Positions 1 through 64,000 of a DNA stretch of 64,000 bases are shown here, piece after piece (the stretch's first letter is position 1; each line of letters begins with the position of its first letter). The notes beneath the pieces were generated by a model, which was not told the origin of the DNA, made no database searches, and saw only the letters and a list, made by a program, of their open reading frames with translations. This stretch comes from Hoeflea sp. (lineage in GTDB: Bacteria; Pseudomonadota; Alphaproteobacteria; Rhizobiales; Rhizobiaceae). Position numbers and translations under genes: made by a program. The stretch is taken from assembly GCF_002733955.1 (NCBI RefSeq), contig NZ_NVXQ01000004.1, positions 186,001 through 250,000 of the forward strand. Reading direction: 5' to 3'.

Positions 1-1
1 C

Positions 2-1141
2 ATCATCAACCTACCATCGTTCCGCGCAGACCCGGCGCGCCATGGCTGCCGTTCGGAGACGGTCATCGCGGTCGACCTGGTGCGCGGCCTGGTGCTCATC
101 GGCGGCACCTCCTATGCCGGCGAAATGAAGAAGTCGGTGTTCACGGCACTCAACTACCTGTTGCCGGCCAAAGGCGTGATGCCAATGCACTGCTCGGCCA
201 ATGTCGGGCCAGACGGCGACACGGCGGTGTTCTTCGGTCTTTCGGGAACCGGCAAGACCACGCTGTCGGCAGACCCGAAGCGCACCCTGATCGGCGATGA
301 CGAGCATGGCTGGGGCGAGGACGGCGTGTTCAACTTCGAAGGCGGCTGCTACGCCAAGACCATCCGGCTGTCGCGCGAGGCGGAACCGGAAATCTTCGGC
401 ACCACCGAACGCTTCGGCACGGTGCTGGAAAACGTGGTTCTGGACGAAAACCGGGTCCCTGATTTCGACGACGGGTCGCTGACCGAAAACACCCGCTGCG
501 CCTACCCGCTGCACTTCATTCCGAACGCCAGCGAGACCGGCCGTTCGGGACATCCGCACAACATCATCATGCTGACCGCTGATGCGTTCGGCGTGATGCC
601 TCCGATCGCCAAGCTGACGCCGGAACAGGCGATGTACCACTTCCTGTCGGGCTACACCGCGAAGGTGGCCGGTACGGAGAAGGGCGTGACCGAGCCGGAA
701 GCGACATTCTCGACCTGCTTTGGCGCACCATTCATGCCGCGGCATCCATCGGAATACGGCGATCTTCTGCGCCAGCTGATCAATGATCACAAGGTCAATT
801 GCTGGCTGGTCAACACCGGCTGGACCGGTGGCGCCTATGGCGAAGGCCAGCGCATGCCGATCAAGGCAACGCGGGCCCTGCTCAGCGGTGCGCTCGACGG
901 TTCGCTCGACACTGGCGATTTCCGCACCGACCCGAATTTCGGATTTGCCGTGCCGGTTACGGTCGAAGGCGTCGACAGCGCGATCCTCGATCCGCGTTCG
1001 ACCTGGGCTGACAAGGACGCCTATGATGCCGCCGCCAACCGGCTGGTCGGCATGTTCATCGAGAACTTCGCCAAGTTCGAGGCCCATGTCGATGGTTCGG
1101 TGCTTGATGCGGCACCCGGCTTCAAGGCTGCCGCCGAATAA
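2..1141 (+). CDS. pckA: Phosphoenolpyruvate carboxykinase (ATP), 5'-truncated by window edge
   Basis: Gluconeogenic enzyme that converts oxaloacetate and ATP to PEP, CO2 and ADP in the cytosol. The reading frame is open from base 2, so the gene starts outside the window. About 379 residues are present of the roughly 535 usual for the family. Visible signatures are the [10 protein letters not shown] and [11 protein letters not shown] segments, the kinase-1a P-loop [11 protein letters not shown] (bases about 238-270), the metal/nucleotide segment [12 protein letters not shown], and ENTRCAYPL further on. The stop is TAA at 1139-1141. A GC-rich hairpin follows about 30 bases downstream. The family assignment is very secure. 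The long ORF on the opposite strand (11-1087) is a codon shadow. Confidence 0.97.
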
Positions 1142-1168
1142 GCTCAGCGATCATTGCTGCAAACTTTT

Positions 1169-1197
1169 ACAGGCCCCGTTGACCCAGCGGGGCCTGT
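1169..1197 (+). terminator. Hairpin after pckA
   Basis: A 9-bp perfect stem (ACAGGCCCC / GGGGCCTGT) with an 11-base loop lies 28 bases after the pckA stop and about 45 bases before the nitroreductase start. No strong T-tract follows, so this may be a weak or Rho-assisted terminator or an mRNA 3'-end stabiliser. Confidence 0.5.
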
Positions 1198-1240
1198 CGC
1201 GCATTTTCGGCCGGTTCGAACCCCGGAAGGAGCACACGCC

Positions 1241-1909
1241 ATGGCCGAAACTGTTGCGCTTTCGCTCGCCCGGAAGCCGGACGCGGAGATGCTGGACGAG
1301 GCGCAAAGATTCTTCGAGCTGATGCAGGCGCGCCGCACGGTGCGGGATTTTTCATCCGATCCGGTGGATCCGGAGATCATCCGGCTGGCGGTCCGAGCCG
1401 CAGCGACAGCGCCATCGGGCGCCAATCAGCAGCCGTGGAGTTTCGTCGCCATCAGCGATCCCGAGACCAAGCGCGCCATCAGGCTGGCCGCAGAAGCGGA
1501 GGAGCGGGCGTTTTACGATGGCAAGGCGGGCGAGGAATGGCTCGGCGCGCTGGCGCATCTCGGCACCGACGCCGACAAGCCGTTCCTGGAAACCGCGCCC
1601 TGGCTGATCGTGATCTTCGGTCAGCGCTGGGGCACGGATGACGAAGGCCGCAAGGTCAAGCATTACTATGTGCCCGAATCGGTCTCCATCGCCATCGGGC
1701 TGCTGATTGCCAGCCTGCATTCGGCGGGACTGGCAACGCTGACGCACACACCTTCTCCGATGGGCTTTCTCAACCAGATCTGCGGCCGGCCCGACAATGA
1801 GAAACCGTTCGTGCTGCTGGTGGTCGGCCACCCGGCCGAAGGCGCGCGGGTTCCGGCGATCAGCCGCAAGGACGAGGATGAGGTTCTGTTCTGGAAGACA
1901 GCGCCATGA
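1241..1909 (+). CDS. Nitroreductase-family FMN oxidoreductase
   Basis: 222-residue member of the nitroreductase fold, a homodimeric FMN- and NAD(P)H-dependent family of reductases or dehalogenases; the true substrate is unknown. An N-terminal RRTVRDF motif is followed by the [13 protein letters not shown]-phosphate segment. Further on are PWLIVIFGQ, the [30 protein letters not shown]-type region (in part) characteristic of iodotyrosine-deiodinase/BluB-like members, and a C-terminal [13 protein letters not shown]. The ATG at 1241 is preceded by GGAAGGAG about 9 bases upstream, so it is preferred over an in-frame start at 1154. The stop overlaps the ATG of arfB (ATGA), implying translational coupling. 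Confidence 0.88.
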
Positions 1910-2340
1910 GCACTGACCCTCTCCATGCAGCGCGGGACATCGTTATCGCCGGTTGGGAGCTGAGCGAGAGTTTCATTCGCGCCTCCGGCCCCGGCGGGCA
2001 GAACGTTAACAAGGTGGCGACGGCGGTGCAGTTGCGCTTTGACATCCGCAATTCGCCTTCGCTGCCCGAACGGGTCAAGAAGAACGCAATCAAGCTTGGC
2101 GGCAGCCGGGTGTCGAAGGACGGCGTCATTATTATCGAGGCCAACCGGTTCCGGACCCAGGAACGCAACCGGGCCGATGCGCGCGAGCGGCTGGTGGAAC
2201 TGATCAACCAGGCCTCGGAGCCACCGCCGCCGCCAAGGCGCAAGACGAGGCCGACCAGAGGCTCGGTCGAGCGGCGGCTGGCGGCGAAAACCGGCCGCGG
2301 CCAGATCAAGAAAGCCCGCGGCAAGGTGCGCGACGAGTAG
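1906..2340 (+). CDS. arfB: Alternative ribosome-rescue factor ArfB (class I RF domain, GGQ)
   Basis: 144-residue peptidyl-tRNA hydrolase related to class I release factors and to E. coli YaeJ/ArfB. It rescues ribosomes stalled on non-stop mRNAs by hydrolysing peptidyl-tRNA. The catalytic GGQ sits in [12 protein letters not shown] (residues about 27-38). The expected Lys/Arg-rich C-terminal tail that probes the empty mRNA channel is present ([19 protein letters not shown] and following). It lacks the stop-codon recognition domains of RF1/RF2, as expected. The start overlaps the nitroreductase stop by four bases, so the two are probably cotranslated. Confidence 0.93.
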
Positions 2341-2420
2341 ATTGGCACAAGCTTTTGGTTGGCAGACTGTATTCGGCCATGCTTAAGTCATCACGATATT
2401 CACTCAGGGAGACACGGTTT

Positions 2421-2936
2421 ATGGGCATTTTCGATTTCATCAAATCAGCCGGCAAGAAGCTCGGCATTGGCGGCGACGACGAGGCGCCGGAAGCCGATGC
2501 GGTGAAGAAAGAGCTGGATTCGCATGGTCTGGGCACCGACAAGGTCGATGTGAAGGTCGACGGCGACAAGATCGTTCTCTCCGGTGTGGTCGAAGACCAG
2601 TCAATCTTCGAAAAGGCGATCGTGGCCGTGGGCAATACGCTGGGCATTTCCAAGGTCGAGGCTTCCGAACTCAAGGTGGTCATTCCGGACTCCGGCCTTT
2701 CGCTCGGCTCCACCGACATGACCGAGCTGGTCAAGGCATCGACACCGGCCAAGGAACCGAAGTTCCACACGGTCGAAAAGGGCGACAATCTCTGGAAGGT
2801 TGCCGAGGCCGCCTATGGCAAGGGCAAGGGATCGAAATACACGGTGATCTTCGAGGCCAACAAGCCGATGCTGTCGGATCCCGACAAGATCTATCCGGGC
2901 CAGGTGCTGCGCATTCCCGATATCGAAACAGCCTGA
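2421..2936 (+). CDS. BON-LysM domain protein (Kbp/YgaU-like)
   Basis: 171 residues with a short amphipathic N-terminus (MGIFDFIKSAGKKLG), a BON-like domain at about residues 35-95 and a C-terminal LysM module at about 110-165 (HTVEKGDNLWKVAEAAYG ... YPGQVLRIP). This matches the architecture of E. coli Kbp (YgaU), a K+-binding cytoplasmic protein; rhizobial homologues are usually annotated only as LysM proteins. No signal peptide is visible. The ATG at 2421 has a GGGAGA ribosome site about 8 bases upstream, so the upstream in-frame GTG at 2355 is unlikely. A long perfect hairpin follows the stop. Confidence 0.87.
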   Translation: MGIFDFIKSAGKKLGIGGDDEAPEADAVKKELDSHGLGTDKVDVKVDGDKIVLSGVVEDQSIFEKAIVAVGNTLGISKVEASELKVVIPDSGLSLGSTDMTELVKASTPAKEPKFHTVEKGDNLWKVAEAAYGKGKGSKYTVIFEANKPMLSDPDKIYPGQVLRIPDIETA

Positions 2937-2947
2937 CAAGGCGAACA

Positions 2948-2997
2948 GAGATAGAGCACCCCGAGACCACAGAATTGACATCAGGGTGCTCTATCTC
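2948..2997. repeat. Perfect 14-bp inverted repeat after the LysM gene
   Basis: GAGATAGAGCACCC (2948-2961) and GGGTGCTCTATCTC (2984-2997) form a perfect 14-bp stem with a 22-base loop. There is no T-tract. The right arm shares the 11-mer TGCTCTATCTC with the 107-bp repeat at 59331-59437, so it may be a decayed or short relative of that repeat as well as a transcript end for the LysM gene. Confidence 0.6.
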
Positions 2998-3062
2998 GCG
3001 GTTTCAGGCGCCGGCGCCAAGGCCGGTGCGGACTGTCTGACAACCGTGAGAAAAGGCGGGAA

Positions 3063-3671
3063 ATGTTCGTTCTGCCCAAAGGCGTACGCCACATTCCAGG
3101 TCATCTTGACCGCGACGCGCAGCAAGCGCTGCTCGATGACATTCGCGAAGTGGTGCGGCAGGCACCACTCTACCGCCCGGAAATGCCGCGCAGCGGCAAG
3201 CCGCTGAGCGTGCGGATGACCAATTGCGGAGAGCTTGGCTGGCTTACCGACAAGAAAGGCTACCGCTACCAGGATCACCATCCGGTAACCGGCGAACCCT
3301 GGCCGCCCATTCCAGATCGCTTGCTCAAGCTATGGGACGAATTTTCGGGCCATCCGGCTCCACCGCAGGCCTGCCTGGTCAATTTCTACGACAGCAGCGC
3401 CCGGATGGGGATGCACCAGGACCGTGACGAGAGTGATCTGTCCGCGCCGGTTCTCTCCGTCTCGCTGGGCGATGCCTGCCGGTTCCGGATCGGCGGCACC
3501 GAACGCGGTCAACCCACGAAATCGTTCCGGCTCGAAAGCGGTGACATCGTTGTTCTCGGGGGCGAAGGCCGACTGGCGTTTCATGGCGTCGACAAGATCT
3601 ATCCGACCACGTCGACGCTGCTCAAGGATGGCGGCCGCATCAACCTGACCATGCGGCGGGTGACGGCCTGA
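3063..3671 (+). CDS. alkB: AlkB-type 2-oxoglutarate/Fe(II) dioxygenase
   Basis: 202-residue DNA/RNA repair dioxygenase that removes alkyl lesions such as 1-methyladenine and 3-methylcytosine by oxidative demethylation. The iron ligands are visible: H118-x-D120 in MHQDRDE and H174 in FHGVDKI. The 2-oxoglutarate-binding arginines lie in RINLTMRR (192-199). The substrate-lid region (RMTNCGELGW, about 51-60) is also AlkB-like. Length and motif spacing agree with E. coli AlkB (216 aa). The gene stands alone, convergent with coaA, and no adjacent ada is seen. Confidence 0.95.
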   Translation: MFVLPKGVRHIPGHLDRDAQQALLDDIREVVRQAPLYRPEMPRSGKPLSVRMTNCGELGWLTDKKGYRYQDHHPVTGEPWPPIPDRLLKLWDEFSGHPAPPQACLVNFYDSSARMGMHQDRDESDLSAPVLSVSLGDACRFRIGGTERGQPTKSFRLESGDIVVLGGEGRLAFHGVDKIYPTTSTLLKDGGRINLTMRRVTA

Positions 3672-3712
3672 GCCGACCGCCTTTTGGCTGGAGGCGTTGA
3701 CGGCGATGCGGC

Positions 3713-4705
3713 TCAGAGTTTGCGCAGAGCCACCTGTTCGATCAGATGGTTTTCGGCCTTGCGCAGGATCAGGTCGGCGCGCGGCCGGGTCGGCAGGATG
3801 TTCTGGCGCAGGTTTTTGAGGTTGATGTTTTCCCAGAGACTTTCAGCTATGGCGCGGGCGGCCTCTTCCTTGATCGCGGCATAGCGGTGGAAGAAGGATT
3901 CGGGGTTCTGGAACGCGGTCTGCCGCAAATTCATGAAGCGATCGACATACCATTTGTGAATGTCGTCTTCCTCGGCATCGATATAGATCGAGAAATCGAA
4001 GAAGTCCGAGACGAACGGGATGATTTTGCCGTCTTCGGGCAGATCGCGCACCTGCAGCACGTTGATGCCTTCGAAAATCAGGATGTCGGGCCGGTCGATG
4101 GTGGTGAAGCTACCGGGCAGCACATCGTAGGTCATGTGCGAATAGCACGGCGCCTTGACATTGGGCTGGCCTGCCTTGATGCCGGAGAGAAAGCGCAGAA
4201 CCGCGCCGACATCATAGCTCTCGGGAAAGCCCTTCCGGTCCATCAGGTCTTCCCGACGGAGCACCTCGTTGGGATAGAGAAAACCGTCGGTGGTCACCAG
4301 ATCCACCTTCGGGCTCGACGGCCAGCGCTTCAGAAGCTCTGCCAGAACACGAGCGGTGGTGGATTTTCCGACCGCCACCGAGCCGGCGATGCCGATGATG
4401 AAGGGGGTCTTGGCGACACCGGAAAGATTGAGGAAGCGCTTGCGCTGCTCGAACAGCAGCTGCGAAGATTCCACATGCGCCGAAAGCAGCCGCGACAGCG
4501 ACAGATAGATCCGCCGGACCTCGTCGAGATTGACCGGATCGTTGAGCGATCTGAGCCGGCGGACCTCGTCCTCGGTCAGGGTCAGCGGCGTGTCGGCGCG
4601 AAATTCAGCCCATTTGTCGGCGGTGAAGAACCGGTAAGGCGAGAACTCGTCACCCTTGAAATGATCAAGTGCGGGCGGTTGGATATTGGTCTGGTCCATG
4701 CTCAC
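3713..4705 (-). CDS. coaA: Type I pantothenate kinase
   Basis: Catalyses ATP-dependent phosphorylation of pantothenate, the first step of CoA synthesis. It is about 330 residues counted from GTG at 4705, or 328 from ATG at 4699. The P-loop GSVAVGKST is at about residues 108-116. A characteristic TTDGFLYPN segment and the [13 protein letters not shown]-terminal part are present. The GTG start overlaps the hisE stop (GTGA); the ATG two codons downstream is an equally possible start. Following hisE in the same direction is the usual rhizobial arrangement and suggests cotranscription with the his genes. Confidence 0.96.
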
Positions 4706-5025
4706 TCCGCCGTACGGCTCGCCTTTTCGGTGAGGCCCGATTGTGCGGTCCGGCCTTCAAGTTCACCCATCACCTCGTCCAGAGGTATATCCGCAATCTT
4801 TAGCACGACCATGAGGTGATACAGAAGATCCGCGGTTTCGCCGACCAGTTCGCCGCGGGTCTGCGAGGTGGCGGCAATCACGGTTTCGACTGCCTCCTCG
4901 CCAAGCTTCTTAGCAGCCTTGGGCATTCCGGCGGCAACAAGCTTTGCCGTCCAGGACGTGCCGGGATCAGCCAGCGACCTTTCGGAGACTATCCGTTCAA
5001 GATCAGTGAGAGTGAAGCTGGTCAT
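4702..5025 (-). CDS. hisE: Phosphoribosyl-ATP pyrophosphatase
   Basis: 107-residue all-alpha NTP-pyrophosphohydrolase of the second step of histidine synthesis. Metal-binding acidic helices are visible in [14 protein letters not shown] (about 39-52) and [18 protein letters not shown] (about 58-75). It is a stand-alone HisE rather than a HisIE fusion; no hisI is seen in the window. It lies 41 bases after hisF and overlaps coaA by four bases. Confidence 0.95.
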
Positions 5026-5066
5026 CTGGGACGTGTCTCCTGAGGCTTTTACCCGAGTGTACCTGA

Positions 5067-5843
5067 TCAGTTCAGGCGCATGTCGAGCCCGGCATCGGCC
5101 ATGAAGTGTTTGGCTTCACTGATGGTATAGGTTCCAAAATGGAAAATCGAGGCTGCCAGCACGGCTGTGGCGTGGCCATCGCGAATGCCCTCGACGAGGT
5201 GATCAAGGCTGCCGACACCGCCCGATGCGATCACCGGCACCCGCACGGCATCGGCGATGGTACGGGTCAGTCCGATATCATAGCCGGATTTGGTGCCGTC
5301 CTTGTCCATCGAGGTGAGCAGCAATTCGCCGGCCCCGCGCTCGACCATCTTGATGGCAAATTCCACCGCATCGATCCCGGTCGGTTCGCGCCCGCCATGG
5401 GTGAAGATCTCCCAGCGGTCGGTTTCACCGGGGGCTGAGACCTTCTTGGAATCAATCGAGACGACGATGCACTGGTTGCCGAACTTGTCGGCGGCCTCGG
5501 CCACGAAATCCGGGTTCTTGACCGCGGCCGAGTTGATCGAAACCTTGTCGGCGCCCGAGAGCAACAGCTTGCGGATGTCGGCCACGGTGCGAACACCACC
5601 CCCGACGGTCAGCGGCATGAAGCAATGTTCGGCGGTTTGCGCGACGACATCGAAAATGGTCTCGCGGTTGTCGGAGGAGGCGGTGATGTCGAGGAAGCAG
5701 AGCTCGTCGGCACCAGCCGCATCATAGGCCTGGGCGGCTTCAACCGGATCGCCCGCATCGATCAGATCGACAAAATTGACACCCTTGACGACGCGGCCGT
5801 CCTTGACGTCGAGACAAGGGATGACACGGGATTTCAGGGTCAT
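5067..5843 (-). CDS. hisF: Imidazole glycerol phosphate synthase, cyclase subunit
   Basis: 258-residue (beta/alpha)8 barrel that, with HisH-derived ammonia, closes the imidazole ring to give IGP and AICAR. Catalytic Asp residues correspond to D12 (PCLDVKDG) and D131 (VVSIDSKK). Phosphate-binding glycines are in LTVGGGVRT (79-87) and [10 protein letters not shown]. The ATG at 5843 is chosen because the conserved N-terminus [10 protein letters not shown] begins there. A GGAAAGG site lies 10 bases upstream, inside the linker described below. Unusually, a second copy of the first 15 codons sits just upstream (5903-5950). A leader ORF of 36 codons ends on the hisF start as ATGA, so translation may be coupled. 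Confidence 0.96.
5796..5843 (-). repeat. Direct repeat, hisF copy (functional 5' end)
   Basis: First 48 bases of hisF. It pairs with 5903-5950 at 39 of 48 positions, the two starts being 107 bases apart. Mismatches fall at third codon positions in the coding reading, except the last codon. Confidence 0.85.
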
Positions 5844-5950
5844 CGGACGGCCGCCTTTCCAGTTAGCACGTCCTCGCGGCAAAGCCGCTGCGGGGCGTGC
5901 GGGCAGTCCTTCACATCAAGGCACGGAATAACACGGGATTTCAGCGTCAT
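5840..5950 (-). CDS. 36-codon leader ORF made from a duplicated hisF 5' end
   Basis: Starts with the same 15 residues as HisF ([15 protein letters not shown]), then continues with an unrelated 21-residue tail ending GKAAVR. Its ATG overlaps the hisA stop (ATGA, 5950-5947) and its TGA overlaps the hisF ATG (5843-5840). Eight of the nine differences between the two 48-base copies are synonymous. This suggests the upstream copy derives from a divergent functional hisF, or was kept as coding sequence. Whether a peptide accumulates is unknown. It may serve only to carry ribosomes from hisA to hisF. Confidence 0.5.
5866..5900. repeat. Imperfect palindrome between the two hisF 5' copies
   Basis: Left arm 5866-5880 and right arm 5884-5900 enclose an AAA loop. 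The inner stem GCGGC-AAA-GCCGC and outer GCACG/CGTGC pairs match; the middle is bulged. It looks like a small palindromic (REP-type) element inserted into, or retained by, the hisF leader. No second copy was noticed elsewhere in this window. Confidence 0.55.
5903..5950 (-). repeat. Direct repeat, upstream copy of the hisF 5' end
   Basis: Encodes the HisF N-terminus through codon 15, then departs into the linker. It keeps the hisA stop/ATG overlap that was presumably the ancestral hisA-hisF junction. Confidence 0.85.
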
Positions 5951-6717
5951 GAGCGATCCGCCTCTTCGAATTTTGCGGCTTCAACGGCAAGCGTGCCATT
6001 GAGAACTCCCAGCGCTTCCGCCGGGTCGATGCGGCCGTCATAGAGCGCGCGGCCGGAGATCGCGCCTTCCAGGCTTGCGGCATCGGGCATCTTCATGCGG
6101 ACGATATCAGCGATCGAGGCCAGTCCGCCCGACGCAATCACCGGGATCGAGACGGCTTCGGCCAGCTCGATGGTCGATTCCCAGTTGATGCCGGTGAGCA
6201 CTCCATCGCGGTCGATGTCGGTGTAGATGATGGCGGCAACGCCGGCCCCCTCGAAACGCTGCGCCAGCTCGATCACACCCAGCTCCGACGCCTCGGCCCA
6301 ACCCTCGACGGCAACCTTGCCGCCCTTTGCATCGATGCCGACGGCGACCTTGCCCGGAAACAGCTTGCAGGCCTCGCGCACGAGATCCGGATCGCGCACC
6401 GCGATGGTGCCGAGAATGACGCGGGCCAGGCCCTTGTCGAGCCAGGCCTCGATATGGGCCAGCGTGCGGATGCCGCCGCCGAGCTGGACCGGGTTCTTGG
6501 TTGCCTTGAGGATCGCCTCAACCGCGGCGCCATTGACCGACTGGCCTTCAAAGGCGCCGTTAAGATCGACCACATGCAGCCATTCAAAGCCCTGCTCCTC
6601 GAAGGCGCGGGCCTGGGCTGCGGGATCTTCATTGTAGACGGTGGCCGAGTCCATCTCGCCCAGCTTGAGCCGCACGCACTGGCCGTCCTTGAGATCGATT
6701 GCGGGAAACAGGATCAT
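5947..6717 (-). CDS. hisA: Phosphoribosylformimino-AICAR ribotide isomerase
   Basis: 256-residue barrel that isomerises ProFAR to PRFAR, the step before HisF/HisH. Visible features are [14 protein letters not shown] (catalytic D8), the phosphate-binding QLGGGIRT and ASGGLAS motifs, and YTDIDRDG near the second catalytic Asp. The ATG at 6717 is one base downstream of the hisH stop codon; a longer in-frame start at 6747 lies inside hisH. Its stop overlaps the leader ORF that precedes hisF. Confidence 0.96.
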
Positions 6718-6718
6718 G

Positions 6719-7369
6719 TCAGGGCTTCCATTTGAGAAAATTGGCAATCAGCGACAGACCCAGCGTCTGGCTCTTTTCCGGGTGGAACTGGGTACCGGCC
6801 TTGTTGCCATGGGCCACGGCAGCGGTCACCGGCCCGCCGTAATCGGTCATGGCGATCACATCATCGGGATTGTTAGCCGCCAATTGATAGGAGTGAACAA
6901 AATAGGCGTGCAGCCCGTCCGGCCCAGTCGGGATGCCATCAAACAGGGGGTGTGCGGATTTCAGCTCCAGCGTGTTCCAGCCAATCTGGGGGATTTTCAA
7001 AGCCGGATTCGAAGGCTTGATTTCGACCACATCACCGGGGATCCAGTCGAAGCCCCTTGTCGTCGTCTTTTCAAGCCCGCGGGTCGACATCAGCTGCATG
7101 CCGACGCAAATGCCCAGAAACGGCCGCGCCTTGTCTTCAACCGCGTGGCGCAAGGCGGCATCCATGCCGTCGATGGCATCGAGCCCGGCACGGCAATCGG
7201 CATAGGCGCCGACACCCGGCAGCACGACGCGGTCGGCACTGGCGACATGATCGGCATCGGCGCTCAGCGTGATGGTAGCCGATACGCCGGCTTCGCGCGC
7301 GGCGCGTTCGAATGCCTTGAGCGCCGAGCGCAGATTGCCCGAGCCGTAATCAACGATGACAACCTTCAT
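6719..7369 (-). CDS. hisH: Imidazole glycerol phosphate synthase, glutamine amidotransferase subunit
   Basis: 216-residue class I glutamine amidotransferase that supplies ammonia to HisF. The catalytic triad is visible: C88 in GICVGMQL, and H196 and E198 in FHPEKS. The N-terminal [13 protein letters not shown] is the canonical start. It is separated from the upstream DUF2628 gene by five bases and is followed closely by hisA, so it belongs to the same transcript. Confidence 0.96.
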
Positions 7370-7374
7370 CAGGT

Positions 7375-7857
7375 TCAGTTCCTTTCAACCGGCACAAGGC
7401 CGATGGAGCCATGGTCACTGCCGGGCTGGCGTCCCGGCTTCAATGGCTGGCGAGGGGTCACAAGATTTGAGCGCGCCGGAGCCTGGAGATTGGATGCGGC
7501 CTGGCGCGCGTGAATGTCAAACGCGACAGCAGGGTCATCCGTTTCAACCACGTCGACCAGCCGCCAGCCGCGGCGCTGAAGCGCTGCCGCACGCCAGCCC
7601 CTGCCCTCAAGCGCCGTGATCAAGGACAAGGCAAGACTGAGGGCCAGACCGAGCGCCGGTTGGCCAAGACTGCCCGAAAGCATGGTGGCTCCCGCCATCA
7701 CAAGGGCTGCGGCAATCGCTTCGAGCCAGAGGCGATTGAACAACAGCCAGATGACCGGCACGAAAAACGCGACCGGTGCGAAGCGGTCGGCGATCACCAC
7801 CGAACGCTCGTCCGGTATCTGTGCACCAGGGCTGGCCAGAACAAGATAGGCGGTCAT
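7375..7857 (-). CDS. DUF2628-family membrane protein inside the his cluster
   Basis: 160 residues of unknown function. The first about 30 residues are soluble ([19 protein letters not shown]). Two or three hydrophobic segments follow at about 30-47, 49-66 and 67-83. Then comes a soluble domain with the repeated RGWR element and [12 protein letters not shown], ending in a basic/proline-rich tail. Family assignment is by resemblance to DUF2628 proteins found at this place in other rhizobia. It lies 38 bases after hisB and 5 bases before hisH, so it is probably expressed with histidine genes; a metabolic role is not shown. Confidence 0.75.
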
Positions 7858-7895
7858 TGCGGTTGTCTCCGATCAGCCTTCAGGCCCGAAACGGC

Positions 7896-8504
7896 TCAGG
7901 CCAGCGATCCCTTGGTCGAGGGGATCCGGTCCTTCTGGCGTGGATCAACTTCACAGGCGACACGCAGGACGCGGGCCACCGCCTTGAAGCAGGTCTCGGC
8001 GATGTGATGATTGTTGGCGCCATAGATATTGGAGACATGCAGGGTGATGCCGCCATGCTGGGCCAGCGCCTGGAAGAACTCGCGCACCAGCTCGGTGTCG
8101 AAACTGCCGATCTTGGGCGCGCTGAAGCTGACATCCCAGACCAGAAACGGGCGGCCGGAAATATCTATGGCAGCGCGGGTCAGGGTTTCGTCCATCGCCA
8201 GATCGAGCGAGGCGTACCGGTTGATGCCCTTGCGGTCACCCAGCGCCTTGGCCAGCGCCTGGCCGATGGCGATGCCGGTGTCTTCGACCGTGTGGTGATC
8301 GTCGATGTGCAGATCGCCCTTGGCCTTGATGTCCATGTCGATCAGCGAGTGGCGCGACAACTGCTCGAGCATGTGATCGAAAAAGCCAACGCCGGTCGAA
8401 ATGTCACCGGCCCCAGTGCCATCAACAGACACGGACACGGATATATCGGTTTCGTTGGTCTTGCGGGCAACGGCAGCGGTGCGCGCGGTTTCGGTGGTGG
8501 CCAT
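7896..8504 (-). CDS. hisB: Imidazoleglycerol-phosphate dehydratase
   Basis: 202-residue Mn-dependent dehydratase converting IGP to imidazole acetol phosphate. Metal-ligand motifs are [28 protein letters not shown] and HGGITLHV...NNHHIAE. It is a monofunctional HisB without the histidinol-phosphatase domain, as in other alphaproteobacteria. It is the first gene of the his-coaA run on this strand, and its start faces hslV across a 189-base divergent intergenic region. Confidence 0.96.
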
Positions 8505-8693
8505 CTGTCGTCTCCGAACGGTACAGTCGAGCGCTCAATATCAGGCCGCACTCGAAATATCCAGAACGGCTTTGGCGCGACGCGCGAAGGTCGAGCGCTG
8601 GCGGCGGATTTGCATTCGCCCGGCAGAGACTTACATAGGGCTGACCTCATCAGACCCGCGGCCGCGAGCGCCGCTTGCAGGAAAGGATGCCCC
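8505..8693. promoter_or_regulatory. Divergent hisB / hslV control region
   Basis: On the plus strand TTGCAT (8610-8615) and TACATA (8632-8637), separated by 16 bases, form a plausible housekeeping-type promoter for hslV. No clear sigma-32 pair (CTTGAAA ... CCATNT) was recognised. The ribosome site AGGAAAGG precedes hslV. No matching promoter for hisB could be picked out with confidence. Confidence 0.4.
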
Positions 8694-9254
8694 ATGGGCG
8701 AGCACAACCCCTTTGGCGACATGCATGCAACCACCATCATCACCGTGCGCAAGGGCGCGCAAGTAGTCATGGCCGGTGACGGCCAGGTCAGCCTTGGCCA
8801 GACGGTGATGAAAGGCAATGCGCGCAAGGTGCGCCGGATTGGCAAGGACAATGACGTGATTGCCGGATTCGCCGGTGCAACAGCCGACGCGTTCACGCTT
8901 CTGGAACGGCTTGAAGCCAAGCTCGAACAATATCCCGGACAGCTGACCCGGGCGGCGGTGGAACTGGCCAAGGACTGGCGCACCGACCGGTACCTGAGAA
9001 AACTCGAGGCGATGATGCTGGTGGCGGACAAGACCGTGACGCTGGCGATCACCGGCAATGGCGACGTGCTGGAACCCGAGCACGGCACCATGGCGATCGG
9101 ATCGGGTGGCAATTATGCCTTTGCCGCTGCCCGCGCGCTGATGGACAGCGACAAGTCGGCGGAAGAAGTTGCCCGGCGGGCGATGGAAATTGCCGGTGAC
9201 ATCTGTGTCTACACCAATTCCAATATCGTGATCGAAACCCTTGAACTCGATTGA
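8694..9254 (+). CDS. hslV: ATP-dependent protease HslVU, peptidase subunit
   Basis: 186-residue Ntn-hydrolase (proteasome beta-type) subunit that forms the dodecameric core of HslVU. As in other rhizobia there is a 12-residue propeptide-like extension before the catalytic Thr ([12 protein letters not shown], Thr13), so N-terminal processing would be needed. [20 protein letters not shown] is the conserved next block (in part) and AIGSGGNYA is near the end. The ATG at 8694 is chosen by homology and by the AGGAAAGG site. It overlaps the next gene by 14 bases if that starts at TTG. Confidence 0.96.
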
Positions 9255-9804
9255 CGCCGAGCGGATCGGCTTCCGGCCGGTCGCTCCGGATGATTACCCG
9301 CTTCTTGAAAGCTGGCTCGACAGCCCGCATTGGCGCGAGTGGTGGGGCGAACCTGCCACAGAGCTGGGTTACATCCGCGACATGGTCGAGGGCAGAGACA
9401 CGACCCGGCCATTTCTGTTTCTGCTGGACGGCGCGCCCGCCGGCTATATCCAGGTCTGGACCATCGCCGATCAACTCAAGGAACCGTGGCTGAGTGAAGC
9501 CCCGTGGATGACCGAGGTTCCGGCTGACAGTGTCGGCGTCGATATCTCCATCGGTGCCGCAGCACAGCTGTCACGCGGGCTGGGCTCGACAGTGGTGCGG
9601 CTTTTTGCCGAGCGGCTTAGAGCCAAAGGCCACGCAACGATCCTGATCGATCCGTCTATCACCAATCTCCGGGCGATTCGCGCCTATGAGAAGGCCGGCT
9701 TCAGAAAATGGATTGTTTCACGTGAATCATCGGGCCAGGGTGAAACCCTGATCATGAAGTTTGCGCCCGACGGCGCGTCGGATGAAAGCAAGGTGGCCGA
9801 ATGA
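9241..9804 (+). CDS. GNAT acetyltransferase, AAC(6')-like
   Basis: About 187 residues. Acetyl-CoA-dependent N-acetyltransferase of the GNAT fold, resembling aminoglycoside 6'-N-acetyltransferase/IucB-type proteins: [15 protein letters not shown] at the N-terminus, the tryptophan-rich WREWWGEP, a motif A region around [13 protein letters not shown], and [13 protein letters not shown] (motif B) near the C-terminus. The substrate is unknown and resistance should not be assumed. No ATG is available near the N-terminus; TTG at 9241, inside the hslV end, is the likely start. A parS-like site lies in codons for VSRES (9714-9729). The stop overlaps the next gene (ATGA). Confidence 0.82.
9714..9729. 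other. parS: parS-like ParB-binding site inside the GNAT gene
   Basis: TGTTTCACGTGAATCA matches the canonical TGTTTCACGTGAAACA at 15 of 16 positions. It lies about 11.6 kb from the putative oriC, on the opposite side from parAB. The bases are read as V-S-R-E-S in the GNAT frame. Confidence 0.85.
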
Positions 9805-10964
9805 TTGACGAAGCGACGCTTGATCGCGCGGTCTCCGCAGGCATCCTCGACGCTGCTCAGCGCGATGCGCTTGTCGCCCTCGCCGCTTCGGAGAGCTCGC
9901 CTTCTGTCCGGAAGCCCGAAGCCGCACCGCCATCGGTCGATGACCAGATGCGCCTGGTGGGCGGAGGCAACGACATTTTCGTCACGGTGGGGATCGTGCT
10001 TTTGTTTTCCGGCGCACTGTTTGCGCTGCAGGCGGTGCTTCCCAGCAACAGCATGGTTCTGGCGGGCCTGCTGGCGGCGGCAAGCTGGGCTGTTGCCGAA
10101 ATCGTCACAAGGCAAAAGCGGATGCGACTGTCGAGCACGGTGCTGGCCCTGGTGTTCAGTGCTTCGGTTTTTGCACTACTCTCGGATTTCATCAGCGCGC
10201 GTTTCGGGCTTGCCGGCGGCATCAACCCGATTTCGCTGTTCGCGCTGAGAGACGATGCGGTTCCGATCGGCCTGGTAATGGCCGGCGGGCTTATAGCCGC
10301 AGCCGCTGTCTATTTCCTGAGGTTCAAGGTGCCGGTGCTGGCGGCGGACGTAGCCGTGGCTGCAACCGGCCTGGCCTTTTTCGCGGCGGTGCTGGTCACC
10401 TATGACGGGATTGTCAGCGGCGCGATCGCTGCGCCGGGTGCCGAGCAGCTGGCACAAGTTCTATCCACCGCGCTTGTCATTCCGCTGATCTGCGGCGTGT
10501 TAATCTTTGCGGTGGCTGTTGCTCTCGACCTGCACGACCGCGACCGCCAGACAGTCTGGTCCGATTGCGCCTTCTGGCTGCACGTGGTGTCGGCGCCGCT
10601 GCTGGTGCATCCGCTTTTCATCCTGGCCACCGGCCAGGAGGGCCTTACCGGCGGCATCGAACCGGTAGCAGGCGCAGGTGTGCTTCTCGGACTGATGATG
10701 GCCGCATTCGTGCTGGTGGCGCTGGCGATCGACCGCCGCTCGCTGCTGGCACCGACACTGGCCTATTTCGGCTCCATCGGCATTTACTACCTGATCAACG
10801 GTGCGGCCAACACGACCGGTATCCCGCCATTTGCGCTGATCCTGGTCAGCATCGGCGCTCTCGTCATCCTGTTCGGCGCGGGCTGGCAGCGGATCCGCGG
10901 GTTGATTATCCGGCCGCTGCTTCCCACATCGCTGCTTAACAGACTTCCCCCGATAAAGGCATGA
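9801..10964 (+). CDS. Polytopic membrane protein of unknown function
   Basis: 387 residues. A soluble N-terminal stretch of about 55 residues ([26 protein letters not shown]) resembles the start of DUF2157-type proteins. It is followed by about ten hydrophobic helices between residues 58 and 365 and a short basic tail. No catalytic motif was recognised. It starts on the GNAT stop (ATGA) and ends 7 bases before hslU, so it sits in the middle of the hslV-hslU transcript. Function unknown; a link to protein quality control is only contextual. Confidence 0.8.
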
Positions 10965-10971
10965 TCCCGAC

Positions 10972-12279
10972 ATGAGCAATTTCTCCCCCCGTGAAACCGT
11001 CACCGAACTCGACCGGTTCATCATCGGACAGAGCGACGCCAAACGTGCCGTTGCCATTGCGCTGAGGAACCGCTGGCGCCGGCAGAAGCTCGAAGGGATG
11101 CTGCGCGAAGAGGTGATGCCGAAAAACATCCTGATGATCGGACCGACCGGCGTCGGCAAGACCGAGATCTCTCGCCGCCTGGCCAAGCTGGCCGGAGCGC
11201 CCTTCGTCAAGGTGGAAGCCACCAAGTTCACCGAGGTCGGCTATGTCGGCCGCGATGTCGAGCAGATCATCCGCGATCTGGTGGAAGTCGGCATCGCGCT
11301 GGTGCGCGAACGCAAGCGTGGCGAAGTCGAAGCCAAGGCAAAGCTGAATGCCGAGGAGCGGGTGCTCGATGCACTGGTCGGCAACACGGCGTCGCCCGCG
11401 ACCAGGGAGTCATTCCGCAAGAAGCTGCGCGACGGCCTGCTCGACGACAAGGAAATCGAGATCGAGGTGGCCGACACCTCGTCAGGCATGCCGCAGTTCG
11501 AGCTGCCCGGCATGCAGGGCGGCAATGTCGGCGTCCTCAATCTGGGCGATCTGTTCGGCAAGGCGATGGGCGGACGCACCCGCAAGATCAAGACCACGGT
11601 GCGCGACTCGCATGATTCACTGCTCAATGATGAATCCGACAAGTTGCTCGACATGGAGCAGGTCCACCAGGAGGCCCTGCAATCGGCCCAGGATGACGGC
11701 ATTGTCTTCATTGACGAGATCGACAAGATCGCAACGCGGGAAGGCGGAACCGGTGCCGGTGTTTCGCGCGAAGGCGTCCAGCGCGACCTGCTGCCACTGG
11801 TCGAAGGCACCACGGTTGCAACCAAATACGGACCGGTGAAGACCGATCACATTTTGTTTATCGCGTCCGGCGCGTTCCACGTGTCCAAACCGTCCGACCT
11901 TCTGCCGGAACTGCAGGGCCGGTTGCCGATCCGGGTCGAACTCAGGGCGCTGGAGAAAGATGACTTCCGCCGTATCCTGACCGAGACCGAAGCCAGTTTG
12001 ATCAAGCAGTATGTGGCCTTGATGGCGACGGAAGATCTGACGCTCGAGTTTACCGAGGACGCGATCGACGCCTTGGCCGAGGTTGCGGTGCATCTCAATT
12101 CAAGCATCGAGAACATCGGGGCGCGGCGTCTGCAGACCGTCATGGAGCGGGTCCTCGACGAGATTTCTTTCACTGCGCCAGACCAGCCGGGCTCGACAAT
12201 CACGATTGATTCAGACTATGTCCGGGAACACGTTGGCGACCTTGCGCAAAATACAGACCTGTCGCGTTTCATTCTGTGA
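10972..12279 (+). CDS. hslU: ATP-dependent protease HslVU, ATPase subunit
   Basis: 435-residue AAA+ unfoldase (ClpY) that feeds substrates to HslV. Walker A GPTGVGKT is at 57-64; Walker B FIDEIDKI is at about 245-252. The GYVGRDVE pore-loop segment and a C-terminal end in LSRFIL match the family tail that inserts into HslV. The I-domain between about 110 and 230 is of normal length. It is cotranscribed with hslV through two intervening genes. Confidence 0.97.
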
Positions 12280-12350
12280 GCCGCGATAGCAGGCAACGCA
12301 TGGCAAGCAGGATGTGAAACGGAACCGTGTTCTGGCGGAGAACCGGTGGC

Positions 12351-13355
12351 GTGTCGAAGAGGAAACTGATCGTGCCCAGCAGCAAGCTCAATGCCGTGAT
12401 CGCGATGACCTTCGCATTCAGCATGGGCCTTGCATGGGCGCCGGTCGCCCAGTCGGCCGAAATCGTGGCCAAGGGCAATCGCAACGCGGAGCAGCCGGCC
12501 ATTCCCGGCGCCTCCAAACGCCGAACCCAAGCGACCAAATCGACTTTCGACGCCAAGTACGAGAAAATTCGAGATCTGATCGCCGACGACGCCAAGCTGC
12601 GGCGGAAGATCAAGTCAGTCTCCAAGGCCTACAAGATCGACCCGATCCATATCGTCGGCGCGCTGGTCGGCGAGCATACCTACAATGTCGATGCCTATGA
12701 CCGGCTGCAGACCTATTACATCAAGGCGGTCTCCTACGCCGGCAACCGGTTTCGCTTCGAGCATGACGGAGAGAGTGTCGTCGATTTCGTCAAGCGCCCG
12801 GAATTCGAGGACTGTGACGAGAAGGCGGGATCGGAAGAGCTCTGGACCTGCCGCGAGGAAGTCTGGGAAGACACTTTCCGCGGCAAGAAGGTCGGCGGCA
12901 AGTCCTACCCGAATGATCGCTTTGGCGCCGTGTTCTTTCAGCCCTTCTATGCCGGCCAGACCTTCGGACTGGGTCAGCTCAATCCGCTGACCGCGCTCAA
13001 GCACACGGACCGGGTCAACAAGGTCTCGCGGCTAAGAAAGCTCGATGCGGGTGACGCGTCCGACGTCTACAAGGCAATTATGGAGCCGGATTCAACGCTG
13101 GCCTACATGGCGGCCTCGATCGCCGACTCCATCGACGCCTACAAGAATTTAGCCGGATTCGACATCTCCGGAAATCCCGGCATTACCGCAACACTTTACA
13201 ATGTCGGCAATGCGACGCGGCGTGCCAAGGCTCTGGCCGCCGACAACGCCAGACGCAAGAAGCGCGGCTTGAAACCGAACCCGCCGAGCGAAAACTACTA
13301 TGGCTGGCTGGTCAACGCGCATGAAGACGAGTTGCGCGAAATCATCGAGAAGTGA
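12351..13355 (+). CDS. Secreted DUF1402 protein, probable lytic-transglycosylase-like enzyme
   Basis: 334 residues from GTG at 12351 (GTG at 12327 would add eight). The N-terminus SKRKL plus a hydrophobic stretch ending AQSA-E looks like a Sec signal peptide. The family is known only as DUF1402. I see the ordered signatures of SLT-type lytic transglycosylases: a Glu in VGEHTYN (E108), GLGQLNPLTAL (206 onward) resembling GLMQLxPxTA, then LAYMAASI and a late TLYNVGNATRR resembling AYNAGxG. Function in peptidoglycan cleavage is inference. It follows hslU by 71 bases and is probably part of the same or an adjacent transcript. Confidence 0.82.
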   Translation: MSKRKLIVPSSKLNAVIAMTFAFSMGLAWAPVAQSAEIVAKGNRNAEQPAIPGASKRRTQATKSTFDAKYEKIRDLIADDAKLRRKIKSVSKAYKIDPIHIVGALVGEHTYNVDAYDRLQTYYIKAVSYAGNRFRFEHDGESVVDFVKRPEFEDCDEKAGSEELWTCREEVWEDTFRGKKVGGKSYPNDRFGAVFFQPFYAGQTFGLGQLNPLTALKHTDRVNKVSRLRKLDAGDASDVYKAIMEPDSTLAYMAASIADSIDAYKNLAGFDISGNPGITATLYNVGNATRRAKALAADNARRKKRGLKPNPPSENYYGWLVNAHEDELREIIEK

Positions 13356-13384
13356 CGACATCGCTTGCGGTCCAGTGCCCATAG

Positions 13385-13804
13385 TCAGGCTTGGTCGTCC
13401 GATCCGTGCCGGCCTTTGGTTCTGGGTTCGCCTTCCGCTCCGCGCACATCCCGCCCCGCATCAATCAAGGCCTCAATCTGCTCCAGCGTCGCCACGTCAA
13501 GCTGGCCAATGGCGGCTGCCAGCTTGTTGGCAAGCTCGGTGGCTTTCGGCGCCAGGCCTGATGTGTCGATGGTGACTTTCGGCCGGGACAGGCCCGCGAG
13601 CATCTGCAGTTCCTCGGCCTCGTCCCAGATGATGTTGAAATAGCCGATCACCCGCTGAACGAATTCCCAGCTCGGCTCTGAACGGTTTCCATGTTCCAGG
13701 GCCGACAGATAGGCCGGCGACACTCCGATGGCAGCCGCCATCTGGCGCTGGGTCACGCCGCGTTCGGCGCGCAAACGTCGGATCGCCTCACCGAACGGGG
13801 TCAT
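13385..13804 (-). CDS. XRE-family transcriptional regulator
   Basis: 139 residues. A Cro/CI-type helix-turn-helix occupies residues 5-60 (RRLRAERGVTQRQMAAAIGVSPAYLSALEHGNRSEP). The C-terminal part contains a helical region TELANKLAAAIGQLDVATLEQIEALID and a charged tail. Its start overlaps the smr stop by four bases (ATGA), so it is the last gene of the timA-mltA-smr run. Target operators are unknown. Confidence 0.9.
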   Translation of the reverse strand: MTPFGEAIRRLRAERGVTQRQMAAAIGVSPAYLSALEHGNRSEPSWEFVQRVIGYFNIIWDEAEELQMLAGLSRPKVTIDTSGLAPKATELANKLAAAIGQLDVATLEQIEALIDAGRDVRGAEGEPRTKGRHGSDDQA

Positions 13805-14355
13805 CGCGGGTTGGCCTTTTCCCGGCGCAGGCGGATATACAGCGCACCTTCGCCACCATGCCCCCTGGCGGCATCCTCATAGCCGGAAATCAAAAAGCGG
13901 AATTCGGGCTTCGACAGCCAGACTGGCACGGCCCGCTTGAGCGCGCCTTCGCTGCCGCGCGAGACGCCCTTGCCGGTGATGACAAGAACATAACGGAGCC
14001 CCCGCTCATGGGCGCGGGCCAGAAAGCCGAACAGCAGATTGTGGGCTTCGCTCTGGGTCAGGCCATGCAGATCGATACGGCCGTCAATCGGCAGCCGTCC
14101 ACGGGCCAGCTTGCGGATGACGGGTTTTTCGATCGGATGCGGCGGCTGCCTGACAGCAGGTTTGACGTCGGAGCCGGATGTCACCGGCCTGACCGGCTTC
14201 GGCGGCTTCTGTTGTGGTTGGTCCTTAGCCGGAGTCTCGACGGCGAACCAGTCGTCCTCTGGGATCTCCTTTCCGGGGAAGGCCTCGACCGTGCGCGCGA
14301 TGCGGGCCCAGATGATCCGGTCCTCATGGCTGAGTTTGGGTTTGTCAGCGCTCAT
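13801..14355 (-). CDS. Smr-domain protein
   Basis: 184 residues. A proline-rich, poorly conserved N-terminal half (about 45-85) precedes a C-terminal Smr (MutS2-C-terminal-like) domain with DLHGLTQSEAHNLL (about 103-116), VITGKGVSRG and the terminal GEGALYIRLRR. Smr domains have nuclease or nucleic-acid-binding activity; recent work links them to ribosome rescue, but the role of the rhizobial stand-alone form is unknown. The ATG at 14355 is chosen from the MSADKPKLSHEDR homologous start; longer in-frame starts run into mltA. It overlaps the mltA stop by 11 bases. Confidence 0.9.
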   Translation of the reverse strand: MSADKPKLSHEDRIIWARIARTVEAFPGKEIPEDDWFAVETPAKDQPQQKPPKPVRPVTSGSDVKPAVRQPPHPIEKPVIRKLARGRLPIDGRIDLHGLTQSEAHNLLFGFLARAHERGLRYVLVITGKGVSRGSEGALKRAVPVWLSKPEFRFLISGYEDAARGHGGEGALYIRLRREKANPR

Positions 14356-15475
14356 ACCCGGCCCGCCGCGCTGTTTCCGAACCAGCCGGAGCCAGAATGA
14401 CAAATCTCGCCGCAGCCTTGATCGAACCGGCCATTTCGCCGGCTTTGAACCCGCATCCGGCAAACAGGTCACCGCGCGCCGGCCCGACAATGGCCGTTCC
14501 GGTGTCCTGGGCAATCATCAGCCGGGCAAAGGGCCGTGTTTCATCGAAGTCCTGCAGCCCGGGCGCACTGACAAAGATCGGCGTGCCGAATGTATGAATG
14601 CGCTTGTCGACGGCGAGCGACCGGCCGGGCTCAAGCGGCACCTTGGCAGCAGCAACCGGACCGAGATAATCGTTTTCAACCGCAGCGCTTTCAAAAAAGA
14701 TGAAGGAGCGGTTTTCCCACATCAGGCCGTCGCCCTGGTCCGGATGGGCCGCCAGCCATTGCCGGATGCTGGCCATTGAAATCTCTTCGACAGGAATTTC
14801 GCCGCGCTTGACCAGCAAACCGCCGATGCCGGTAAAAGGATGGCCGCTCTTGGCCGCATAGGTGATCCGCTCCACCCTTCCGTCGGGAAAGCGGAGCCGG
14901 GCACAGCCCTGGACATGGGCGAAGAACACGTCGGCCCGGGATCTTGCCCAGGCGATTTCCAGACCACGACCCTCAAAGGCGCCGCTTTCTATGGCTTTCC
15001 GGTCGGGGCAGCAGGTCGAATCATCGAGCATGAAGGCATAACCGGCGGGTATGCCGGCGGGCGGGTTGTCCGGATCCGGAACCTTGACCAGATTGGACGG
15101 CTTGCGCAGAAACGGAAATCGATAGCCGGATTCAGCGCGCTCGCTGACCTCGACTTCGACCTCGGGCTCGTAATAGCCGGTTACAAATCCCGCGCTTTCA
15201 TCCGGGCCGATCACCACCGGCCTGAACCAGGTCTCGAAGAAGGCTCGGGCCTGAGCGTCGGATGGATAGCCGGATTCAGAGACCGGTTCCGCCAGTGCTG
15301 CAGCATAGGCTGGCCCGAAATCTTCGTGGGTCAGGCCAAGTGATCCGGGACGATAGGACTTGCTGGTTGTCGCGAAACCGGCCGAGCGGCGAAAGGCGGC
15401 AAAGGCTGCCGCCGGCCTGTCATCCGCCCAACCGGGAAGCGCCGAGAAATCTTCCCGCCGCAGCGACAGTCCCAT
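14345..15475 (-). CDS. mltA: Membrane-bound lytic murein transglycosylase A family protein
   Basis: 376 residues with MltA and 3D domains: FVTGYYEPEVEVEV (about 100), the barrel region GCARLRFPDGR, GRGLEIAWARS, and a C-terminal 3D domain with MIAQDTGTAIVGPARGDLFAG carrying the catalytic-type Asp. It cleaves glycan strands to 1,6-anhydromuropeptides. Oddly, the protein starts directly at the domain (MGLSLRREDFSALPGWADD), with neither a signal peptide nor a lipobox. An upstream extension is blocked because the ATG touches the timA stop (TAATG). How it reaches the periplasm is unclear. Confidence 0.92.
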   Translation of the reverse strand: MGLSLRREDFSALPGWADDRPAAAFAAFRRSAGFATTSKSYRPGSLGLTHEDFGPAYAAALAEPVSESGYPSDAQARAFFETWFRPVVIGPDESAGFVTGYYEPEVEVEVSERAESGYRFPFLRKPSNLVKVPDPDNPPAGIPAGYAFMLDDSTCCPDRKAIESGAFEGRGLEIAWARSRADVFFAHVQGCARLRFPDGRVERITYAAKSGHPFTGIGGLLVKRGEIPVEEISMASIRQWLAAHPDQGDGLMWENRSFIFFESAAVENDYLGPVAAAKVPLEPGRSLAVDKRIHTFGTPIFVSAPGLQDFDETRPFARLMIAQDTGTAIVGPARGDLFAGCGFKAGEMAGSIKAAARFVILAPAGSETARRAGYER

Positions 15476-16182
15476 TACTGATCGGCTTCCGTCGCGATCA
15501 GACGCCAGTTGGGATCGCGAGACCGCGTGTCGCGGGCGAAGGTCCAGACATCATTGACATCGGCAACTTCGACAAGATCGCCCTCAACCACTTCGCCATC
15601 CTTGTCGAGGGTGGCCGAAATCAGCTGGCTGATGATCCGCAGCGTGATGTTGGCTTCCGGACCTTTCATTTCGGCCTGGATGATTGCAGCTTTCTCGATG
15701 CCGACGAAATTCGAGCGGACGGTTTCGCCACGCGCCTCGCGCTCGTCGATGGCAGCGACAAAGCCCTCGTAGACCTCGCGGGACAACAGGCCCTTGAGGG
15801 TCTTGCGGTCACCTTCCGCATAGGCCGTCACGATCATCTCGTAAGCCGAGGTGGCGCCGCCGATGAACTCCCTGGGCGAAAACGAGGGGTCTGCGGTCAC
15901 CACTTCACGCAGGCCTTCGTTCAGCTCCGAACCCGGTTCGGCATAGGCATCTACGGCGGCAAAGGTGTCCGGCTCGGCGTTTTCCCGGCCACGCCGGGGC
16001 AACGTCACCACCTTCGGATCGTCCATCCCTTCCGCCGCCTGAGCGTCGTCACGACGCGCCATCTGGTCTAGTGGCGGGCGTTGTTCATGGCCTGTCCGCT
16101 TACCAAGCACGGACCTGAGCTGGATGAATATGATCACCGCCGCCACGAAAAAGAAGAACGTCACAAAATCAAAGGAACCCAT
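15475..16182 (-). CDS. Tim44/TimA-family membrane-associated protein
   Basis: 235 residues: an N-terminal hydrophobic anchor (FDFVTFFFFVAAVIIFIQLRSVLG, residues about 4-26), a charged linker to about 95, then a Tim44-like domain (FIGGATSAYEMIVTAYAEGDRKTLKGLLSREVYEGF in part). Alphaproteobacterial homologues (TimA) are proposed ancestors of mitochondrial Tim44 and sit in the inner membrane; the bacterial function is not settled. First gene of the timA-mltA-smr-XRE run, divergent from fxsA. Confidence 0.88.
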   Translation of the reverse strand: MGSFDFVTFFFFVAAVIIFIQLRSVLGKRTGHEQRPPLDQMARRDDAQAAEGMDDPKVVTLPRRGRENAEPDTFAAVDAYAEPGSELNEGLREVVTADPSFSPREFIGGATSAYEMIVTAYAEGDRKTLKGLLSREVYEGFVAAIDEREARGETVRSNFVGIEKAAIIQAEMKGPEANITLRIISQLISATLDKDGEVVEGDLVEVADVNDVWTFARDTRSRDPNWRLIATEADQ

Positions 16183-16314
16183 TCCCGCCTTCTTTCGGTT
16201 ACATCATCAATTATGATGCATATAATCCCCTCGGGCCCATCAATCAAAGGGTCGCATCATTCTATTTGTCATTGTCTGTACAAACAGGCCGGACCTGACC
16301 TCGGATTCCTCTCC

Positions 16315-16851
16315 ATGCGCTTCTCTCTGATCCCGTTTCTGCTCCTCGTCGTGCCGCTGGCCGAAATCGCGGCATTTGTCGTCATTGGCGGCCAGATCGG
16401 GGTCTGGGCAACCCTCGGCATGGTTCTGCTGACCGCAATCATCGGCAGCTTTCTGCTCAGATGGCAGGGCGTGGGATTGTTCAACCGGATCAACACGGAG
16501 ATCCGGGGAAACCGGGTTCCGGGCCGCGAACTGGTGCACGGGGTGATGATCCTGGTCGCCGGTGTCTTGCTGCTGACGCCGGGATTCGTCACCGACAGCC
16601 TTGGCTTCCTGCTGTTTGTTCCGGCGATTCGCGACCTGGTGTGGCGGTCGGTGAAGGACAGGATCGTCGTCCAGACCATGCCCAGCGGGTTTGGTCCGGC
16701 TGCCGGTCAGCGACAGTCCGGCGACGGCGTGGTCGACCTTGACGAAGACGAGTTTCAACGCAACCCCGACCCGTCATCTCCGTGGTCGGACGAGGACGAG
16801 CGCCTGCCGGGACCCGGCAAGCGGGGCGGTGGTAGCTCAAACGGGTTGTAA
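16315..16851 (+). CDS. fxsA: FxsA-family inner-membrane protein
   Basis: 178 residues with three to four membrane helices: residues about 4-25, 28-47 (GGQIGVWATLGMVLLTAIIGSF) and 75-100 around VAGVLLLTPGFVTDSLGFLL. It ends in a long acidic cytoplasmic tail. E. coli FxsA overproduction relieves F-plasmid exclusion of phage T7, but its normal role is unknown. The ATG at 16315 begins the conserved N-terminus; the earlier in-frame start at 16081 overlaps timA and lacks homology. It is separated from timA by about 130 bases of divergent promoter region. Confidence 0.9.
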   Translation: MRFSLIPFLLLVVPLAEIAAFVVIGGQIGVWATLGMVLLTAIIGSFLLRWQGVGLFNRINTEIRGNRVPGRELVHGVMILVAGVLLLTPGFVTDSLGFLLFVPAIRDLVWRSVKDRIVVQTMPSGFGPAAGQRQSGDGVVDLDEDEFQRNPDPSSPWSDEDERLPGPGKRGGGSSNGL

Positions 16852-16931
16852 GCTAGAAGCTGAAATGCTAGCCAAACCCGGACAATTTACCGTATGACCG
16901 CGTTCGCGGATGAAAAACAGGGAAGAGCCAG

Positions 16932-17447
16932 ATGGCAAAAGAAAAGACCGGCAAAGGCGAAGCAGCAGCAGCACCTGAAGGCCAGGGCAATGGACCAGCA
17001 CCGACACTGAACATTCTGGCTCAGTACATCAAGGATCTCTCGTTCGAGAATCCGGGTGCACCCAAGTCGCTCGGCCCGCGCGAGCAGGCTCCGGAAATCA
17101 ACATCAACGTCAACGTCAACGCCAACCCGTTGAGCGAATCCGAATTCGACGTTGTGCTGACGATGAACGCCCAGGCCAAGTCCGGCGAAACCGTGGTCTT
17201 CAATGTCGAGCTGACCTATGGCGGCGTCTTCCGGGTTGCCAATTTCCCGCAGGAACACATGCTGCCGCTCTTGTTCATCGAATGCCCGCGGATGCTGTTC
17301 CCGTTTGCCCGCCAGATCGTTGCGGATGCAACACGCAATGGCGGCTTCCCGCCGCTGCTGATCGATCCGATCGATTTCGCGCAGATGTTCCAGCAGCGCA
17401 TGGCTGAAGAGAACACCAAGGCTCAGGTTGCCAACAACGTCAACTGA
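16932..17447 (+). CDS. secB: Protein-export chaperone SecB
   Basis: 171-residue tetrameric chaperone that keeps preproteins unfolded and hands them to SecA. Conserved segments are [41 protein letters not shown] and the typical C-terminal [15 protein letters not shown]. Length is normal for alphaproteobacteria. A GGAAGAG site precedes the ATG. A T-rich hairpin terminator follows, and dnaQ converges from the other side. Confidence 0.96.
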
Positions 17448-17482
17448 GACCAGCGTAGACACGATTCTGTTGTCATGTGATT

Positions 17483-17502
17483 GCCGCCTACGGGCGGCTT
17501 TT
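17483..17502 (+). terminator. Rho-independent terminator after secB
   Basis: GCCGCC-TACG-GGCGGC stem-loop followed by TTTT, 36 bases after the secB stop and between convergent secB and dnaQ. Confidence 0.8.
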
Positions 17503-17534
17503 GCATGTCTGGAGGACAGGCAAGCGGGATTGGG

Positions 17535-18239
17535 TCAGTTGCCGCCCGGCACCTTGCGCCATATCGCCTCGTCTCCGATGCGATCGATCAAGGCGGCATG
17601 AGCCTGAAGTTCGGCCTCGGTCACGCGCTGTGGCAAGGGCCGCGGACGTTGGCCGATGACGACGACCTCTTCGTCCGCTGACCGCCGCGCCGTGGTGTCT
17701 TCGTTTGATGACAGCCCGAGAGCTGCCTGGCGGCCGCCCAGCATTTCAATGTAGACATCGGTCAGCAGTTCGGCATCGAGCAGCGCGCCGTGCTTGGTCC
17801 GGTGCGAGTTGTCGATGCCGTAACGACGACACAGGGCATCAAGACTGTTGGGGCCCATCGGGTGGCGACGGCGCGCCAATGACAAGGTGTCGATCACCCG
17901 ATCGGGCGCGACCACCGGAATGCCGACCCTTTGATACTCGGTGTTGAGGAAGCCCATGTCGAAGGATGCATTGTGCGCGACATAGTGCGCGCCGTCGAAA
18001 AACGAGACGATTTCCTGCGCCACATCGGCAAAGACCGGCTTGTCGGCCAGAAAGGCGTCGGTGATGCCGTGCACGGCCAACGCATCGGGATGGACCTTGC
18101 GGCCATCGGGATTGATGAACAGATGCAGGCTGCGGCCAGTCGGAAACTGGTTTTCGAGCTCGATGCAGCCGATTTCAATGATCCGGTCGGTCTGGTTGTC
18201 CAGCCCGGTTGTTTCGGTATCGAAAACAATTTCGCGCAT
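17535..18239 (-). CDS. dnaQ: DNA polymerase III epsilon subunit (3'-5' exonuclease)
   Basis: 234-residue DEDDh exonuclease that proofreads for Pol III. Exo I FDTETTGLD (D7, E9), Exo II HNASFDMGFL and Exo III HGALLDAELL are all intact. The C-terminal tail past about residue 180 is the part expected to bind the alpha subunit. It abuts the coaE stop with no spacer and is the last gene of the minus-strand run starting at the origin. Confidence 0.96.
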   Translation of the reverse strand: MREIVFDTETTGLDNQTDRIIEIGCIELENQFPTGRSLHLFINPDGRKVHPDALAVHGITDAFLADKPVFADVAQEIVSFFDGAHYVAHNASFDMGFLNTEYQRVGIPVVAPDRVIDTLSLARRRHPMGPNSLDALCRRYGIDNSHRTKHGALLDAELLTDVYIEMLGGRQAALGLSSNEDTTARRSADEEVVVIGQRPRPLPQRVTEAELQAHAALIDRIGDEAIWRKVPGGN

Positions 18240-18839
18240 TTATTCGCCCCTGGCTTCGGTGTTGGACAATGCGGCAACGATCCCGGCAACCTGGTCCCGG
18301 GCTGCCTCGAGCCCCTGCCCGGTGTCGATGACATGGTCAGCACGTTTACGCTTTTCCGCGTCGGGTGTCTGTCGTGACAGGATTGCCTCGAATTTCTCCG
18401 CCGTCATACCTGGCCGCGCCATCACCCGCTGCCGCTGGATTTCGGCTGCGCAGCTGACCACCACGATGACATCGACACGGTCGGTGGCGCCGGTCTCGAA
18501 CAGCAGTGGAATATCAAGCAGAACCATCGGTTCGCCGCGGGCGGCCGCCTCATCGAGAAATTTCTGCTCGCGTGCGCGCACCAATGGATGGATGATCGCC
18601 TCGAGCCGTTTGAAGTCTTCGGGCTTTGCCATCAGGTGCTGGGACAAGGCCTCGCGGTTGACCACACCCTCGGGCGCGGTTCCGGGAAAGGCAGCCTCGA
18701 TCAGCGGCGCGGCTTCACCGCTGTAGAGCTGATGTACCGTTTCATCGGAGCTGATGACCGGGATACCAAGCGCCTTGAACATGTCCGATGTGGTCGATTT
18801 TCCCATTCCGATCGAGCCGGTGAGACCGATTTTGATCAT
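18240..18839 (-). CDS. coaE: Dephospho-CoA kinase
   Basis: 199 residues. Final step of CoA synthesis, phosphorylating the 3'-OH of dephospho-CoA. The P-loop GSIGMGKS is at residues 8-15, followed by [14 protein letters not shown], the lid-region RQRVMAR and C-terminal [12 protein letters not shown]. The ATG at 18839 is set by homology; the longer frame to 18911 runs into aroE. It overlaps the aroE stop by four bases. Confidence 0.96.
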
Positions 18840-19693
18840 GAATGCGCCTCCATATCGGCAATGATCAGCTGCCTGAGCTCCGGCGTGACCTGTGGGGTCA
18901 GACCAAACCACCTGGCGAATCCCGGTACCGCCTGGTGCAGCAACATCCCCAGGCCATCAACCGTGCGCAAGCCCTGCCGCCGGGCCATGGCGAGGATTGG
19001 CGTTTCCAGCGGAATATAGACAATGTCGGTGACCAGCGCATCGCTCGCCATGAGGGTGAAATCGATGTCCGGCACCTCGCTCCCGCCCATGCCGAGAGAG
19101 GTGGTGTTCACGAACAGATCAGCCCCGCGCAAACACTCCTGAAGCGTTTCGAGGCCGTGGGCAAATAGCTTCGGGCCAAAGGCCTGCGCCAAGCTGCGGG
19201 CCCGGGCTTCAGTGCGGTTGACGATGTGAAGTGTTTCAAACCCGCGCGACAGCAAGGCATGGATGATGGCCCGGCTGGCGCCGCCGGCACCGAAGATCAC
19301 GGCGGTCTTGCCGCTCTCCCAGCCCGGAGCTCCGGCATCAAGATTGGCTGTGAAGCCATAGGCATCGGTGTTGGTCGCCTTCACCTGGCCGTTTTCGCGC
19401 CAGAGCGTGTTGGCGGCCCCGATCTGGCGGGCTGTCTCGTCGACGTTGTCGACCAGCTCGAGAACAGCTTCCTTGTGCGGGATGGTGACATTGCCGCCGC
19501 AAAAGCCCGATGAGCAGTCCCTGAGGCTCGAGATGAAAGCAGGCAGATCATCCGGCGCGACATCCACCGGTTCATAGCTGCCTTCCAGGCCCGCCTGTTG
19601 GAGCCAGTAGCCATGGATCAGCGGGGAACGGGAATGGCCAATCGGATGCCCGATGACGAAAGCGCGCCGGCGATGCGCATCCGGCTCAGCCAT
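18836..19693 (-). CDS. aroE: Shikimate dehydrogenase (NADP+)
   Basis: 285 residues. Reduces 3-dehydroshikimate in the aromatic amino acid pathway. The substrate site [16 protein letters not shown], the catalytic Lys/Asp region NVTIPHKE and NTDAYGF, the Rossmann motif [12 protein letters not shown] (NADP preference) and C-terminal [13 protein letters not shown] are all visible. The ATG at 19693 overlaps the maf stop by eight bases. The N-terminal extension of the open frame to 19885 is a shadow within maf. Confidence 0.96.
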
Positions 19694-20279
19694 CAATGGC
19701 TCCCAGGTCGCGAAGCTGGGCCAGCAAGGGGAGCATCGGCAGGCCGATGATGGCGAAGTAATCACCATCAATGCGCTCAAACAGCTGAATGCCCTCGCCT
19801 TCAAACTGGTAGGCGCCGACGGAAGACAGTGCCTCATCCCCGACGTTGGAGAGATGGCGGCCGATGAAGCCCGGATCGAGATCACGCATGGTCATCCGCG
19901 CAACCGACATGTGCCGCCAGATGGTTTCACCGTCTTTCGCCAGAACAATGGCGCTGGTGAGATCATGGGTCTTGCCCGAGAGTGCCAGAAGCCGGCGCCG
20001 GGCTTCATCCATATCGGCAGGTTTGTGATAGATGGCCCCGTCAAGCGACAATGTCTGGTCGGAGCCGATGACGATCGCGCCGGGATTTCGCTCCGAGACG
20101 TCCTGCGCCTTGGCTTCGGCCAGAATGGTGGCGACATCTTCCGGGTTGAGGTCACCGAGCGCCGCTTCCACAGCGCGTTCATCGATCTGTGCGGATTCGA
20201 CGTCGAAGGTCAGACCGGCATTTTCGAGCAGGGCTTTTCTGAAAGGGCTTGCCGATGCAAGCACGAGGGGCGATGTCAT
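19686..20279 (-). CDS. maf: Maf-family nucleotide pyrophosphatase
   Basis: 197-residue Maf/Ham1-like NTP pyrophosphatase; family members hydrolyse dTTP/UTP or modified nucleotides such as m7GTP and are linked to septum control. Visible are [26 protein letters not shown], the [20 protein letters not shown] block and [20 protein letters not shown] (in part). Which subfamily (YhdE or YceF type) cannot be decided by eye. The ATG at 20279 has a CAGGAG site 7 bases upstream. Confidence 0.94.
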
Positions 20280-20317
20280 GGACGTCTCCTGATACGAGGC
20301 GGTCTGGTAGGTTGGGG

Positions 20318-21139
20318 TTAACGCCACTTCGGACGCAAGGCAAGAATGGCGGCGGCGGTCTCCTCGATCGAGCGCCTCGTGACATCGATCACCGGCCAGC
20401 CATTGCGTTCACACAGCGAGCGGGCATATTTGAGCTCTTCATTGATCAGCGCCCGGTCGGTGTAATGCTCGCCCTGATATCCGGTGGTCGATCCCAGCAC
20501 GCGGTTCTGCCGGACTTGGGATATGCGCTCAACAGAAGCGACAAGGCCGACAACAAGCGGTTTCTTGGCCTTGAGCAAGCCGTCTGGCAGCGGCGCGCCA
20601 TGAACAATCGGAATGTTGGCGGTCTTGATGCCGCGATTGGCCAGATAGATGCTGGTCGGGGTTTTCGAGGTCCGGCTGATGCCGAGAATGACCAGATCGG
20701 CTTCGTCAAAATCCAGCGGCAATTGGCCGTCATCATGATCGAGGGTGAAATTGAGCGCGTCGATGCGCTTGAAATATTCCTCGCCCATGGCGTGCTGGGC
20801 GCCGACACGGCGACGCGAAGGGGCGCCGAGATAGGACTGGAACACGTTGATGACCGGCTCGAGCACGGACACGCTGGGCAGGCCCATGTCGCGGCATTTG
20901 AGTTCGATGATGGAGGCAAGTTCCGTATCAACGATGGTGTAGAGGACAATGCCCGGCGCGCCATCGATGGCGTCAAGCACGGCAAACAGCTGCTTGCGGG
21001 TCCGGATCAGCGGATAGACATGCTCGAGCGCCTGTGCGCCCTGGAACTGGGCCGCAGCTGCGCGGCCCGCTGCCATCAGGGTCTCGCCGGTCGAATCGGA
21101 GATCAGATGCAGATGGAAATAGTTTTTGGTCTGCTCCAC
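20318..21139 (-). CDS. ppsR: PEP synthase / pyruvate phosphate dikinase regulatory protein (DUF299)
   Basis: 273-residue bifunctional serine/threonine kinase-phosphorylase that inactivates and reactivates PEP synthase or PPDK by ADP-dependent phosphorylation and Pi-dependent dephosphorylation. Visible are [14 protein letters not shown] at the N-terminus, [11 protein letters not shown]-type residues (here [11 protein letters not shown]), and the P-loop-like [18 protein letters not shown]. In rhizobia and Caulobacter a DUF299 gene flanks the chromosomal origin beside hemE, as here. It is the first gene left of the putative oriC, transcribed away from it. Confidence 0.93.
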
Positions 21140-21515
21140 AGGATTCTCCGGGGGCTGTTGATAAGGCGGGACAAGATTGAAGTAGCGAGCCCGGCCTCAC
21201 GATTGCAAGGGATAACCCACCGGGTTTTCCACAATGGCTGTTTTGGGGAAGGAATACGGGACTGATTCCGGAAGAGATTGGAAAAACTGAGTGCGAAATT
21301 CGAGAGGTGATTTTACATGTTCCAGTAGATTGCTGGAATCGTGTGACAATTTGAAGCCCAGCCTCCTCCGGTGGCAATTGAGATTGGCCTTGCGTGGCAT
21401 CCCCCGCTATATGAGCAAGCTGTGGATGACGTGTGGATAAATTCCAATCCCCGGAAAACACAGAGTCATAGAATCAGAATCCTTTTCAATAAGGATTTAT
21501 TTAAGGAAGTGGTGG
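21140..21515. other. oriC: Putative chromosomal replication origin (oriC)
   Basis: 376-base gene-free gap between ppsR and divergent hemE, the known oriC position in Caulobacter and Sinorhizobium. DnaA boxes: perfect TGTGGATAA at 21432-21440; one-mismatch TGTGGATGA at 21421-21429, TTTTCCACA at 21225-21233 and TGTTGATAA at 21156-21164. GANTC methylation sites lie at 21142, 21264, 21336, 21463, 21471 and 21477, six in 376 bases where about 1.5 are expected at random. An A+T-rich stretch (21473-21505) beside the strongest boxes could be the unwinding element. No CtrA dyad (TTAA-N7-TTAA) was seen. Confidence 0.82.
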
Positions 21516-22556
21516 ATGACGAAAACCGGTGATCGCAAGGTGATGAAGGTGTTGGCCGGTGAAACCGTCTTCCCTCCTCCGATATGGCTGATGCGGCAGG
21601 CAGGGAGATATCTGCCGGAATATCGTGCCACACGGAAAACCGCCAAGGGGTTTCTTGATCTCTGCTACACGCCGGACCTGGCAGTCGAGGTGACGTTGCA
21701 GCCAATCCGTCGATTTGGCTTTGATGCAGCGATCCTGTTTTCAGATATTCTCGTGATCCCTGATGCGCTTGACCGGAATGTGCGCTTTGTCGAGGGCACC
21801 GGACCCCTGATGGATCCGATTTCTCCCGATGCGATTGCAGCACTTGATGCGTCAAACCTGCACACGCACCTCGCTCCGGTCTATGAGACGGTGCGGCGGC
21901 TACGGGCGGAGCTGCCGGCCGAGACAACGCTGCTGGGCTTCTGTGGCGCTCCCTGGACGGTTGCGACCTACATGATCGCTGGCCGCGGTACGCCTGACCA
22001 GGCGCCTGCCCGGCTGTTTGCGATGCAGCACCCTGAAGAATTCATGACGCTGTTGACGCTGCTGGCGGATCTCTCGGCCGATTACCTGATAGCCCAGATC
22101 GATGCTGGAGCTGACGCGGTGCAGATCTTTGATTCCTGGGCGGGTGTTCTCTCGGAACGGGATTTTGCCCGGTATTCGATTGCGCCGGTAAAACACATGG
22201 TCGACCGGATTCGCAAGGAACGGCCGGGCGTTCCGGTGATCGGGTTTGCCAAGGGCGCGGGTGCATTGCTGGAAAATTATCGGGCTGCGACCGGCATTGA
22301 CTGCGTTGGACTTGACTGGACGGTACCTTCCGGGCTGGCGCGTCAGATCCAGGCGCAGGGAGCAGTGCAGGGAAATCTCGATCCGCTTCGGATGGTGGCC
22401 GGCGGCACAGCACTCGATGAAGGCATCGACGAAGTGCTGGAAACGCTCGGCAATGGGCCGCTGATCTTCAATCTCGGCCACGGCATCACGCCGCAGGCCG
22501 ATCCGGAAAATGTCACGCGGCTGATCGAGCGTGTCCGGGGAGCGAGCCGGACGTGA
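21516..22556 (+). CDS. hemE: Uroporphyrinogen decarboxylase
   Basis: 346 residues. Decarboxylates the four acetate side chains of uroporphyrinogen III to give coproporphyrinogen III. Signatures: [17 protein letters not shown] (about 21-37), [15 protein letters not shown] with a substrate-binding Asp, [13 protein letters not shown] and GLDWTVP; C-terminal [16 protein letters not shown]. Only 14 bases separate the A+T-rich origin segment from the ATG, with AAGGAAG as ribosome site. The stop overlaps the hemJ start (GTGA). Confidence 0.97.
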
Positions 22557-23098
22557 CCACGGAGCGCGCAACCAGTCGGCAGGAAGGCCGCAAGGCCGGG
22601 ATCAAGGCCTATACGAGCATTGCTGTGGTTGTCGTGCTGGCTGTTGCTGCCTGGTGGTTCGAGCCGGACTGGCTCTATGGCTGGCTCAAGGTGCTGCACA
22701 TCGTGGCGGTGATCTCCTGGATGGTGGGGTTGTTTTATCTGCCGCGTTTGTTCGTCTATCACGCCGATGCCGAGGCTACGGGTGAGCCTGCCGCAACCTT
22801 CGTGGTGATGGAGCAGCGTCTGGTCAAGGTGATCATGAACCCGGCGATGATGGTGTCGTGGGTGGTTGGTCTCTGGCTGGCCTGGAGCGGGTTCGCGTTT
22901 TTCGGCGTCTGGCTCTGGATCAAGATCGCGGCCGTGATCGGCCTGACCGTGTTTCACGTCTTCCTGAGCCGCTCCGCGCGCAAGTTTGCCGCCGGCAGGA
23001 ACTCGATGACAGCACGGCAGTGGCGGATGGCGAACGAGATCCCGACGGTGCTGATGATCCTGGCAGTGATCATGGTGATCATCAAACCCTTCGCCTGA
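22553..23098 (+). CDS. hemJ: Protoporphyrinogen IX oxidase HemJ
   Basis: 181 residues of the UPF0093/HemJ family, the HemY/HemG-independent oxidase of many alphaproteobacteria and cyanobacteria. Membrane helices lie at about 20-37, 45-65, 92-113, 118-137 and 160-178. The conserved heme-ligand type His is in [26 protein letters not shown] follows, and a conserved Lys/Arg is in [13 protein letters not shown]. The GTG start overlaps the hemE stop. Together hemE-hemJ make a two-gene haem unit next to the origin. Confidence 0.9.
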
Positions 23099-23162
23099 TC
23101 CGGCACAAGGGGTACGTATCAAGGCGCGCAAGCTCCAGAATCTGCGTCTTCGGGGCTTGCGA

Positions 23163-23178
23163 CGTTTCACGTGAATCG
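23163..23178. other. parS: Degenerate parS-like site upstream of rho
   Basis: CGTTTCACGTGAATCG keeps the central GTTTCACGTGAA and differs from the canonical 16-mer at three outer positions. It lies in the 199-base hemJ-rho gap, about 1.8 kb from oriC. Confidence 0.6.
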
Positions 23179-23297
23179 CTATCTAGCGGAGAACGTCTCC
23201 TATGGCGGGCGCCAGTATCTCTCTGGCCGGCTTCTCAAAGCCGGATCGCACATGCCCACCGCTTCCCATATCTACAAATAAAGAATTTGGATTTCCC

Positions 23298-24563
<1,266 letters not shown>

Positions 24564-24606
24564 CAAGTCGCGCAAAACTCCGATTCGATTCGAAGCCGGT
24601 ACAAAT

Positions 24607-25932
24607 ATGCGGGATACCATTTTCGCCCTCTCCTCGGGCGCGCCACCTGCGGGTGTGGCCGTTATCCGGATATCGGGACCGGGGGTTCGATTCGGACTCG
24701 AAACAGTTTCAGGATCGGTTCCTCCACCAAGGCAAGCAGTCCTTTCGCGACTTCATGACGCGCAGGGAATGGAACTTGATCATGGATTGGTCCTGTTTTT
24801 CCCTGGCCCGAAATCGTTTACCGGAGAGGATGTCGCCGAGCTGCAGATTCATGGCGGCCGCGCATCGGTGTCCGCGGTGATCGACTGTCTTTCCCGACTG
24901 CCCGGCTATCGGCTGGCGGAACCCGGCGAGTATACCAAGCGGGCGTTTGAGAATGGGCGCATGGACCTCACCGCTGTCGAAGGCCTGTCCGATCTGATAC
25001 GGGCCGCGACAGAGGCACAGCGGCGCCAGGCTCTGGGCCAGACAGACGGCAGACTTCGGGATATTTATGAGGACTGGGCACGGCGTATCACCCACGCACG
25101 GGCGATGGTGGAAGCGGAGCTCGACTTTTCTGATGAAGAGGACATCCCGGGCTCAGTAACAGACCGTATTTGGCCGGCCATGGAGCAACTCCGGTCTGAA
25201 CTCTCGGACCACCTGTTGCTGGCAAGAAACGGTGAAATTGTCCGCGATGGATTTCGAGTTGCCCTGATCGGCGCGCCGAATGCCGGCAAGTCCTCTCTGC
25301 TGAATGCGTTGGCGCAGCGGGATGTTGCGATTGTCTCCGATGTACCCGGAACCACCAGAGACATTGTTGAAGTGCGTCTGGATATTGGCGGGCACCTTGT
25401 TTTGCTGCAGGATACGGCGGGATTGCGAGACTCCGATGACGATTTGGAGCAAGAAGGCATTCGCCGAAGCAAGGATGCGGCTTTGAATGCTGACCTGGTG
25501 CTGGAACTTCGTGATTCGCGGATGCTGGCCGAAGGCCGATTTGCAACATCGTTGATCGACACGGAATCGCTCATTGTCTGGACGAAATCGGATTTGCTGA
25601 ACGATTCGACTTTTCACACAACGGATGGGGAAATACCGGTATCCAGCAAGACCGGCGCTGGTCTTGATCATCTTCTGAACAGGATTGGGCTATATGTATC
25701 GGAGCTCCAGCCTGGTAGCGGGGATGTCCTTCCGACCCGGACGCGTCATGTCCAATATTTGCGTGAAAGTCTCGAAGAGCTAGAGACTGCCATTTCCAGC
25801 ACCATGCTTCCGATCGAACTGCGATCTGAGTATTTACGCAATGCAGCTGTTGCGCTTGGCAAAATTACCGGGCGCGTTGATGTGGAAGATCTACTGGGCG
25901 TGATTTTCTCAGAGTTCTGTGTCGGGAAATGA
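24607..25932 (+). CDS. mnmE: tRNA modification GTPase MnmE (TrmE)
   Basis: 441 residues. With MnmG it makes (carboxymethyl)aminomethyl-uridine at the tRNA wobble position. Order: THF-binding domain (MRDTIFALSSGAPPAGVAVIRISG), helical domain, then the G domain from about residue 215 with GAPNAGKSSLLN (G1), GTTRD (G2), DTAG (G3), TKSD (G4) and SSKTG (G5). The C-terminal FCVGK matches the C-(I/L/V)-G-K signature carrying the essential Cys. The stop codon TGA is also the first three bases of a parS site. Confidence 0.96.
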   Translation: MRDTIFALSSGAPPAGVAVIRISGPGVRFGLETVSGSVPPPRQAVLSRLHDAQGMELDHGLVLFFPGPKSFTGEDVAELQIHGGRASVSAVIDCLSRLPGYRLAEPGEYTKRAFENGRMDLTAVEGLSDLIRAATEAQRRQALGQTDGRLRDIYEDWARRITHARAMVEAELDFSDEEDIPGSVTDRIWPAMEQLRSELSDHLLLARNGEIVRDGFRVALIGAPNAGKSSLLNALAQRDVAIVSDVPGTTRDIVEVRLDIGGHLVLLQDTAGLRDSDDDLEQEGIRRSKDAALNADLVLELRDSRMLAEGRFATSLIDTESLIVWTKSDLLNDSTFHTTDGEIPVSSKTGAGLDHLLNRIGLYVSELQPGSGDVLPTRTRHVQYLRESLEELETAISSTMLPIELRSEYLRNAAVALGKITGRVDVEDLLGVIFSEFCVGK

Positions 25933-25945
25933 TTCACGTGAAACA
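25930..25945. other. parS: parS site overlapping the mnmE stop
   Basis: TGATTCACGTGAAACA, one mismatch (position 3) from the canonical 16-mer. It begins on the mnmE TGA. Confidence 0.85.
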
Positions 25946-25967
25946 ATCTGGTAAGAAGATTGCTGAG

Positions 25968-25983
25968 TGATTCACGTGAAACA
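25968..25983. other. parS: parS site in the mnmE-mnmG gap
   Basis: TGATTCACGTGAAACA, identical to the site 38 bases upstream, so the two lie nearly on the same face of the helix (3.6 turns). Confidence 0.85.
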
Positions 25984-26023
25984 TCCGGTAGGACAAATTT
26001 ACATTGAAGAATGGCGTGGCTGA

Positions 26024-26039
26024 CGTTTCACGTGAAACA
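26024..26039. other. parS: parS site just upstream of mnmG
   Basis: CGTTTCACGTGAAACA; the 14-base core GTTTCACGTGAAAC is a perfect palindrome and only the outermost base differs from the consensus. It ends 53 bases before the mnmG ATG, so ParB here could affect mnmG transcription. Confidence 0.9.
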
Positions 26040-26092
26040 ATGGCCTTGACTCGCCTCAAAGCATGGCGAAGAAGTCTGTCTCGCGGAGATGA

Positions 26093-27973
26093 ATGATGAA
26101 ATACGATGTGGTTGTAATCGGTGGGGGACATGCCGGCAGTGAAGCCGCAGCAGCCTCTGCACGAATTGGCGTACGGACTGCGCTCGTGACCCACAAGTTC
26201 GAGACCATTGGCACCATGTCCTGCAATCCCGCAATTGGAGGCTTGGGCAAAGGCCATCTGGTGCGCGAAATAGATTCCATGGATGGGTTGATGGGCCGGG
26301 CAGCCGATCAATCCGGCATTCAATTCCGCATGCTCAATCGTCGCAAAGGTCCGGCCGTATGGGGGCCAAGGACCCAAGCGGACCGCAAGCTTTACAAGCA
26401 GGCCATCCAGAGCTTCCTCAAGGCAATCCCCAATCTGGATATCATTGAAGCAGAAGCAGATGATCTGACGCTTGCGGGCGATCTACTGACCGGTGTCCTG
26501 CTGAAAGATGGTCGGCTGGTAGAGACCTCTGCAGTGGTCTTGACTACGGGGACCTTTTTGCGGGGCCTCATTCATATTGGCGATCGGAAGATCCCGGCTG
26601 GACGGATGAACGAAGAGCCTTCATTGGGTCTGTCCGCAACGCTTGAGCGCGCCGGGTTTCAGCTCGGACGTCTGAAGACCGGTACTCCTGCGCGGCTCGA
26701 TGGCGACACCATCAACTGGGATCTGGTCGAGTGGCAAGAAGCTGATGCCGAGCCCATCCCTTTCTCGTTCATGACGGACAAGATCAAGGTTCGACAGATC
26801 CGCTGTGGAATCACCAGAACCACGGAACGTACGCACCAGATCATCCAGGACAATATCCATCAATCAGCGATGTATTCTGGTCAGATTGAAGGTGTCGGTC
26901 CCCGCTATTGCCCTTCCATTGAAGACAAGATTGTGCGTTTCGGAGAACGGGACGGGCACCAGATCTTTCTCGAACCCGAGGGCCTCGATGATTCGACGGT
27001 CTATCCGAATGGAATTTCGACATCGCTGCCGGAAGACGTTCAGGATGCGTTTTTACGCACCATTCCAGGTCTCGAAAACGTCCGCATTATCCAACCTGGT
27101 TACGCGATTGAATATGATCACGTTGATCCTCGTGAATTGCGGCAGACGCTGGAAACGCGCCGTATCGGAGGCCTCTACCTGGCTGGTCAGATCAATGGCA
27201 CGACAGGCTACGAAGAAGCCGGAGCCCAGGGGCTTGTTGCGGGGCTGAATGCGGCGTTGATGGTTCAGGGCAAGGATGCATGCGTCTTCAGTCGTACCGA
27301 TTCCTATATCGGGGTCATGGTGGATGATCTGACCACCAAGGGGATCAGCGAGCCGTACCGGATGTTTACGTCCAGGGCGGAGTATCGGTTGTCACTCCGC
27401 GCGGATAACGCGGAACTGCGCCTGACGCCGAAAGCTATCGCGCTGGGTTGTGTTTCAAAAGAACGCCAGTCGGCGTTTGAGAGCTATTTCGATTCGTTGA
27501 CGAAATGTTTGGCCGATCTGTCTGAGCGTAGCCTGACACCGAGTGAAGCGTTGAAGCATGGTCTGGACCTGAACAAGGATGGCATCCGCCGGTCAGCATT
27601 TCAGTTGCTGTCCTATCCCGATATTGATGTGGATCGTATTCTCGCGATCTGGCCGGAACTCGGTCGTCATGGCCGGAAGGTCCTGGACGCCGCCGCGGTG
27701 GATGCTGTCTACGCGGTATATCTTGATCGCCAGAAACAGGAGATCGAGCAGCGGCAGCGTGAGGAGAACCGAAAGATTCCAGAGGACTTCGATTATTCCA
27801 GGCTTGCCGGGCTGTCCCATGAGTTGAAATCGAAACTTGAGAAAGTTCGGCCGCCGTCGGTGGGTCATGCAGAGCGTATCGAAGGCATGACTCCGGCCGC
27901 GATCGCCCTGCTGCTTGCGCATCTGCGCAAGTCCTCAACTGGTTACTCCAATGACAGCGTATCGGTGGTTTGA
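26093..27973 (+). CDS. mnmG: tRNA uridine-5-carboxymethylaminomethyl modification enzyme MnmG (GidA)
   Basis: 626-residue FAD/NADH enzyme, partner of MnmE. The FAD dinucleotide-fold [14 protein letters not shown] is at the N-terminus. [23 protein letters not shown] (in part) and the catalytic-Cys regions SCNPAIGG and RYCPSIEDK are present. [11 protein letters not shown] and a C-terminal helical MnmE-binding domain complete it. ATG 26093 or the adjacent ATG 26096 can serve, with CGGAGA just upstream. Its 3' end overlaps rsmG by 23 bases. Confidence 0.97.
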
Positions 27974-28610
27974 CGTGACCGGTGCAAGCGGTTTTTTCCC
28001 AGACAGCAAGTTTGTTTCACGTGAAACATGGGACAAGCTGCGGATCTACAGCGACCTGGTGCGCAAATGGCAGGCTTCGATCAATCTGATTTCGCCGAAG
28101 ACGCTTCCGGAGCTTTGGGAACGGCATGTTCTTGACAGTCTGCAACTTTTCCGTCTGCAGCCAACACCGCTGACATGGGTGGACATGGGCAGCGGCGCCG
28201 GTTTTCCGGGCCTGGTGACCGGCATTTGCCTTGCCGAAACAGGTCAGGGCTGGGTGCATCTGGTGGAAAGCAACAACAAGAAGGCGGCGTTTCTGCGCCA
28301 GGTCATACTTGAAACCGGCGCGCGAGCCAGTGTTCATCCGATGCGAATCGAGGCTGCCGCGGAAAAACTGGACAGTCTGAATGCGATCTCCGCCCGGGCG
28401 CTGGCGTCCCTGCCGGATCTGCTGGATTACAGCTCCCTGTTTCTGGAAAAAAACCCGTCGCTTCAAATCTGGCTCCACAAAGGCTTGGATTACCGGGAAG
28501 AAGTGCGATCAGCGCGTGACCTTTGGGGTTTCGATCTGGTAGAACATCAAAGTCTGGCGCAGGATGGATCGGCAATCCTGGAGATCAGCAATCTTTCCAA
28601 GCGAAACTAA
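27951..28610 (+). CDS. rsmG: 16S rRNA (guanine527-N7)-methyltransferase RsmG (GidB)
   Basis: 219 residues. SAM-dependent methyltransferase acting on 16S G527; loss gives low-level streptomycin resistance. The SAM motif [13 protein letters not shown] is at about residues 73-85, followed by [16 protein letters not shown] and [13 protein letters not shown]. The N-terminal [14 protein letters not shown] contains VSRET, encoded exactly by a perfect parS site. ATG 27951 gives the expected length; an earlier in-frame start at 27915 overlaps mnmG further. Confidence 0.95.
28013..28028. other. parS: Perfect parS site inside rsmG
   Basis: TGTTTCACGTGAAACA, an exact 16-bp palindrome identical to the canonical bacterial parS. 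It lies in codons 21-26 of rsmG, 600 bases upstream of parA and 6.6 kb from the putative oriC. Confidence 0.97.
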
Positions 28611-28627
28611 GCCGCGGACCCTTTTCG

Positions 28628-29422
28628 ATGCACCATTCGAAGAACCGGATCATCACCATCGCCAACCAGAAAGGCGGCGTGGGCAAGACCACCACCGCCA
28701 TCAACCTTGCAACTGCCCTGGCGGCGATTGGCGAGGAAGTGTTGATCGTTGACATCGACCCGCAGGGCAATGCCAGCACCGGGCTGGGCATTGACCGCAA
28801 GGATCGCGGCGTGTCGGCCTATGATCTGCTGACGCAGAACGCGACGGTGTCAGAGACCGTGATGCAGACGGCTGTGCCGCATCTCAGCATCATTCCATCG
28901 ACGATGGATCTGCTCGGCGTCGAGATGGAAATTTCCGGCTTGCCGGACCGGGTCTACAAGCTCAAGAAGGCGCTGCAGGCCGAAGATGCCAAGCATTATG
29001 ACTATGTGCTGATTGACTGTCCGCCGTCGCTCAACCTTTTGACCATGAACGCAATGGCCGCCGCGCATTCGATTCTCGTGCCGCTGCAATGCGAGTTCTT
29101 TGCGCTCGAGGGTCTGAGCCAGCTGCTGGAAACGGTTGGCCAGGTGCGTGATTCGCTAAACCCGACGCTCGACATTCAAGGCATCGTGATGACGATGTAT
29201 GATGCGCGCAACAATCTTGCGCTTCAGGTGGTCGAGGATGTCCGCTCTCATCTGGGCGACAAGGTTTACAGGACTCTCATTCCGCGCAATGTCAGGGTTT
29301 CCGAGGCACCTTCCTACGGAAAGCCGGCGATCCTGTATGATCTGAAATGCGCCGGCAGCCAGGCCTATCTGCAGCTGGCATCCGAGGTTATTCAACGCGA
29401 ACGCAATCGTAAGGCGGCCTGA
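28628..29422 (+). CDS. parA: Chromosome-partitioning ATPase ParA (Soj)
   Basis: 264 residues. Walker-type ATPase that binds DNA non-specifically in its ATP form and moves ParB-parS complexes. The deviant Walker A KGGVGKTTTAIN is at about 14-25, A' is in VDIDPQGNAS, and Walker B is in VLIDCPPSLNLL. The short N-terminus before Walker A is typical of chromosomal type Ia/Soj-like proteins without a regulatory HTH. ATG 28628 lies 17 bases after rsmG, inferring an mnmG-rsmG-parA-parB transcript. Confidence 0.97.
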   Translation: MHHSKNRIITIANQKGGVGKTTTAINLATALAAIGEEVLIVDIDPQGNASTGLGIDRKDRGVSAYDLLTQNATVSETVMQTAVPHLSIIPSTMDLLGVEMEISGLPDRVYKLKKALQAEDAKHYDYVLIDCPPSLNLLTMNAMAAAHSILVPLQCEFFALEGLSQLLETVGQVRDSLNPTLDIQGIVMTMYDARNNLALQVVEDVRSHLGDKVYRTLIPRNVRVSEAPSYGKPAILYDLKCAGSQAYLQLASEVIQRERNRKAA

Positions 29423-29444
29423 CCCGAAAGGGCGAGCGGCGAAG

Positions 29445-30347
29445 ATGGGTATGACAATGTCGGACGATGTATCAAGAAAACGCCTCGGGCGAGGCTTGGC
29501 TGCTCTCATTGGCGAGATCGATCAACCGGTGCAACCCCAGTCGAAGCCGAGTGTTTCGGCGGATCGAACCGTTCCGATCGAACATGTGAGTCGGAACCCG
29601 CGCAATCCTCGCAGGACGTTCGATCCGACTGACCTCGAGGATCTGTCGAATTCGATCCGCCAGCATGGCATCGTGCAGCCGGTGATGGTCCGCAGTTCCG
29701 GTGAAGACCGGTACGAAATTATTGCCGGTGAACGCCGCTGGCGCGCCGCGCAGATGGCAGGTCTGGTGGAAATTCCTGTCATCGTGCGTGATGTCGACGA
29801 CCGCACGGCCCTGGAAATAGCGATCGTTGAGAACGTTCAGCGTGCTGATCTCAATGCGCTTGAAGAGGCGCAGGGCTATGAGCAGCTGATCGCGCAGTAT
29901 GGTTACACCCAGAACGATCTTGGTGAAGTGATCGGCAAGAGCCGCAGTCACGTGGCCAATTCGCTGCGTCTGCTGAAACTGCCTGACGAAGTCCGGACCA
30001 TGCTGGCGGAAGGTGCGCTGTCAGCCGGTCATGCGCGCGCCATCGTGTCGACTTCCGATCCTGTTCGCCTGGCCCGGAAAATTGCCGGCGAGGGGCTTTC
30101 GGTGCGTGATGCCGAGAAACTGGCTCAGAAGGATGCGGACCAGGGCAGCAGACCGGATGGGCTGGAAACCAAGTCGAACCGCTCTGACCAGAAGGATGCC
30201 GACACGGTAGCGCTGGAGAGAAGCCTGTCCGACGTGCTGGGGCTCAAGGTGCAATTGGCCCACAAGGGGCAAGGCGGCCAACTCAGGATCGACTATAAGT
30301 CACTTGAGCAACTCGATGAGCTTTGCCGGCTTCTTGGCGAGAAATAG
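29445..30347 (+). CDS. parB: Chromosome-partitioning protein ParB (Spo0J)
   Basis: 300 residues. Site-specific DNA-binding CTP-switch protein that loads at parS and spreads. The N-terminal RKRLGRGLAALIGE is the ParA-contact motif. The CTP-binding region includes NPRNPRRTF and the GERRWRAAQ (GERRxRA) box at about 87-95. The HTH segment reads NDLGEVIGKSRSHVANSLRLLKLP (in part) at about 160-185. A linker and C-terminal dimerisation domain follow. Alternative ATGs at 29451 and 29457 are in frame. Confidence 0.97.
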   Translation: MGMTMSDDVSRKRLGRGLAALIGEIDQPVQPQSKPSVSADRTVPIEHVSRNPRNPRRTFDPTDLEDLSNSIRQHGIVQPVMVRSSGEDRYEIIAGERRWRAAQMAGLVEIPVIVRDVDDRTALEIAIVENVQRADLNALEEAQGYEQLIAQYGYTQNDLGEVIGKSRSHVANSLRLLKLPDEVRTMLAEGALSAGHARAIVSTSDPVRLARKIAGEGLSVRDAEKLAQKDADQGSRPDGLETKSNRSDQKDADTVALERSLSDVLGLKVQLAHKGQGGQLRIDYKSLEQLDELCRLLGEK

Positions 30348-30372
30348 TTAAACAAACCAGTGAGATGGTGGC

Positions 30373-31401
30373 TTAACGGCTAAGCAGGCAGGCTCTGAGA
30401 AGCGCCTGTCTGGCAATCGATGCCTCCAGCTGTGGTCTGCGGCGTGTATCCAGCACAGCTTCCGACAGGCGGCGCATTTCGCGGTTGATTGCTTCCAGCC
30501 GCCAATGACGCAAGGCGCGCTCGACCACCGGCTTTCGCTTGAAGTGGATGCCGCGTCCCCTCTCTGTCAGGGCCTGGGCCGGCTGGCGTCCATGATTTTC
30601 GACCAGCGAGCGCATGGCGTCGAGCTGCTCGAATTGCATTATACAGCTGCGCAGCACCAGAAAGACGGATGTCTTTGACGCCAGGATCCGTTCCAGTGCG
30701 GCTTCCAGCCGTACCGGATCACCGGAAAACACGGCATCGACGGCATCATCCACCGACAGCGCCGCGACGTCTCCGATGGCTTCGACGACATCGTCATCGG
30801 TAACGGTTCCCTTGCCATGGCAGTAAAGTGCCAGTTTTTTTAATTCGTTGCGGCTTGCCAGCCGATCGCCGCCTAGCAATTGTGTGAGCCGCTGGCGGGC
30901 GTCTCCCTGAATGGTCAGGTTGGCGTTGCCGAGCTCCTCATCGATGAGTGTCTGCACACCTCTGGCGTCGTCGGCATAGCAGGGAATGGCAAGTGCCGTG
31001 CGGGCATTCTCAATCACCTTGCGCAGGCCGCTGCCCTTTTTCAGATCACCCGCCTCGATCAGAAGATGGGAAGATCCGGCTTCTGCCTCGGTCAAAGCGG
31101 TGACGGACTGGACAAGTCCACGATCATTGCCGGCGTTCTTGACCCAGACCAGGCGATCTCCGCCAAACAGGCTTATGGCGCCGAATTCATCGGCCAATCG
31201 TCCAGGGTCACCGGACAGATCGGAAGATTCGAGCTTGAGAACAGCAAAATCATCCTTGAGATCAACACCAGTCTTGGCCGCGACTTCGGCTGCGCGTTCG
31301 GAGACCAGCCCACGGTCGGGTCCATAGACGAGCACGATCCGGTAGGGAGTGCCTTCGCGCCGGACAAACCCGGCAAATTCATGGTTCTTGAGTTGTGCCA
31401 T
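30373..31401 (-). CDS. holA: DNA polymerase III delta subunit
   Basis: 342 residues. Clamp-loader subunit that opens the beta ring. The N-terminal AAA+-like region has RIVLVYGPDRGLVSERA in place of a functional P-loop, as usual for delta. The middle contains LLGGDRLASRNELKKLALY, highly typical of HolA, and a C-terminal collar domain follows. ATG 31401 (MAQLKNHEF) is used; the open frame extends 14 codons further. It is convergent with parB across 25 bases and is last in the leuS-lptE-holA run. Confidence 0.94.
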   Translation of the reverse strand: MAQLKNHEFAGFVRREGTPYRIVLVYGPDRGLVSERAAEVAAKTGVDLKDDFAVLKLESSDLSGDPGRLADEFGAISLFGGDRLVWVKNAGNDRGLVQSVTALTEAEAGSSHLLIEAGDLKKGSGLRKVIENARTALAIPCYADDARGVQTLIDEELGNANLTIQGDARQRLTQLLGGDRLASRNELKKLALYCHGKGTVTDDDVVEAIGDVAALSVDDAVDAVFSGDPVRLEAALERILASKTSVFLVLRSCIMQFEQLDAMRSLVENHGRQPAQALTERGRGIHFKRKPVVERALRHWRLEAINREMRRLSEAVLDTRRRPQLEASIARQALLRACLLSR

Positions 31402-31526
31402 GCAGCCTGTGGATACCGATTTGAGCCATAAAACGGAACGCAAACAATCAGTTGCGCGAGCGACGCTGAAACTTCCTGCAACGTTGCGTGCAGTCTACCA
31501 TTCACATGAGCGCAATTGAACGCGGT

Positions 31527-32030
31527 TCAGCGTGCGAGGGCTGCGGCGATGTCTGCGCGCACCAGGCCTGCAACCTGCCGTGCGGCCCGGTCTTCGGCTT
31601 CCAGCTTGGCTCTTTCCTGAGCGAAATTCTGTGAGGGCAGATCCACCTGTGCATCGACGAAGCGGGAACCTGATTTGACGGTTTCTCCGGTGCTCGCCGA
31701 TTTCAGCACGTAAGCCGCCGTTACGGTGGTGCGGGCGGCGGAAAATTCGTTGTCGATCCCGCCGGGCAACAGGCCTGCAGTTGCTGACGTGACCGTCAGA
31801 TCAAGCGTGTAGGCGGTGTTGTGCTGTTCGCCGCCAAAGCCGAGCACCAGTTCATTGCGCACCACCTGCTCAACCCGGCTATCGGCCTCTGAAACGGAGA
31901 TAGACTGTTGCTGGCCCTGCATGGAACCGTAGAGCGGCTGCGCCTGGCAGCCAGCCAGCAGTCCGAGGCCGAGCATGGCTGCCACAATCCGCGCCCTGCT
32001 GCCCGATCCGAGAACTTCAAACGACAACAT
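31527..32030 (-). CDS. lptE: LPS-assembly lipoprotein LptE
   Basis: 167 residues. Outer-membrane lipoprotein plug for LptD in LPS export. The lipobox LLAGC (Cys28) follows a basic, hydrophobic signal region. The mature part has the alternating-strand pattern of the LptE/RlpB fold ([25 protein letters not shown]). Sequence conservation in this family is low; placement between leuS and holA is the standard alphaproteobacterial and gamma arrangement and strengthens the call. The ATG lies inside the leuS 3' end (14-base overlap). Confidence 0.9.
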
Positions 32031-34647
32031 TGACGATCCTCTGGGGTACGATGATGAGCTTGCGCGGCGGATTGCCGCCCGTTGCGGTTTGTACGAAATC
32101 CAGTGCCAGCACAGCCTTCTCGACAGCAGCTTGATCTGCATTGCGGTCAATTGTCAAATCGCCGCGCTTCTTGCCGTTGATCTGAACTGGCAACGTCACC
32201 TGTTCATCCGTGACCAGGCTGGACTCGTAATCCGGCCAGGCGATGGTTGCCACCATGCCGTCATTGCCAAGCAATTTCCAGCATTCTTCCGCCAGATGCG
32301 GCATCATCGGTGCAATCAGCTGAACCAGCATCCCTGCTGCCTGCTTGCACGCCGCCTTGAGGTCTGCATCGGCCTTGCCGGCGGCAACATCCGTCAGCGG
32401 TCCGGCCAGCGTGTTGACCAGTTCGTAAAGCCGGGCCACGGCCTTGTTGAAGGCGAGTTTCTCGATGTCCTCGCCGACGGCCTTCACGGTCTTGTGCGCA
32501 ATGCGGGAAACATCAAGCGCCCTGCCCGTGTCCCCGGTTGCTGCCGTGACACCCTCGAGTTCAGGAGCCGCTTCACCCAGCAAGCGCCAGACCCGCTGAA
32601 CAAAGCGGTGTGCGCCTTCAACGCCGGCTTCGGTCCAGATCACATCGCGATCCGGAGGCGAATCTGAAAGCATGAAAAACCTAGCAGTATCAGCACCATA
32701 GCTGTCGATGATATCGTCGGGATCAACGACATTCTTCTTTGATTTCGACATCTTCTCGATGGAGCCGATAACAAGCGCTTCACCGGTCTTGGCATGTTTC
32801 GCGTGCCGGACCCCGTCAGTGTCTGTGATTTCCACGTCAGCCGGGGGAACCCATTCGCCCTTGCGGCCCTTGTCGGTGCGGTAGGTTTCATGAACCACCA
32901 TGCCTTGGGTGAACAGGCCGCGGAACGGCTCTTTCAGATCGACATGGCCAGTCTTCTGCATGGCGCGGGTGAAGAAGCGCGAGTAGAGCAGATGCAGGAT
33001 CGCATGCTCGATGCCGCCGATATACTGATCAACCGGCAACCAGGCGCTGGCAACGGCCGGATCGGTGGGCGTGTCATGCCGCGGCGCGGTGAAACGAGCG
33101 AAATACCAGGACGAATCTACAAATGTGTCCATCGTGTCGGTTTCGCGCCGGGCGGCCTTGCCGCAGCTGGGGCAATCGACATGTTTCCAGGTCGGATGGT
33201 GATCAAGCGGATTGCCCGGCTTGTCCAGCGTCACGTCATCCGGCAGCTGGACCGGCAAGTCCTTAGCCGGCACAGGAACCGCGCCGCAGTCATCGCAATG
33301 AATGACGGGTATCGGTGCGCCCCAGTAGCGCTGGCGCGACAGGCCCCAGTCGCGGAGGCGGAAATTGGTCTTACGGGCGGCTTGCGGTGCATCACCCAGG
33401 GTCCGGGCTTCGAGCTGGTTGGCCACCGCATCAAATGCCTGGTCCGGGGTCATGCCGTCGAGAAGACGCGAATTGATCATCACGCCATCGCCGACATAGG
33501 CGGTGTCGGTGATGACGAAGCTCGTCGCGTCCGCATCCGCGGGCATCACCACCGGGGTAACCGGCAGATTGTACTTGCGGGCGAAATCGAGGTCGCGCTG
33601 GTCGCCGGAGGGGCAGCCGAAAATGGCGCCGGTGCCGTAATCCATCAGCACGAAATTGGCGATATAGACCGGGACCGTCCAGTCCGGGTCGAGCGGATGA
33701 ACCACGTTGATCGCGGTCTTCATGCCCGTTTTCTCGGCCGTTTCCAGCGCTGCCACAGAGGTCCCGGCGCGGCGGCATTCGTCGCAGAACGCGGCGACTG
33801 CGGGGTCCTTGGCGGCCAGTTCCCTGGCCAGCGGATGATCCGCGGCAATCGCCAGGAACGAAGCGCCATAAAGGGTATCGGGCCGTGTGGTGTAGACTTC
33901 GATATCGGTCGCGCCGCCGGCTTCTGAGGGATCTTCGATCTCCCAGCGCAGAGACAGGCCCTCGGACTTGCCGATCCAGTTCTTCTGCATCAGCCGGACC
34001 TTTTCCGGCCACTGGTCGAGCTCGTCGAGTGAAACCAGCAGATCCTCGGCATAATCCGAGATGCGGAAGAACCACTGGGTCAGTTCGCGCTGTTCAACCA
34101 GTGCGCCGGAGCGCCAGCCGCGGCCGTCAATGACCTGTTCGTTGGCCAGCACCGTCATGTCGACGGGATCCCAGTTGACCTTGGAATTGCGGCGATAGAT
34201 CAGGCCGGCCTTGAGGAAGTCGAGAAACAGCGCCTGCTGCTGCTTGTAATAGTCGACATCACAGGTGGCGAATTCGCGGCTCCAGTCGAGCGACAGCCCC
34301 ATCGACTTGAGCTGCTTGCGCATGGCGTCGATATTGGCATAGGTCCAGTCGCGCGGGTGAACCTTGTTCTGGATCGCGGCGTTTTCGGCCGGCATGCCGA
34401 ATGCATCCCATCCCATTGGATGGAGCACATTAAAGCCCCTGGCGCGCTTGTAGCGGGCGACAACATCGCCCATGGCGTAATTGCGGACATGTCCCATGTG
34501 AATCCGGCCGGAGGGATAGGGGAACATCTCGAGCACGTAATATTTCGGGTCCGGACTGTCATTGTCCGTCTCGTAAATCCGCGCTTCTTCCCACATGCGC
34601 TGCCAGCGGGTTTCAGCCTGTTTGGGATTGTATCGTTCAATTGCCAT
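32017..34647 (-). CDS. leuS: Leucyl-tRNA synthetase
   Basis: 876 residues. Class Ia synthetase. The HIGH-equivalent is in [19 protein letters not shown] (about 43-61). The CP1 editing domain with [11 protein letters not shown] lies around 260. A zinc-like [10 protein letters not shown] / [10 protein letters not shown] pair is present, and [12 protein letters not shown] (KMSKS loop) is at about 630. Full-length with no obvious defect. Divergent from the yggS gene across about 205 bases; no T-box or leader peptide was recognised there. Confidence 0.97.
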
Positions 34648-34852
34648 AAAAGATCACCAGAAACCTGTCAGATTTTGTCGCGACCTTCACCATGAAACCC
34701 GGCAAGCGTCAACCATTGAGCGGCTTTGGAGGCCAAGATGGGGCCTGTGGGCCTGTTCCCGGAGGTTGCGACAGGACCCAAAGCTCTTCCCGGCTCAATT
34801 GGCAAGGACGGCGGGCTGGGGTAACACCAGAGGCCGAGATCGAAGCAAGCGA

Positions 34853-35524
34853 ATGGAGCACAGCGTGAGTGCACGGGAAAACCTGGAGAAGGTAAGGGCG
34901 GCCATTGCCGCTGCGGAAGCCGGAGCAAACCGGAAAAAGGGCGCGGTGCGGCTGGTGGCGGTTTCGAAGACCAAGCCCGCCGAGGAGATCACCCCCGTAA
35001 TCGAAGCGGGGCAGCGGATCTTCGGCGAAAACCGGGTCCAGGAGGCGCAATCGAAATGGCCCGAGCTCAAGGCCGGCACCGAGGGGATCGAGCTGCATCT
35101 GATCGGGCCGCTGCAATCCAACAAGACGACCGATGCGGTGGCGCTGTTTGACGTGATCCAGACCGTCGACCGCGAGAAGATTGCCAGGGAGATTTCCAAG
35201 GAAATCACCAAGCAGGACAAACACCCGCGTCTTTATGTCCAGGTCAATACCGGCTCGGAGCCGCAAAAGGCCGGCATCGAGCCGGATGAAGCGGCTGCGT
35301 TCATTGCCTTGTGCCGCTCCGAGCTTGGGCTGACGATCAGCGGGTTGATGTGCATTCCGCCGGTGGAGGAGAACCCCGGCCCGCATTTTGCGCTGCTCGG
35401 CAAGATTGCCCGCGAGAACGATGTCGAGACGCTGTCGATGGGCATGTCGGACGATTTCGAGACGGCGATCGGCTTCGGCGCAACCGAAGTCCGGGTCGGC
35501 TCGGCAATATTCGGAGCGCGCTAA
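34853..35524 (+). CDS. YggS/PLPBP-family pyridoxal-phosphate homeostasis protein
   Basis: 223 residues. Single-domain PLP-binding barrel (COG0325/PROSC family) that buffers PLP and affects amino-acid and keto-acid balance. The PLP lysine is K39 in VAVSKTKPAEEI. FGENRVQEAQSKW, HLIGPLQSNKT, GLMCIPP and C-terminal SMGMSDDFETAI plus VRVGSAIFG are diagnostic. ATG 34853 is used; GTG 34865 (VSARENLEK) is also possible. Confidence 0.93.
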   Translation: MEHSVSARENLEKVRAAIAAAEAGANRKKGAVRLVAVSKTKPAEEITPVIEAGQRIFGENRVQEAQSKWPELKAGTEGIELHLIGPLQSNKTTDAVALFDVIQTVDREKIAREISKEITKQDKHPRLYVQVNTGSEPQKAGIEPDEAAAFIALCRSELGLTISGLMCIPPVEENPGPHFALLGKIARENDVETLSMGMSDDFETAIGFGATEVRVGSAIFGAR

Positions 35525-35660
35525 TCGATTTGATGGGAGGACCTAGCCCAAGGTCTAGTTTTCGCGGCGATCCGGGAGGCCTAGGGTGCCGCGAATTCAG
35601 CTTACCGGGTGGAGGGTGCGGCATGGAAGTGTTGCGCCAAAGGGTATGGAGGAGATGGTC

Positions 35661-37571
35661 ATGACAAGCAGCTATGCCGAGGTCTATTCGAGCTGGCAGA
35701 AGAATCCCGAAGGGTTCTGGATGGAGCAGGCGGAGGCGATCGACTGGTTCACCAAGCCCGAAAGGGCTTTCGATCCGGATCAGGGCGTCTATGGCGGCTG
35801 GTACCCGGAGGGAATTACCAACACCTGCCACAACTGTCTCGATCGCCACGTGGCGGCCGGCCGGGGAGACCAGGCGGCGCTGATCTATGACAGCCCGATC
35901 ACCGGCGCCAAGCGCTCGATCACCTATTCGCAGATGCTGGCCGATGTCGAGGCCTTTGCCGGCGCCATGGCGGACAAGGGGATCGGCAAGGGAGACCGGG
36001 TCGTCATCTACATGCCGATGGTGCCCGAAGCAATCGTGGCAATGCTGGCCTGCGCCCGGCTCGGCGCCATCCATTCGGTGGTGTTTGGCGGTTTTGCCGC
36101 ACATGAGCTGGCCACCCGGATCGAGGACAGCGAGGCCAAGCTGATTGTCAGCGCTTCCTGCGGCATCGAACCGGGCCGGATTGTGGCCTACAAGCCCTTG
36201 CTGGATGCGGCGATCGAACAGTCTCGTCACAAGCCGGAGGCGACGATCGTGCTGCAGCGGGATCAGCAAGGCTGCGAGCTGATCGAAGGCCGGGACTTCG
36301 ACTATGCGGAGCTGCTTCAGGCCAATGCCGGACGCAACACCCCCTGCACGCCGGTCAAGGCCACGGATCCGCTCTACATTCTCTACACCTCGGGCACCAC
36401 CGGCCAGCCCAAGGGCGTGGTGCGTGACAATGGCGGCCACATGGCCGCACTCTACTGGTCGATGCATGCGATCTATGGCGTCAAGCCGGGAGAAGCGTTC
36501 TGGGCGGCATCCGATATCGGCTGGGTGGTCGGCCATTCCTACATCGTCTACGCGCCGCTCCTGCACGGCAACACCACCATCGTGTTTGAAGGCAAGCCGG
36601 TGGGAACGCCGGATGCGGGAACCTTCTGGCGGGTGATTTCCGAGCACAAGGTTGCGGTGCTGTTTACAGCGCCGACCGCGTTTCGCGCCATCCGCAAGGA
36701 AGATCCGGAAGGCAGCCTTGTCGGGCAATATGACCTCTCCGGTTACCGGGCGTTGTTCCTGGCGGGTGAGCGGGCCGACCCGGACACCATTCACTGGGCG
36801 GAAAAGGTGCTCGAGGTTCCGGTGATCGATCACTGGTGGCAGACCGAGACCGGCTGGACCATAGCCGGCAATCCGATGGGGCTGGGCCTGCTGCCGGTCA
36901 AGTACGGCTCGCCCGCGGTAGCGATGCCCGGCTACGACGTGCAGGTGCTTGACGATGCCGGCCATCCGGTGTCCGCCGGCACGCTGGGCAACATCGTGGT
37001 CAAGCTGCCGCTGCCGCCCGGATGTCTGCCAACATTGTGGAACGCCGAGAAGCGTTTCCAGGATGCCTATCTGGCCGAGTTCCCGGGCTATTACAAAACC
37101 GCGGATGCAGGTTTCATCGATGAGGACGGATACCTGTTCATCATGGCGCGGACCGATGACATCATCAATGTGGCCGGGCATCGATTGTCGACGGGCGGCA
37201 TGGAAGAGGTGGTCTCCGAGCATCCCGATGTGGTGGAATGCGCCGTGATCGGCATTGCCGATGCCATGAAAGGCCAGATTCCGGCCGGTTTCATCGTCAT
37301 CAACAATCATCATGGCCGCAGCGATGGCGAGATCGAGACCGAAGTGGTCAAGCTGGTGCGCGAGCAGATCGGGCCCGTCGCCGCCTTCAAGACGGTGATG
37401 GTGGTCAAGCGGCTTCCGAAAACCCGGTCAGGCAAGATCCTGCGCGCAACCATGCAGAAGATTGCTGATGGTGAAGCTTGGAACATGCCGGCAACCATTG
37501 ATGATCCGGGCGTTCTTGACGAAATTTCCGAGGTTCTGACAAAGCGCGGGATCGCCAAGAAGAGCGATTGA
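35661..37571 (+). CDS. prpE: Propionyl-CoA synthetase
   Basis: 636-residue AMP-forming acyl-CoA synthetase. Order: N-terminal YAEVYSSWQKNPEGFWMEQA (typical of PrpE), the P-loop ILYTSGTTGQPKG at about 240, and WWQTETGW (A5/active site). GYYKTADAGFIDEDGYLFIMARTDDIINVAGH (in part) leads to the C-terminal domain with the acetylatable Lys in KTRSGKILRATM. Substrate preference for propionate (versus acetate or acetoacetate) is inferred from overall similarity. ATG 35661 has a strong GGAGGAG site; an upstream in-frame start at 35586 is unlikely. Confidence 0.85.
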   Translation: MTSSYAEVYSSWQKNPEGFWMEQAEAIDWFTKPERAFDPDQGVYGGWYPEGITNTCHNCLDRHVAAGRGDQAALIYDSPITGAKRSITYSQMLADVEAFAGAMADKGIGKGDRVVIYMPMVPEAIVAMLACARLGAIHSVVFGGFAAHELATRIEDSEAKLIVSASCGIEPGRIVAYKPLLDAAIEQSRHKPEATIVLQRDQQGCELIEGRDFDYAELLQANAGRNTPCTPVKATDPLYILYTSGTTGQPKGVVRDNGGHMAALYWSMHAIYGVKPGEAFWAASDIGWVVGHSYIVYAPLLHGNTTIVFEGKPVGTPDAGTFWRVISEHKVAVLFTAPTAFRAIRKEDPEGSLVGQYDLSGYRALFLAGERADPDTIHWAEKVLEVPVIDHWWQTETGWTIAGNPMGLGLLPVKYGSPAVAMPGYDVQVLDDAGHPVSAGTLGNIVVKLPLPPGCLPTLWNAEKRFQDAYLAEFPGYYKTADAGFIDEDGYLFIMARTDDIINVAGHRLSTGGMEEVVSEHPDVVECAVIGIADAMKGQIPAGFIVINNHHGRSDGEIETEVVKLVREQIGPVAAFKTVMVVKRLPKTRSGKILRATMQKIADGEAWNMPATIDDPGVLDEISEVLTKRGIAKKSD

Positions 37572-37725
37572 CCTCGCCACCCGTCCACGTCAATGTCCCG
37601 CCGTTTCGCTGTGGTCTTGACCGGAAAATCATGTGATTTCCGGAGCACAGCGTGAAAAAGACGGATTGGAGCAGCTGTGCCCGCCCGATTGACGAGGCTC
37701 GGCGCTCTGAGAAAGGAAAATGACC

Positions 37726-38511
37726 ATGAGACTGGATGGACGAACAGCGATTGTCACCGGCGGCGCCAAGGGCATCGGGCTGGCCATCGTGCGCCGGCTG
37801 GCATCCGAGGGCGCCAAGGTGATGATCGCCGACAATGATGAGGCGGCGGGCAATGATGCCGTGGAAGCGGTGTCAACCGAAGGCGAAGTGCGGTTTACGG
37901 TCACCGATGTTTCGGAGCGGCTTGATGTTCACAATCTGGTGGCCAAGACAATCGACTCCTTTGGCTCGATCAATGCCCTGGTCAACAATGCCGGAATCGT
38001 GCACGCCGCTGATTTCCTCGATCTGGAAGAAGCCGATTTCGACCGCGTCATGGGGGTCAACCTCAAGGGCACCTTGTTGTGCGGGCAGGCCGTGGCCCGC
38101 CACATGGTGGAGCAGATCGCAAAGGGTGAAGAGCCCGGTTCGATCGTCAACATGTCCTCGATCAACGACACGTTCGCGATCGCCAACCAGGTTCCCTATT
38201 CGGTGTCGAAGGGTGGGGTGAGCCAGCTGACCAAGGTGATGGCGCTGTCGCTCGCAACCCATGGCATCCGCGTCAATGCCGTCGGGCCAGGCTCGATCAT
38301 GACCGATCTGCTGTCGGCTGTGGCCGACAATCCGGAAGCGAAGAACCGGATCCTGTCGCGCACCCCGCTGGGACGTATCGGCGACCCTTCGGAAATTGCT
38401 GCGGTCACGGCATTCCTGCTGTCGGGCGATGCGAGCTATGTCACCGGCCAGACGATCTATGCCGATGGCGGCCGTCTGCCGCTCAACTACACGGTTCCGG
38501 TCAAGGAATAG
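37726..38511 (+). CDS. SDR-family oxidoreductase (FabG-like)
   Basis: 261 residues. NAD(P)-dependent short-chain dehydrogenase: cofactor motif TGGAKGIG (residues 10-17), NNAGIVHA, catalytic Ser in NMSSINDT, YSVSK (Tyr/Lys) and C-terminal GQTIYADGG. An acidic residue after beta-2 (IADNDEA) suggests NAD preference. The substrate is not identifiable; neighbours are prpE and acs. ATG 37726 fits the GAAAGG site better than ATG 37720 two codons earlier. Confidence 0.9.
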   Translation: MRLDGRTAIVTGGAKGIGLAIVRRLASEGAKVMIADNDEAAGNDAVEAVSTEGEVRFTVTDVSERLDVHNLVAKTIDSFGSINALVNNAGIVHAADFLDLEEADFDRVMGVNLKGTLLCGQAVARHMVEQIAKGEEPGSIVNMSSINDTFAIANQVPYSVSKGGVSQLTKVMALSLATHGIRVNAVGPGSIMTDLLSAVADNPEAKNRILSRTPLGRIGDPSEIAAVTAFLLSGDASYVTGQTIYADGGRLPLNYTVPVKE

Positions 38512-38558
38512 GCAGGCAAAGGGCTTGCTGGTCTGACAGCATCGTCCCCCGGATACAG

Positions 38559-38583
38559 AAAGGCCCGGCAATGCCGGGCCTTT
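38559..38583. terminator. Bidirectional Rho-independent terminator
   Basis: An 11-bp stem AAAGGCCCGGC / GCCGGGCCTTT with a 3-base loop. The T-run works for the SDR gene on the plus strand and the complementary A-run for trcR on the minus strand. Confidence 0.9.
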
Positions 38584-38607
38584 TGCATGCAATATGAAAA
38601 GGTGGGC

Positions 38608-39300
38608 TCAGCCCTCGTCTTCTTCTTCCGGCTCGGTGCGCTTCATCGAGGTCAGTTTTGCAAAAACTGCATCTGCATCGATTTCCTTTTCGCCCTCGTC
38701 GTCCACCGGAACGGCGGATTCGGTCTCGCTGGCGGAAACCAGAACGCTGTCCTGTTCGGAGCCGGCCAGAGCGCCGCGGTTCTTGGAAGCGCGCTCGACT
38801 TCAAGATCGAGGTCGATCTGCGTGCACAGGCCCAGCGTGACCGGGTCCATCGGCGTCAGGTTGGCGGCGTTCCAGTGGGTACGGCCGCGGATCTGTTCGA
38901 TGGTCGACTTGGTGGTGCCGACCAGGCGCGAGACCTGGGCGTCCTTGAGTTCGGGGTGGTTGCGGACCAGCCAGAGGATGGCGTTGGGACGATCCTGACG
39001 CTTGGAGACGGGCGTGTAGCGCGGTCCCTTGCGCTTGGCTTCGGGAACGCGAACCTTCGGCTCCAAAAGCTTCAGCTTGAGTTCTGGATTGGCTTCTGCA
39101 GCGACGATATCCTCGCGGGAGAGCTGGCCCGTGCCGATCGGGTCGAGGCCCTTGATGCCCTGCGAAGCTTCGCCGTCGGCGATTGCCTTGACTTCAAGCG
39201 GGTGAAGTTTGCAGAACTGGGCGATCTGATCGAAGCTCAATGCGGTGTTGTCGACGAGCCAAACGGCGGTTGCCTTCGGCATGAGAAGCTGCTGTGCCAT
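38608..39300 (-). CDS. trcR: Cell-cycle transcriptional regulator TrcR (DUF1013)
   Basis: 230 residues, alphaproteobacteria-specific. N-terminal LMPKATAVWLVDNTALSFDQIAQFC (in part) and an internal HTH-like NAILWLVRNHPELKDAQVSRLVGTTKSTI (about 108-136) are hallmarks of DUF1013. The C-terminal tail is very acidic (about 195-230). In Caulobacter the protein is reported to act in cell-cycle transcription. It is monocistronic, ending at the bidirectional terminator; its start faces acs across 240 bases. Confidence 0.92.
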   Translation of the reverse strand: MAQQLLMPKATAVWLVDNTALSFDQIAQFCKLHPLEVKAIADGEASQGIKGLDPIGTGQLSREDIVAAEANPELKLKLLEPKVRVPEAKRKGPRYTPVSKRQDRPNAILWLVRNHPELKDAQVSRLVGTTKSTIEQIRGRTHWNAANLTPMDPVTLGLCTQIDLDLEVERASKNRGALAGSEQDSVLVSASETESAVPVDDEGEKEIDADAVFAKLTSMKRTEPEEEDEG

Positions 39301-39540
39301 GAATACAATTCTCCTGTCCGTCCGCTCCGGGGGCGCGGGCCGTGGATGTTACCACTATTTTCCGGGAAATCGGCGCTCTTATAACCGCAAGCCCGGTTAA
39401 TTGCAATTGTCGCAGCATGGTTTCGTGAACCGGCCCATTGTCTAATTGCGGCGATGCTATGCGCTTGCAATAATGGACATTATGAAAGCCGCGTTGCGTC
39501 TGAATTGAGGAAAGGCGCATGTTTTTAGTGAGGAGGCCCA

Positions 39541-41493
<1,953 letters not shown>

Positions 41494-41682
41494 GTGCTGC
41501 CGCAGCCATCTGCGTAAGGACCAAGGTCCGCAAAGAAAAGTCCGCCCGGTGTCTTCCGGCGCGGGCTTCTCTGTGTCCGGCTGGTGGTGTGCTGATAAAA
41601 ATAAACGCGCTTACGACTTGGCAAGCAGGCAATCCTGCCCCACATTGTCTGTGTCGTTAACAATTGAAAAGGAGGTGATCTG

Positions 41683-41748
41683 ATGTCGAGTGATTCCCAA
41701 AAGCCGGTTCGTGCGATACGGATTGCCGGACTTCGGAGCAGCCTCTGA
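41683..41748 (+). CDS. Candidate 21-residue small protein
   Basis: MSSDSQKPVRAIRIAGLRSSL, written here in short form: an N-terminal SSDSQKP, then VRAIRIAG, then LRSSL. The ATG is preceded by AAAAGGAGGTGATC (41667-41680), which complements essentially the whole 16S rRNA 3' tail, spaced 7 bases from GGAGG. Such a perfect site is rare even for highly expressed genes. The product is short, basic and without a membrane segment. It could be a real microprotein, a leader peptide or a 30S-binding decoy RNA. Confidence 0.4.
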   Translation: MSSDSQKPVRAIRIAGLRSSL

Positions 41749-41825
41749 AGCGCCGGGAATACCGGCAAGTCCCGATCCATCCATGATGTGAGCGGGCAGG
41801 CGTCCAACCGGCGCTGGAATTCACG

Positions 41826-41853
41826 AAGGCCACCCCTTGCGGGTGGCCTTTTT
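41826..41853 (+). terminator. Strong Rho-independent terminator
   Basis: AAGGCCACCC - CTTGC - GGGTGGCCTT, a 10-bp stem with a 5-base loop followed by TTT. It closes the small transcript region; on the minus strand it would not lie at a gene end. Confidence 0.85.
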
Positions 41854-41885
41854 GATGTCTGGCTGATGGAAACAGGGCCTGAAGC

Positions 41886-42368
41886 CTAGCTGGCGCATTT
41901 CGGTTTGTGGCGCTTTCCGCCCTTGTAGGGCCGGGCATGGCCGCTTTCGAGCATCGCCACGGCTATGTCGCGGCTTCCGGCCTTCATGTCGGCGAGCACG
42001 CGGCCGTAATATTTTCCGCCTGCAACATTGACCAGTTCGACGGTTTCAAACCCCGATAGCAGCCGTTCAAGCTCATCGCGGGCCATTTGCGCGGCGGCGC
42101 GCTGGGCCGCGCAACGGGAGCGGCGTTCCGGCGTGTCGATGCCGCGCAAACGGACCGAAACGCGGACCGCATGGCCGGGCCAGGGATGGGCGTCGACCTC
42201 GAGCGTGTCCCCGTCAATGATCCGGATGATCTGGGCTGAGACCGGCCCGGCGATGCTGCGCCACTGCTTGTCGGCGGCCATTGCAGGGGTGGCCGCGAAA
42301 GCCGGGAGGCCAAGCGATGCAAGCAACAGGACGGGCAAAAGTGTCGGAACGGCCGAATCGGTGCGCAT
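41886..42368 (-). CDS. Secreted thermonuclease (SNase) family protein
   Basis: 160 residues. An N-terminal signal peptide (LLPVLLLASLGLPAFAATPAMA-A) is followed by an SNase-like OB-fold domain with IIDGDTLEVDA, VRLRGIDTPERRS (catalytic Arg and Glu type residues) and YYGRVLADM (second Arg). Probably a periplasmic or extracellular Ca-dependent nuclease. Stand-alone gene; the next minus-strand gene lies 47 bases upstream. Confidence 0.88.
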   Translation of the reverse strand: MRTDSAVPTLLPVLLLASLGLPAFAATPAMAADKQWRSIAGPVSAQIIRIIDGDTLEVDAHPWPGHAVRVSVRLRGIDTPERRSRCAAQRAAAQMARDELERLLSGFETVELVNVAGGKYYGRVLADMKAGSRDIAVAMLESGHARPYKGGKRHKPKCAS

Positions 42369-42415
42369 GATATAGGAATATATTCCGTATCAGCAGGCGC
42401 ATCAAGTGGGACGGC

Positions 42416-42697
42416 TCAGAAATCGATGGCGCGGCCGTTGATTTCCCAGTCTCCGAAACGGGCCGGATCTGCGCCGCCGCGACCGCCGAGTTCGCGTTCG
42501 GAAGCCTGCATCTCGGCATAGCGCGCCTTGCGACGAGCCTCGGCTTCAGCCAGCGCCCGCTTTGCAGCAGGGCTGAGCGGAGGGCGCGCAGCCTGCACAT
42601 TCTCGTCTGCGGTTTCAGCCGTTGGCTCGGGCTTGTTGCCGGAGGGTGCCTCGGCAAGTTCGGAGGATTTGCTTTCGGACGTCGCGTCTTTGCTCAT
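42416..42697 (-). CDS. SDHAF4-like DUF1674 protein
   Basis: 93 residues, mostly a charged, low-complexity N-terminus. The C-terminal [20 protein letters not shown] is the DUF1674 signature. Homologues of the mitochondrial factor Sdh8/SDHAF4 bind the free flavinylated succinate dehydrogenase flavoprotein and help assembly. No sdh genes are in the window. ATG 42697 is used; an upstream in-frame start adds ten residues. Divergent from htpX. Confidence 0.82.
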
Positions 42698-42834
42698 GGG
42701 TCGGGTCTGCCAGCCTGGTCTTCGCATTGAAGATTATCTTGAAACAACCCATATCTAGCGTCACAAGCGACAAATTCCAAACCTCCACGCCAATCGAGGC
42801 AACAGGTGCCTGGTCGCCGGAAAGGATGATGCAC

Positions 42835-43782
42835 ATGAACCTTGTTCGTACAGCGATGCTGATTGCCCTGATGACCGCCCTGTTCATGGGTGTCGGCTAC
42901 ATGATCGGCGGAACCGGCGGCATGATGATCGCGCTGGTGATCGCAGCGGCCATGAACCTGTTTTCCTACTGGAATTCCGACAAGATGGTGCTGCGTATGC
43001 ACAACGCCGTTGAAGTGGATGCGAAAACAGCGCCCGAGTATTACCGGATCGTCGCTGATCTGGCGCAAAATGCCGGCCTGCCGATGCCGAAGGTCTATGT
43101 CATTCACAACCAGCAGCCCAATGCGTTTGCCACCGGCCGCAATCCCGAAAACGCGGCCGTTGCAGCGTCCGTCGGGCTGCTTGAGGCCTTGAGTGACGAG
43201 GAAGTGGCGGCCGTGATGGCGCACGAGCTGGCGCATGTGCAGAACCGTGACACGCTGATCATGACCATTACCGCGACCCTGGCCGGTGCGATTTCGATGC
43301 TGGGCAATTTCGCGCTGTTTTTCGGCGGCAATCGCGACAACAACAACCCCTTCGGCTTCATCGGCATTCTGGTGGCGATGATCGTGGCGCCGTTCGCGGC
43401 AATGCTGGTGCAGATGATGATCAGCCGGACGCGGGAATATTCCGCCGACAGGCGGGGCGCCGAGATCTGCGGCAATCCGCTTTGGCTGGCTTCGGCGCTG
43501 AGAAAGATTGCCATGGGGGCCGGTCGTGTGGTCAATGAGGACGCTGAACGCAATCCGGCGACGGCGCACATGTTCATTATCAATCCTCTGAATGGTCAAC
43601 GCATGGACAGTCTGTTCTCGACCCACCCGGCAACTGAAAACCGCATTGCGGCGCTGGAAGCCATGGCTGCCGAGATGGCAGCACCATCGCCCCGCCCGGC
43701 ACGTCCGGCCAGGACATCGGTGCCGCAGTCGGGACCCTGGGGCCGTGACGGAACGCCGCCGCGCAAGGGGCCCTGGTCTTGA
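42835..43782 (+). CDS. htpX: Membrane metalloprotease HtpX
   Basis: 315 residues. M48 zinc protease for membrane-protein quality control. N-terminal helices lie at about 5-22 and 27-45, the zinc motif [10 protein letters not shown] is at about 129-138, two further helices follow at about 145-165 and 175-195, and the third ligand is in [12 protein letters not shown] proline-rich C-terminal tail is present. ATG 42835 has GGAAAGG 9 bases upstream; ATGs at 42826/42829 overlap that site. The stop overlaps the rsmB TTG. Confidence 0.95.
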
Positions 43783-45164
43783 CCGGCACAAGGCCGGACG
43801 GGCAGCGCAGGAGACCTCAGAAATCACATGCAAGGCGGGATCCGGCTGATCTTAAGCCGGGCCTTGCGGCGCGCCAGGCTGCTGCAAGGCTGCTGTCGGC
43901 GGTGACCGAGAGCCGCGCCTCGCTGGATGGCCTGCTTGATCCGGCGGGTGGCAATCCGGCCTTTACCGGGCTCGGCGACCAGGATCGGCTGCTGGTGCGG
44001 GCCATCCTGTTGTCGGCGCTCAGGCATCTACAGGTCATCGACGCCTTTATCGACCGGTTGGTCGACAACCCCTTGCCCGAGGGCGCGAAAGCCTTGCGGC
44101 AGGTGCTCCGCGTCGGCGCAGCGCAGATCCTTTATCTTGATGTTCCCGATCGCGCGGCGGTGGATCTGGCGGTCACGCAGGCCGATTCCGATCCGCGCAA
44201 TCGCCGCTTTGCCGGGCTGGTCAATGCGCTTCTGCGCCGGATGGCGCGAGAGAAAGACCAGCTTCTGCCGCAGATCGCAGCGGTCACGCCGGATTTTCCC
44301 GACTGGTTTGAAAGCCGGCTACGCAAAGCCTACAAATCGGAGGCTGCGGCGATTCTTGCGATCCTGTCGGAGCCGCCGGCCATTGATGTCACGGTCAAGG
44401 ACGATCCTGACGGCTGGGCGGAAAAGCTTGGCGGCGTGGTGTTGCCGACGGGATCGGTGCGGATTGCCCGGCCGGATGGACCGGTTTCCGGCCTGCCGGG
44501 CTTTGATACAGGCGCCTGGTGGGTTCAGGATGCTGCAGCCAGCCTTCCGGCGCAGATGTTTTCCCGGCTCGAAGGGCTGGAGATCGCCGATCTGTGCGCA
44601 GCCCCGGGCGGCAAGACCGCCCAGCTGGCGCTGGCCGGTGCGCGGGTCACGGCATGCGACCAGTCCGCGACGCGGCTGGAGCGGCTGCGCGGCAATCTCG
44701 CGCGTCTCGGACTTGATGTCTCCACGCAATTGACGCGGGCCCAGGACCTGGTTGCGCCTGAAGGCTTTGACGGGGTTCTGCTCGATGCGCCCTGTTCCTC
44801 GACGGGGACGGTGCGTCGGCATCCCGACATTCCCTACACCAAGGGACCGGACGACATCATGCGGCTGGCCCGGGTCCAGCGCGATCTGCTTGACCATGCG
44901 GCGGGGCTGGTGCGTCCGGGGGGCGAACTGGTGTTTTCCAACTGTTCGCTTGATCCCGAAGAGGGCGAAGAAATGGTGGCGGGTTTTCTGTCCGACCATC
45001 CTGCCTGGACGATCAGGCCGATGGATGCCTTACGCTGGCCGGGGCTCGAAACCGCCATTACCGCAAAGGGCGAGATCCGGACCCATCCGGCGATGCTCGC
45101 GCATGACGACCCGCGGCTTGCCGGGCTCGACGGATTCTATGCGGTGGTGCTGATTCGGCAGTAA
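43779..45164 (+). CDS. rsmB: 16S rRNA (cytosine967-C5)-methyltransferase RsmB (Fmu/Sun)
   Basis: 461 residues. The N-terminal NusB-like RNA-binding domain (about 30-170) precedes a SAM methyltransferase domain. [15 protein letters not shown] (motif I), [15 protein letters not shown] (motif IV Cys) and [13 protein letters not shown] (motif VI Cys) are visible. In the latter, Asn replaces the more common Thr before Cys. The likely start is TTG at 43779, overlapping the htpX stop; no ATG with a better site was seen nearby. Confidence 0.92.
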
Positions 45165-45294
45165 AACCTGCAGCTGAAACCCGGAATAGCAGCAGAAATG
45201 TTGACAAGTGCCCCGGAACGACACAATAGCTTGCAATCAAAGACACATTAGTAACAGTTGAACAATCAAACCACTGTGCTACGATTTTTGTCCG

Positions 45295-47034
45295 GTGGAG
45301 GGCCGGGGACCCGGTTTCAGGATATCCCGATTGGCATTTTCAATTCTTGATTCGCAACGCTCAGTGCAATTGTACGGGACAGAGATCTGGCGGCGGTTTG
45401 CGCGGCGCATGGCCCTGGGCCGTATCAGCGCCCTGCGGTTTGCCGGCGGAACCCCGGACCGGCTCGTGGTTGCACCGATCGATCTGCGCATTGCCGATCC
45501 ACATATTGCCGAAGAGATCTATTCCGGCCGCTTCGCCATGGGGGGAAGCATGGTCGACACGGGGGGCGGAAGCCCGTTCCAGGTCGAGGTCTCGAACCAG
45601 TCCTTCAATCGCAGCCTGCACGGCTTCGGCTGGCTCAGGCACATGCGGGCCGCCGATCATGACCTTGCCTTTGCCAATGCCCGTGCGCTCGTGGACGACT
45701 GGATTTCGGTCGAAGGCCGTGAACTGGGCGGGCTCGCCTTTGAGCCGGATGTGCTGGCCAACCGGCTGATCGCCTGGTTCTCGCATTCGCCGATCGTGTT
45801 GCGTGGCGCCGATCACGGGTTTTACCGCCGCTTTCTCAAAAGCATCGCATTGCAGACCCGCTATCTCAAGCATGTGGCGGGGGCGATGCCGGGCGACGAA
45901 ACCCGTTTCAAGGCCCGGATCGCGCTGGCGATGGCCAGCCTGTGCGTGCCCTCCAGCGCCGGCGCGGTGCGGGCTGCGTCGCGGTACCTCGACAGCGAAA
46001 TCGATGCCCAGATCCTGCCCGATGGCGGTCATGTCTCGCGCAATCCGATGGTGTTGATCGATCTGCTGACCAATCTGCTGCCATTGAAGCAGACCTATAT
46101 CAATCTCGGGCAGAAACCACCGCGCAACATGGCGGCGGGGATGGACCGGATGTTCTCGGCGCTGCGCTTCTTTCGCCATTCCAGCGGCGAACTGGTGCTG
46201 TTCAACGGCGCCTCCGCGGTCTCCGCCGACCGGCTTCTGGGTGTCTTGCGCTATGACGAAACCTCCGGGGTTGCGTTTCGCGAGATGCCGCATTCGCATT
46301 ACCAGAGATTGTCGGCGGGCAATTGCGTCGTGGTTGCCGACACGGGGGCGCCGCCGCGCGGAATCCTGTCGAGCCAGGCCCATGCCGGCTGCCTGTCTTT
46401 CGAGTTGTCGTCAGGCGCAAACTGTTTCGTGGTCAATGCCGGCGCGCCGGTGGTTTCTCCTTCACCCTATGCCGATTTCGCCCGGATGACGGCTGCTCAC
46501 AGCACCGTGACACTGGGCGACCGGTCTTGCTTGAGCTTCTCGCATTCGCCGTTTCTGGGCCCGATCGTTACTGGCGGGGTGCGCCGGGTGGCGGTGGAAT
46601 CGCTTGACGAGGAGGGCAAGCACCAGGGCTTTGCCGCGACCCATGACGGCTATGCCGGCAGCCTCAAGCTCCTGCATCGCCGCAAGATCAGATTGCTGTC
46701 CTCGGGGCACGAGGTGCAGGGCCGGGACGAGATCCTCAGACCGGATGAAAGCACACCGCAGGCTGACAACCGGACGATGGCCGTAGCCCGGTTCCATATC
46801 CACCCGACCATCTCGATCTCGCAGGACGAGGCCGGTGTGGTTCATCTGACGGCGGGGGACGGCGAGTCTTGGGCTTTCGTCGCGCGCGATCTGGAGCCAA
46901 AGGTCGAGGAAGACGTGCATTTTGCCGATCTCGCCGGAGCACGGGCGAGCAAGCAGATCACGCTGGAATTTGTGGTCGGCGAACAGTCTCAGGTCGACTG
47001 GAAGCTGATCCGCACCAATCTTCCGCGTGCCTGA
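45295..47034 (+). CDS. Heparinase II/III-family protein
   Basis: 579 residues from GTG 45295; TTG 45331 with CAGGA upstream would give 567. An N-terminal alpha/alpha-toroid region (FNRSLHGFGWLRHMRAADH, about 100-118; QTRYLKHVAG) precedes a C-terminal heparinase II/III-like beta domain with CLSFELSSGANCFVVNAG and AAHSTVTLGDRS, whose His is the usual conserved residue. No signal peptide is visible, so it appears cytoplasmic, and the substrate is unknown. This gene sits between rsmB and purH in many rhizobia. It follows rsmB by 130 bases. Confidence 0.85.
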   Translation: MEGRGPGFRISRLAFSILDSQRSVQLYGTEIWRRFARRMALGRISALRFAGGTPDRLVVAPIDLRIADPHIAEEIYSGRFAMGGSMVDTGGGSPFQVEVSNQSFNRSLHGFGWLRHMRAADHDLAFANARALVDDWISVEGRELGGLAFEPDVLANRLIAWFSHSPIVLRGADHGFYRRFLKSIALQTRYLKHVAGAMPGDETRFKARIALAMASLCVPSSAGAVRAASRYLDSEIDAQILPDGGHVSRNPMVLIDLLTNLLPLKQTYINLGQKPPRNMAAGMDRMFSALRFFRHSSGELVLFNGASAVSADRLLGVLRYDETSGVAFREMPHSHYQRLSAGNCVVVADTGAPPRGILSSQAHAGCLSFELSSGANCFVVNAGAPVVSPSPYADFARMTAAHSTVTLGDRSCLSFSHSPFLGPIVTGGVRRVAVESLDEEGKHQGFAATHDGYAGSLKLLHRRKIRLLSSGHEVQGRDEILRPDESTPQADNRTMAVARFHIHPTISISQDEAGVVHLTAGDGESWAFVARDLEPKVEEDVHFADLAGARASKQITLEFVVGEQSQVDWKLIRTNLPRA

Positions 47035-47243
47035 GACCGGTTCGGCCGTGTCGATCCGATGGTCCAGCCTGTCGCGCCTGACGCAATTGCCTCGGATTGA
47101 AGCGAGCGTGGTCCACGGTCATCATTCGGGCCATGAAGCGGCAATGCTCCACAGATAAGGCCCTTTGCGTGTTTTATCAGGCTCCTGCCTGTGTTAACGC
47201 ATCCTCGCCGCCGGGCTGCGCGGCTGTTCTCTAGGGGTTTCAA

Positions 47244-48857
47244 ATGGCTGTAGTATCCAAGAACCATCCTGTGCCGGACATGGTGCAGGTCCGCCGCGCC
47301 TTGCTGTCGGTCTCCGACAAGACCGGGCTTGTGGGATTTGCACGCGGCCTTTCCGACCTCGGCGTCGAACTGGTCTCGACCGGCGGCACACGGGCAGCAC
47401 TCGAGGCGGCAGGGCTCAAGGTTCAGGATGTATCGGACCTGACGGGTTTTCCCGAAATCATGGATGGCCGGGTCAAGACGCTGCATCCCGGCGTGCATGG
47501 CGGGCTGCTCTCGATCCGGGCGGATGAAGACCATGCCTCGGCGATGAAAGAGCATGGGATTGCCGAGATCGACCTGGCGGTGGTCAATCTCTACCCGTTC
47601 GAAGAGACCGTGGCTGGTGGCGCCGATGCGGCGACGATTGTCGAAAACATAGATATCGGCGGGCCTGCAATGATCCGGGCATCGGCCAAGAACCACGCCT
47701 ATGTCACCGCGATCACCGACCCTGAAGATTATGACCGCGTGCTGGAAGCATTGCGCAGCCACGAGGGATCCGTGCCGCTGGCATTGCGGCGCGAGCTTGC
47801 GGCGCTGGCCTTCGCCCGAACTGCTGCTTACGATGCTGCCGTCTCGGGCTGGTTTGCCAGGGAACTTTCGCTCGAAGCGCCGCGGCACCGCGCCTTTGGC
47901 GGGCAGTTGCTCGATGTCATGCGCTATGGCGAGAACCCGCACCAGGCGGCGGCCTTCTATTCAAACGGTGAGAAGCGTCCGGGTGTCGCTACCGCCACGC
48001 TGCTGCAGGGCAAGCAGCTGTCCTACAACAACATCAACGACACCGACGCGGCGTTCGAGCTGGTCAGCGAGTTCGACCAGGATCGTCCTGCCTGCGCCAT
48101 CATCAAGCACGCCAATCCCTGCGGCGTTGCTGTCGGTGACAGCCTGACAGAAGCCTATCGCCGGGCGCTGGAATGCGACCAGACTTCCGCATTCGGCGGG
48201 ATCATCGCACTGAACCGGACGCTCGACGCGGAGACCGCGACGGAGATCGTCAAGCTGTTCACGGAAGTGATCATCGCGCCCGATGCAAGCGACGAAGCCA
48301 AGGCGATTATCTCGGCCAAGAAAAACCTGCGCCTGATGGTCACCGGTGAACTGGCCGATCCGCGTCAGCCGGGCATGACGGTCAAGACCGTGGCTGGCGG
48401 GCTGCTGGTGCAGAGCCGAGACAACGGCATTGTATTGCCGGAAGACTTCAAGGTGGTGACAAAACGTGCGCCGGATGCGCGAGAACTCGCCGATCTCGGC
48501 TTTGCCTTCCGGGTGGCCAAGCATGTCAAATCCAACGCCATTGTCTACGTGCTCAACGGCGCCACGGTCGGCATCGGAGCGGGCCAGATGAGCCGTGTCG
48601 ATTCCGCCCGCATTGCCGCGCGCAAGGCCGTCGATGCCGCAGAAGTGCTGGGACTGGACGCACCGCTGACCAAGGGCAGTGTCGTTGCATCCGACGCGTT
48701 CTTCCCGTTTGCGGATGGTTTGCTGTCGGCGATCGAAGCCGGCGCCACCGCGGTTGTGCAGCCCGGCGGATCGATGCGGGATCAGGATGTCATCGATGCG
48801 GCAGACGAAGCTGGTATCGCGATGGTGTTCACCGGAATGCGGCATTTCCGTCATTGA
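47244..48857 (+). CDS. purH: Bifunctional AICAR transformylase / IMP cyclohydrolase
   Basis: 537 residues. Last two steps of IMP synthesis. N-terminal MGS-like IMPCHase domain: [45 protein letters not shown]-terminal AICARFT domain: [41 protein letters not shown] (catalytic His) and ends [14 protein letters not shown]. The roughly 210-base upstream region carries no riboswitch I could recognise. Confidence 0.97.
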
Positions 48858-49091
48858 TTGCTGGCGCGTTGCTGATTTTTCGGCGCAAGCGCGAATAATC
48901 TCAGCCGCGTTAATCTATCTGCATGGATTGGCGGTGTAGTTGCCTGTGCACCGGGTTCCCGGTGACTTGTCGCCTTCGCGTCACACAGGTTCCATCATCT
49001 GATTTACCAGCCAAATCAGCGCAGTACCTCGAGTACAGCGTCCATACTTTAAGTATGGAATGGGCGTTTTGTTTCCATCCACTCAAATTTT
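48858..49091. repeat. Convergent purH / MFS gap with three inverted repeats
   Basis: Contains CACCGGG-TT-CCCGGTG (48949-48964), GTGAC...GTCAC (48962-48984, overlapping the first) and CCATACTT-T-AAGTATGG (49042-49058). None has the GC stem plus T-tract of a classical terminator. They may serve as bidirectional transcript ends or protein sites. No ORF with a credible ribosome site was seen. Confidence 0.5.
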
Positions 49092-50486
49092 TTATTCTGC
49101 GCCCCGGGGCTGATCTGCCGGGTAGGGCGTGGTCCAGAGGATGACCAGGCCGAGGGCGAAGAAGATGGTGATGGTGGCCATCCCGAGCCGTGGAGACCCC
49201 GAGAGTGCGGTCACCGTGGCGACCAGGAACGGGGCGGTGAAGCTGGTGGCGCGGCCCGCCAGGGCGTAGATGCCGAAATAGCGGCCGGCCTCGTCTTCGG
49301 TGACGCTGCGGGCCATGTAGGCGCGGGATGAAGCCTGCACCGGCCCGAAGGCGATGCCGATCAGCAGGCCGAACAGGATATAGGCCTTCTCTGCCGGCGT
49401 TCCGAACAGTCCGCCGCTGTCCGGGCCGGTAAAGGTCAATGCACCGAAGAGGCTGAACCCGGGACCGGTGGAGACGATGCCAAGCGTGGCGATCAGCAAC
49501 ATCAGGATGCAGATCATGACGACGATCTTGGATCCGAGCTGGGTGTCGAGGCGGCTGGCATAGAGGCAGGAGAAGATCGCCACGACATTGAGCATGATGC
49601 CATAGACTCCGATTTCGGTGATCGACCAGCTGAACATCGCAGCCGCGAAACCGCCGCCCAGCGCCAGCAGCGCGTTGACGCCGTCCTGGTAGATCATGCG
49701 GGCGATCAGAAACCGGAAAATGCCCGAGCGCTGGCGCACTTCGCCGAGCGTCGATCTCAGTTCCGCAAGCCCGTCGACGACGGCGCCCTTGAGCGCCCTG
49801 CGGCCGCCAGCATCTGGGGTGAACAGGAACATCGGCAGGATGAACACCGCATACCAGAGTGCCGAAATCGGGCCGGATGCGCGGGCGTCTTCACCCTGAA
49901 GCGGATCGAGGCCGAACAGCGGGTCGAGACCGAGAAGGGTCTTGCCGGTTTCGGGCGATGCGGCGAGGAAGCCGATGATGAAGATCAGCACGATCATGCC
50001 GCCGAGATAGCCCAGTCCCCAGGCCAGGTTGGAGACCCGGCCGATCTGGGCTTTCGGCACCAGCCGCAGCAGCATCGAATCATTGAAGACGATGGAAAAC
50101 TCGGCAGCGACCGACGCCAGGGTGAAGGCAACCACCACGGCGACGATGTTCGACCCCGGTGCGGCGAACCACAGCGCGCACAGAGCCACAATCTTGATGA
50201 TGGCGAAGAAGGCAATCCAGGGCTTGCGCGGCCCGGTCTGGTCGGCGATCGAGCCAAGCAGCGGCGAGAACAGCGCGATCAGCAGGCCGCCGGCGGCAAT
50301 GCCATAGCCCCAGGCCGCCTGGCCGGTGGCCGGGTCGCTGGCCATGCGGGAGATGAAGTAGGGGCCGAAGATGAAGGTGGTAATCACCGTGAAGAACGGC
50401 TGCGCCGCCCAGTCGAACAGCATCCATCCGACGACACCGCGGCGCTTGATCACAGGGGCCGGCGGCAGTCCGGTTACATCAGTCAT
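49092..50486 (-). CDS. MFS transporter, UMF1/Atg22-like family
   Basis: 464 residues with about 11-12 transmembrane helices. N-terminal GWMLFDWAAQPFFTVITTFIFGPYF is the hallmark of the UMF1 (unknown major facilitator 1)/Atg22-like group. SPLLGSIADQTGPRKPW is the MFS loop 2-3 motif, and RAYMARSVTEDEAGRYFGIYALAGR appears near the second half. Substrate unknown; Atg22 relatives export amino acids from the yeast vacuole. It starts 30 bases after the NAD-GDH stop, so cotranscription and a link to amino-acid metabolism are possible. Confidence 0.87.
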   Translation of the reverse strand: MTDVTGLPPAPVIKRRGVVGWMLFDWAAQPFFTVITTFIFGPYFISRMASDPATGQAAWGYGIAAGGLLIALFSPLLGSIADQTGPRKPWIAFFAIIKIVALCALWFAAPGSNIVAVVVAFTLASVAAEFSIVFNDSMLLRLVPKAQIGRVSNLAWGLGYLGGMIVLIFIIGFLAASPETGKTLLGLDPLFGLDPLQGEDARASGPISALWYAVFILPMFLFTPDAGGRRALKGAVVDGLAELRSTLGEVRQRSGIFRFLIARMIYQDGVNALLALGGGFAAAMFSWSITEIGVYGIMLNVVAIFSCLYASRLDTQLGSKIVVMICILMLLIATLGIVSTGPGFSLFGALTFTGPDSGGLFGTPAEKAYILFGLLIGIAFGPVQASSRAYMARSVTEDEAGRYFGIYALAGRATSFTAPFLVATVTALSGSPRLGMATITIFFALGLVILWTTPYPADQPRGAE

Positions 50487-50516
50487 GGCTTTTGATCCTT
50501 GAGGCTACGGCACCTG

Positions 50517-53500
50517 TCACGCGCGCAGGGAGCGGGCCAGATCGCTCAGCATGCCGGCGGCCACGGTCAGCTTCGCCACTGACAATTCGCCGCTGTCGGT
50601 CAGTGTCAGGATCTGCCCGCGAACATGCGAGATCCGATCCTTGTTGGCCTTGAGCCATTGCTCGGCCGGATCCGAAACCTTGGGATTGCTGTCGAGAACC
50701 GCAGCGGCGATGATCCGGCGGGCTTCCGAGATCTCATCAAGGCTGCGGGCCAGGGCAAGCCCCTCGAAATGATCGGTCACCGGGATCCTGTCGACCGCCG
50801 CGACAATGCGGCTCAGCCGGAAGGCTTCGGTGACGGCAAAGTATGTCGCGGTCGCCCGGCCCAGATCGGTCTTCGCATGGGCTGCGACGTGGCAGATGTC
50901 GGGCGCCAGGGTCAGACCGGTCAGGCCCGCGATCTGATCAGCCAGATCGCCGGGAACCTGCTGCGCGAGCAGGGTGTTGCGGGTTTCCTCGGCTTCCTGA
51001 CGCATGAAATCGGGCATGGCGGCAGCGAGCTTGCCGTCGAGCTTGTTCAGGCTCTGCTGCATCGACTTCACCGCTGTGGCAAGATCGCCCTGCGCCGCGC
51101 CGGTCTTCAGCGCCCAGCCGGTCACATCCTTCAAGGTGTTGCCGATGCGGGCGTAGAGCTGGTTCTGGACAGTGCCCGACACCTTTGTATCGAGGTCATC
51201 CACCTGGGCGTAGAGCTGGTTGAGCGAGAGGCCATCACGGGCAAGCACGAACGCCTTGACGATATCGGCGGCCGTGGCGCCGGACTTGTCGCCGAGGCCG
51301 ATGACAAAGGCCGGTCCGCCGCGGTTGATCGCGTCGTTGCCAAGAAGGGTCGAGATGATCTCGCGTCTCAGCCTGTGGCTGGCGATGTCGCTTGAATGCA
51401 GTTTCTGCATCTGTTTGGGGAAATAGGACCGCAGCGTGGTGTCGAAATAGGGATCGTCCGGCAGCGAGCTGGCAACGATCTCGTCAAACAGCACCAGCTT
51501 GGCATAGGACAACAGCACGCCCATCTCCGGCCGGGTCAGTGCATGGCCGGTCGCCACGCGTTCGGCGACGGCGAGGTCGTCGGGCAGGTCCTCGACCTTG
51601 CGGTTGAGCAGGCCGCGGGCTTCGAGATTGCTCATCACCCGGTTGAGCTCGCCGACGCCGGAAACACCCTCGGCTTCGGCAATGGAGATGGCGAGCGTCT
51701 GCAGGTAGTTGTTGCGCAGCACCAGTTCGGCGACCTCGTCGGTCATGGCTGCCAGCAGGGTGTTGCGCTTGGGCCGGGTCAGCCTGTTCTCGCGCATGGC
51801 ATTGGCCAGCGCGATCTTGATGTTGACCTCGACGTCGGAGGAATTGACCCCGGCCGAGTTGTCGATCGCGTCGGAATTGCAGCGGCCGCCATTCAAGGCA
51901 TAGGCGATGCGTCCTTTCTGGGTGACGCCGAGATTGGCGCCTTCGCCGATCACCTTGGCGCGCACCTGGCGCGCGGTGATGCGGATGGCATCATTGGCGC
52001 GATCGCCGACATCGGCATCGTTTTCGCCGGCATCCTTGATGTAGGTGCCGATGCCGCCGAACCACAACAGATCGGTCTGCATCGACAGGATCGCGGTCAT
52101 GATGTCCTGCGGCGTGGCCTTGCCGGGCTCAAGCCCGATCACGGCTGCCGCTTCCGGGGTCAGTTCGACGGATTTCAGTGCGCGCGGGATGATCATGCCG
52201 CCTTTCGACAGCTTGGAAGTGTCATAGTCCTGCCAGCTGGAGCGGCCCAGTTCGAACAGCCGGCTGCGCTCGGCAAAGCCGATGGCGCAGTCGGGATCGG
52301 GATCGATGAAGATGTCGCGGTGGTCGAAGGCCGCCAGCAGCCTGATCTGGGTCGACAGCAACATGCCGTTGCCGAACACGTCGCCCGACATGTCGCCGAC
52401 ACCTGCGGCGGTGAAGGGCGTGGTCTGGATGTCTATGTCCATCTCGCGGAAATGGCGCTTGACCGCTTCCCAGGCGCCACGGGCGGTGATGCCCATCTTC
52501 TTGTGATCATAGCCTGCGGAGCCGCCGGAGGCGAAGGCGTCATCGAGCCAGAAATCCTGTTCCTGGCTCAGCGCATTGGCGGTGTCGGAGAAGGTGGCGG
52601 TGCCCTTGTCGGCGGCGACGACGAAATAGGGGTCGTCGGCGTCGTGGCGGACGGTGTTGGCGGGGGGGATGATGGCGTCGCCGACAATGTTGTCGGTGAC
52701 CGAGAGCAAGGTGCGGATAAACAGCTTGTAGGCGTCGCGGCCAGCTTCAAATATCGCATCGCGGCCGCCGTCCAGCGGCAGTTTCTTGGGGTAGAAGCCG
52801 CCCTTGGCGCCAACCGGCACGATGACGGCGTTCTTGACCTGCTGCGCCTTGACCAGTCCGAGCACCTCGGTGCGGTAGTCCTGCGCCCGGTCGGACCAGC
52901 GCAGTCCGCCGCGGGCCACCGGACCAAAGCGCAGATGAACGCCTTCGACTTCCGAGCCATAGACGAAAATCTCGCGGAACGGGCGTGGCTCCGGCAGGCC
53001 TTCGAGCTTCTTCGGGTCGAGCTTGAAGGCAAGTGCCGGCCGTGGCGCACCATCGTCACCGGTCTGGAAATAGTTGGTCCTGAGCGAGGATTCGATCGCA
53101 TTGACGTAGCGCCTGAGGATCCGGTCATCGTCGATGCTCGGAACTTCCGCCAACGCCGCTTGAATCGCTTCGATCAGGCTTTCGCTTTGTGCTGTCCGTT
53201 CGGCCGGCTTGGTATCAATGTCAAACCGGATCCGGAACAATTCGAGCAGTCTGGCGGCTATGCCTGAATGGCGGTTGAGGCTGTGGGCAATGTATTCCTG
53301 GGAATAGGGTATGCCTGCCTGGCGCAAATAGCGTGCATAGGCGCGCAGAACCGTGGCTTCGCGAACCGACAGACCGGCATTGGTGACCAGCCGGTTGTAG
53401 CCGTCATTGTCAGTGTCGCCACGCCAGACCGAGAGAAAGGCTTCTTCCAGTCTTGATCCGTCGGTGTCGAGATCAATGGCGCGCTTGTCCTCGTGCACGA

Positions 53501-55307
53501 TCTCCATGTCATGCAGAACGACGGTGTTGGTGACACCTTCCTGGCCATCAAGGAAGATCTCGTGGGTTTGCTCGCTGATGACCTTGAAGCCAAGATTTTC
53601 CAAGAGCGGCACCCGGCGCGACAGTGCCACGGGCTCACCGGCGTGGAAGATCTTCAGCGCCAGGTGATCGTCCGAGCTGTTGTCACCGCGATAAAACGCG
53701 ATCTGGATCGCACCGGTTTCCTTGCAGGCGATGATGGAGTTGAGATCGGCCAGGGCCTCTTCGGGACGGAAGCGCTCCTTGTAGGACTGGCTGACGCTGA
53801 CGCGTTGGGTCTCGCCACCGCCAAGCACGCGGAACTGGTCCTCCCATCGGGTGACGATGGAGCGGACGTCGCGTTCAAGCTGCTCCTGCGGAATCTGCGG
53901 TGTCTTGCCTTCGGAGCGGCCGATGATGAAATGCACCCGGGCGACGCCACCCTCGGGAAAGGCCGGATAGTAAGCCGACACACGACCATTGTAGACGGTC
54001 TTGAAGTAATCGCCGATGCGCTCCCGGGCGATCGAATCATACTGGTCACGCGGGACATAGACGATCAGCGAGACAAAACGGTCGAAACGGTCGATCCGCG
54101 GCAGGACGCGGACCCGCGGGCGGTCCGCCAATTCGTTGATCTGCATGCAGAACCGGGCCAGGAGATCGGCATCGATCTGGAACAGGTCATCGCGCGGATA
54201 GGCTTCGAGCGTGTTGAGCAGCAGTTTGCCGGAATGGCTTTCCGGATCGAAACCGAATTCGGAGACAACCGACTGCACCTTCGAGCGCAGCAGCGGGATC
54301 TTGGTGACCGAGCGGGTGTAGGCGGTGGAGGTGAACAGCCCGACGATGCGCAGTTCGCCTACAACCTTGCCCTTGGAGTTGAAGCGCTTGATGCCGATAT
54401 AGTCCATATAGGTGCGGCGATGGATCACCGAGCGGACATTGGCCTTGGTGACGATCAGGAAATCCGGTCCCTGCAGGAAATCGAGGATCTCCGGCGTGGT
54501 GGTGACCTGGTCCTTGCCGAGCCGCAACACCAGCACATCCGGGTCCGAGAGAATGCCGAGGCCTTCGCCCGAGGAACGGCTCAACTCGGCAGTTTTGCCG
54601 TCATCGGTGTAGACATATTCGCGCATGCCCAAAAAGGTGAAGTTGTTGTCGCGCAGCCAGGCGATGAATGCCAGGGCTTCCTGGCGCGCCGGCTCGGTCG
54701 CCTTGTCGACGTCCAGCGCAACGAGATCGGCAGCGCTGTGATCGATCATCGCCAGCATGGATTTCCAGTCGCTGACGGCGGCCTGGACCTGATCGAGCAC
54801 ATGGCGGACCCGTGCGGTCAGATCTTCGGCAGCCGCCTCGCTGAGCCGCGGCATGTGGATCTGGATATGGCTGACCCGCTGGGAGTGCTCACTGCCGTCG
54901 CCATGGGAAAAAAGGGTTGCCGGCTTCTTGCCGTCGAGCACGAGAATCGGATGCAGCGCCATCAGGATGTCGCGGACGTCGGAAGTGACCTCGCCCATGA
55001 CCGAATCATAGAGGAACGGCTTGTTGAGCGTGGTGATCGCCAGGATCGAAATGTCGCGGCCGTCGGTGGTGGCCTGATCGACATTGACCAGGCTCATGCG
55101 GGAGGATTTACCGTCCCAGGCGCGGACCTCGGATTCGGCCAATACTGCCGCAGAAGCGAGGTTTTTTGCCGGAAAAAGCTCCAGATCGTCCATGCTGACA
55201 CTGGAGAAGAGCACGTCGGGATTGATGTGCGGTTTCTTGCCCTTGGCGGCAATGGCCGCTGTTTCAGCAAGAAGCGTTTCCGTCTTGCGGGTGTTTCTGA
55301 CCCCCAT
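50517..55307 (-). CDS. gdhB: NAD-specific glutamate dehydrogenase, large (about 180 kDa) type
   Basis: 1596 residues. Oxidatively deaminates glutamate to 2-oxoglutarate. N-terminal half: ACT-like regulatory segments. The catalytic domain begins near residue 790 with GPVARGGLRWSDRAQDYRTEVLGLVKAQ (in part) and PVGAKGGFYPKK with the catalytic Lys. The cofactor domain includes VGDMSGDVFGNGMLLS and GGIGTYIK. A long C-terminal helical region completes this L_180-type enzyme. The ATG at 55307 has a GGAGG site 7 bases upstream. Two ORFs over 600 codons on the opposite strand are GC-driven shadows. Confidence 0.96.
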   Translation of the reverse strand: MGVRNTRKTETLLAETAAIAAKGKKPHINPDVLFSSVSMDDLELFPAKNLASAAVLAESEVRAWDGKSSRMSLVNVDQATTDGRDISILAITTLNKPFLYDSVMGEVTSDVRDILMALHPILVLDGKKPATLFSHGDGSEHSQRVSHIQIHMPRLSEAAAEDLTARVRHVLDQVQAAVSDWKSMLAMIDHSAADLVALDVDKATEPARQEALAFIAWLRDNNFTFLGMREYVYTDDGKTAELSRSSGEGLGILSDPDVLVLRLGKDQVTTTPEILDFLQGPDFLIVTKANVRSVIHRRTYMDYIGIKRFNSKGKVVGELRIVGLFTSTAYTRSVTKIPLLRSKVQSVVSEFGFDPESHSGKLLLNTLEAYPRDDLFQIDADLLARFCMQINELADRPRVRVLPRIDRFDRFVSLIVYVPRDQYDSIARERIGDYFKTVYNGRVSAYYPAFPEGGVARVHFIIGRSEGKTPQIPQEQLERDVRSIVTRWEDQFRVLGGGETQRVSVSQSYKERFRPEEALADLNSIIACKETGAIQIAFYRGDNSSDDHLALKIFHAGEPVALSRRVPLLENLGFKVISEQTHEIFLDGQEGVTNTVVLHDMEIVHEDKRAIDLDTDGSRLEEAFLSVWRGDTDNDGYNRLVTNAGLSVREATVLRAYARYLRQAGIPYSQEYIAHSLNRHSGIAARLLELFRIRFDIDTKPAERTAQSESLIEAIQAALAEVPSIDDDRILRRYVNAIESSLRTNYFQTGDDGAPRPALAFKLDPKKLEGLPEPRPFREIFVYGSEVEGVHLRFGPVARGGLRWSDRAQDYRTEVLGLVKAQQVKNAVIVPVGAKGGFYPKKLPLDGGRDAIFEAGRDAYKLFIRTLLSVTDNIVGDAIIPPANTVRHDADDPYFVVAADKGTATFSDTANALSQEQDFWLDDAFASGGSAGYDHKKMGITARGAWEAVKRHFREMDIDIQTTPFTAAGVGDMSGDVFGNGMLLSTQIRLLAAFDHRDIFIDPDPDCAIGFAERSRLFELGRSSWQDYDTSKLSKGGMIIPRALKSVELTPEAAAVIGLEPGKATPQDIMTAILSMQTDLLWFGGIGTYIKDAGENDADVGDRANDAIRITARQVRAKVIGEGANLGVTQKGRIAYALNGGRCNSDAIDNSAGVNSSDVEVNIKIALANAMRENRLTRPKRNTLLAAMTDEVAELVLRNNYLQTLAISIAEAEGVSGVGELNRVMSNLEARGLLNRKVEDLPDDLAVAERVATGHALTRPEMGVLLSYAKLVLFDEIVASSLPDDPYFDTTLRSYFPKQMQKLHSSDIASHRLRREIISTLLGNDAINRGGPAFVIGLGDKSGATAADIVKAFVLARDGLSLNQLYAQVDDLDTKVSGTVQNQLYARIGNTLKDVTGWALKTGAAQGDLATAVKSMQQSLNKLDGKLAAAMPDFMRQEAEETRNTLLAQQVPGDLADQIAGLTGLTLAPDICHVAAHAKTDLGRATATYFAVTEAFRLSRIVAAVDRIPVTDHFEGLALARSLDEISEARRIIAAAVLDSNPKVSDPAEQWLKANKDRISHVRGQILTLTDSGELSVAKLTVAAGMLSDLARSLRA

Positions 55308-55406
55308 CCCATATCCTCCGAGGCTTGATCTTTGGTCGAATCCTAGCAGAAGTGTGTATCAAAGCGACCCGCTTTCGCGATCAAAGCCAATATTGGAGGA
55401 ATAAAG

Positions 55407-55982
55407 ATGAAAACCGGGCAAGAAGCTGTCACTGCGTTGAAATTGGAGCAGGAAACGCCGTTGAGTGAGTCCATGACGGCCTATTTTGCCAAATGCGAGG
55501 ACAAGCTTGGCATGGTGCCGAATGTGTTGAAGGCCTATGCCTTCAACAATGAGAAGCTTGAGGCCTTTGTCGGTTTTTACAATGACCTGATGCTGGCCGG
55601 TTCCAACCTGAGCAAGCTTGAGCGGGAACTCATCGCGGTGGCCGTATCTTCGGTCAACAAGTGCTTCTATTGCCTGACGGCGCATGGTGCGGCGGTGCGG
55701 CAGATGTCCGGCGATCCGGTGCTCGGCGAACAAATGGTGATGAATTACAGGGTTGCTGACCTCACGCCGAAACAACGCGCCATGCTTGATTTTGCCATCC
55801 TGGTCACGGAGGATCCGGCACGCATTGTCGAGGCTGACAGGCAGACCCTGCGTGATGCCGGTTTTACGGACCGCGATATTTGGGATATCTCGGCAGTTGC
55901 GGCCTTCTTCAACATGACCAACCGCATGGCGTCGGCCACTGACATGCAGCCAAATCCGGAATATCACGGGCTCGCCCGCTGA
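55407..55982 (+). CDS. Peroxidase-related (AhpD/CMD-fold) protein
   Basis: 191 residues. Carboxymuconolactone decarboxylase/AhpD fold. The redox CxxC is in SVNKCFYCLTAHGAAVR (about residues 87-103), with the conserved His after it. N-terminal DKLGMVPNVLKAYAF and the C-terminal NMTNRMASATDMQPNPEY motif match the 'uncharacterised peroxidase-related enzyme' family. Probably a thiol peroxidase or reductase; the partner is unknown. AGGAGGAA lies 8 bases before the ATG. Divergent from gdhB. Confidence 0.88.
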   Translation: MKTGQEAVTALKLEQETPLSESMTAYFAKCEDKLGMVPNVLKAYAFNNEKLEAFVGFYNDLMLAGSNLSKLERELIAVAVSSVNKCFYCLTAHGAAVRQMSGDPVLGEQMVMNYRVADLTPKQRAMLDFAILVTEDPARIVEADRQTLRDAGFTDRDIWDISAVAAFFNMTNRMASATDMQPNPEYHGLAR

Positions 55983-56049
55983 TCAGGCCGGACCATCCAT
56001 CCAGCCGGTACACCAAACCGGCAATCGACCCCGACTGGGAGCCTTCGCG

Positions 56050-56292
56050 ATGAAAGACGATGACACAGTCCGCCAGGCCAAACGCACGCTCGACCGGATC
56101 GGGGAAGAAGGTGGTTTGTCGGCAACGCCGGTGATGAAATCAACGGCCAACAGCGTCCGCGATCACTTCACCGCCGAGGATGCCGACAAGAATGACAGGG
56201 TCGAGGTCTGGGGAACGCGGATCGCCCGCGGACTGGCGATCCTGGCCTTCGCCGGACTGGTGCTGTGGATGGTCGGGCAGGTGTCGGGATGA
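56050..56292 (+). CDS. Small single-span membrane protein
   Basis: 80 residues, no recognised family. A charged N-terminal 50 residues (TVRQAKRTLDRIGEEGGLS, DHFTAEDADKNDRVEVWG) precedes one hydrophobic helix at about 57-77 (RGLAILAFAGLVLWMVGQV), suggesting an N-in inner-membrane anchor. It overlaps pdxY by four bases (ATGA), so it is likely translated with it. Confidence 0.7.
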   Translation: MKDDDTVRQAKRTLDRIGEEGGLSATPVMKSTANSVRDHFTAEDADKNDRVEVWGTRIARGLAILAFAGLVLWMVGQVSG

Positions 56293-57182
56293 CGTCAAAA
56301 CATCAGCGCAATTCCGATATCCGCACATCGGTGATCGTGATTTCAAGTCATGTGGTGCGTGGATCGGTCGGCAACCGGGCTGCGGTGTTTGCACTGGAGA
56401 CACTGGGCTTTCCGGTCTGGGCGGTGCCGACGGTTGTTCTGCCCTGGCATCCGGGTCATTCCCGCGCGACCAGGATCGTGCCGCCGCGAGAGGATTTTGC
56501 CGCTCTGATTGATGATTTGTGCGGCGCGCCCTGGCTTGGCGAAGTCGGCGGCGTGCTCAGCGGCTATCTCGGCGATGCCGGGCAGGCAGCGGATGTGGCG
56601 CGGCTGGTTGGCGCGGTACGCAAGGCCAATCCGGAGGCGCTTTACATGTGTGATCCGGTGATCGGCGATACCGGCGGTCTCTACGTGCCCGAGGCTGTGG
56701 CGTCCGCGATTGCGCGGGAGCTGATCCCGATTGCCGACATCGCCACGCCGAATGTGCATGAGCTGGCCTGGCTATCAGGCGCACCGATCACAGATTCCGC
56801 GGCTATGACATCGGCGGCGGAAACGCTGGGGCCGGCACGGGTGCTGGTGACCTCGGCGCTGGCGATGATGGCGGGCAGCACCGGCAATCTCTTGGTCAGC
56901 GGAAAACAGTCGGTGATGGCGGAGCACCGGTTGATCCCGAATGCGCCGAACGGGCTTGGCGATCTGATGTCGGCGACTTTTCTTGCCCGGCTGCTCGAAG
57001 GTCTCCCCGAGGAAAAGGCGCTGCAGACGGCAACCGGCACGGTGTTCGAGATTCTTGCCCGCACGGCACGGCGCGGCGCCGACGAGCTGACGCTTGAAAC
57101 CGACGCGCAAAGCCTCCGCACACCGATGGCGATGGTCAACATGCGCCGGGTGATGTCGATGGCAAACCGCAAGAAACCGTGA
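56289..57182 (+). CDS. pdxY: Pyridoxal kinase (PdxY-like)
   Basis: 297 residues. Ribokinase-fold kinase that phosphorylates pyridoxal in PLP salvage. VIVISSHVVRGSVGNRAAVFALETLG (in part) is the substrate-binding N-terminus. YMCDPVIGDTGGLYVPEAV and TPNVHELAWLSG follow, and the anion-hole/catalytic GLGDLMSATFLARLLEG has the catalytic Asp. ATG 56289 begins the protein, overlapping the upstream small ORF; the stop overlaps the DUF429 GTG. The window also carries another PLP-handling gene (34.9 kb). Confidence 0.93.
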   Translation: MTSKHQRNSDIRTSVIVISSHVVRGSVGNRAAVFALETLGFPVWAVPTVVLPWHPGHSRATRIVPPREDFAALIDDLCGAPWLGEVGGVLSGYLGDAGQAADVARLVGAVRKANPEALYMCDPVIGDTGGLYVPEAVASAIARELIPIADIATPNVHELAWLSGAPITDSAAMTSAAETLGPARVLVTSALAMMAGSTGNLLVSGKQSVMAEHRLIPNAPNGLGDLMSATFLARLLEGLPEEKALQTATGTVFEILARTARRGADELTLETDAQSLRTPMAMVNMRRVMSMANRKKP

Positions 57183-57925
57183 GCGAAGCCGCCCCGTCCG
57201 GCCCGGTTCTGGTCGGCGTCGACGGGTGCCGCGCCGGCTGGATCGCGGTGGCGTTGCGGCCAGGGGAAACGCGGCCCGAGGCAAGGATTTTCCCGCGCTT
57301 TGCCGATCTGGTTGCTGCGTTCGGTGCAGACACCATAATCGCAGTCGACATGCCGATCGGTCTGCCAGACAGGATCGGCGGATCTGGGCGTGGACCGGAG
57401 CAGGCAATAAGATCGTTTCTCGGCGCGCGCCGGTCGAGCGTGTTCTCGATTCCGGCGCGGGCGGCGGTGGAGGCTGAGACCTACCAGGCTGCCTGCGAGC
57501 TGGCTCAAATCCACTCGGATCCGCCGAAGAAGGTGTCAAAACAGGCGTTCTTCCTGTTCAGCAAGATCCTCGAGATTGACCGGTTGTTGCAGTCCGACGT
57601 AGGGTTGCGGTCGCGGATCATCGAATGTCATCCGGAATTTTCGTTTTGCCGGCTGAACAACATGGTCCCGATGAGGTTTGCCAAGAAGACCGGTGGCGCG
57701 CTCAATCCCGACGGCATTGCCGAGCGGATCAATGTGCTCGCATTGCACGGAATGGACAGCGATCTGTTCACTGACGGGCCGCCACGTGGCGCAGCGATGG
57801 ACGACCTGGTGGATGCTAGCGTCAACCTGGTCATCGCCGGACGCCATGCAAAAGGCCTGACCGAGACGTTTCCCGCCAATCCGGTGCGTGACCGCCACGG
57901 AATACTGATCGCCATACACGGCTGA
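57179..57925 (+). CDS. DUF429 protein (RNase H-fold, predicted nuclease)
   Basis: 248 residues. N-terminal VLVGVDGCRAGWIAVAL and AVDMPIGLPD are the DUF429 signatures, with acidic residues placed as in RNase H-like nucleases. PARAAVEAETYQAA and IECHPEFSFCRLN follow. The biochemical role is unknown. Start GTG 57179 overlaps the pdxY stop (GTGA), making a tight three-gene unit with the small membrane protein and pdxY. Confidence 0.88.
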   Translation: MSEAAPSGPVLVGVDGCRAGWIAVALRPGETRPEARIFPRFADLVAAFGADTIIAVDMPIGLPDRIGGSGRGPEQAIRSFLGARRSSVFSIPARAAVEAETYQAACELAQIHSDPPKKVSKQAFFLFSKILEIDRLLQSDVGLRSRIIECHPEFSFCRLNNMVPMRFAKKTGGALNPDGIAERINVLALHGMDSDLFTDGPPRGAAMDDLVDASVNLVIAGRHAKGLTETFPANPVRDRHGILIAIHG

Positions 57926-58073
57926 CCCGGCTCCAGCTGATCAGAAGCCCGCGATGCCTGGCCGGACAGCTGGTTCGAGCCCCGTCCAATCCGGGCCGGT
58001 TCAGCGACGGCATTGCAGCCATGGTGCAAAAGGCTGATTGATCTTCTTTTCAGGCCCGGTTATGTGCAAAGTC

Positions 58074-58724
58074 ATGTCGACATTTCCGAGCCGCCTCCTC
58101 GAAGGCTACAAGACATTCATGAGCGGTCGTTATGCAGATGAGCGTGACCGCTACCGCCAACTCGCCGAGACCGGGCAGGAACCGCACACGCTGGTGATTG
58201 CCTGTTGCGATTCGCGTGCAGCGCCCGAGACGATTTTCGATTGCGGCCCGGGAGAGTTGTTCGTTGTGCGCAACGTGGCCAATCTGGTGCCGCCTTACGA
58301 GCCAGACGACAATCTGCATGCGACATCCGCAGCACTGGAATTTGCGGTTCAGGCTCTCAAGATCAGGGAAATTCTGGTCATGGGGCACGGCCGTTGCGGC
58401 GGCATCAAGGCAGCGCTTGATCCCAATGCTGCGCCACTCTCTCCCGGGGACTTTATCGGCAACTGGGTCAAGCTGCTCAAGCCTGCCGCCCAGCAGATCC
58501 AGGACAGCCAGCTGTTGACCAGCGGTGAGCGTCAGATTGCGCTGGAGCGGATCTCGATCCGCAATTCCATGGCAAACCTGCGCACGTTTCCTTGCGTCAA
58601 AGTCCTCGAGGAACGGGGCAAGTTGCGGATCCATGGCGCATGGTTTGACATTTCAAGCGGCGAATTGTGGGTGATGGACAGCAAAACCGGCGATTTTTTC
58701 AGGCCCGAAACCGCGGCAACTTGA
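58074..58724 (+). CDS. Beta-carbonic anhydrase
   Basis: 216 residues. Interconverts CO2 and bicarbonate. Zinc ligands are C44 (in ACCDSRAAP), H105 and C108 (GHGRCGG); the Asp46/Arg48 dyad is present. FVVRNVANLVPPYEPDD is characteristic. ATG 58074 gives the usual start; ATG 58062 and TTG 58038 are in frame upstream. It follows the DUF429 gene by about 150 bases; a shared transcript is uncertain. Confidence 0.94.
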   Translation: MSTFPSRLLEGYKTFMSGRYADERDRYRQLAETGQEPHTLVIACCDSRAAPETIFDCGPGELFVVRNVANLVPPYEPDDNLHATSAALEFAVQALKIREILVMGHGRCGGIKAALDPNAAPLSPGDFIGNWVKLLKPAAQQIQDSQLLTSGERQIALERISIRNSMANLRTFPCVKVLEERGKLRIHGAWFDISSGELWVMDSKTGDFFRPETAAT

Positions 58725-58792
58725 CATCAGGCAGGTCTGTCCGGTTCCATGAACGTCAAGCGTCGATGCGCGGGACAGGTTGGGAGCCGGAC

Positions 58793-59215
58793 ATGAATGC
58801 AATCCGATTTGTGAGTATGCTGCTGGTTGTCACAGCTCTTCTGCCCGTTTCTCTCGTCTCGGCTCAGAACACGCTGCTTGACCGCTGGTACACGGCGCTG
58901 TTCGACGTCAATCGCTTGGCGATTGACGATCTGCTTGCCGATGACGTGGTTATCAGCCTTGAGGATCTGGGCGTGACCCAGACCAAGGCAGAGTTCATCG
59001 AGTCGCTGGATGAATGGGAAGACGTGGCGAAAGATGCCAATCTAGCCTGGCAGCTCGAAGAGGGCGCAGAAGTCAACGAAAACGAGGCTTCGGTGCTGGT
59101 GTGCTACCAGTTCCCGGACAATGAGCTGATGATCCGGGAAGTCTTCGGCTTCCGCGAAACCAAGATCATCAGCAGTGTGCAGACGACCGTCGGCGACAGC
59201 TGCGAAAATTTCTAA
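58793..59215 (+). CDS. Secreted NTF2/SnoaL-like protein
   Basis: 140 residues. The signal peptide (RFVSMLLVVTALLPVSLVSA-Q) is followed by an NTF2-like cone fold: LLDRWYTALFDVNRLAIDDLLADDVVIS, then DEWEDVAKDANLAWQLEEG and two Cys (VLVCYQF; GDSCENF) that could form a disulphide in the periplasm. Function unknown. GGGAGCC precedes ATG 58793. Confidence 0.72.
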   Translation: MNAIRFVSMLLVVTALLPVSLVSAQNTLLDRWYTALFDVNRLAIDDLLADDVVISLEDLGVTQTKAEFIESLDEWEDVAKDANLAWQLEEGAEVNENEASVLVCYQFPDNELMIREVFGFRETKIISSVQTTVGDSCENF

Positions 59216-59283
59216 CTTACAGGCATCATTTCACAGATTTGCAGCGAGCTTTGCGCATCCGGTTGGATGCCCAAAGCCGCGAT

Positions 59284-59323
59284 GCACAGCGCGTTCCGAA
59301 GCTGGTCTCCAAACGCGCTGTGC
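59284..59323 (+). terminator. 12-bp stem hairpin after the NTF2-like gene
   Basis: GCACAGCGCGTT / AACGCGCTGTGC with a 16-base loop, 69 bases after the stop. There is no T-tract; it abuts the palindromic repeat that follows. Confidence 0.5.
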
Positions 59324-59330
59324 GCGTGTC

Positions 59331-59437
59331 CTAGAGCATCTCCGGCGAAAACGGAGTCGCCTTCAATGCTCTATCTCTTTGTTTTGACGCAATTCCGGAC
59401 GCAAAACCGGTACCCACTTTTGCTGGAATTGCTCTAG
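59331..59437. repeat. 107-bp palindromic intergenic repeat with CTAGAGCA ends
   Basis: 8-bp terminal inverted repeats CTAGAGCA (59331-59338) and TGCTCTAG (59430-59437). The left half folds by itself (AGAGCAT...ATGCTCT, inner CTCCG/CGGAG). The central TTTGTTTTGACGCAATTCC and right-hand CAAAACCGGTACCCACTTTTG resemble an intergenic repeat I recall as very common across Rhizobiales genomes. The last CTA of the element is the complement of the transglycosylase stop codon. No transposase is present; if mobile it would be mobilised in trans. Confidence 0.75.
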
Positions 59438-60264
59438 CCGTCGATCTCGGCGCCGATCTTTGCAATGGCCTTCTGGTAGACGCCTGCCGCATTCCATCCC
59501 TCGATGGCGCGGAAGTTGACTTCGCCCGGCTGATAGCCGCCGCCGCGGCGCCAGCCATGGCCACGCAGGAAGTTTGCGGTCGAAGCCAGTGCGTCCGCCT
59601 TGGTTCCCAGATTGATGCCGCCGCTGCCGTCTCCATTGACGCCAAAGCGCGCCACATTGGCAGGCAGGAACTGGGTCTGGCCGATTTCACCGTGTGCCGC
59701 ACCCTTGAAATCGGGTGAAATCCAGCCTTTCTGGATCAATTGCATCAGCGCGTAGAGCTGTTCGGTGAAAAAGGCAGAGCGCCGGCAATCATAGGCCAGT
59801 GTCGCCACAGCGGAAACGGTGTGCTGGTTGCCCATGAACGAGCCAAAGCCCGATTCCATGCCCCAGATCGCAATCAACGGCCCGGGCGGAACGCCGTATT
59901 TCTTTTCAAGCGCGGCGAACAAGCCTGCATTTTGCGCCTTCAGACGCTTGCCCTTTGAAATGATCGTCGAAGCGCCGCGTTTGCGCATGAACTGGTCAAA
60001 GGACAGCTTGAAGCTCTTCTGGTTGCGGTCAGCTGAAATGGTCTTGGTGGCATAGCGGACATTCTTGAATGCCTGGTCGAGAGTTTTTTGCGAGATTCCG
60101 GCTCTGGCCGCTTCCTGCTTGAACTGGCCGACCCAGCTGTTGAATCCGCTCGAAGTGTTGCCACATGTGGCTGACAGTGCCTGGCCGCCGAGAGCGGCTG
60201 AAAGTAGCGCTGCGGCGCCCAGAATCTTGAGTTTTTGAAACCTGCTGTCCATGCCTGCCACCAT
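59434..60264 (-). CDS. Lytic murein transglycosylase, MltB family
   Basis: 276 residues from ATG 60264, or 272 from ATG 60252. A signal peptide (KILGAAALLSAALGGQALSA-T) precedes the SLT_2 domain. SWVGQFKQEAARAGIS is at the start, then the catalytic Glu is in IAIWGMESGFGSFMGN (about residue 135). AHGEIGQTQFLPANVARFGVNGDG and RGHGWRRGGGYQPGEV follow. Cleaves the glycan strand non-hydrolytically in the periplasm. Its TAG stop lies in the terminal repeat of the 107-bp element, so insertion may have altered the C-terminus, although the length is near normal. Confidence 0.92.
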   Translation of the reverse strand: MVAGMDSRFQKLKILGAAALLSAALGGQALSATCGNTSSGFNSWVGQFKQEAARAGISQKTLDQAFKNVRYATKTISADRNQKSFKLSFDQFMRKRGASTIISKGKRLKAQNAGLFAALEKKYGVPPGPLIAIWGMESGFGSFMGNQHTVSAVATLAYDCRRSAFFTEQLYALMQLIQKGWISPDFKGAAHGEIGQTQFLPANVARFGVNGDGSGGINLGTKADALASTANFLRGHGWRRGGGYQPGEVNFRAIEGWNAAGVYQKAIAKIGAEIDG

Positions 60265-60336
60265 AACCCTCGTGAAATCGATCTGCGCGAACTGTGCCAG
60301 CGATTCGGTTAAAAGTCACGAAATGCCGGAATAGGA

Positions 60337-60369
60337 AAACCCCGCCACCGGGTCTCGATGGCGGGGTTT
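60337..60369 (-). terminator. Rho-independent terminator of asd
   Basis: 11-bp stem AAACCCCGCCA / TGGCGGGGTTT with an 11-base loop, read on the minus strand and followed by TTTT. Lies 22 bases after the asd stop. Confidence 0.88.
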
Positions 60370-60390
60370 GCTGTTTCAGGATCAGAGCAC

Positions 60391-61422
60391 TCAGGCTTCG
60401 GCGCGAGGCTTGATCAGGCGGCGATTGACCATCAGTTCGGCGATCTGGATGGTGTTGAGCGCCGCGCCCTTGCGCAGGTTATCCGAGACAACCCAGATGT
60501 TGAGGCCGTTCTCGACAGTTGCGTCCTCGCGGATGCGGGAGATGAAGGTCGCGTCTTCGCCGGCACATTCGTAAGGCGTGATGTAACCGCCGTCCTCGTG
60601 CTTGTCGATGACCTGGCAACCCGGTGCATCGCGCAGAATGTTGCGGGCTTCCTCGGCGCTGATCTCGTTCTCGAACTCGATATTGACCGATTCCGAGTGA
60701 CCGATGAAGACCGGCACGCGCACGGCGGTGCAGGTAACCTTGATCTTCGGATCGAGCATCTTCTTGGTTTCGGCGAGCACCTTCCATTCTTCCTTGGTGT
60801 AGCCGTCTTCCATGAAGTCATCGATATGCGGGATGACGTTGAAGGCAATGCGCTTGGTGAATTTCTGGCTGGAAATCGGGTCGGCCACGAAAACCGCGCG
60901 GGTCTGGTTGAACAGCTCGTCCATGCCGTCCTTGCCGGCGCCGGAGACCGACTGGTAGGTCGAGACCACCAGGCGCTTGATCTTGGCATGGTCGTGCAAG
61001 GGCTTCAGCGCCACCACCAGCTGGGCGGTCGAGCAGTTGGGGTTGGCGATGATGTTGCGCTTGGTGTAGCCGGAAATCGCATCCGGGTTCACTTCCGGCA
61101 CGATCAGCGGCACATCGGCGTCGTAGCGCCAGGCCGAGGAGTTGTCGATGACGACACAGCCCTGGGCGCCGATCTTCGGCGACCACTTCTTGCTGATGGT
61201 GCCGCCGGCCGACATCAGGCAGAGATCGGTGTCGGAGAAATCATAGGTCTCGAGATTCTTGACCTTGAGCGTGGTGTCGCCGAAGGACACTTCGGTGCCG
61301 ACAGAACGGCTCGAGGCGAGGGCGACGACTTCGCTGACAGGGAAGGCGCGCTCTGCAAGGATATTGAGCATTTCGCGGCCGACATTGCCTGTCGCCCCGG
61401 CGATTGCGATTTTGAAACCCAT
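60391..61422 (-). CDS. asd: Aspartate-semialdehyde dehydrogenase
   Basis: 343 residues. NADPH-dependent reduction of aspartyl phosphate; branch point to Lys, Thr, Met and diaminopimelate. N-terminal IAIAGATGNVGREML is the cofactor site, SSRSVG the NADP phosphate site. The catalytic Cys is C130 in ANPNCSTAQ; TYQSVSGAGKDG and VPVFIGHSE follow. Monocistronic by position, with its own terminator. The gap before phzF (283 bases) shows no riboswitch I recognise. Confidence 0.97.
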   Translation of the reverse strand: MGFKIAIAGATGNVGREMLNILAERAFPVSEVVALASSRSVGTEVSFGDTTLKVKNLETYDFSDTDLCLMSAGGTISKKWSPKIGAQGCVVIDNSSAWRYDADVPLIVPEVNPDAISGYTKRNIIANPNCSTAQLVVALKPLHDHAKIKRLVVSTYQSVSGAGKDGMDELFNQTRAVFVADPISSQKFTKRIAFNVIPHIDDFMEDGYTKEEWKVLAETKKMLDPKIKVTCTAVRVPVFIGHSESVNIEFENEISAEEARNILRDAPGCQVIDKHEDGGYITPYECAGEDATFISRIREDATVENGLNIWVVSDNLRKGAALNTIQIAELMVNRRLIKPRAEA

Positions 61423-61705
61423 GGTTCCCGTGCTCCTCTCTCCCCTTGTTAGCAGTCAAGCGCCACTCTTCCCGCCCCGGGGAGAGTGAGGGGGCGGAAC
61501 GGGTCAGATCGTGGTTTTGGTTTTGATCGTGGTGCGCATGGTGGCGGTGTTTTGATGCAAGTGCTGCAAAATGTCAATTCCATCACGGCCGAGAGTTTCG
61601 CACCGGCAGGAAACTGCGCTTCAGCGGCCTGCAGCGGACCATCGTCAAGATGCTCCGCTGCACTTGGTGCCAAGGGAAACCGGGTAGGGTTTACCGGGAT
61701 CGGAG

Positions 61706-62548
61706 TCAGGAATGCGCGATCATGCGGGTGGCGCCGGACACACGGATCGAGCTGCCCGGCTGATCCTCAAATTCCGCGGTGATCGAGGATCTGGCGCCCA
61801 TGTCCTCGCCCTGGGTGATCTGGATCCGGTTCCGGTGCGGCCAGCCGAGATCGCGCAGATAGCCGGCAAAGGCAGCTGCAGCGGCGCCGGTTGCGGGGTC
61901 CTCGAGAACTCCGCCGGAAGCAAAGGCGTTGCGCACGTCGAATGCAGTCTTGCTGCGTACATGAACCAGCATGATGGTGACCAGACCAAACTCCCGCATC
62001 AGGGTGCGGCCAGCGTCGAGGTCATAGCTCATGGCGGCGAGATCGGCACGATCCTTCAACGCAAGCATCAGGTGATCGGCACCGCCATGGATCTCGGCCG
62101 GGGGCAGCGCCGGGTCAAGCTGCTCCCTGCTGTAGCCGAACAGCGCCAGCGCAGCTTCAACCAGCTCCGGATTTGCGGGCTTGCTATGGGTGGGCGGAGA
62201 CTGCAGTGCGGCGCGGGCCGATTCAGCGCTGGCTGAGGCTTCGACACTGATCTCGGCCTGGTTGAGCGTGAGGCGGTATCTGCCATCGCCTGAATGGGCA
62301 GCCAGTGCCGCTCCGAGCGCGATTGTGGCGTGGCCGCAGAACGGAACTTCCGATTCTGGCGAGAAATAGCGCACCCGCCATTGGTCCGGAGCACCATTGG
62401 GCACAGCGAACGCGGTTTCCGAATAGCCCACCTCGGCTGCGATCCGGCGCATTTCGGCGTCTGCGGGAAGTTGCTCGGAGATGACGATGCCGGCCGGGTT
62501 TCCGCCCTGTCCGGCGTCCGAGAAGGCGGCAATGTGTTGAACGGTCAT
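61706..62548 (-). CDS. PhzF-family isomerase/epimerase-like protein
   Basis: 280 residues. Two-domain PhzF fold (relatives of diaminopimelate epimerase). FSDAGQGGNPAGIV and GYSETAF carry the catalytic-type Glu (E44). YFSPESEVPFCGHATIALG and, in the second domain, DPATGAAAAAFAGYLRDLGW follow. The substrate is unknown and a phenazine role is not implied. ATG 62548 follows AAAGGA. Divergent from an Lrp/AsnC regulator, its probable controller. Confidence 0.9.
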   Translation of the reverse strand: MTVQHIAAFSDAGQGGNPAGIVISEQLPADAEMRRIAAEVGYSETAFAVPNGAPDQWRVRYFSPESEVPFCGHATIALGAALAAHSGDGRYRLTLNQAEISVEASASAESARAALQSPPTHSKPANPELVEAALALFGYSREQLDPALPPAEIHGGADHLMLALKDRADLAAMSYDLDAGRTLMREFGLVTIMLVHVRSKTAFDVRNAFASGGVLEDPATGAAAAAFAGYLRDLGWPHRNRIQITQGEDMGARSSITAEFEDQPGSSIRVSGATRMIAHS

Positions 62549-62677
62549 GATGGCGTCCTTTCTGATCAAGTTGACCTGAAATTACAGGGTTTCGGTGCAT
62601 TTTGCCTTGCCATATTCAAGGTCGATAGTTCTACTTGCCGCAATATTGAAAGTCTTAGCCTCGAAAAGGTTTGGAAT
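62549..62677. promoter_or_regulatory. Divergent phzF / lrp-like control region
   Basis: 129-base A+T-richer gap between the two starts, the usual place for an Lrp/AsnC operator. Specific operator repeats could not be assigned by eye. Confidence 0.4.
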
Positions 62678-63112
62678 ATGAAGATCGATGAGAAAGACCG
62701 TCTGCTGATCAAGCTGTTGAGCCGTGACGCGCGGATGCCGGTGAGCGATCTGTCGAAACGGGTTGGCCTGTCCGGACCCGCGACCAGCGAGCGGATCCGG
62801 CGGCTGGAGTCCAATGGCATCATCTCGCGGTTCACGCTGGAGATCGATCTTGCGGCGCTCGGATATCCGCTGCAGGCGATTGTCAGGATCAAGCCGCGGC
62901 CGGGCAACATGCATATTGTCGAGGAGATGATCATGAACGAGCCGGGATTTCTCGATTGCGACAAGGTGACCGGCGACGACTGCTTTGTCACCCGGCTGGC
63001 GCTGCGCTCGATCGCCGATCTCGATCCGGTTCTGCTGCCCTTTCACGAGAAGGCGGAAACCAACACTGCAATCATCAAGTCCTCGCCATTGAGGGCGCGG
63101 ATACCAGTGTGA
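62678..63112 (+). CDS. Lrp/AsnC-family transcriptional regulator
   Basis: 144 residues. N-terminal AsnC-type HTH (KIDEKDRLLIKLLSRDARMPVSDLSKRVGLSGPATSERIRRLE, in part) at residues 2-45, then the RAM ligand-binding domain with IVRIKPRPGNMHIVEEMI and DCFVTRLALRS. It probably responds to an amino acid. ATG 62678 is chosen because the HTH begins there; the long upstream frame is a phzF shadow. Confidence 0.92.
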   Translation: MKIDEKDRLLIKLLSRDARMPVSDLSKRVGLSGPATSERIRRLESNGIISRFTLEIDLAALGYPLQAIVRIKPRPGNMHIVEEMIMNEPGFLDCDKVTGDDCFVTRLALRSIADLDPVLLPFHEKAETNTAIIKSSPLRARIPV

Positions 63113-63125
63113 TGCGGGCAAGAAA

Positions 63126-63156
63126 AACCCGGCCGGGCGTGAAGCCGGGCCGGGTT
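63126..63156. terminator. Terminator shared by lrp-like and leuB genes
   Basis: AACCCGGCC / GGCCGGGTT stem with a 13-base loop. On the minus strand it is followed by TTTT, so it ends leuB; on the plus strand it lies 13 bases after the regulator stop. Confidence 0.8.
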
Positions 63157-63184
63157 GGGAAAGCGGACCTTGCGTCCGAGCGTA

Positions 63185-64000
63185 TCAGCCGGCGTAGGCG
63201 GCGAGGATGGCGTCGCCCATTTCAGCGGTCGTGATCTTCTGGCAGCCATCGGACATGATGTCGCCGGTGCGCAGGCCCTTGTCGAGCACGGCGGCGATGG
63301 CCGCTTCGAGACGGTCGGCTTCTGCGACCATGTTGAAGGAATAGCGCAGGCACATGGCAAAGGACGCGATCATGGCGATCGGGTTGGCGATGCCCTGGCC
63401 GGCGATATCAGGCGCCGAGCCGTGCACCGGCTCATAAAGCGCCTTGCGCTTGCCGGTCTTGGCGTCTGGTGCGCCGAGCGAGGCGGATGGCAGCATGCCG
63501 AGCGAACCGGTGAGCATGGCTGCAATATCCGACAGCATGTCGCCGAACAGGTTGTCGGTGACGATGACGTCGAACTGCTTGGGCCAGCGCACCAGCTGCA
63601 TGCCGCCGGCGTCGGCCAGCATGTGGCTCAATTTGACGTCGGAGAAGCGTTCCTTGTGAGTGGCGGTCACCACTTCGTTCCACAGCACGCCGGACTTCAT
63701 GACGTTGCGCTTTTCCATCGAGCAGACTTCGTTGCGGCGGGTGCGCGCAAGTTCGAAGGCGACGGCTGAAATGCGGTCGATCTCGTAGGTGTCATAGACC
63801 TGGGTGTCGATGCCGCGCTTCTGGCCGTTGCCGAGATCGATGATTTCCTTGGGTTCGCCGAAATAGACGCCGCCGGTCAATTCGCGCACGATCAGGATGT
63901 CGAGGCCTTCGATCACGTCCTGCTTCAGCGACGAGGAATTGGCCAGCGCCGGATAGCAGATGGCGGGCCGCAGGTTTGCGAACAGCTCCATGTCCTTGCG
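63185..64000 (-). CDS. leuB: 3-isopropylmalate dehydrogenase, 5'-truncated by window edge
   Basis: C-terminal 271 residues of the roughly 370-residue leucine-pathway enzyme. The frame stays open to base 64000 (reading R-K-D-M-E-L-F), so the start is outside. Visible are [59 protein letters not shown] with the metal Asp residues, [12 protein letters not shown] and [21 protein letters not shown]. These are leuB rather than icd/tartrate features. Ends in AAYAG. Confidence 0.97.

Follow-up and report, generated by a model that had tools for sequence, protein, structure and literature searches.

A putative parS centromere best explains the VSRET peptide of alphaproteobacterial RsmG

Does the peptide VSRET, which stands near the N-terminus of RsmG in many Alphaproteobacteria, belong to the enzyme or to the DNA that encodes it? 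The question is raised by a 64,000-nucleotide stretch of a Hoeflea sp. contig (hereafter the window), in which the 16-bp parS palindrome TGTTTCACGTGAAACA lies on the forward strand at 28013–28028, inside rsmG. The initial annotation had described it as an exact canonical palindrome in codons 21–26 of rsmG, read VSRET, and our analysis bore this out. The match has 0 mismatches, runs from the third base of codon 21 through codon 26, and is read (TT)T GTT TCA CGT GAA ACA, that is (F)VSRET, with VSRET as residues 22–26. Judging from sequence comparisons, we hold it highly probable that 28013–28028 is a ParB-binding centromere site (parS) of the chromosomal ParABS system lying in the rsmG frame, and that selection acts on its 14-bp core and not on the peptide.

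The rsmG (gidB) gene, for a 16S rRNA methyltransferase of 219 aa, occupies 27951–28610 on the forward strand (ATG at 27951, TAA at 28610). Its product was identified by TIGR00138 rsmG_gidB (109.7 bits; cut-off, 99.5) and PF02527 (113.7; cut-off, 27). It overlaps the end of its upstream neighbour mnmG (gidA; 26093–27973, forward; TIGR00136, 811 bits), and mnmE is found at 24607–25932, also forward. Both partition genes follow rsmG directly on the same chromosome and strand: parA (28628–29422; 264 aa; AAA_31, 210 bits), a partition ATPase so named because it lies between rsmG and parB, and parB (29445–30347; 300 aa; TIGR00180, 188.7 bits; ParB_N, HTH_ParB, and ParB_C), for the centromere-binding protein.

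Seven matches to parS with three mismatches or fewer were found in the window, against a mean of 0.10 in 100 shuffles. In the whole assembly of 4,861,307 bases, TGTTTCACGTGAAACA has one exact copy, the rsmG site. The assembly holds four sites with one mismatch, all within the window and all on the forward strand, and two sites with two mismatches outside it. Three of the four cluster within 2.1 kb of the rsmG site: 25930–25945, whose first three bases TGA are the mnmE stop codon; 25968–25983, in the mnmE/mnmG intergenic region; and 26024–26039, in the same region, where the mismatch affects the outermost base only. The 14-bp core is intact in two copies in this genome, the rsmG site and 26025–26038. 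The string of the 25930–25945 site, TGATTCACGTGAAACA, also stands in a Bartonella tribocorum locus (L174), directly after the apparent end of mnmE (FCVGK, TAA). The fourth site, 9714–9729, lies in a gene for a GNAT acetyltransferase (9241–9804) and is read in the VSRE frame (VSRES). No site with three mismatches or fewer was present in the 17 other GNAT matches in stretches from the order, only three of which are at least 50% identical, and the 9714 site may be a lineage-specific gain. Strings coding for VSRET matched at two other places in the genome, with other codons, in a pattern search that covered TCN and CGN codons (AGY and AGR lay outside the pattern) irrespective of frame. A parS survey by Livny et al. 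in 2007 reportedly found the same consensus site near the origin.

Three sets of rsmG genes were compared. Set one held 146 genes of the class, identified as Alphaproteobacteria by the labels of the named relatives, plus that of the window (147); it was drawn from 150 listed places among matches in 351 of 385 genomes, minus G021, G153, G162, and G340, and was ranked by the Pfam model, whose start lies after the parS site. Set two combined 80 named loci (the best 80 of 565) with 29 loci from the order, the window's own locus being dropped; the named loci are skewed in favour of the query, and the query alignment contains VSRET. For set three, 70 genomes were taken from the 107 with a match outside the class, and another 20 came from the family and class. 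The combined set of 346 genes, minus 4 with duplicate last 450 bases, gave 342 unique rsmG genes. Expected codon counts were taken from the codon usage of the same loci (set one) or the same genes (combined set). A match with at most two mismatches was counted as a site unless stated otherwise; the location count in the 80 named loci used at most one.

The statement in the initial annotation that many alphaproteobacterial RsmG proteins carry VSRET near the N-terminus held in set one, where the peptide occurs somewhere in 97 of 147 genes and a site stands at the homologous position 22 in 94 of 147. Synonymous variation in VSRET relative to other codons, which had been named beforehand as the test able to refute the idea, was far lower: the 110 VSRET occurrences in these 97 genes are spelled GTT TCA CGT GAA in 108 cases, against 1.33 expected. 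Each codon contributes (observed/expected: GTT 110/36.9, TCA 108/18.8, CGT 109/23.4, GAA 110/65.2, and ACA 96/27.2). Pairwise codon identity at codons 22–26 was 1.8–5.0 times the expectation, while the median ratio in 144 other rsmG columns was 1.03, with a maximum of 2.9 at codon 185. The same spelling was found in 101 of 102 VSRET in set two, and in 234 of 238 in the 342 unique genes (2.9 expected). It was kept in 31 of 32 VSRET from set-one loci above 60% G+C. More variation was seen at the last base of the Thr codon, a synonymous position that is also the outermost base of parS (ACA 185, ACG 31, ACC 15, and ACT 7 among the 238). The parS site in rsmG is therefore conserved at the DNA level beyond coding need.

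Four genes of the combined set code VSRET otherwise (L036, L088, L195, and L312), so the peptide can outlive the site. In one of them, L195, labelled Bradyrhizobium sp. SRL28, the DNA site is lost and VSRET is retained with the spelling GTTTCGCGCGAGACG. The other two Bradyrhizobium-labelled loci (L204 and L220) are absent from these exceptions.

One of the reading frames of parS contains a stop (TGT TTC ACG TGA), which leaves VSRET and xFHVK(H/Q) as the two possible readings of an intact intragenic parS. Both readings were found. Of 279 sites in the combined set, the VSRET frame accounts for 257 and the FHVK frame for 21, while 1 lies in the frame where the stop is normally found. On this sequence evidence, VSRET is best understood as a translated centromere.

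The site is also not fixed to one position. In set one, 111 of 147 genes have at least one site with no more than two mismatches, with 136 sites in total. In a joint alignment of 237 genes, the sites of class genes stand at codon 22 (109), at about 118 (17), and in the FHVK frame at several places of the N-terminus (12); rarer positions are about 47 (3), about 70 (3), and 194–196 (4 at 196), with one or two cases at each other place, among them 128, 136–137, and 164–165. Outside the class, 15 of 70 genes have a site, solely at 195–219, the C-terminus. Two genes (L011 and L012) contain three sites each. On a FastTree phylogeny built without the site columns and without a support test, the minimum number of changes, gains and losses undivided, was at least 28 for position 22 (109 carriers), at least 9 for position 118 (17), and at least 8 for the C-terminal sites (20).

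The case for the enzyme would be that VSRET is a functional motif of RsmG under selection on the protein, with the parS spelling secondary. Among 36 aligned RsmG sequences, V, R, and E never vary and S and T hardly do, a conservation that is partly the result of selection, since the 35 relatives came from 79 of the 80 named loci, those matching VSRE(T/S) or VPRET. The retention of VSRET in L195 with other codons also favours this explanation, as does the place of the peptide at the start of helix 1 in an AlphaFold model (block mean pLDDT 95). This model (36 sequences; numbered without Met1) has a mean pLDDT of 89.9, a low-confidence tail at residues 1–16, and a first helix at 23–43. VSRET corresponds to model residues 21–25, with Ser before the helix and Arg-Glu-Thr making up its first turn. 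A VSRET at codon 47 would likewise begin a helix (48–68); position 118 or so falls at the end of helix 108–121, and the sites at 215–219 lie at the C-terminal end. By the model, VSRET is perhaps tolerated in RsmG as a helix start behind a disordered tail.

Against selection on the protein, codon choice is fixed far above expectation, and the pentapeptide recurs at unrelated positions of RsmG, the C-terminus included. The Pfam and NCBIfam models both start after it, PF02527 at query residue 27 (its match covers residues 27–202 of the query without Met1) and TIGR00138 at residue 30. Further, peptide and site are lost together. Of the 342 genes, 218 have both, 27 have the site without VSRET, 2 have VSRET without the site, and 95 have neither; VSRET was found anywhere in only 2 of the 97 genes that lack a site. 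The residues are thus not kept where the DNA site is absent, as a protein motif would be. The 53 class genes with no site at position 22 have L, I, or V at residue 22 in 41 cases and S at residue 23 in 25, but R, E, and T are not preferred at the residues that follow.

Changes within the site give the same picture. Where the 14-bp core has changed in the 94 genes with a site at position 22, the protein is altered in 8 cases (L006, L023, L028, L034, L035, L046, L058, and L068) and the change is silent in 2 (L036 and L088). By our own arithmetic, about 24% of the possible single changes in the core are silent, so 2 of 10 is close to expectation and protein constraint is not visible. In L023 both arms are changed to TGTTCCACGTGGAACA, by which the palindrome stays intact and VSRET becomes VPRGT. 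Symmetric arm variants of the form (T or C)GTTCCACGTGGAACA, read VPRGT or FHVEQ, were found in L023, L130, L342, L345, and L346, and may point to lineages in which the preference of ParB has shifted. The changing positions, the second frame, and the amino-acid changes that keep the palindrome point to selection at the DNA level. Together with the codon test they support the proposal of the initial annotation that the peptide is conserved as a by-product of parS, and we regard a motif selected for the enzyme as very improbable.

A binder other than ParB might account for DNA-level conservation, since CACGTG is a generic palindrome that could serve another protein (a CACGTG-binding regulator, for example) or an RNA element, and ParB is the predicted binder here. 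However, the full 16-mer equals the published parS (in Caulobacter, PMC5815017). By-eye motif alignment in Caulobacter numbering (available part of PMC7383237) showed that the window's ParB, with the motif GKSRSHVANSLRLLK...LSAGHAR, keeps the equivalents of the parS-contacting R173 and G201 and has Lys at the equivalent of 184. In the same part of that paper, Lys at position 184 is termed permissive, and Lys or Arg is given for about 28% of extant ParB.

The location of the sites also argues against another binder. In the 80 named loci, 184 sites with at most one mismatch were found, of which 84 in the mnmE/mnmG intergenic region and 77 in rsmG (counted as the last 650 bases) stand next to parAB; the rest lie in mnmG (4), downstream (5), or upstream or unassigned (14). 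The parS explanation gains further support in the class: rsmG has a ParA motif behind it in 138 of the 147 genes of set one. For the 137 class loci where such a motif lies downstream, sites with at most two mismatches had a density of 1.39 per kb within rsmG, compared with 0.33 upstream and 0.08 downstream, and many of the upstream sites fall within 150 bases of the nominal rsmG start. The 14-mer core was found in 155 of 190 class genomes, mostly in one to four copies each, while a reversed-pattern control gave 0 in all 190. Two class genomes (G005 and G074) have 13 and 14 copies. Conservation for a different protein or RNA element has, in our judgement, only a slight chance of being correct. 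The least probable explanation, close to negligible, is that nothing beyond common descent and codon bias keeps the spelling uniform. Many of the carriers have a common ancestry and are not independent, one old codon-22 site may explain most of them, and a few other columns have raised codon identity (the highest being codon 185). Against this, the median of the 144 other columns in the same genes is near unity, the VSRET codons turn up again elsewhere in the gene and beyond the class, and they persist in nearly all VSRET from the loci richest in G+C.

The rsmG site is not universal. No site with at most two mismatches was found in rsmG in 36 of 147 class genes, 34 of which are adjoined by a ParA motif, or in 55 of 70 genes outside the class, which indicates that the rsmG site is dispensable. 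Because intact 14-bp cores are few in many class genomes, the rsmG site can nevertheless be a large share of the best sites, and in the genome of the window it is one of two. One locus among the Rhizobiales matches (L152) is labelled Marinicella sp. W31, and its RsmG is 55% identical to that of the window. Marinicella is the name of a gammaproteobacterial genus, and the record is possibly mislabelled.

Taking 28013–28028 as a ParB-binding centromere, ParB, encoded 1.4 kb downstream, would load on the rsmG parS and then slide out onto neighbouring DNA. Together with the three near-perfect mnmE/mnmG intergenic sites, the rsmG parS would contribute to segregating the origin. The literature describes ParB as loading, sliding in a CTP-dependent manner, and acting in segregation (PMC7053999 and PMC8367383), and from the sequence we infer ParB occupancy and a segregation function in this organism.

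Intragenic parS is already known. In Pseudomonas aeruginosa PAO1, nine of ten parS are most likely intragenic and were mutated without altering the coding sequence; these lie in various genes of one species, however, and the available part of the report does not treat a class-wide conserved peptide (PMC4368675). Caulobacter crescentus likewise has an alphaproteobacterial parS cluster near the origin, with ParB binding determined by ChIP-seq and IDAP-seq, and according to the authors these parS lie within essential or costly genes, hence no ablation (available part of PMC5815017). That part differs from our analysis in that encoded peptides and codon conservation are not treated and the word gidB does not occur in its text. 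In the open-licence PMC papers that we searched, no report of VSRET as a parS footprint in RsmG was found, and neither the word VSRET nor parS, rsmG, and ParB together gave a match. The available parts of PMC5583512 and PMC7022226 contained nothing on parS reading frames.

A second peak of synonymous conservation was observed in class genes at rsmG codons 184–194, with the pattern GAATTGACC...GC...AAA...TGG..ATG and the peptide ELTxAxxKxWxM (for example in L128 and L071). It corresponds to an element resembling a promoter, GAATTGACC...TGGANNATG, which lies in the 3′ part of the gene at a median of 105 bases before the stop. TTGAC occurs at codons 185–186 in 53 of 147 genes, against 28 of 174 other Leu-Thr pairs there, and GARTTGAC was found within the last 150 bases of rsmG in 20 of the 80 named loci. 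Its sequence resembles a sigma-70-type promoter that would serve parAB from within rsmG, and ELTxAxxKxWxM is perhaps likewise a by-product of DNA.

This raises a tentative extension, namely that rsmG is a preferred centromere host in which parS arose repeatedly because ParB, spreading from a site close upstream of parAB over the promoter-like element, damps parAB transcription. The concentration of sites in rsmG, at several positions, is in its favour. However, the window's own rsmG lacks the element, GARTTGAC is limited to a quarter of the named loci, and shared ancestry together with a tolerant N-terminus accounts for much of the pattern, so we consider such feedback rather unlikely. If it were true, the position of the centromere would be part of a feedback loop, and that loop would have shaped the evolution of RsmG, down to the point where its first helix begins.

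Our analysis indicates that VSRET, a conserved-looking stretch of RsmG present in 97 of 147 class genes, most plausibly reflects a centromere and not a part of the enzyme. Such residues should not be taken as catalytic or structural. The results suggest that VSRET, or xFHVK/FHVE, may serve as a simple signature for intragenic parS in protein databases. The gene would carry a two-layer code, in which silent recoding would separate the centromere from the enzyme.
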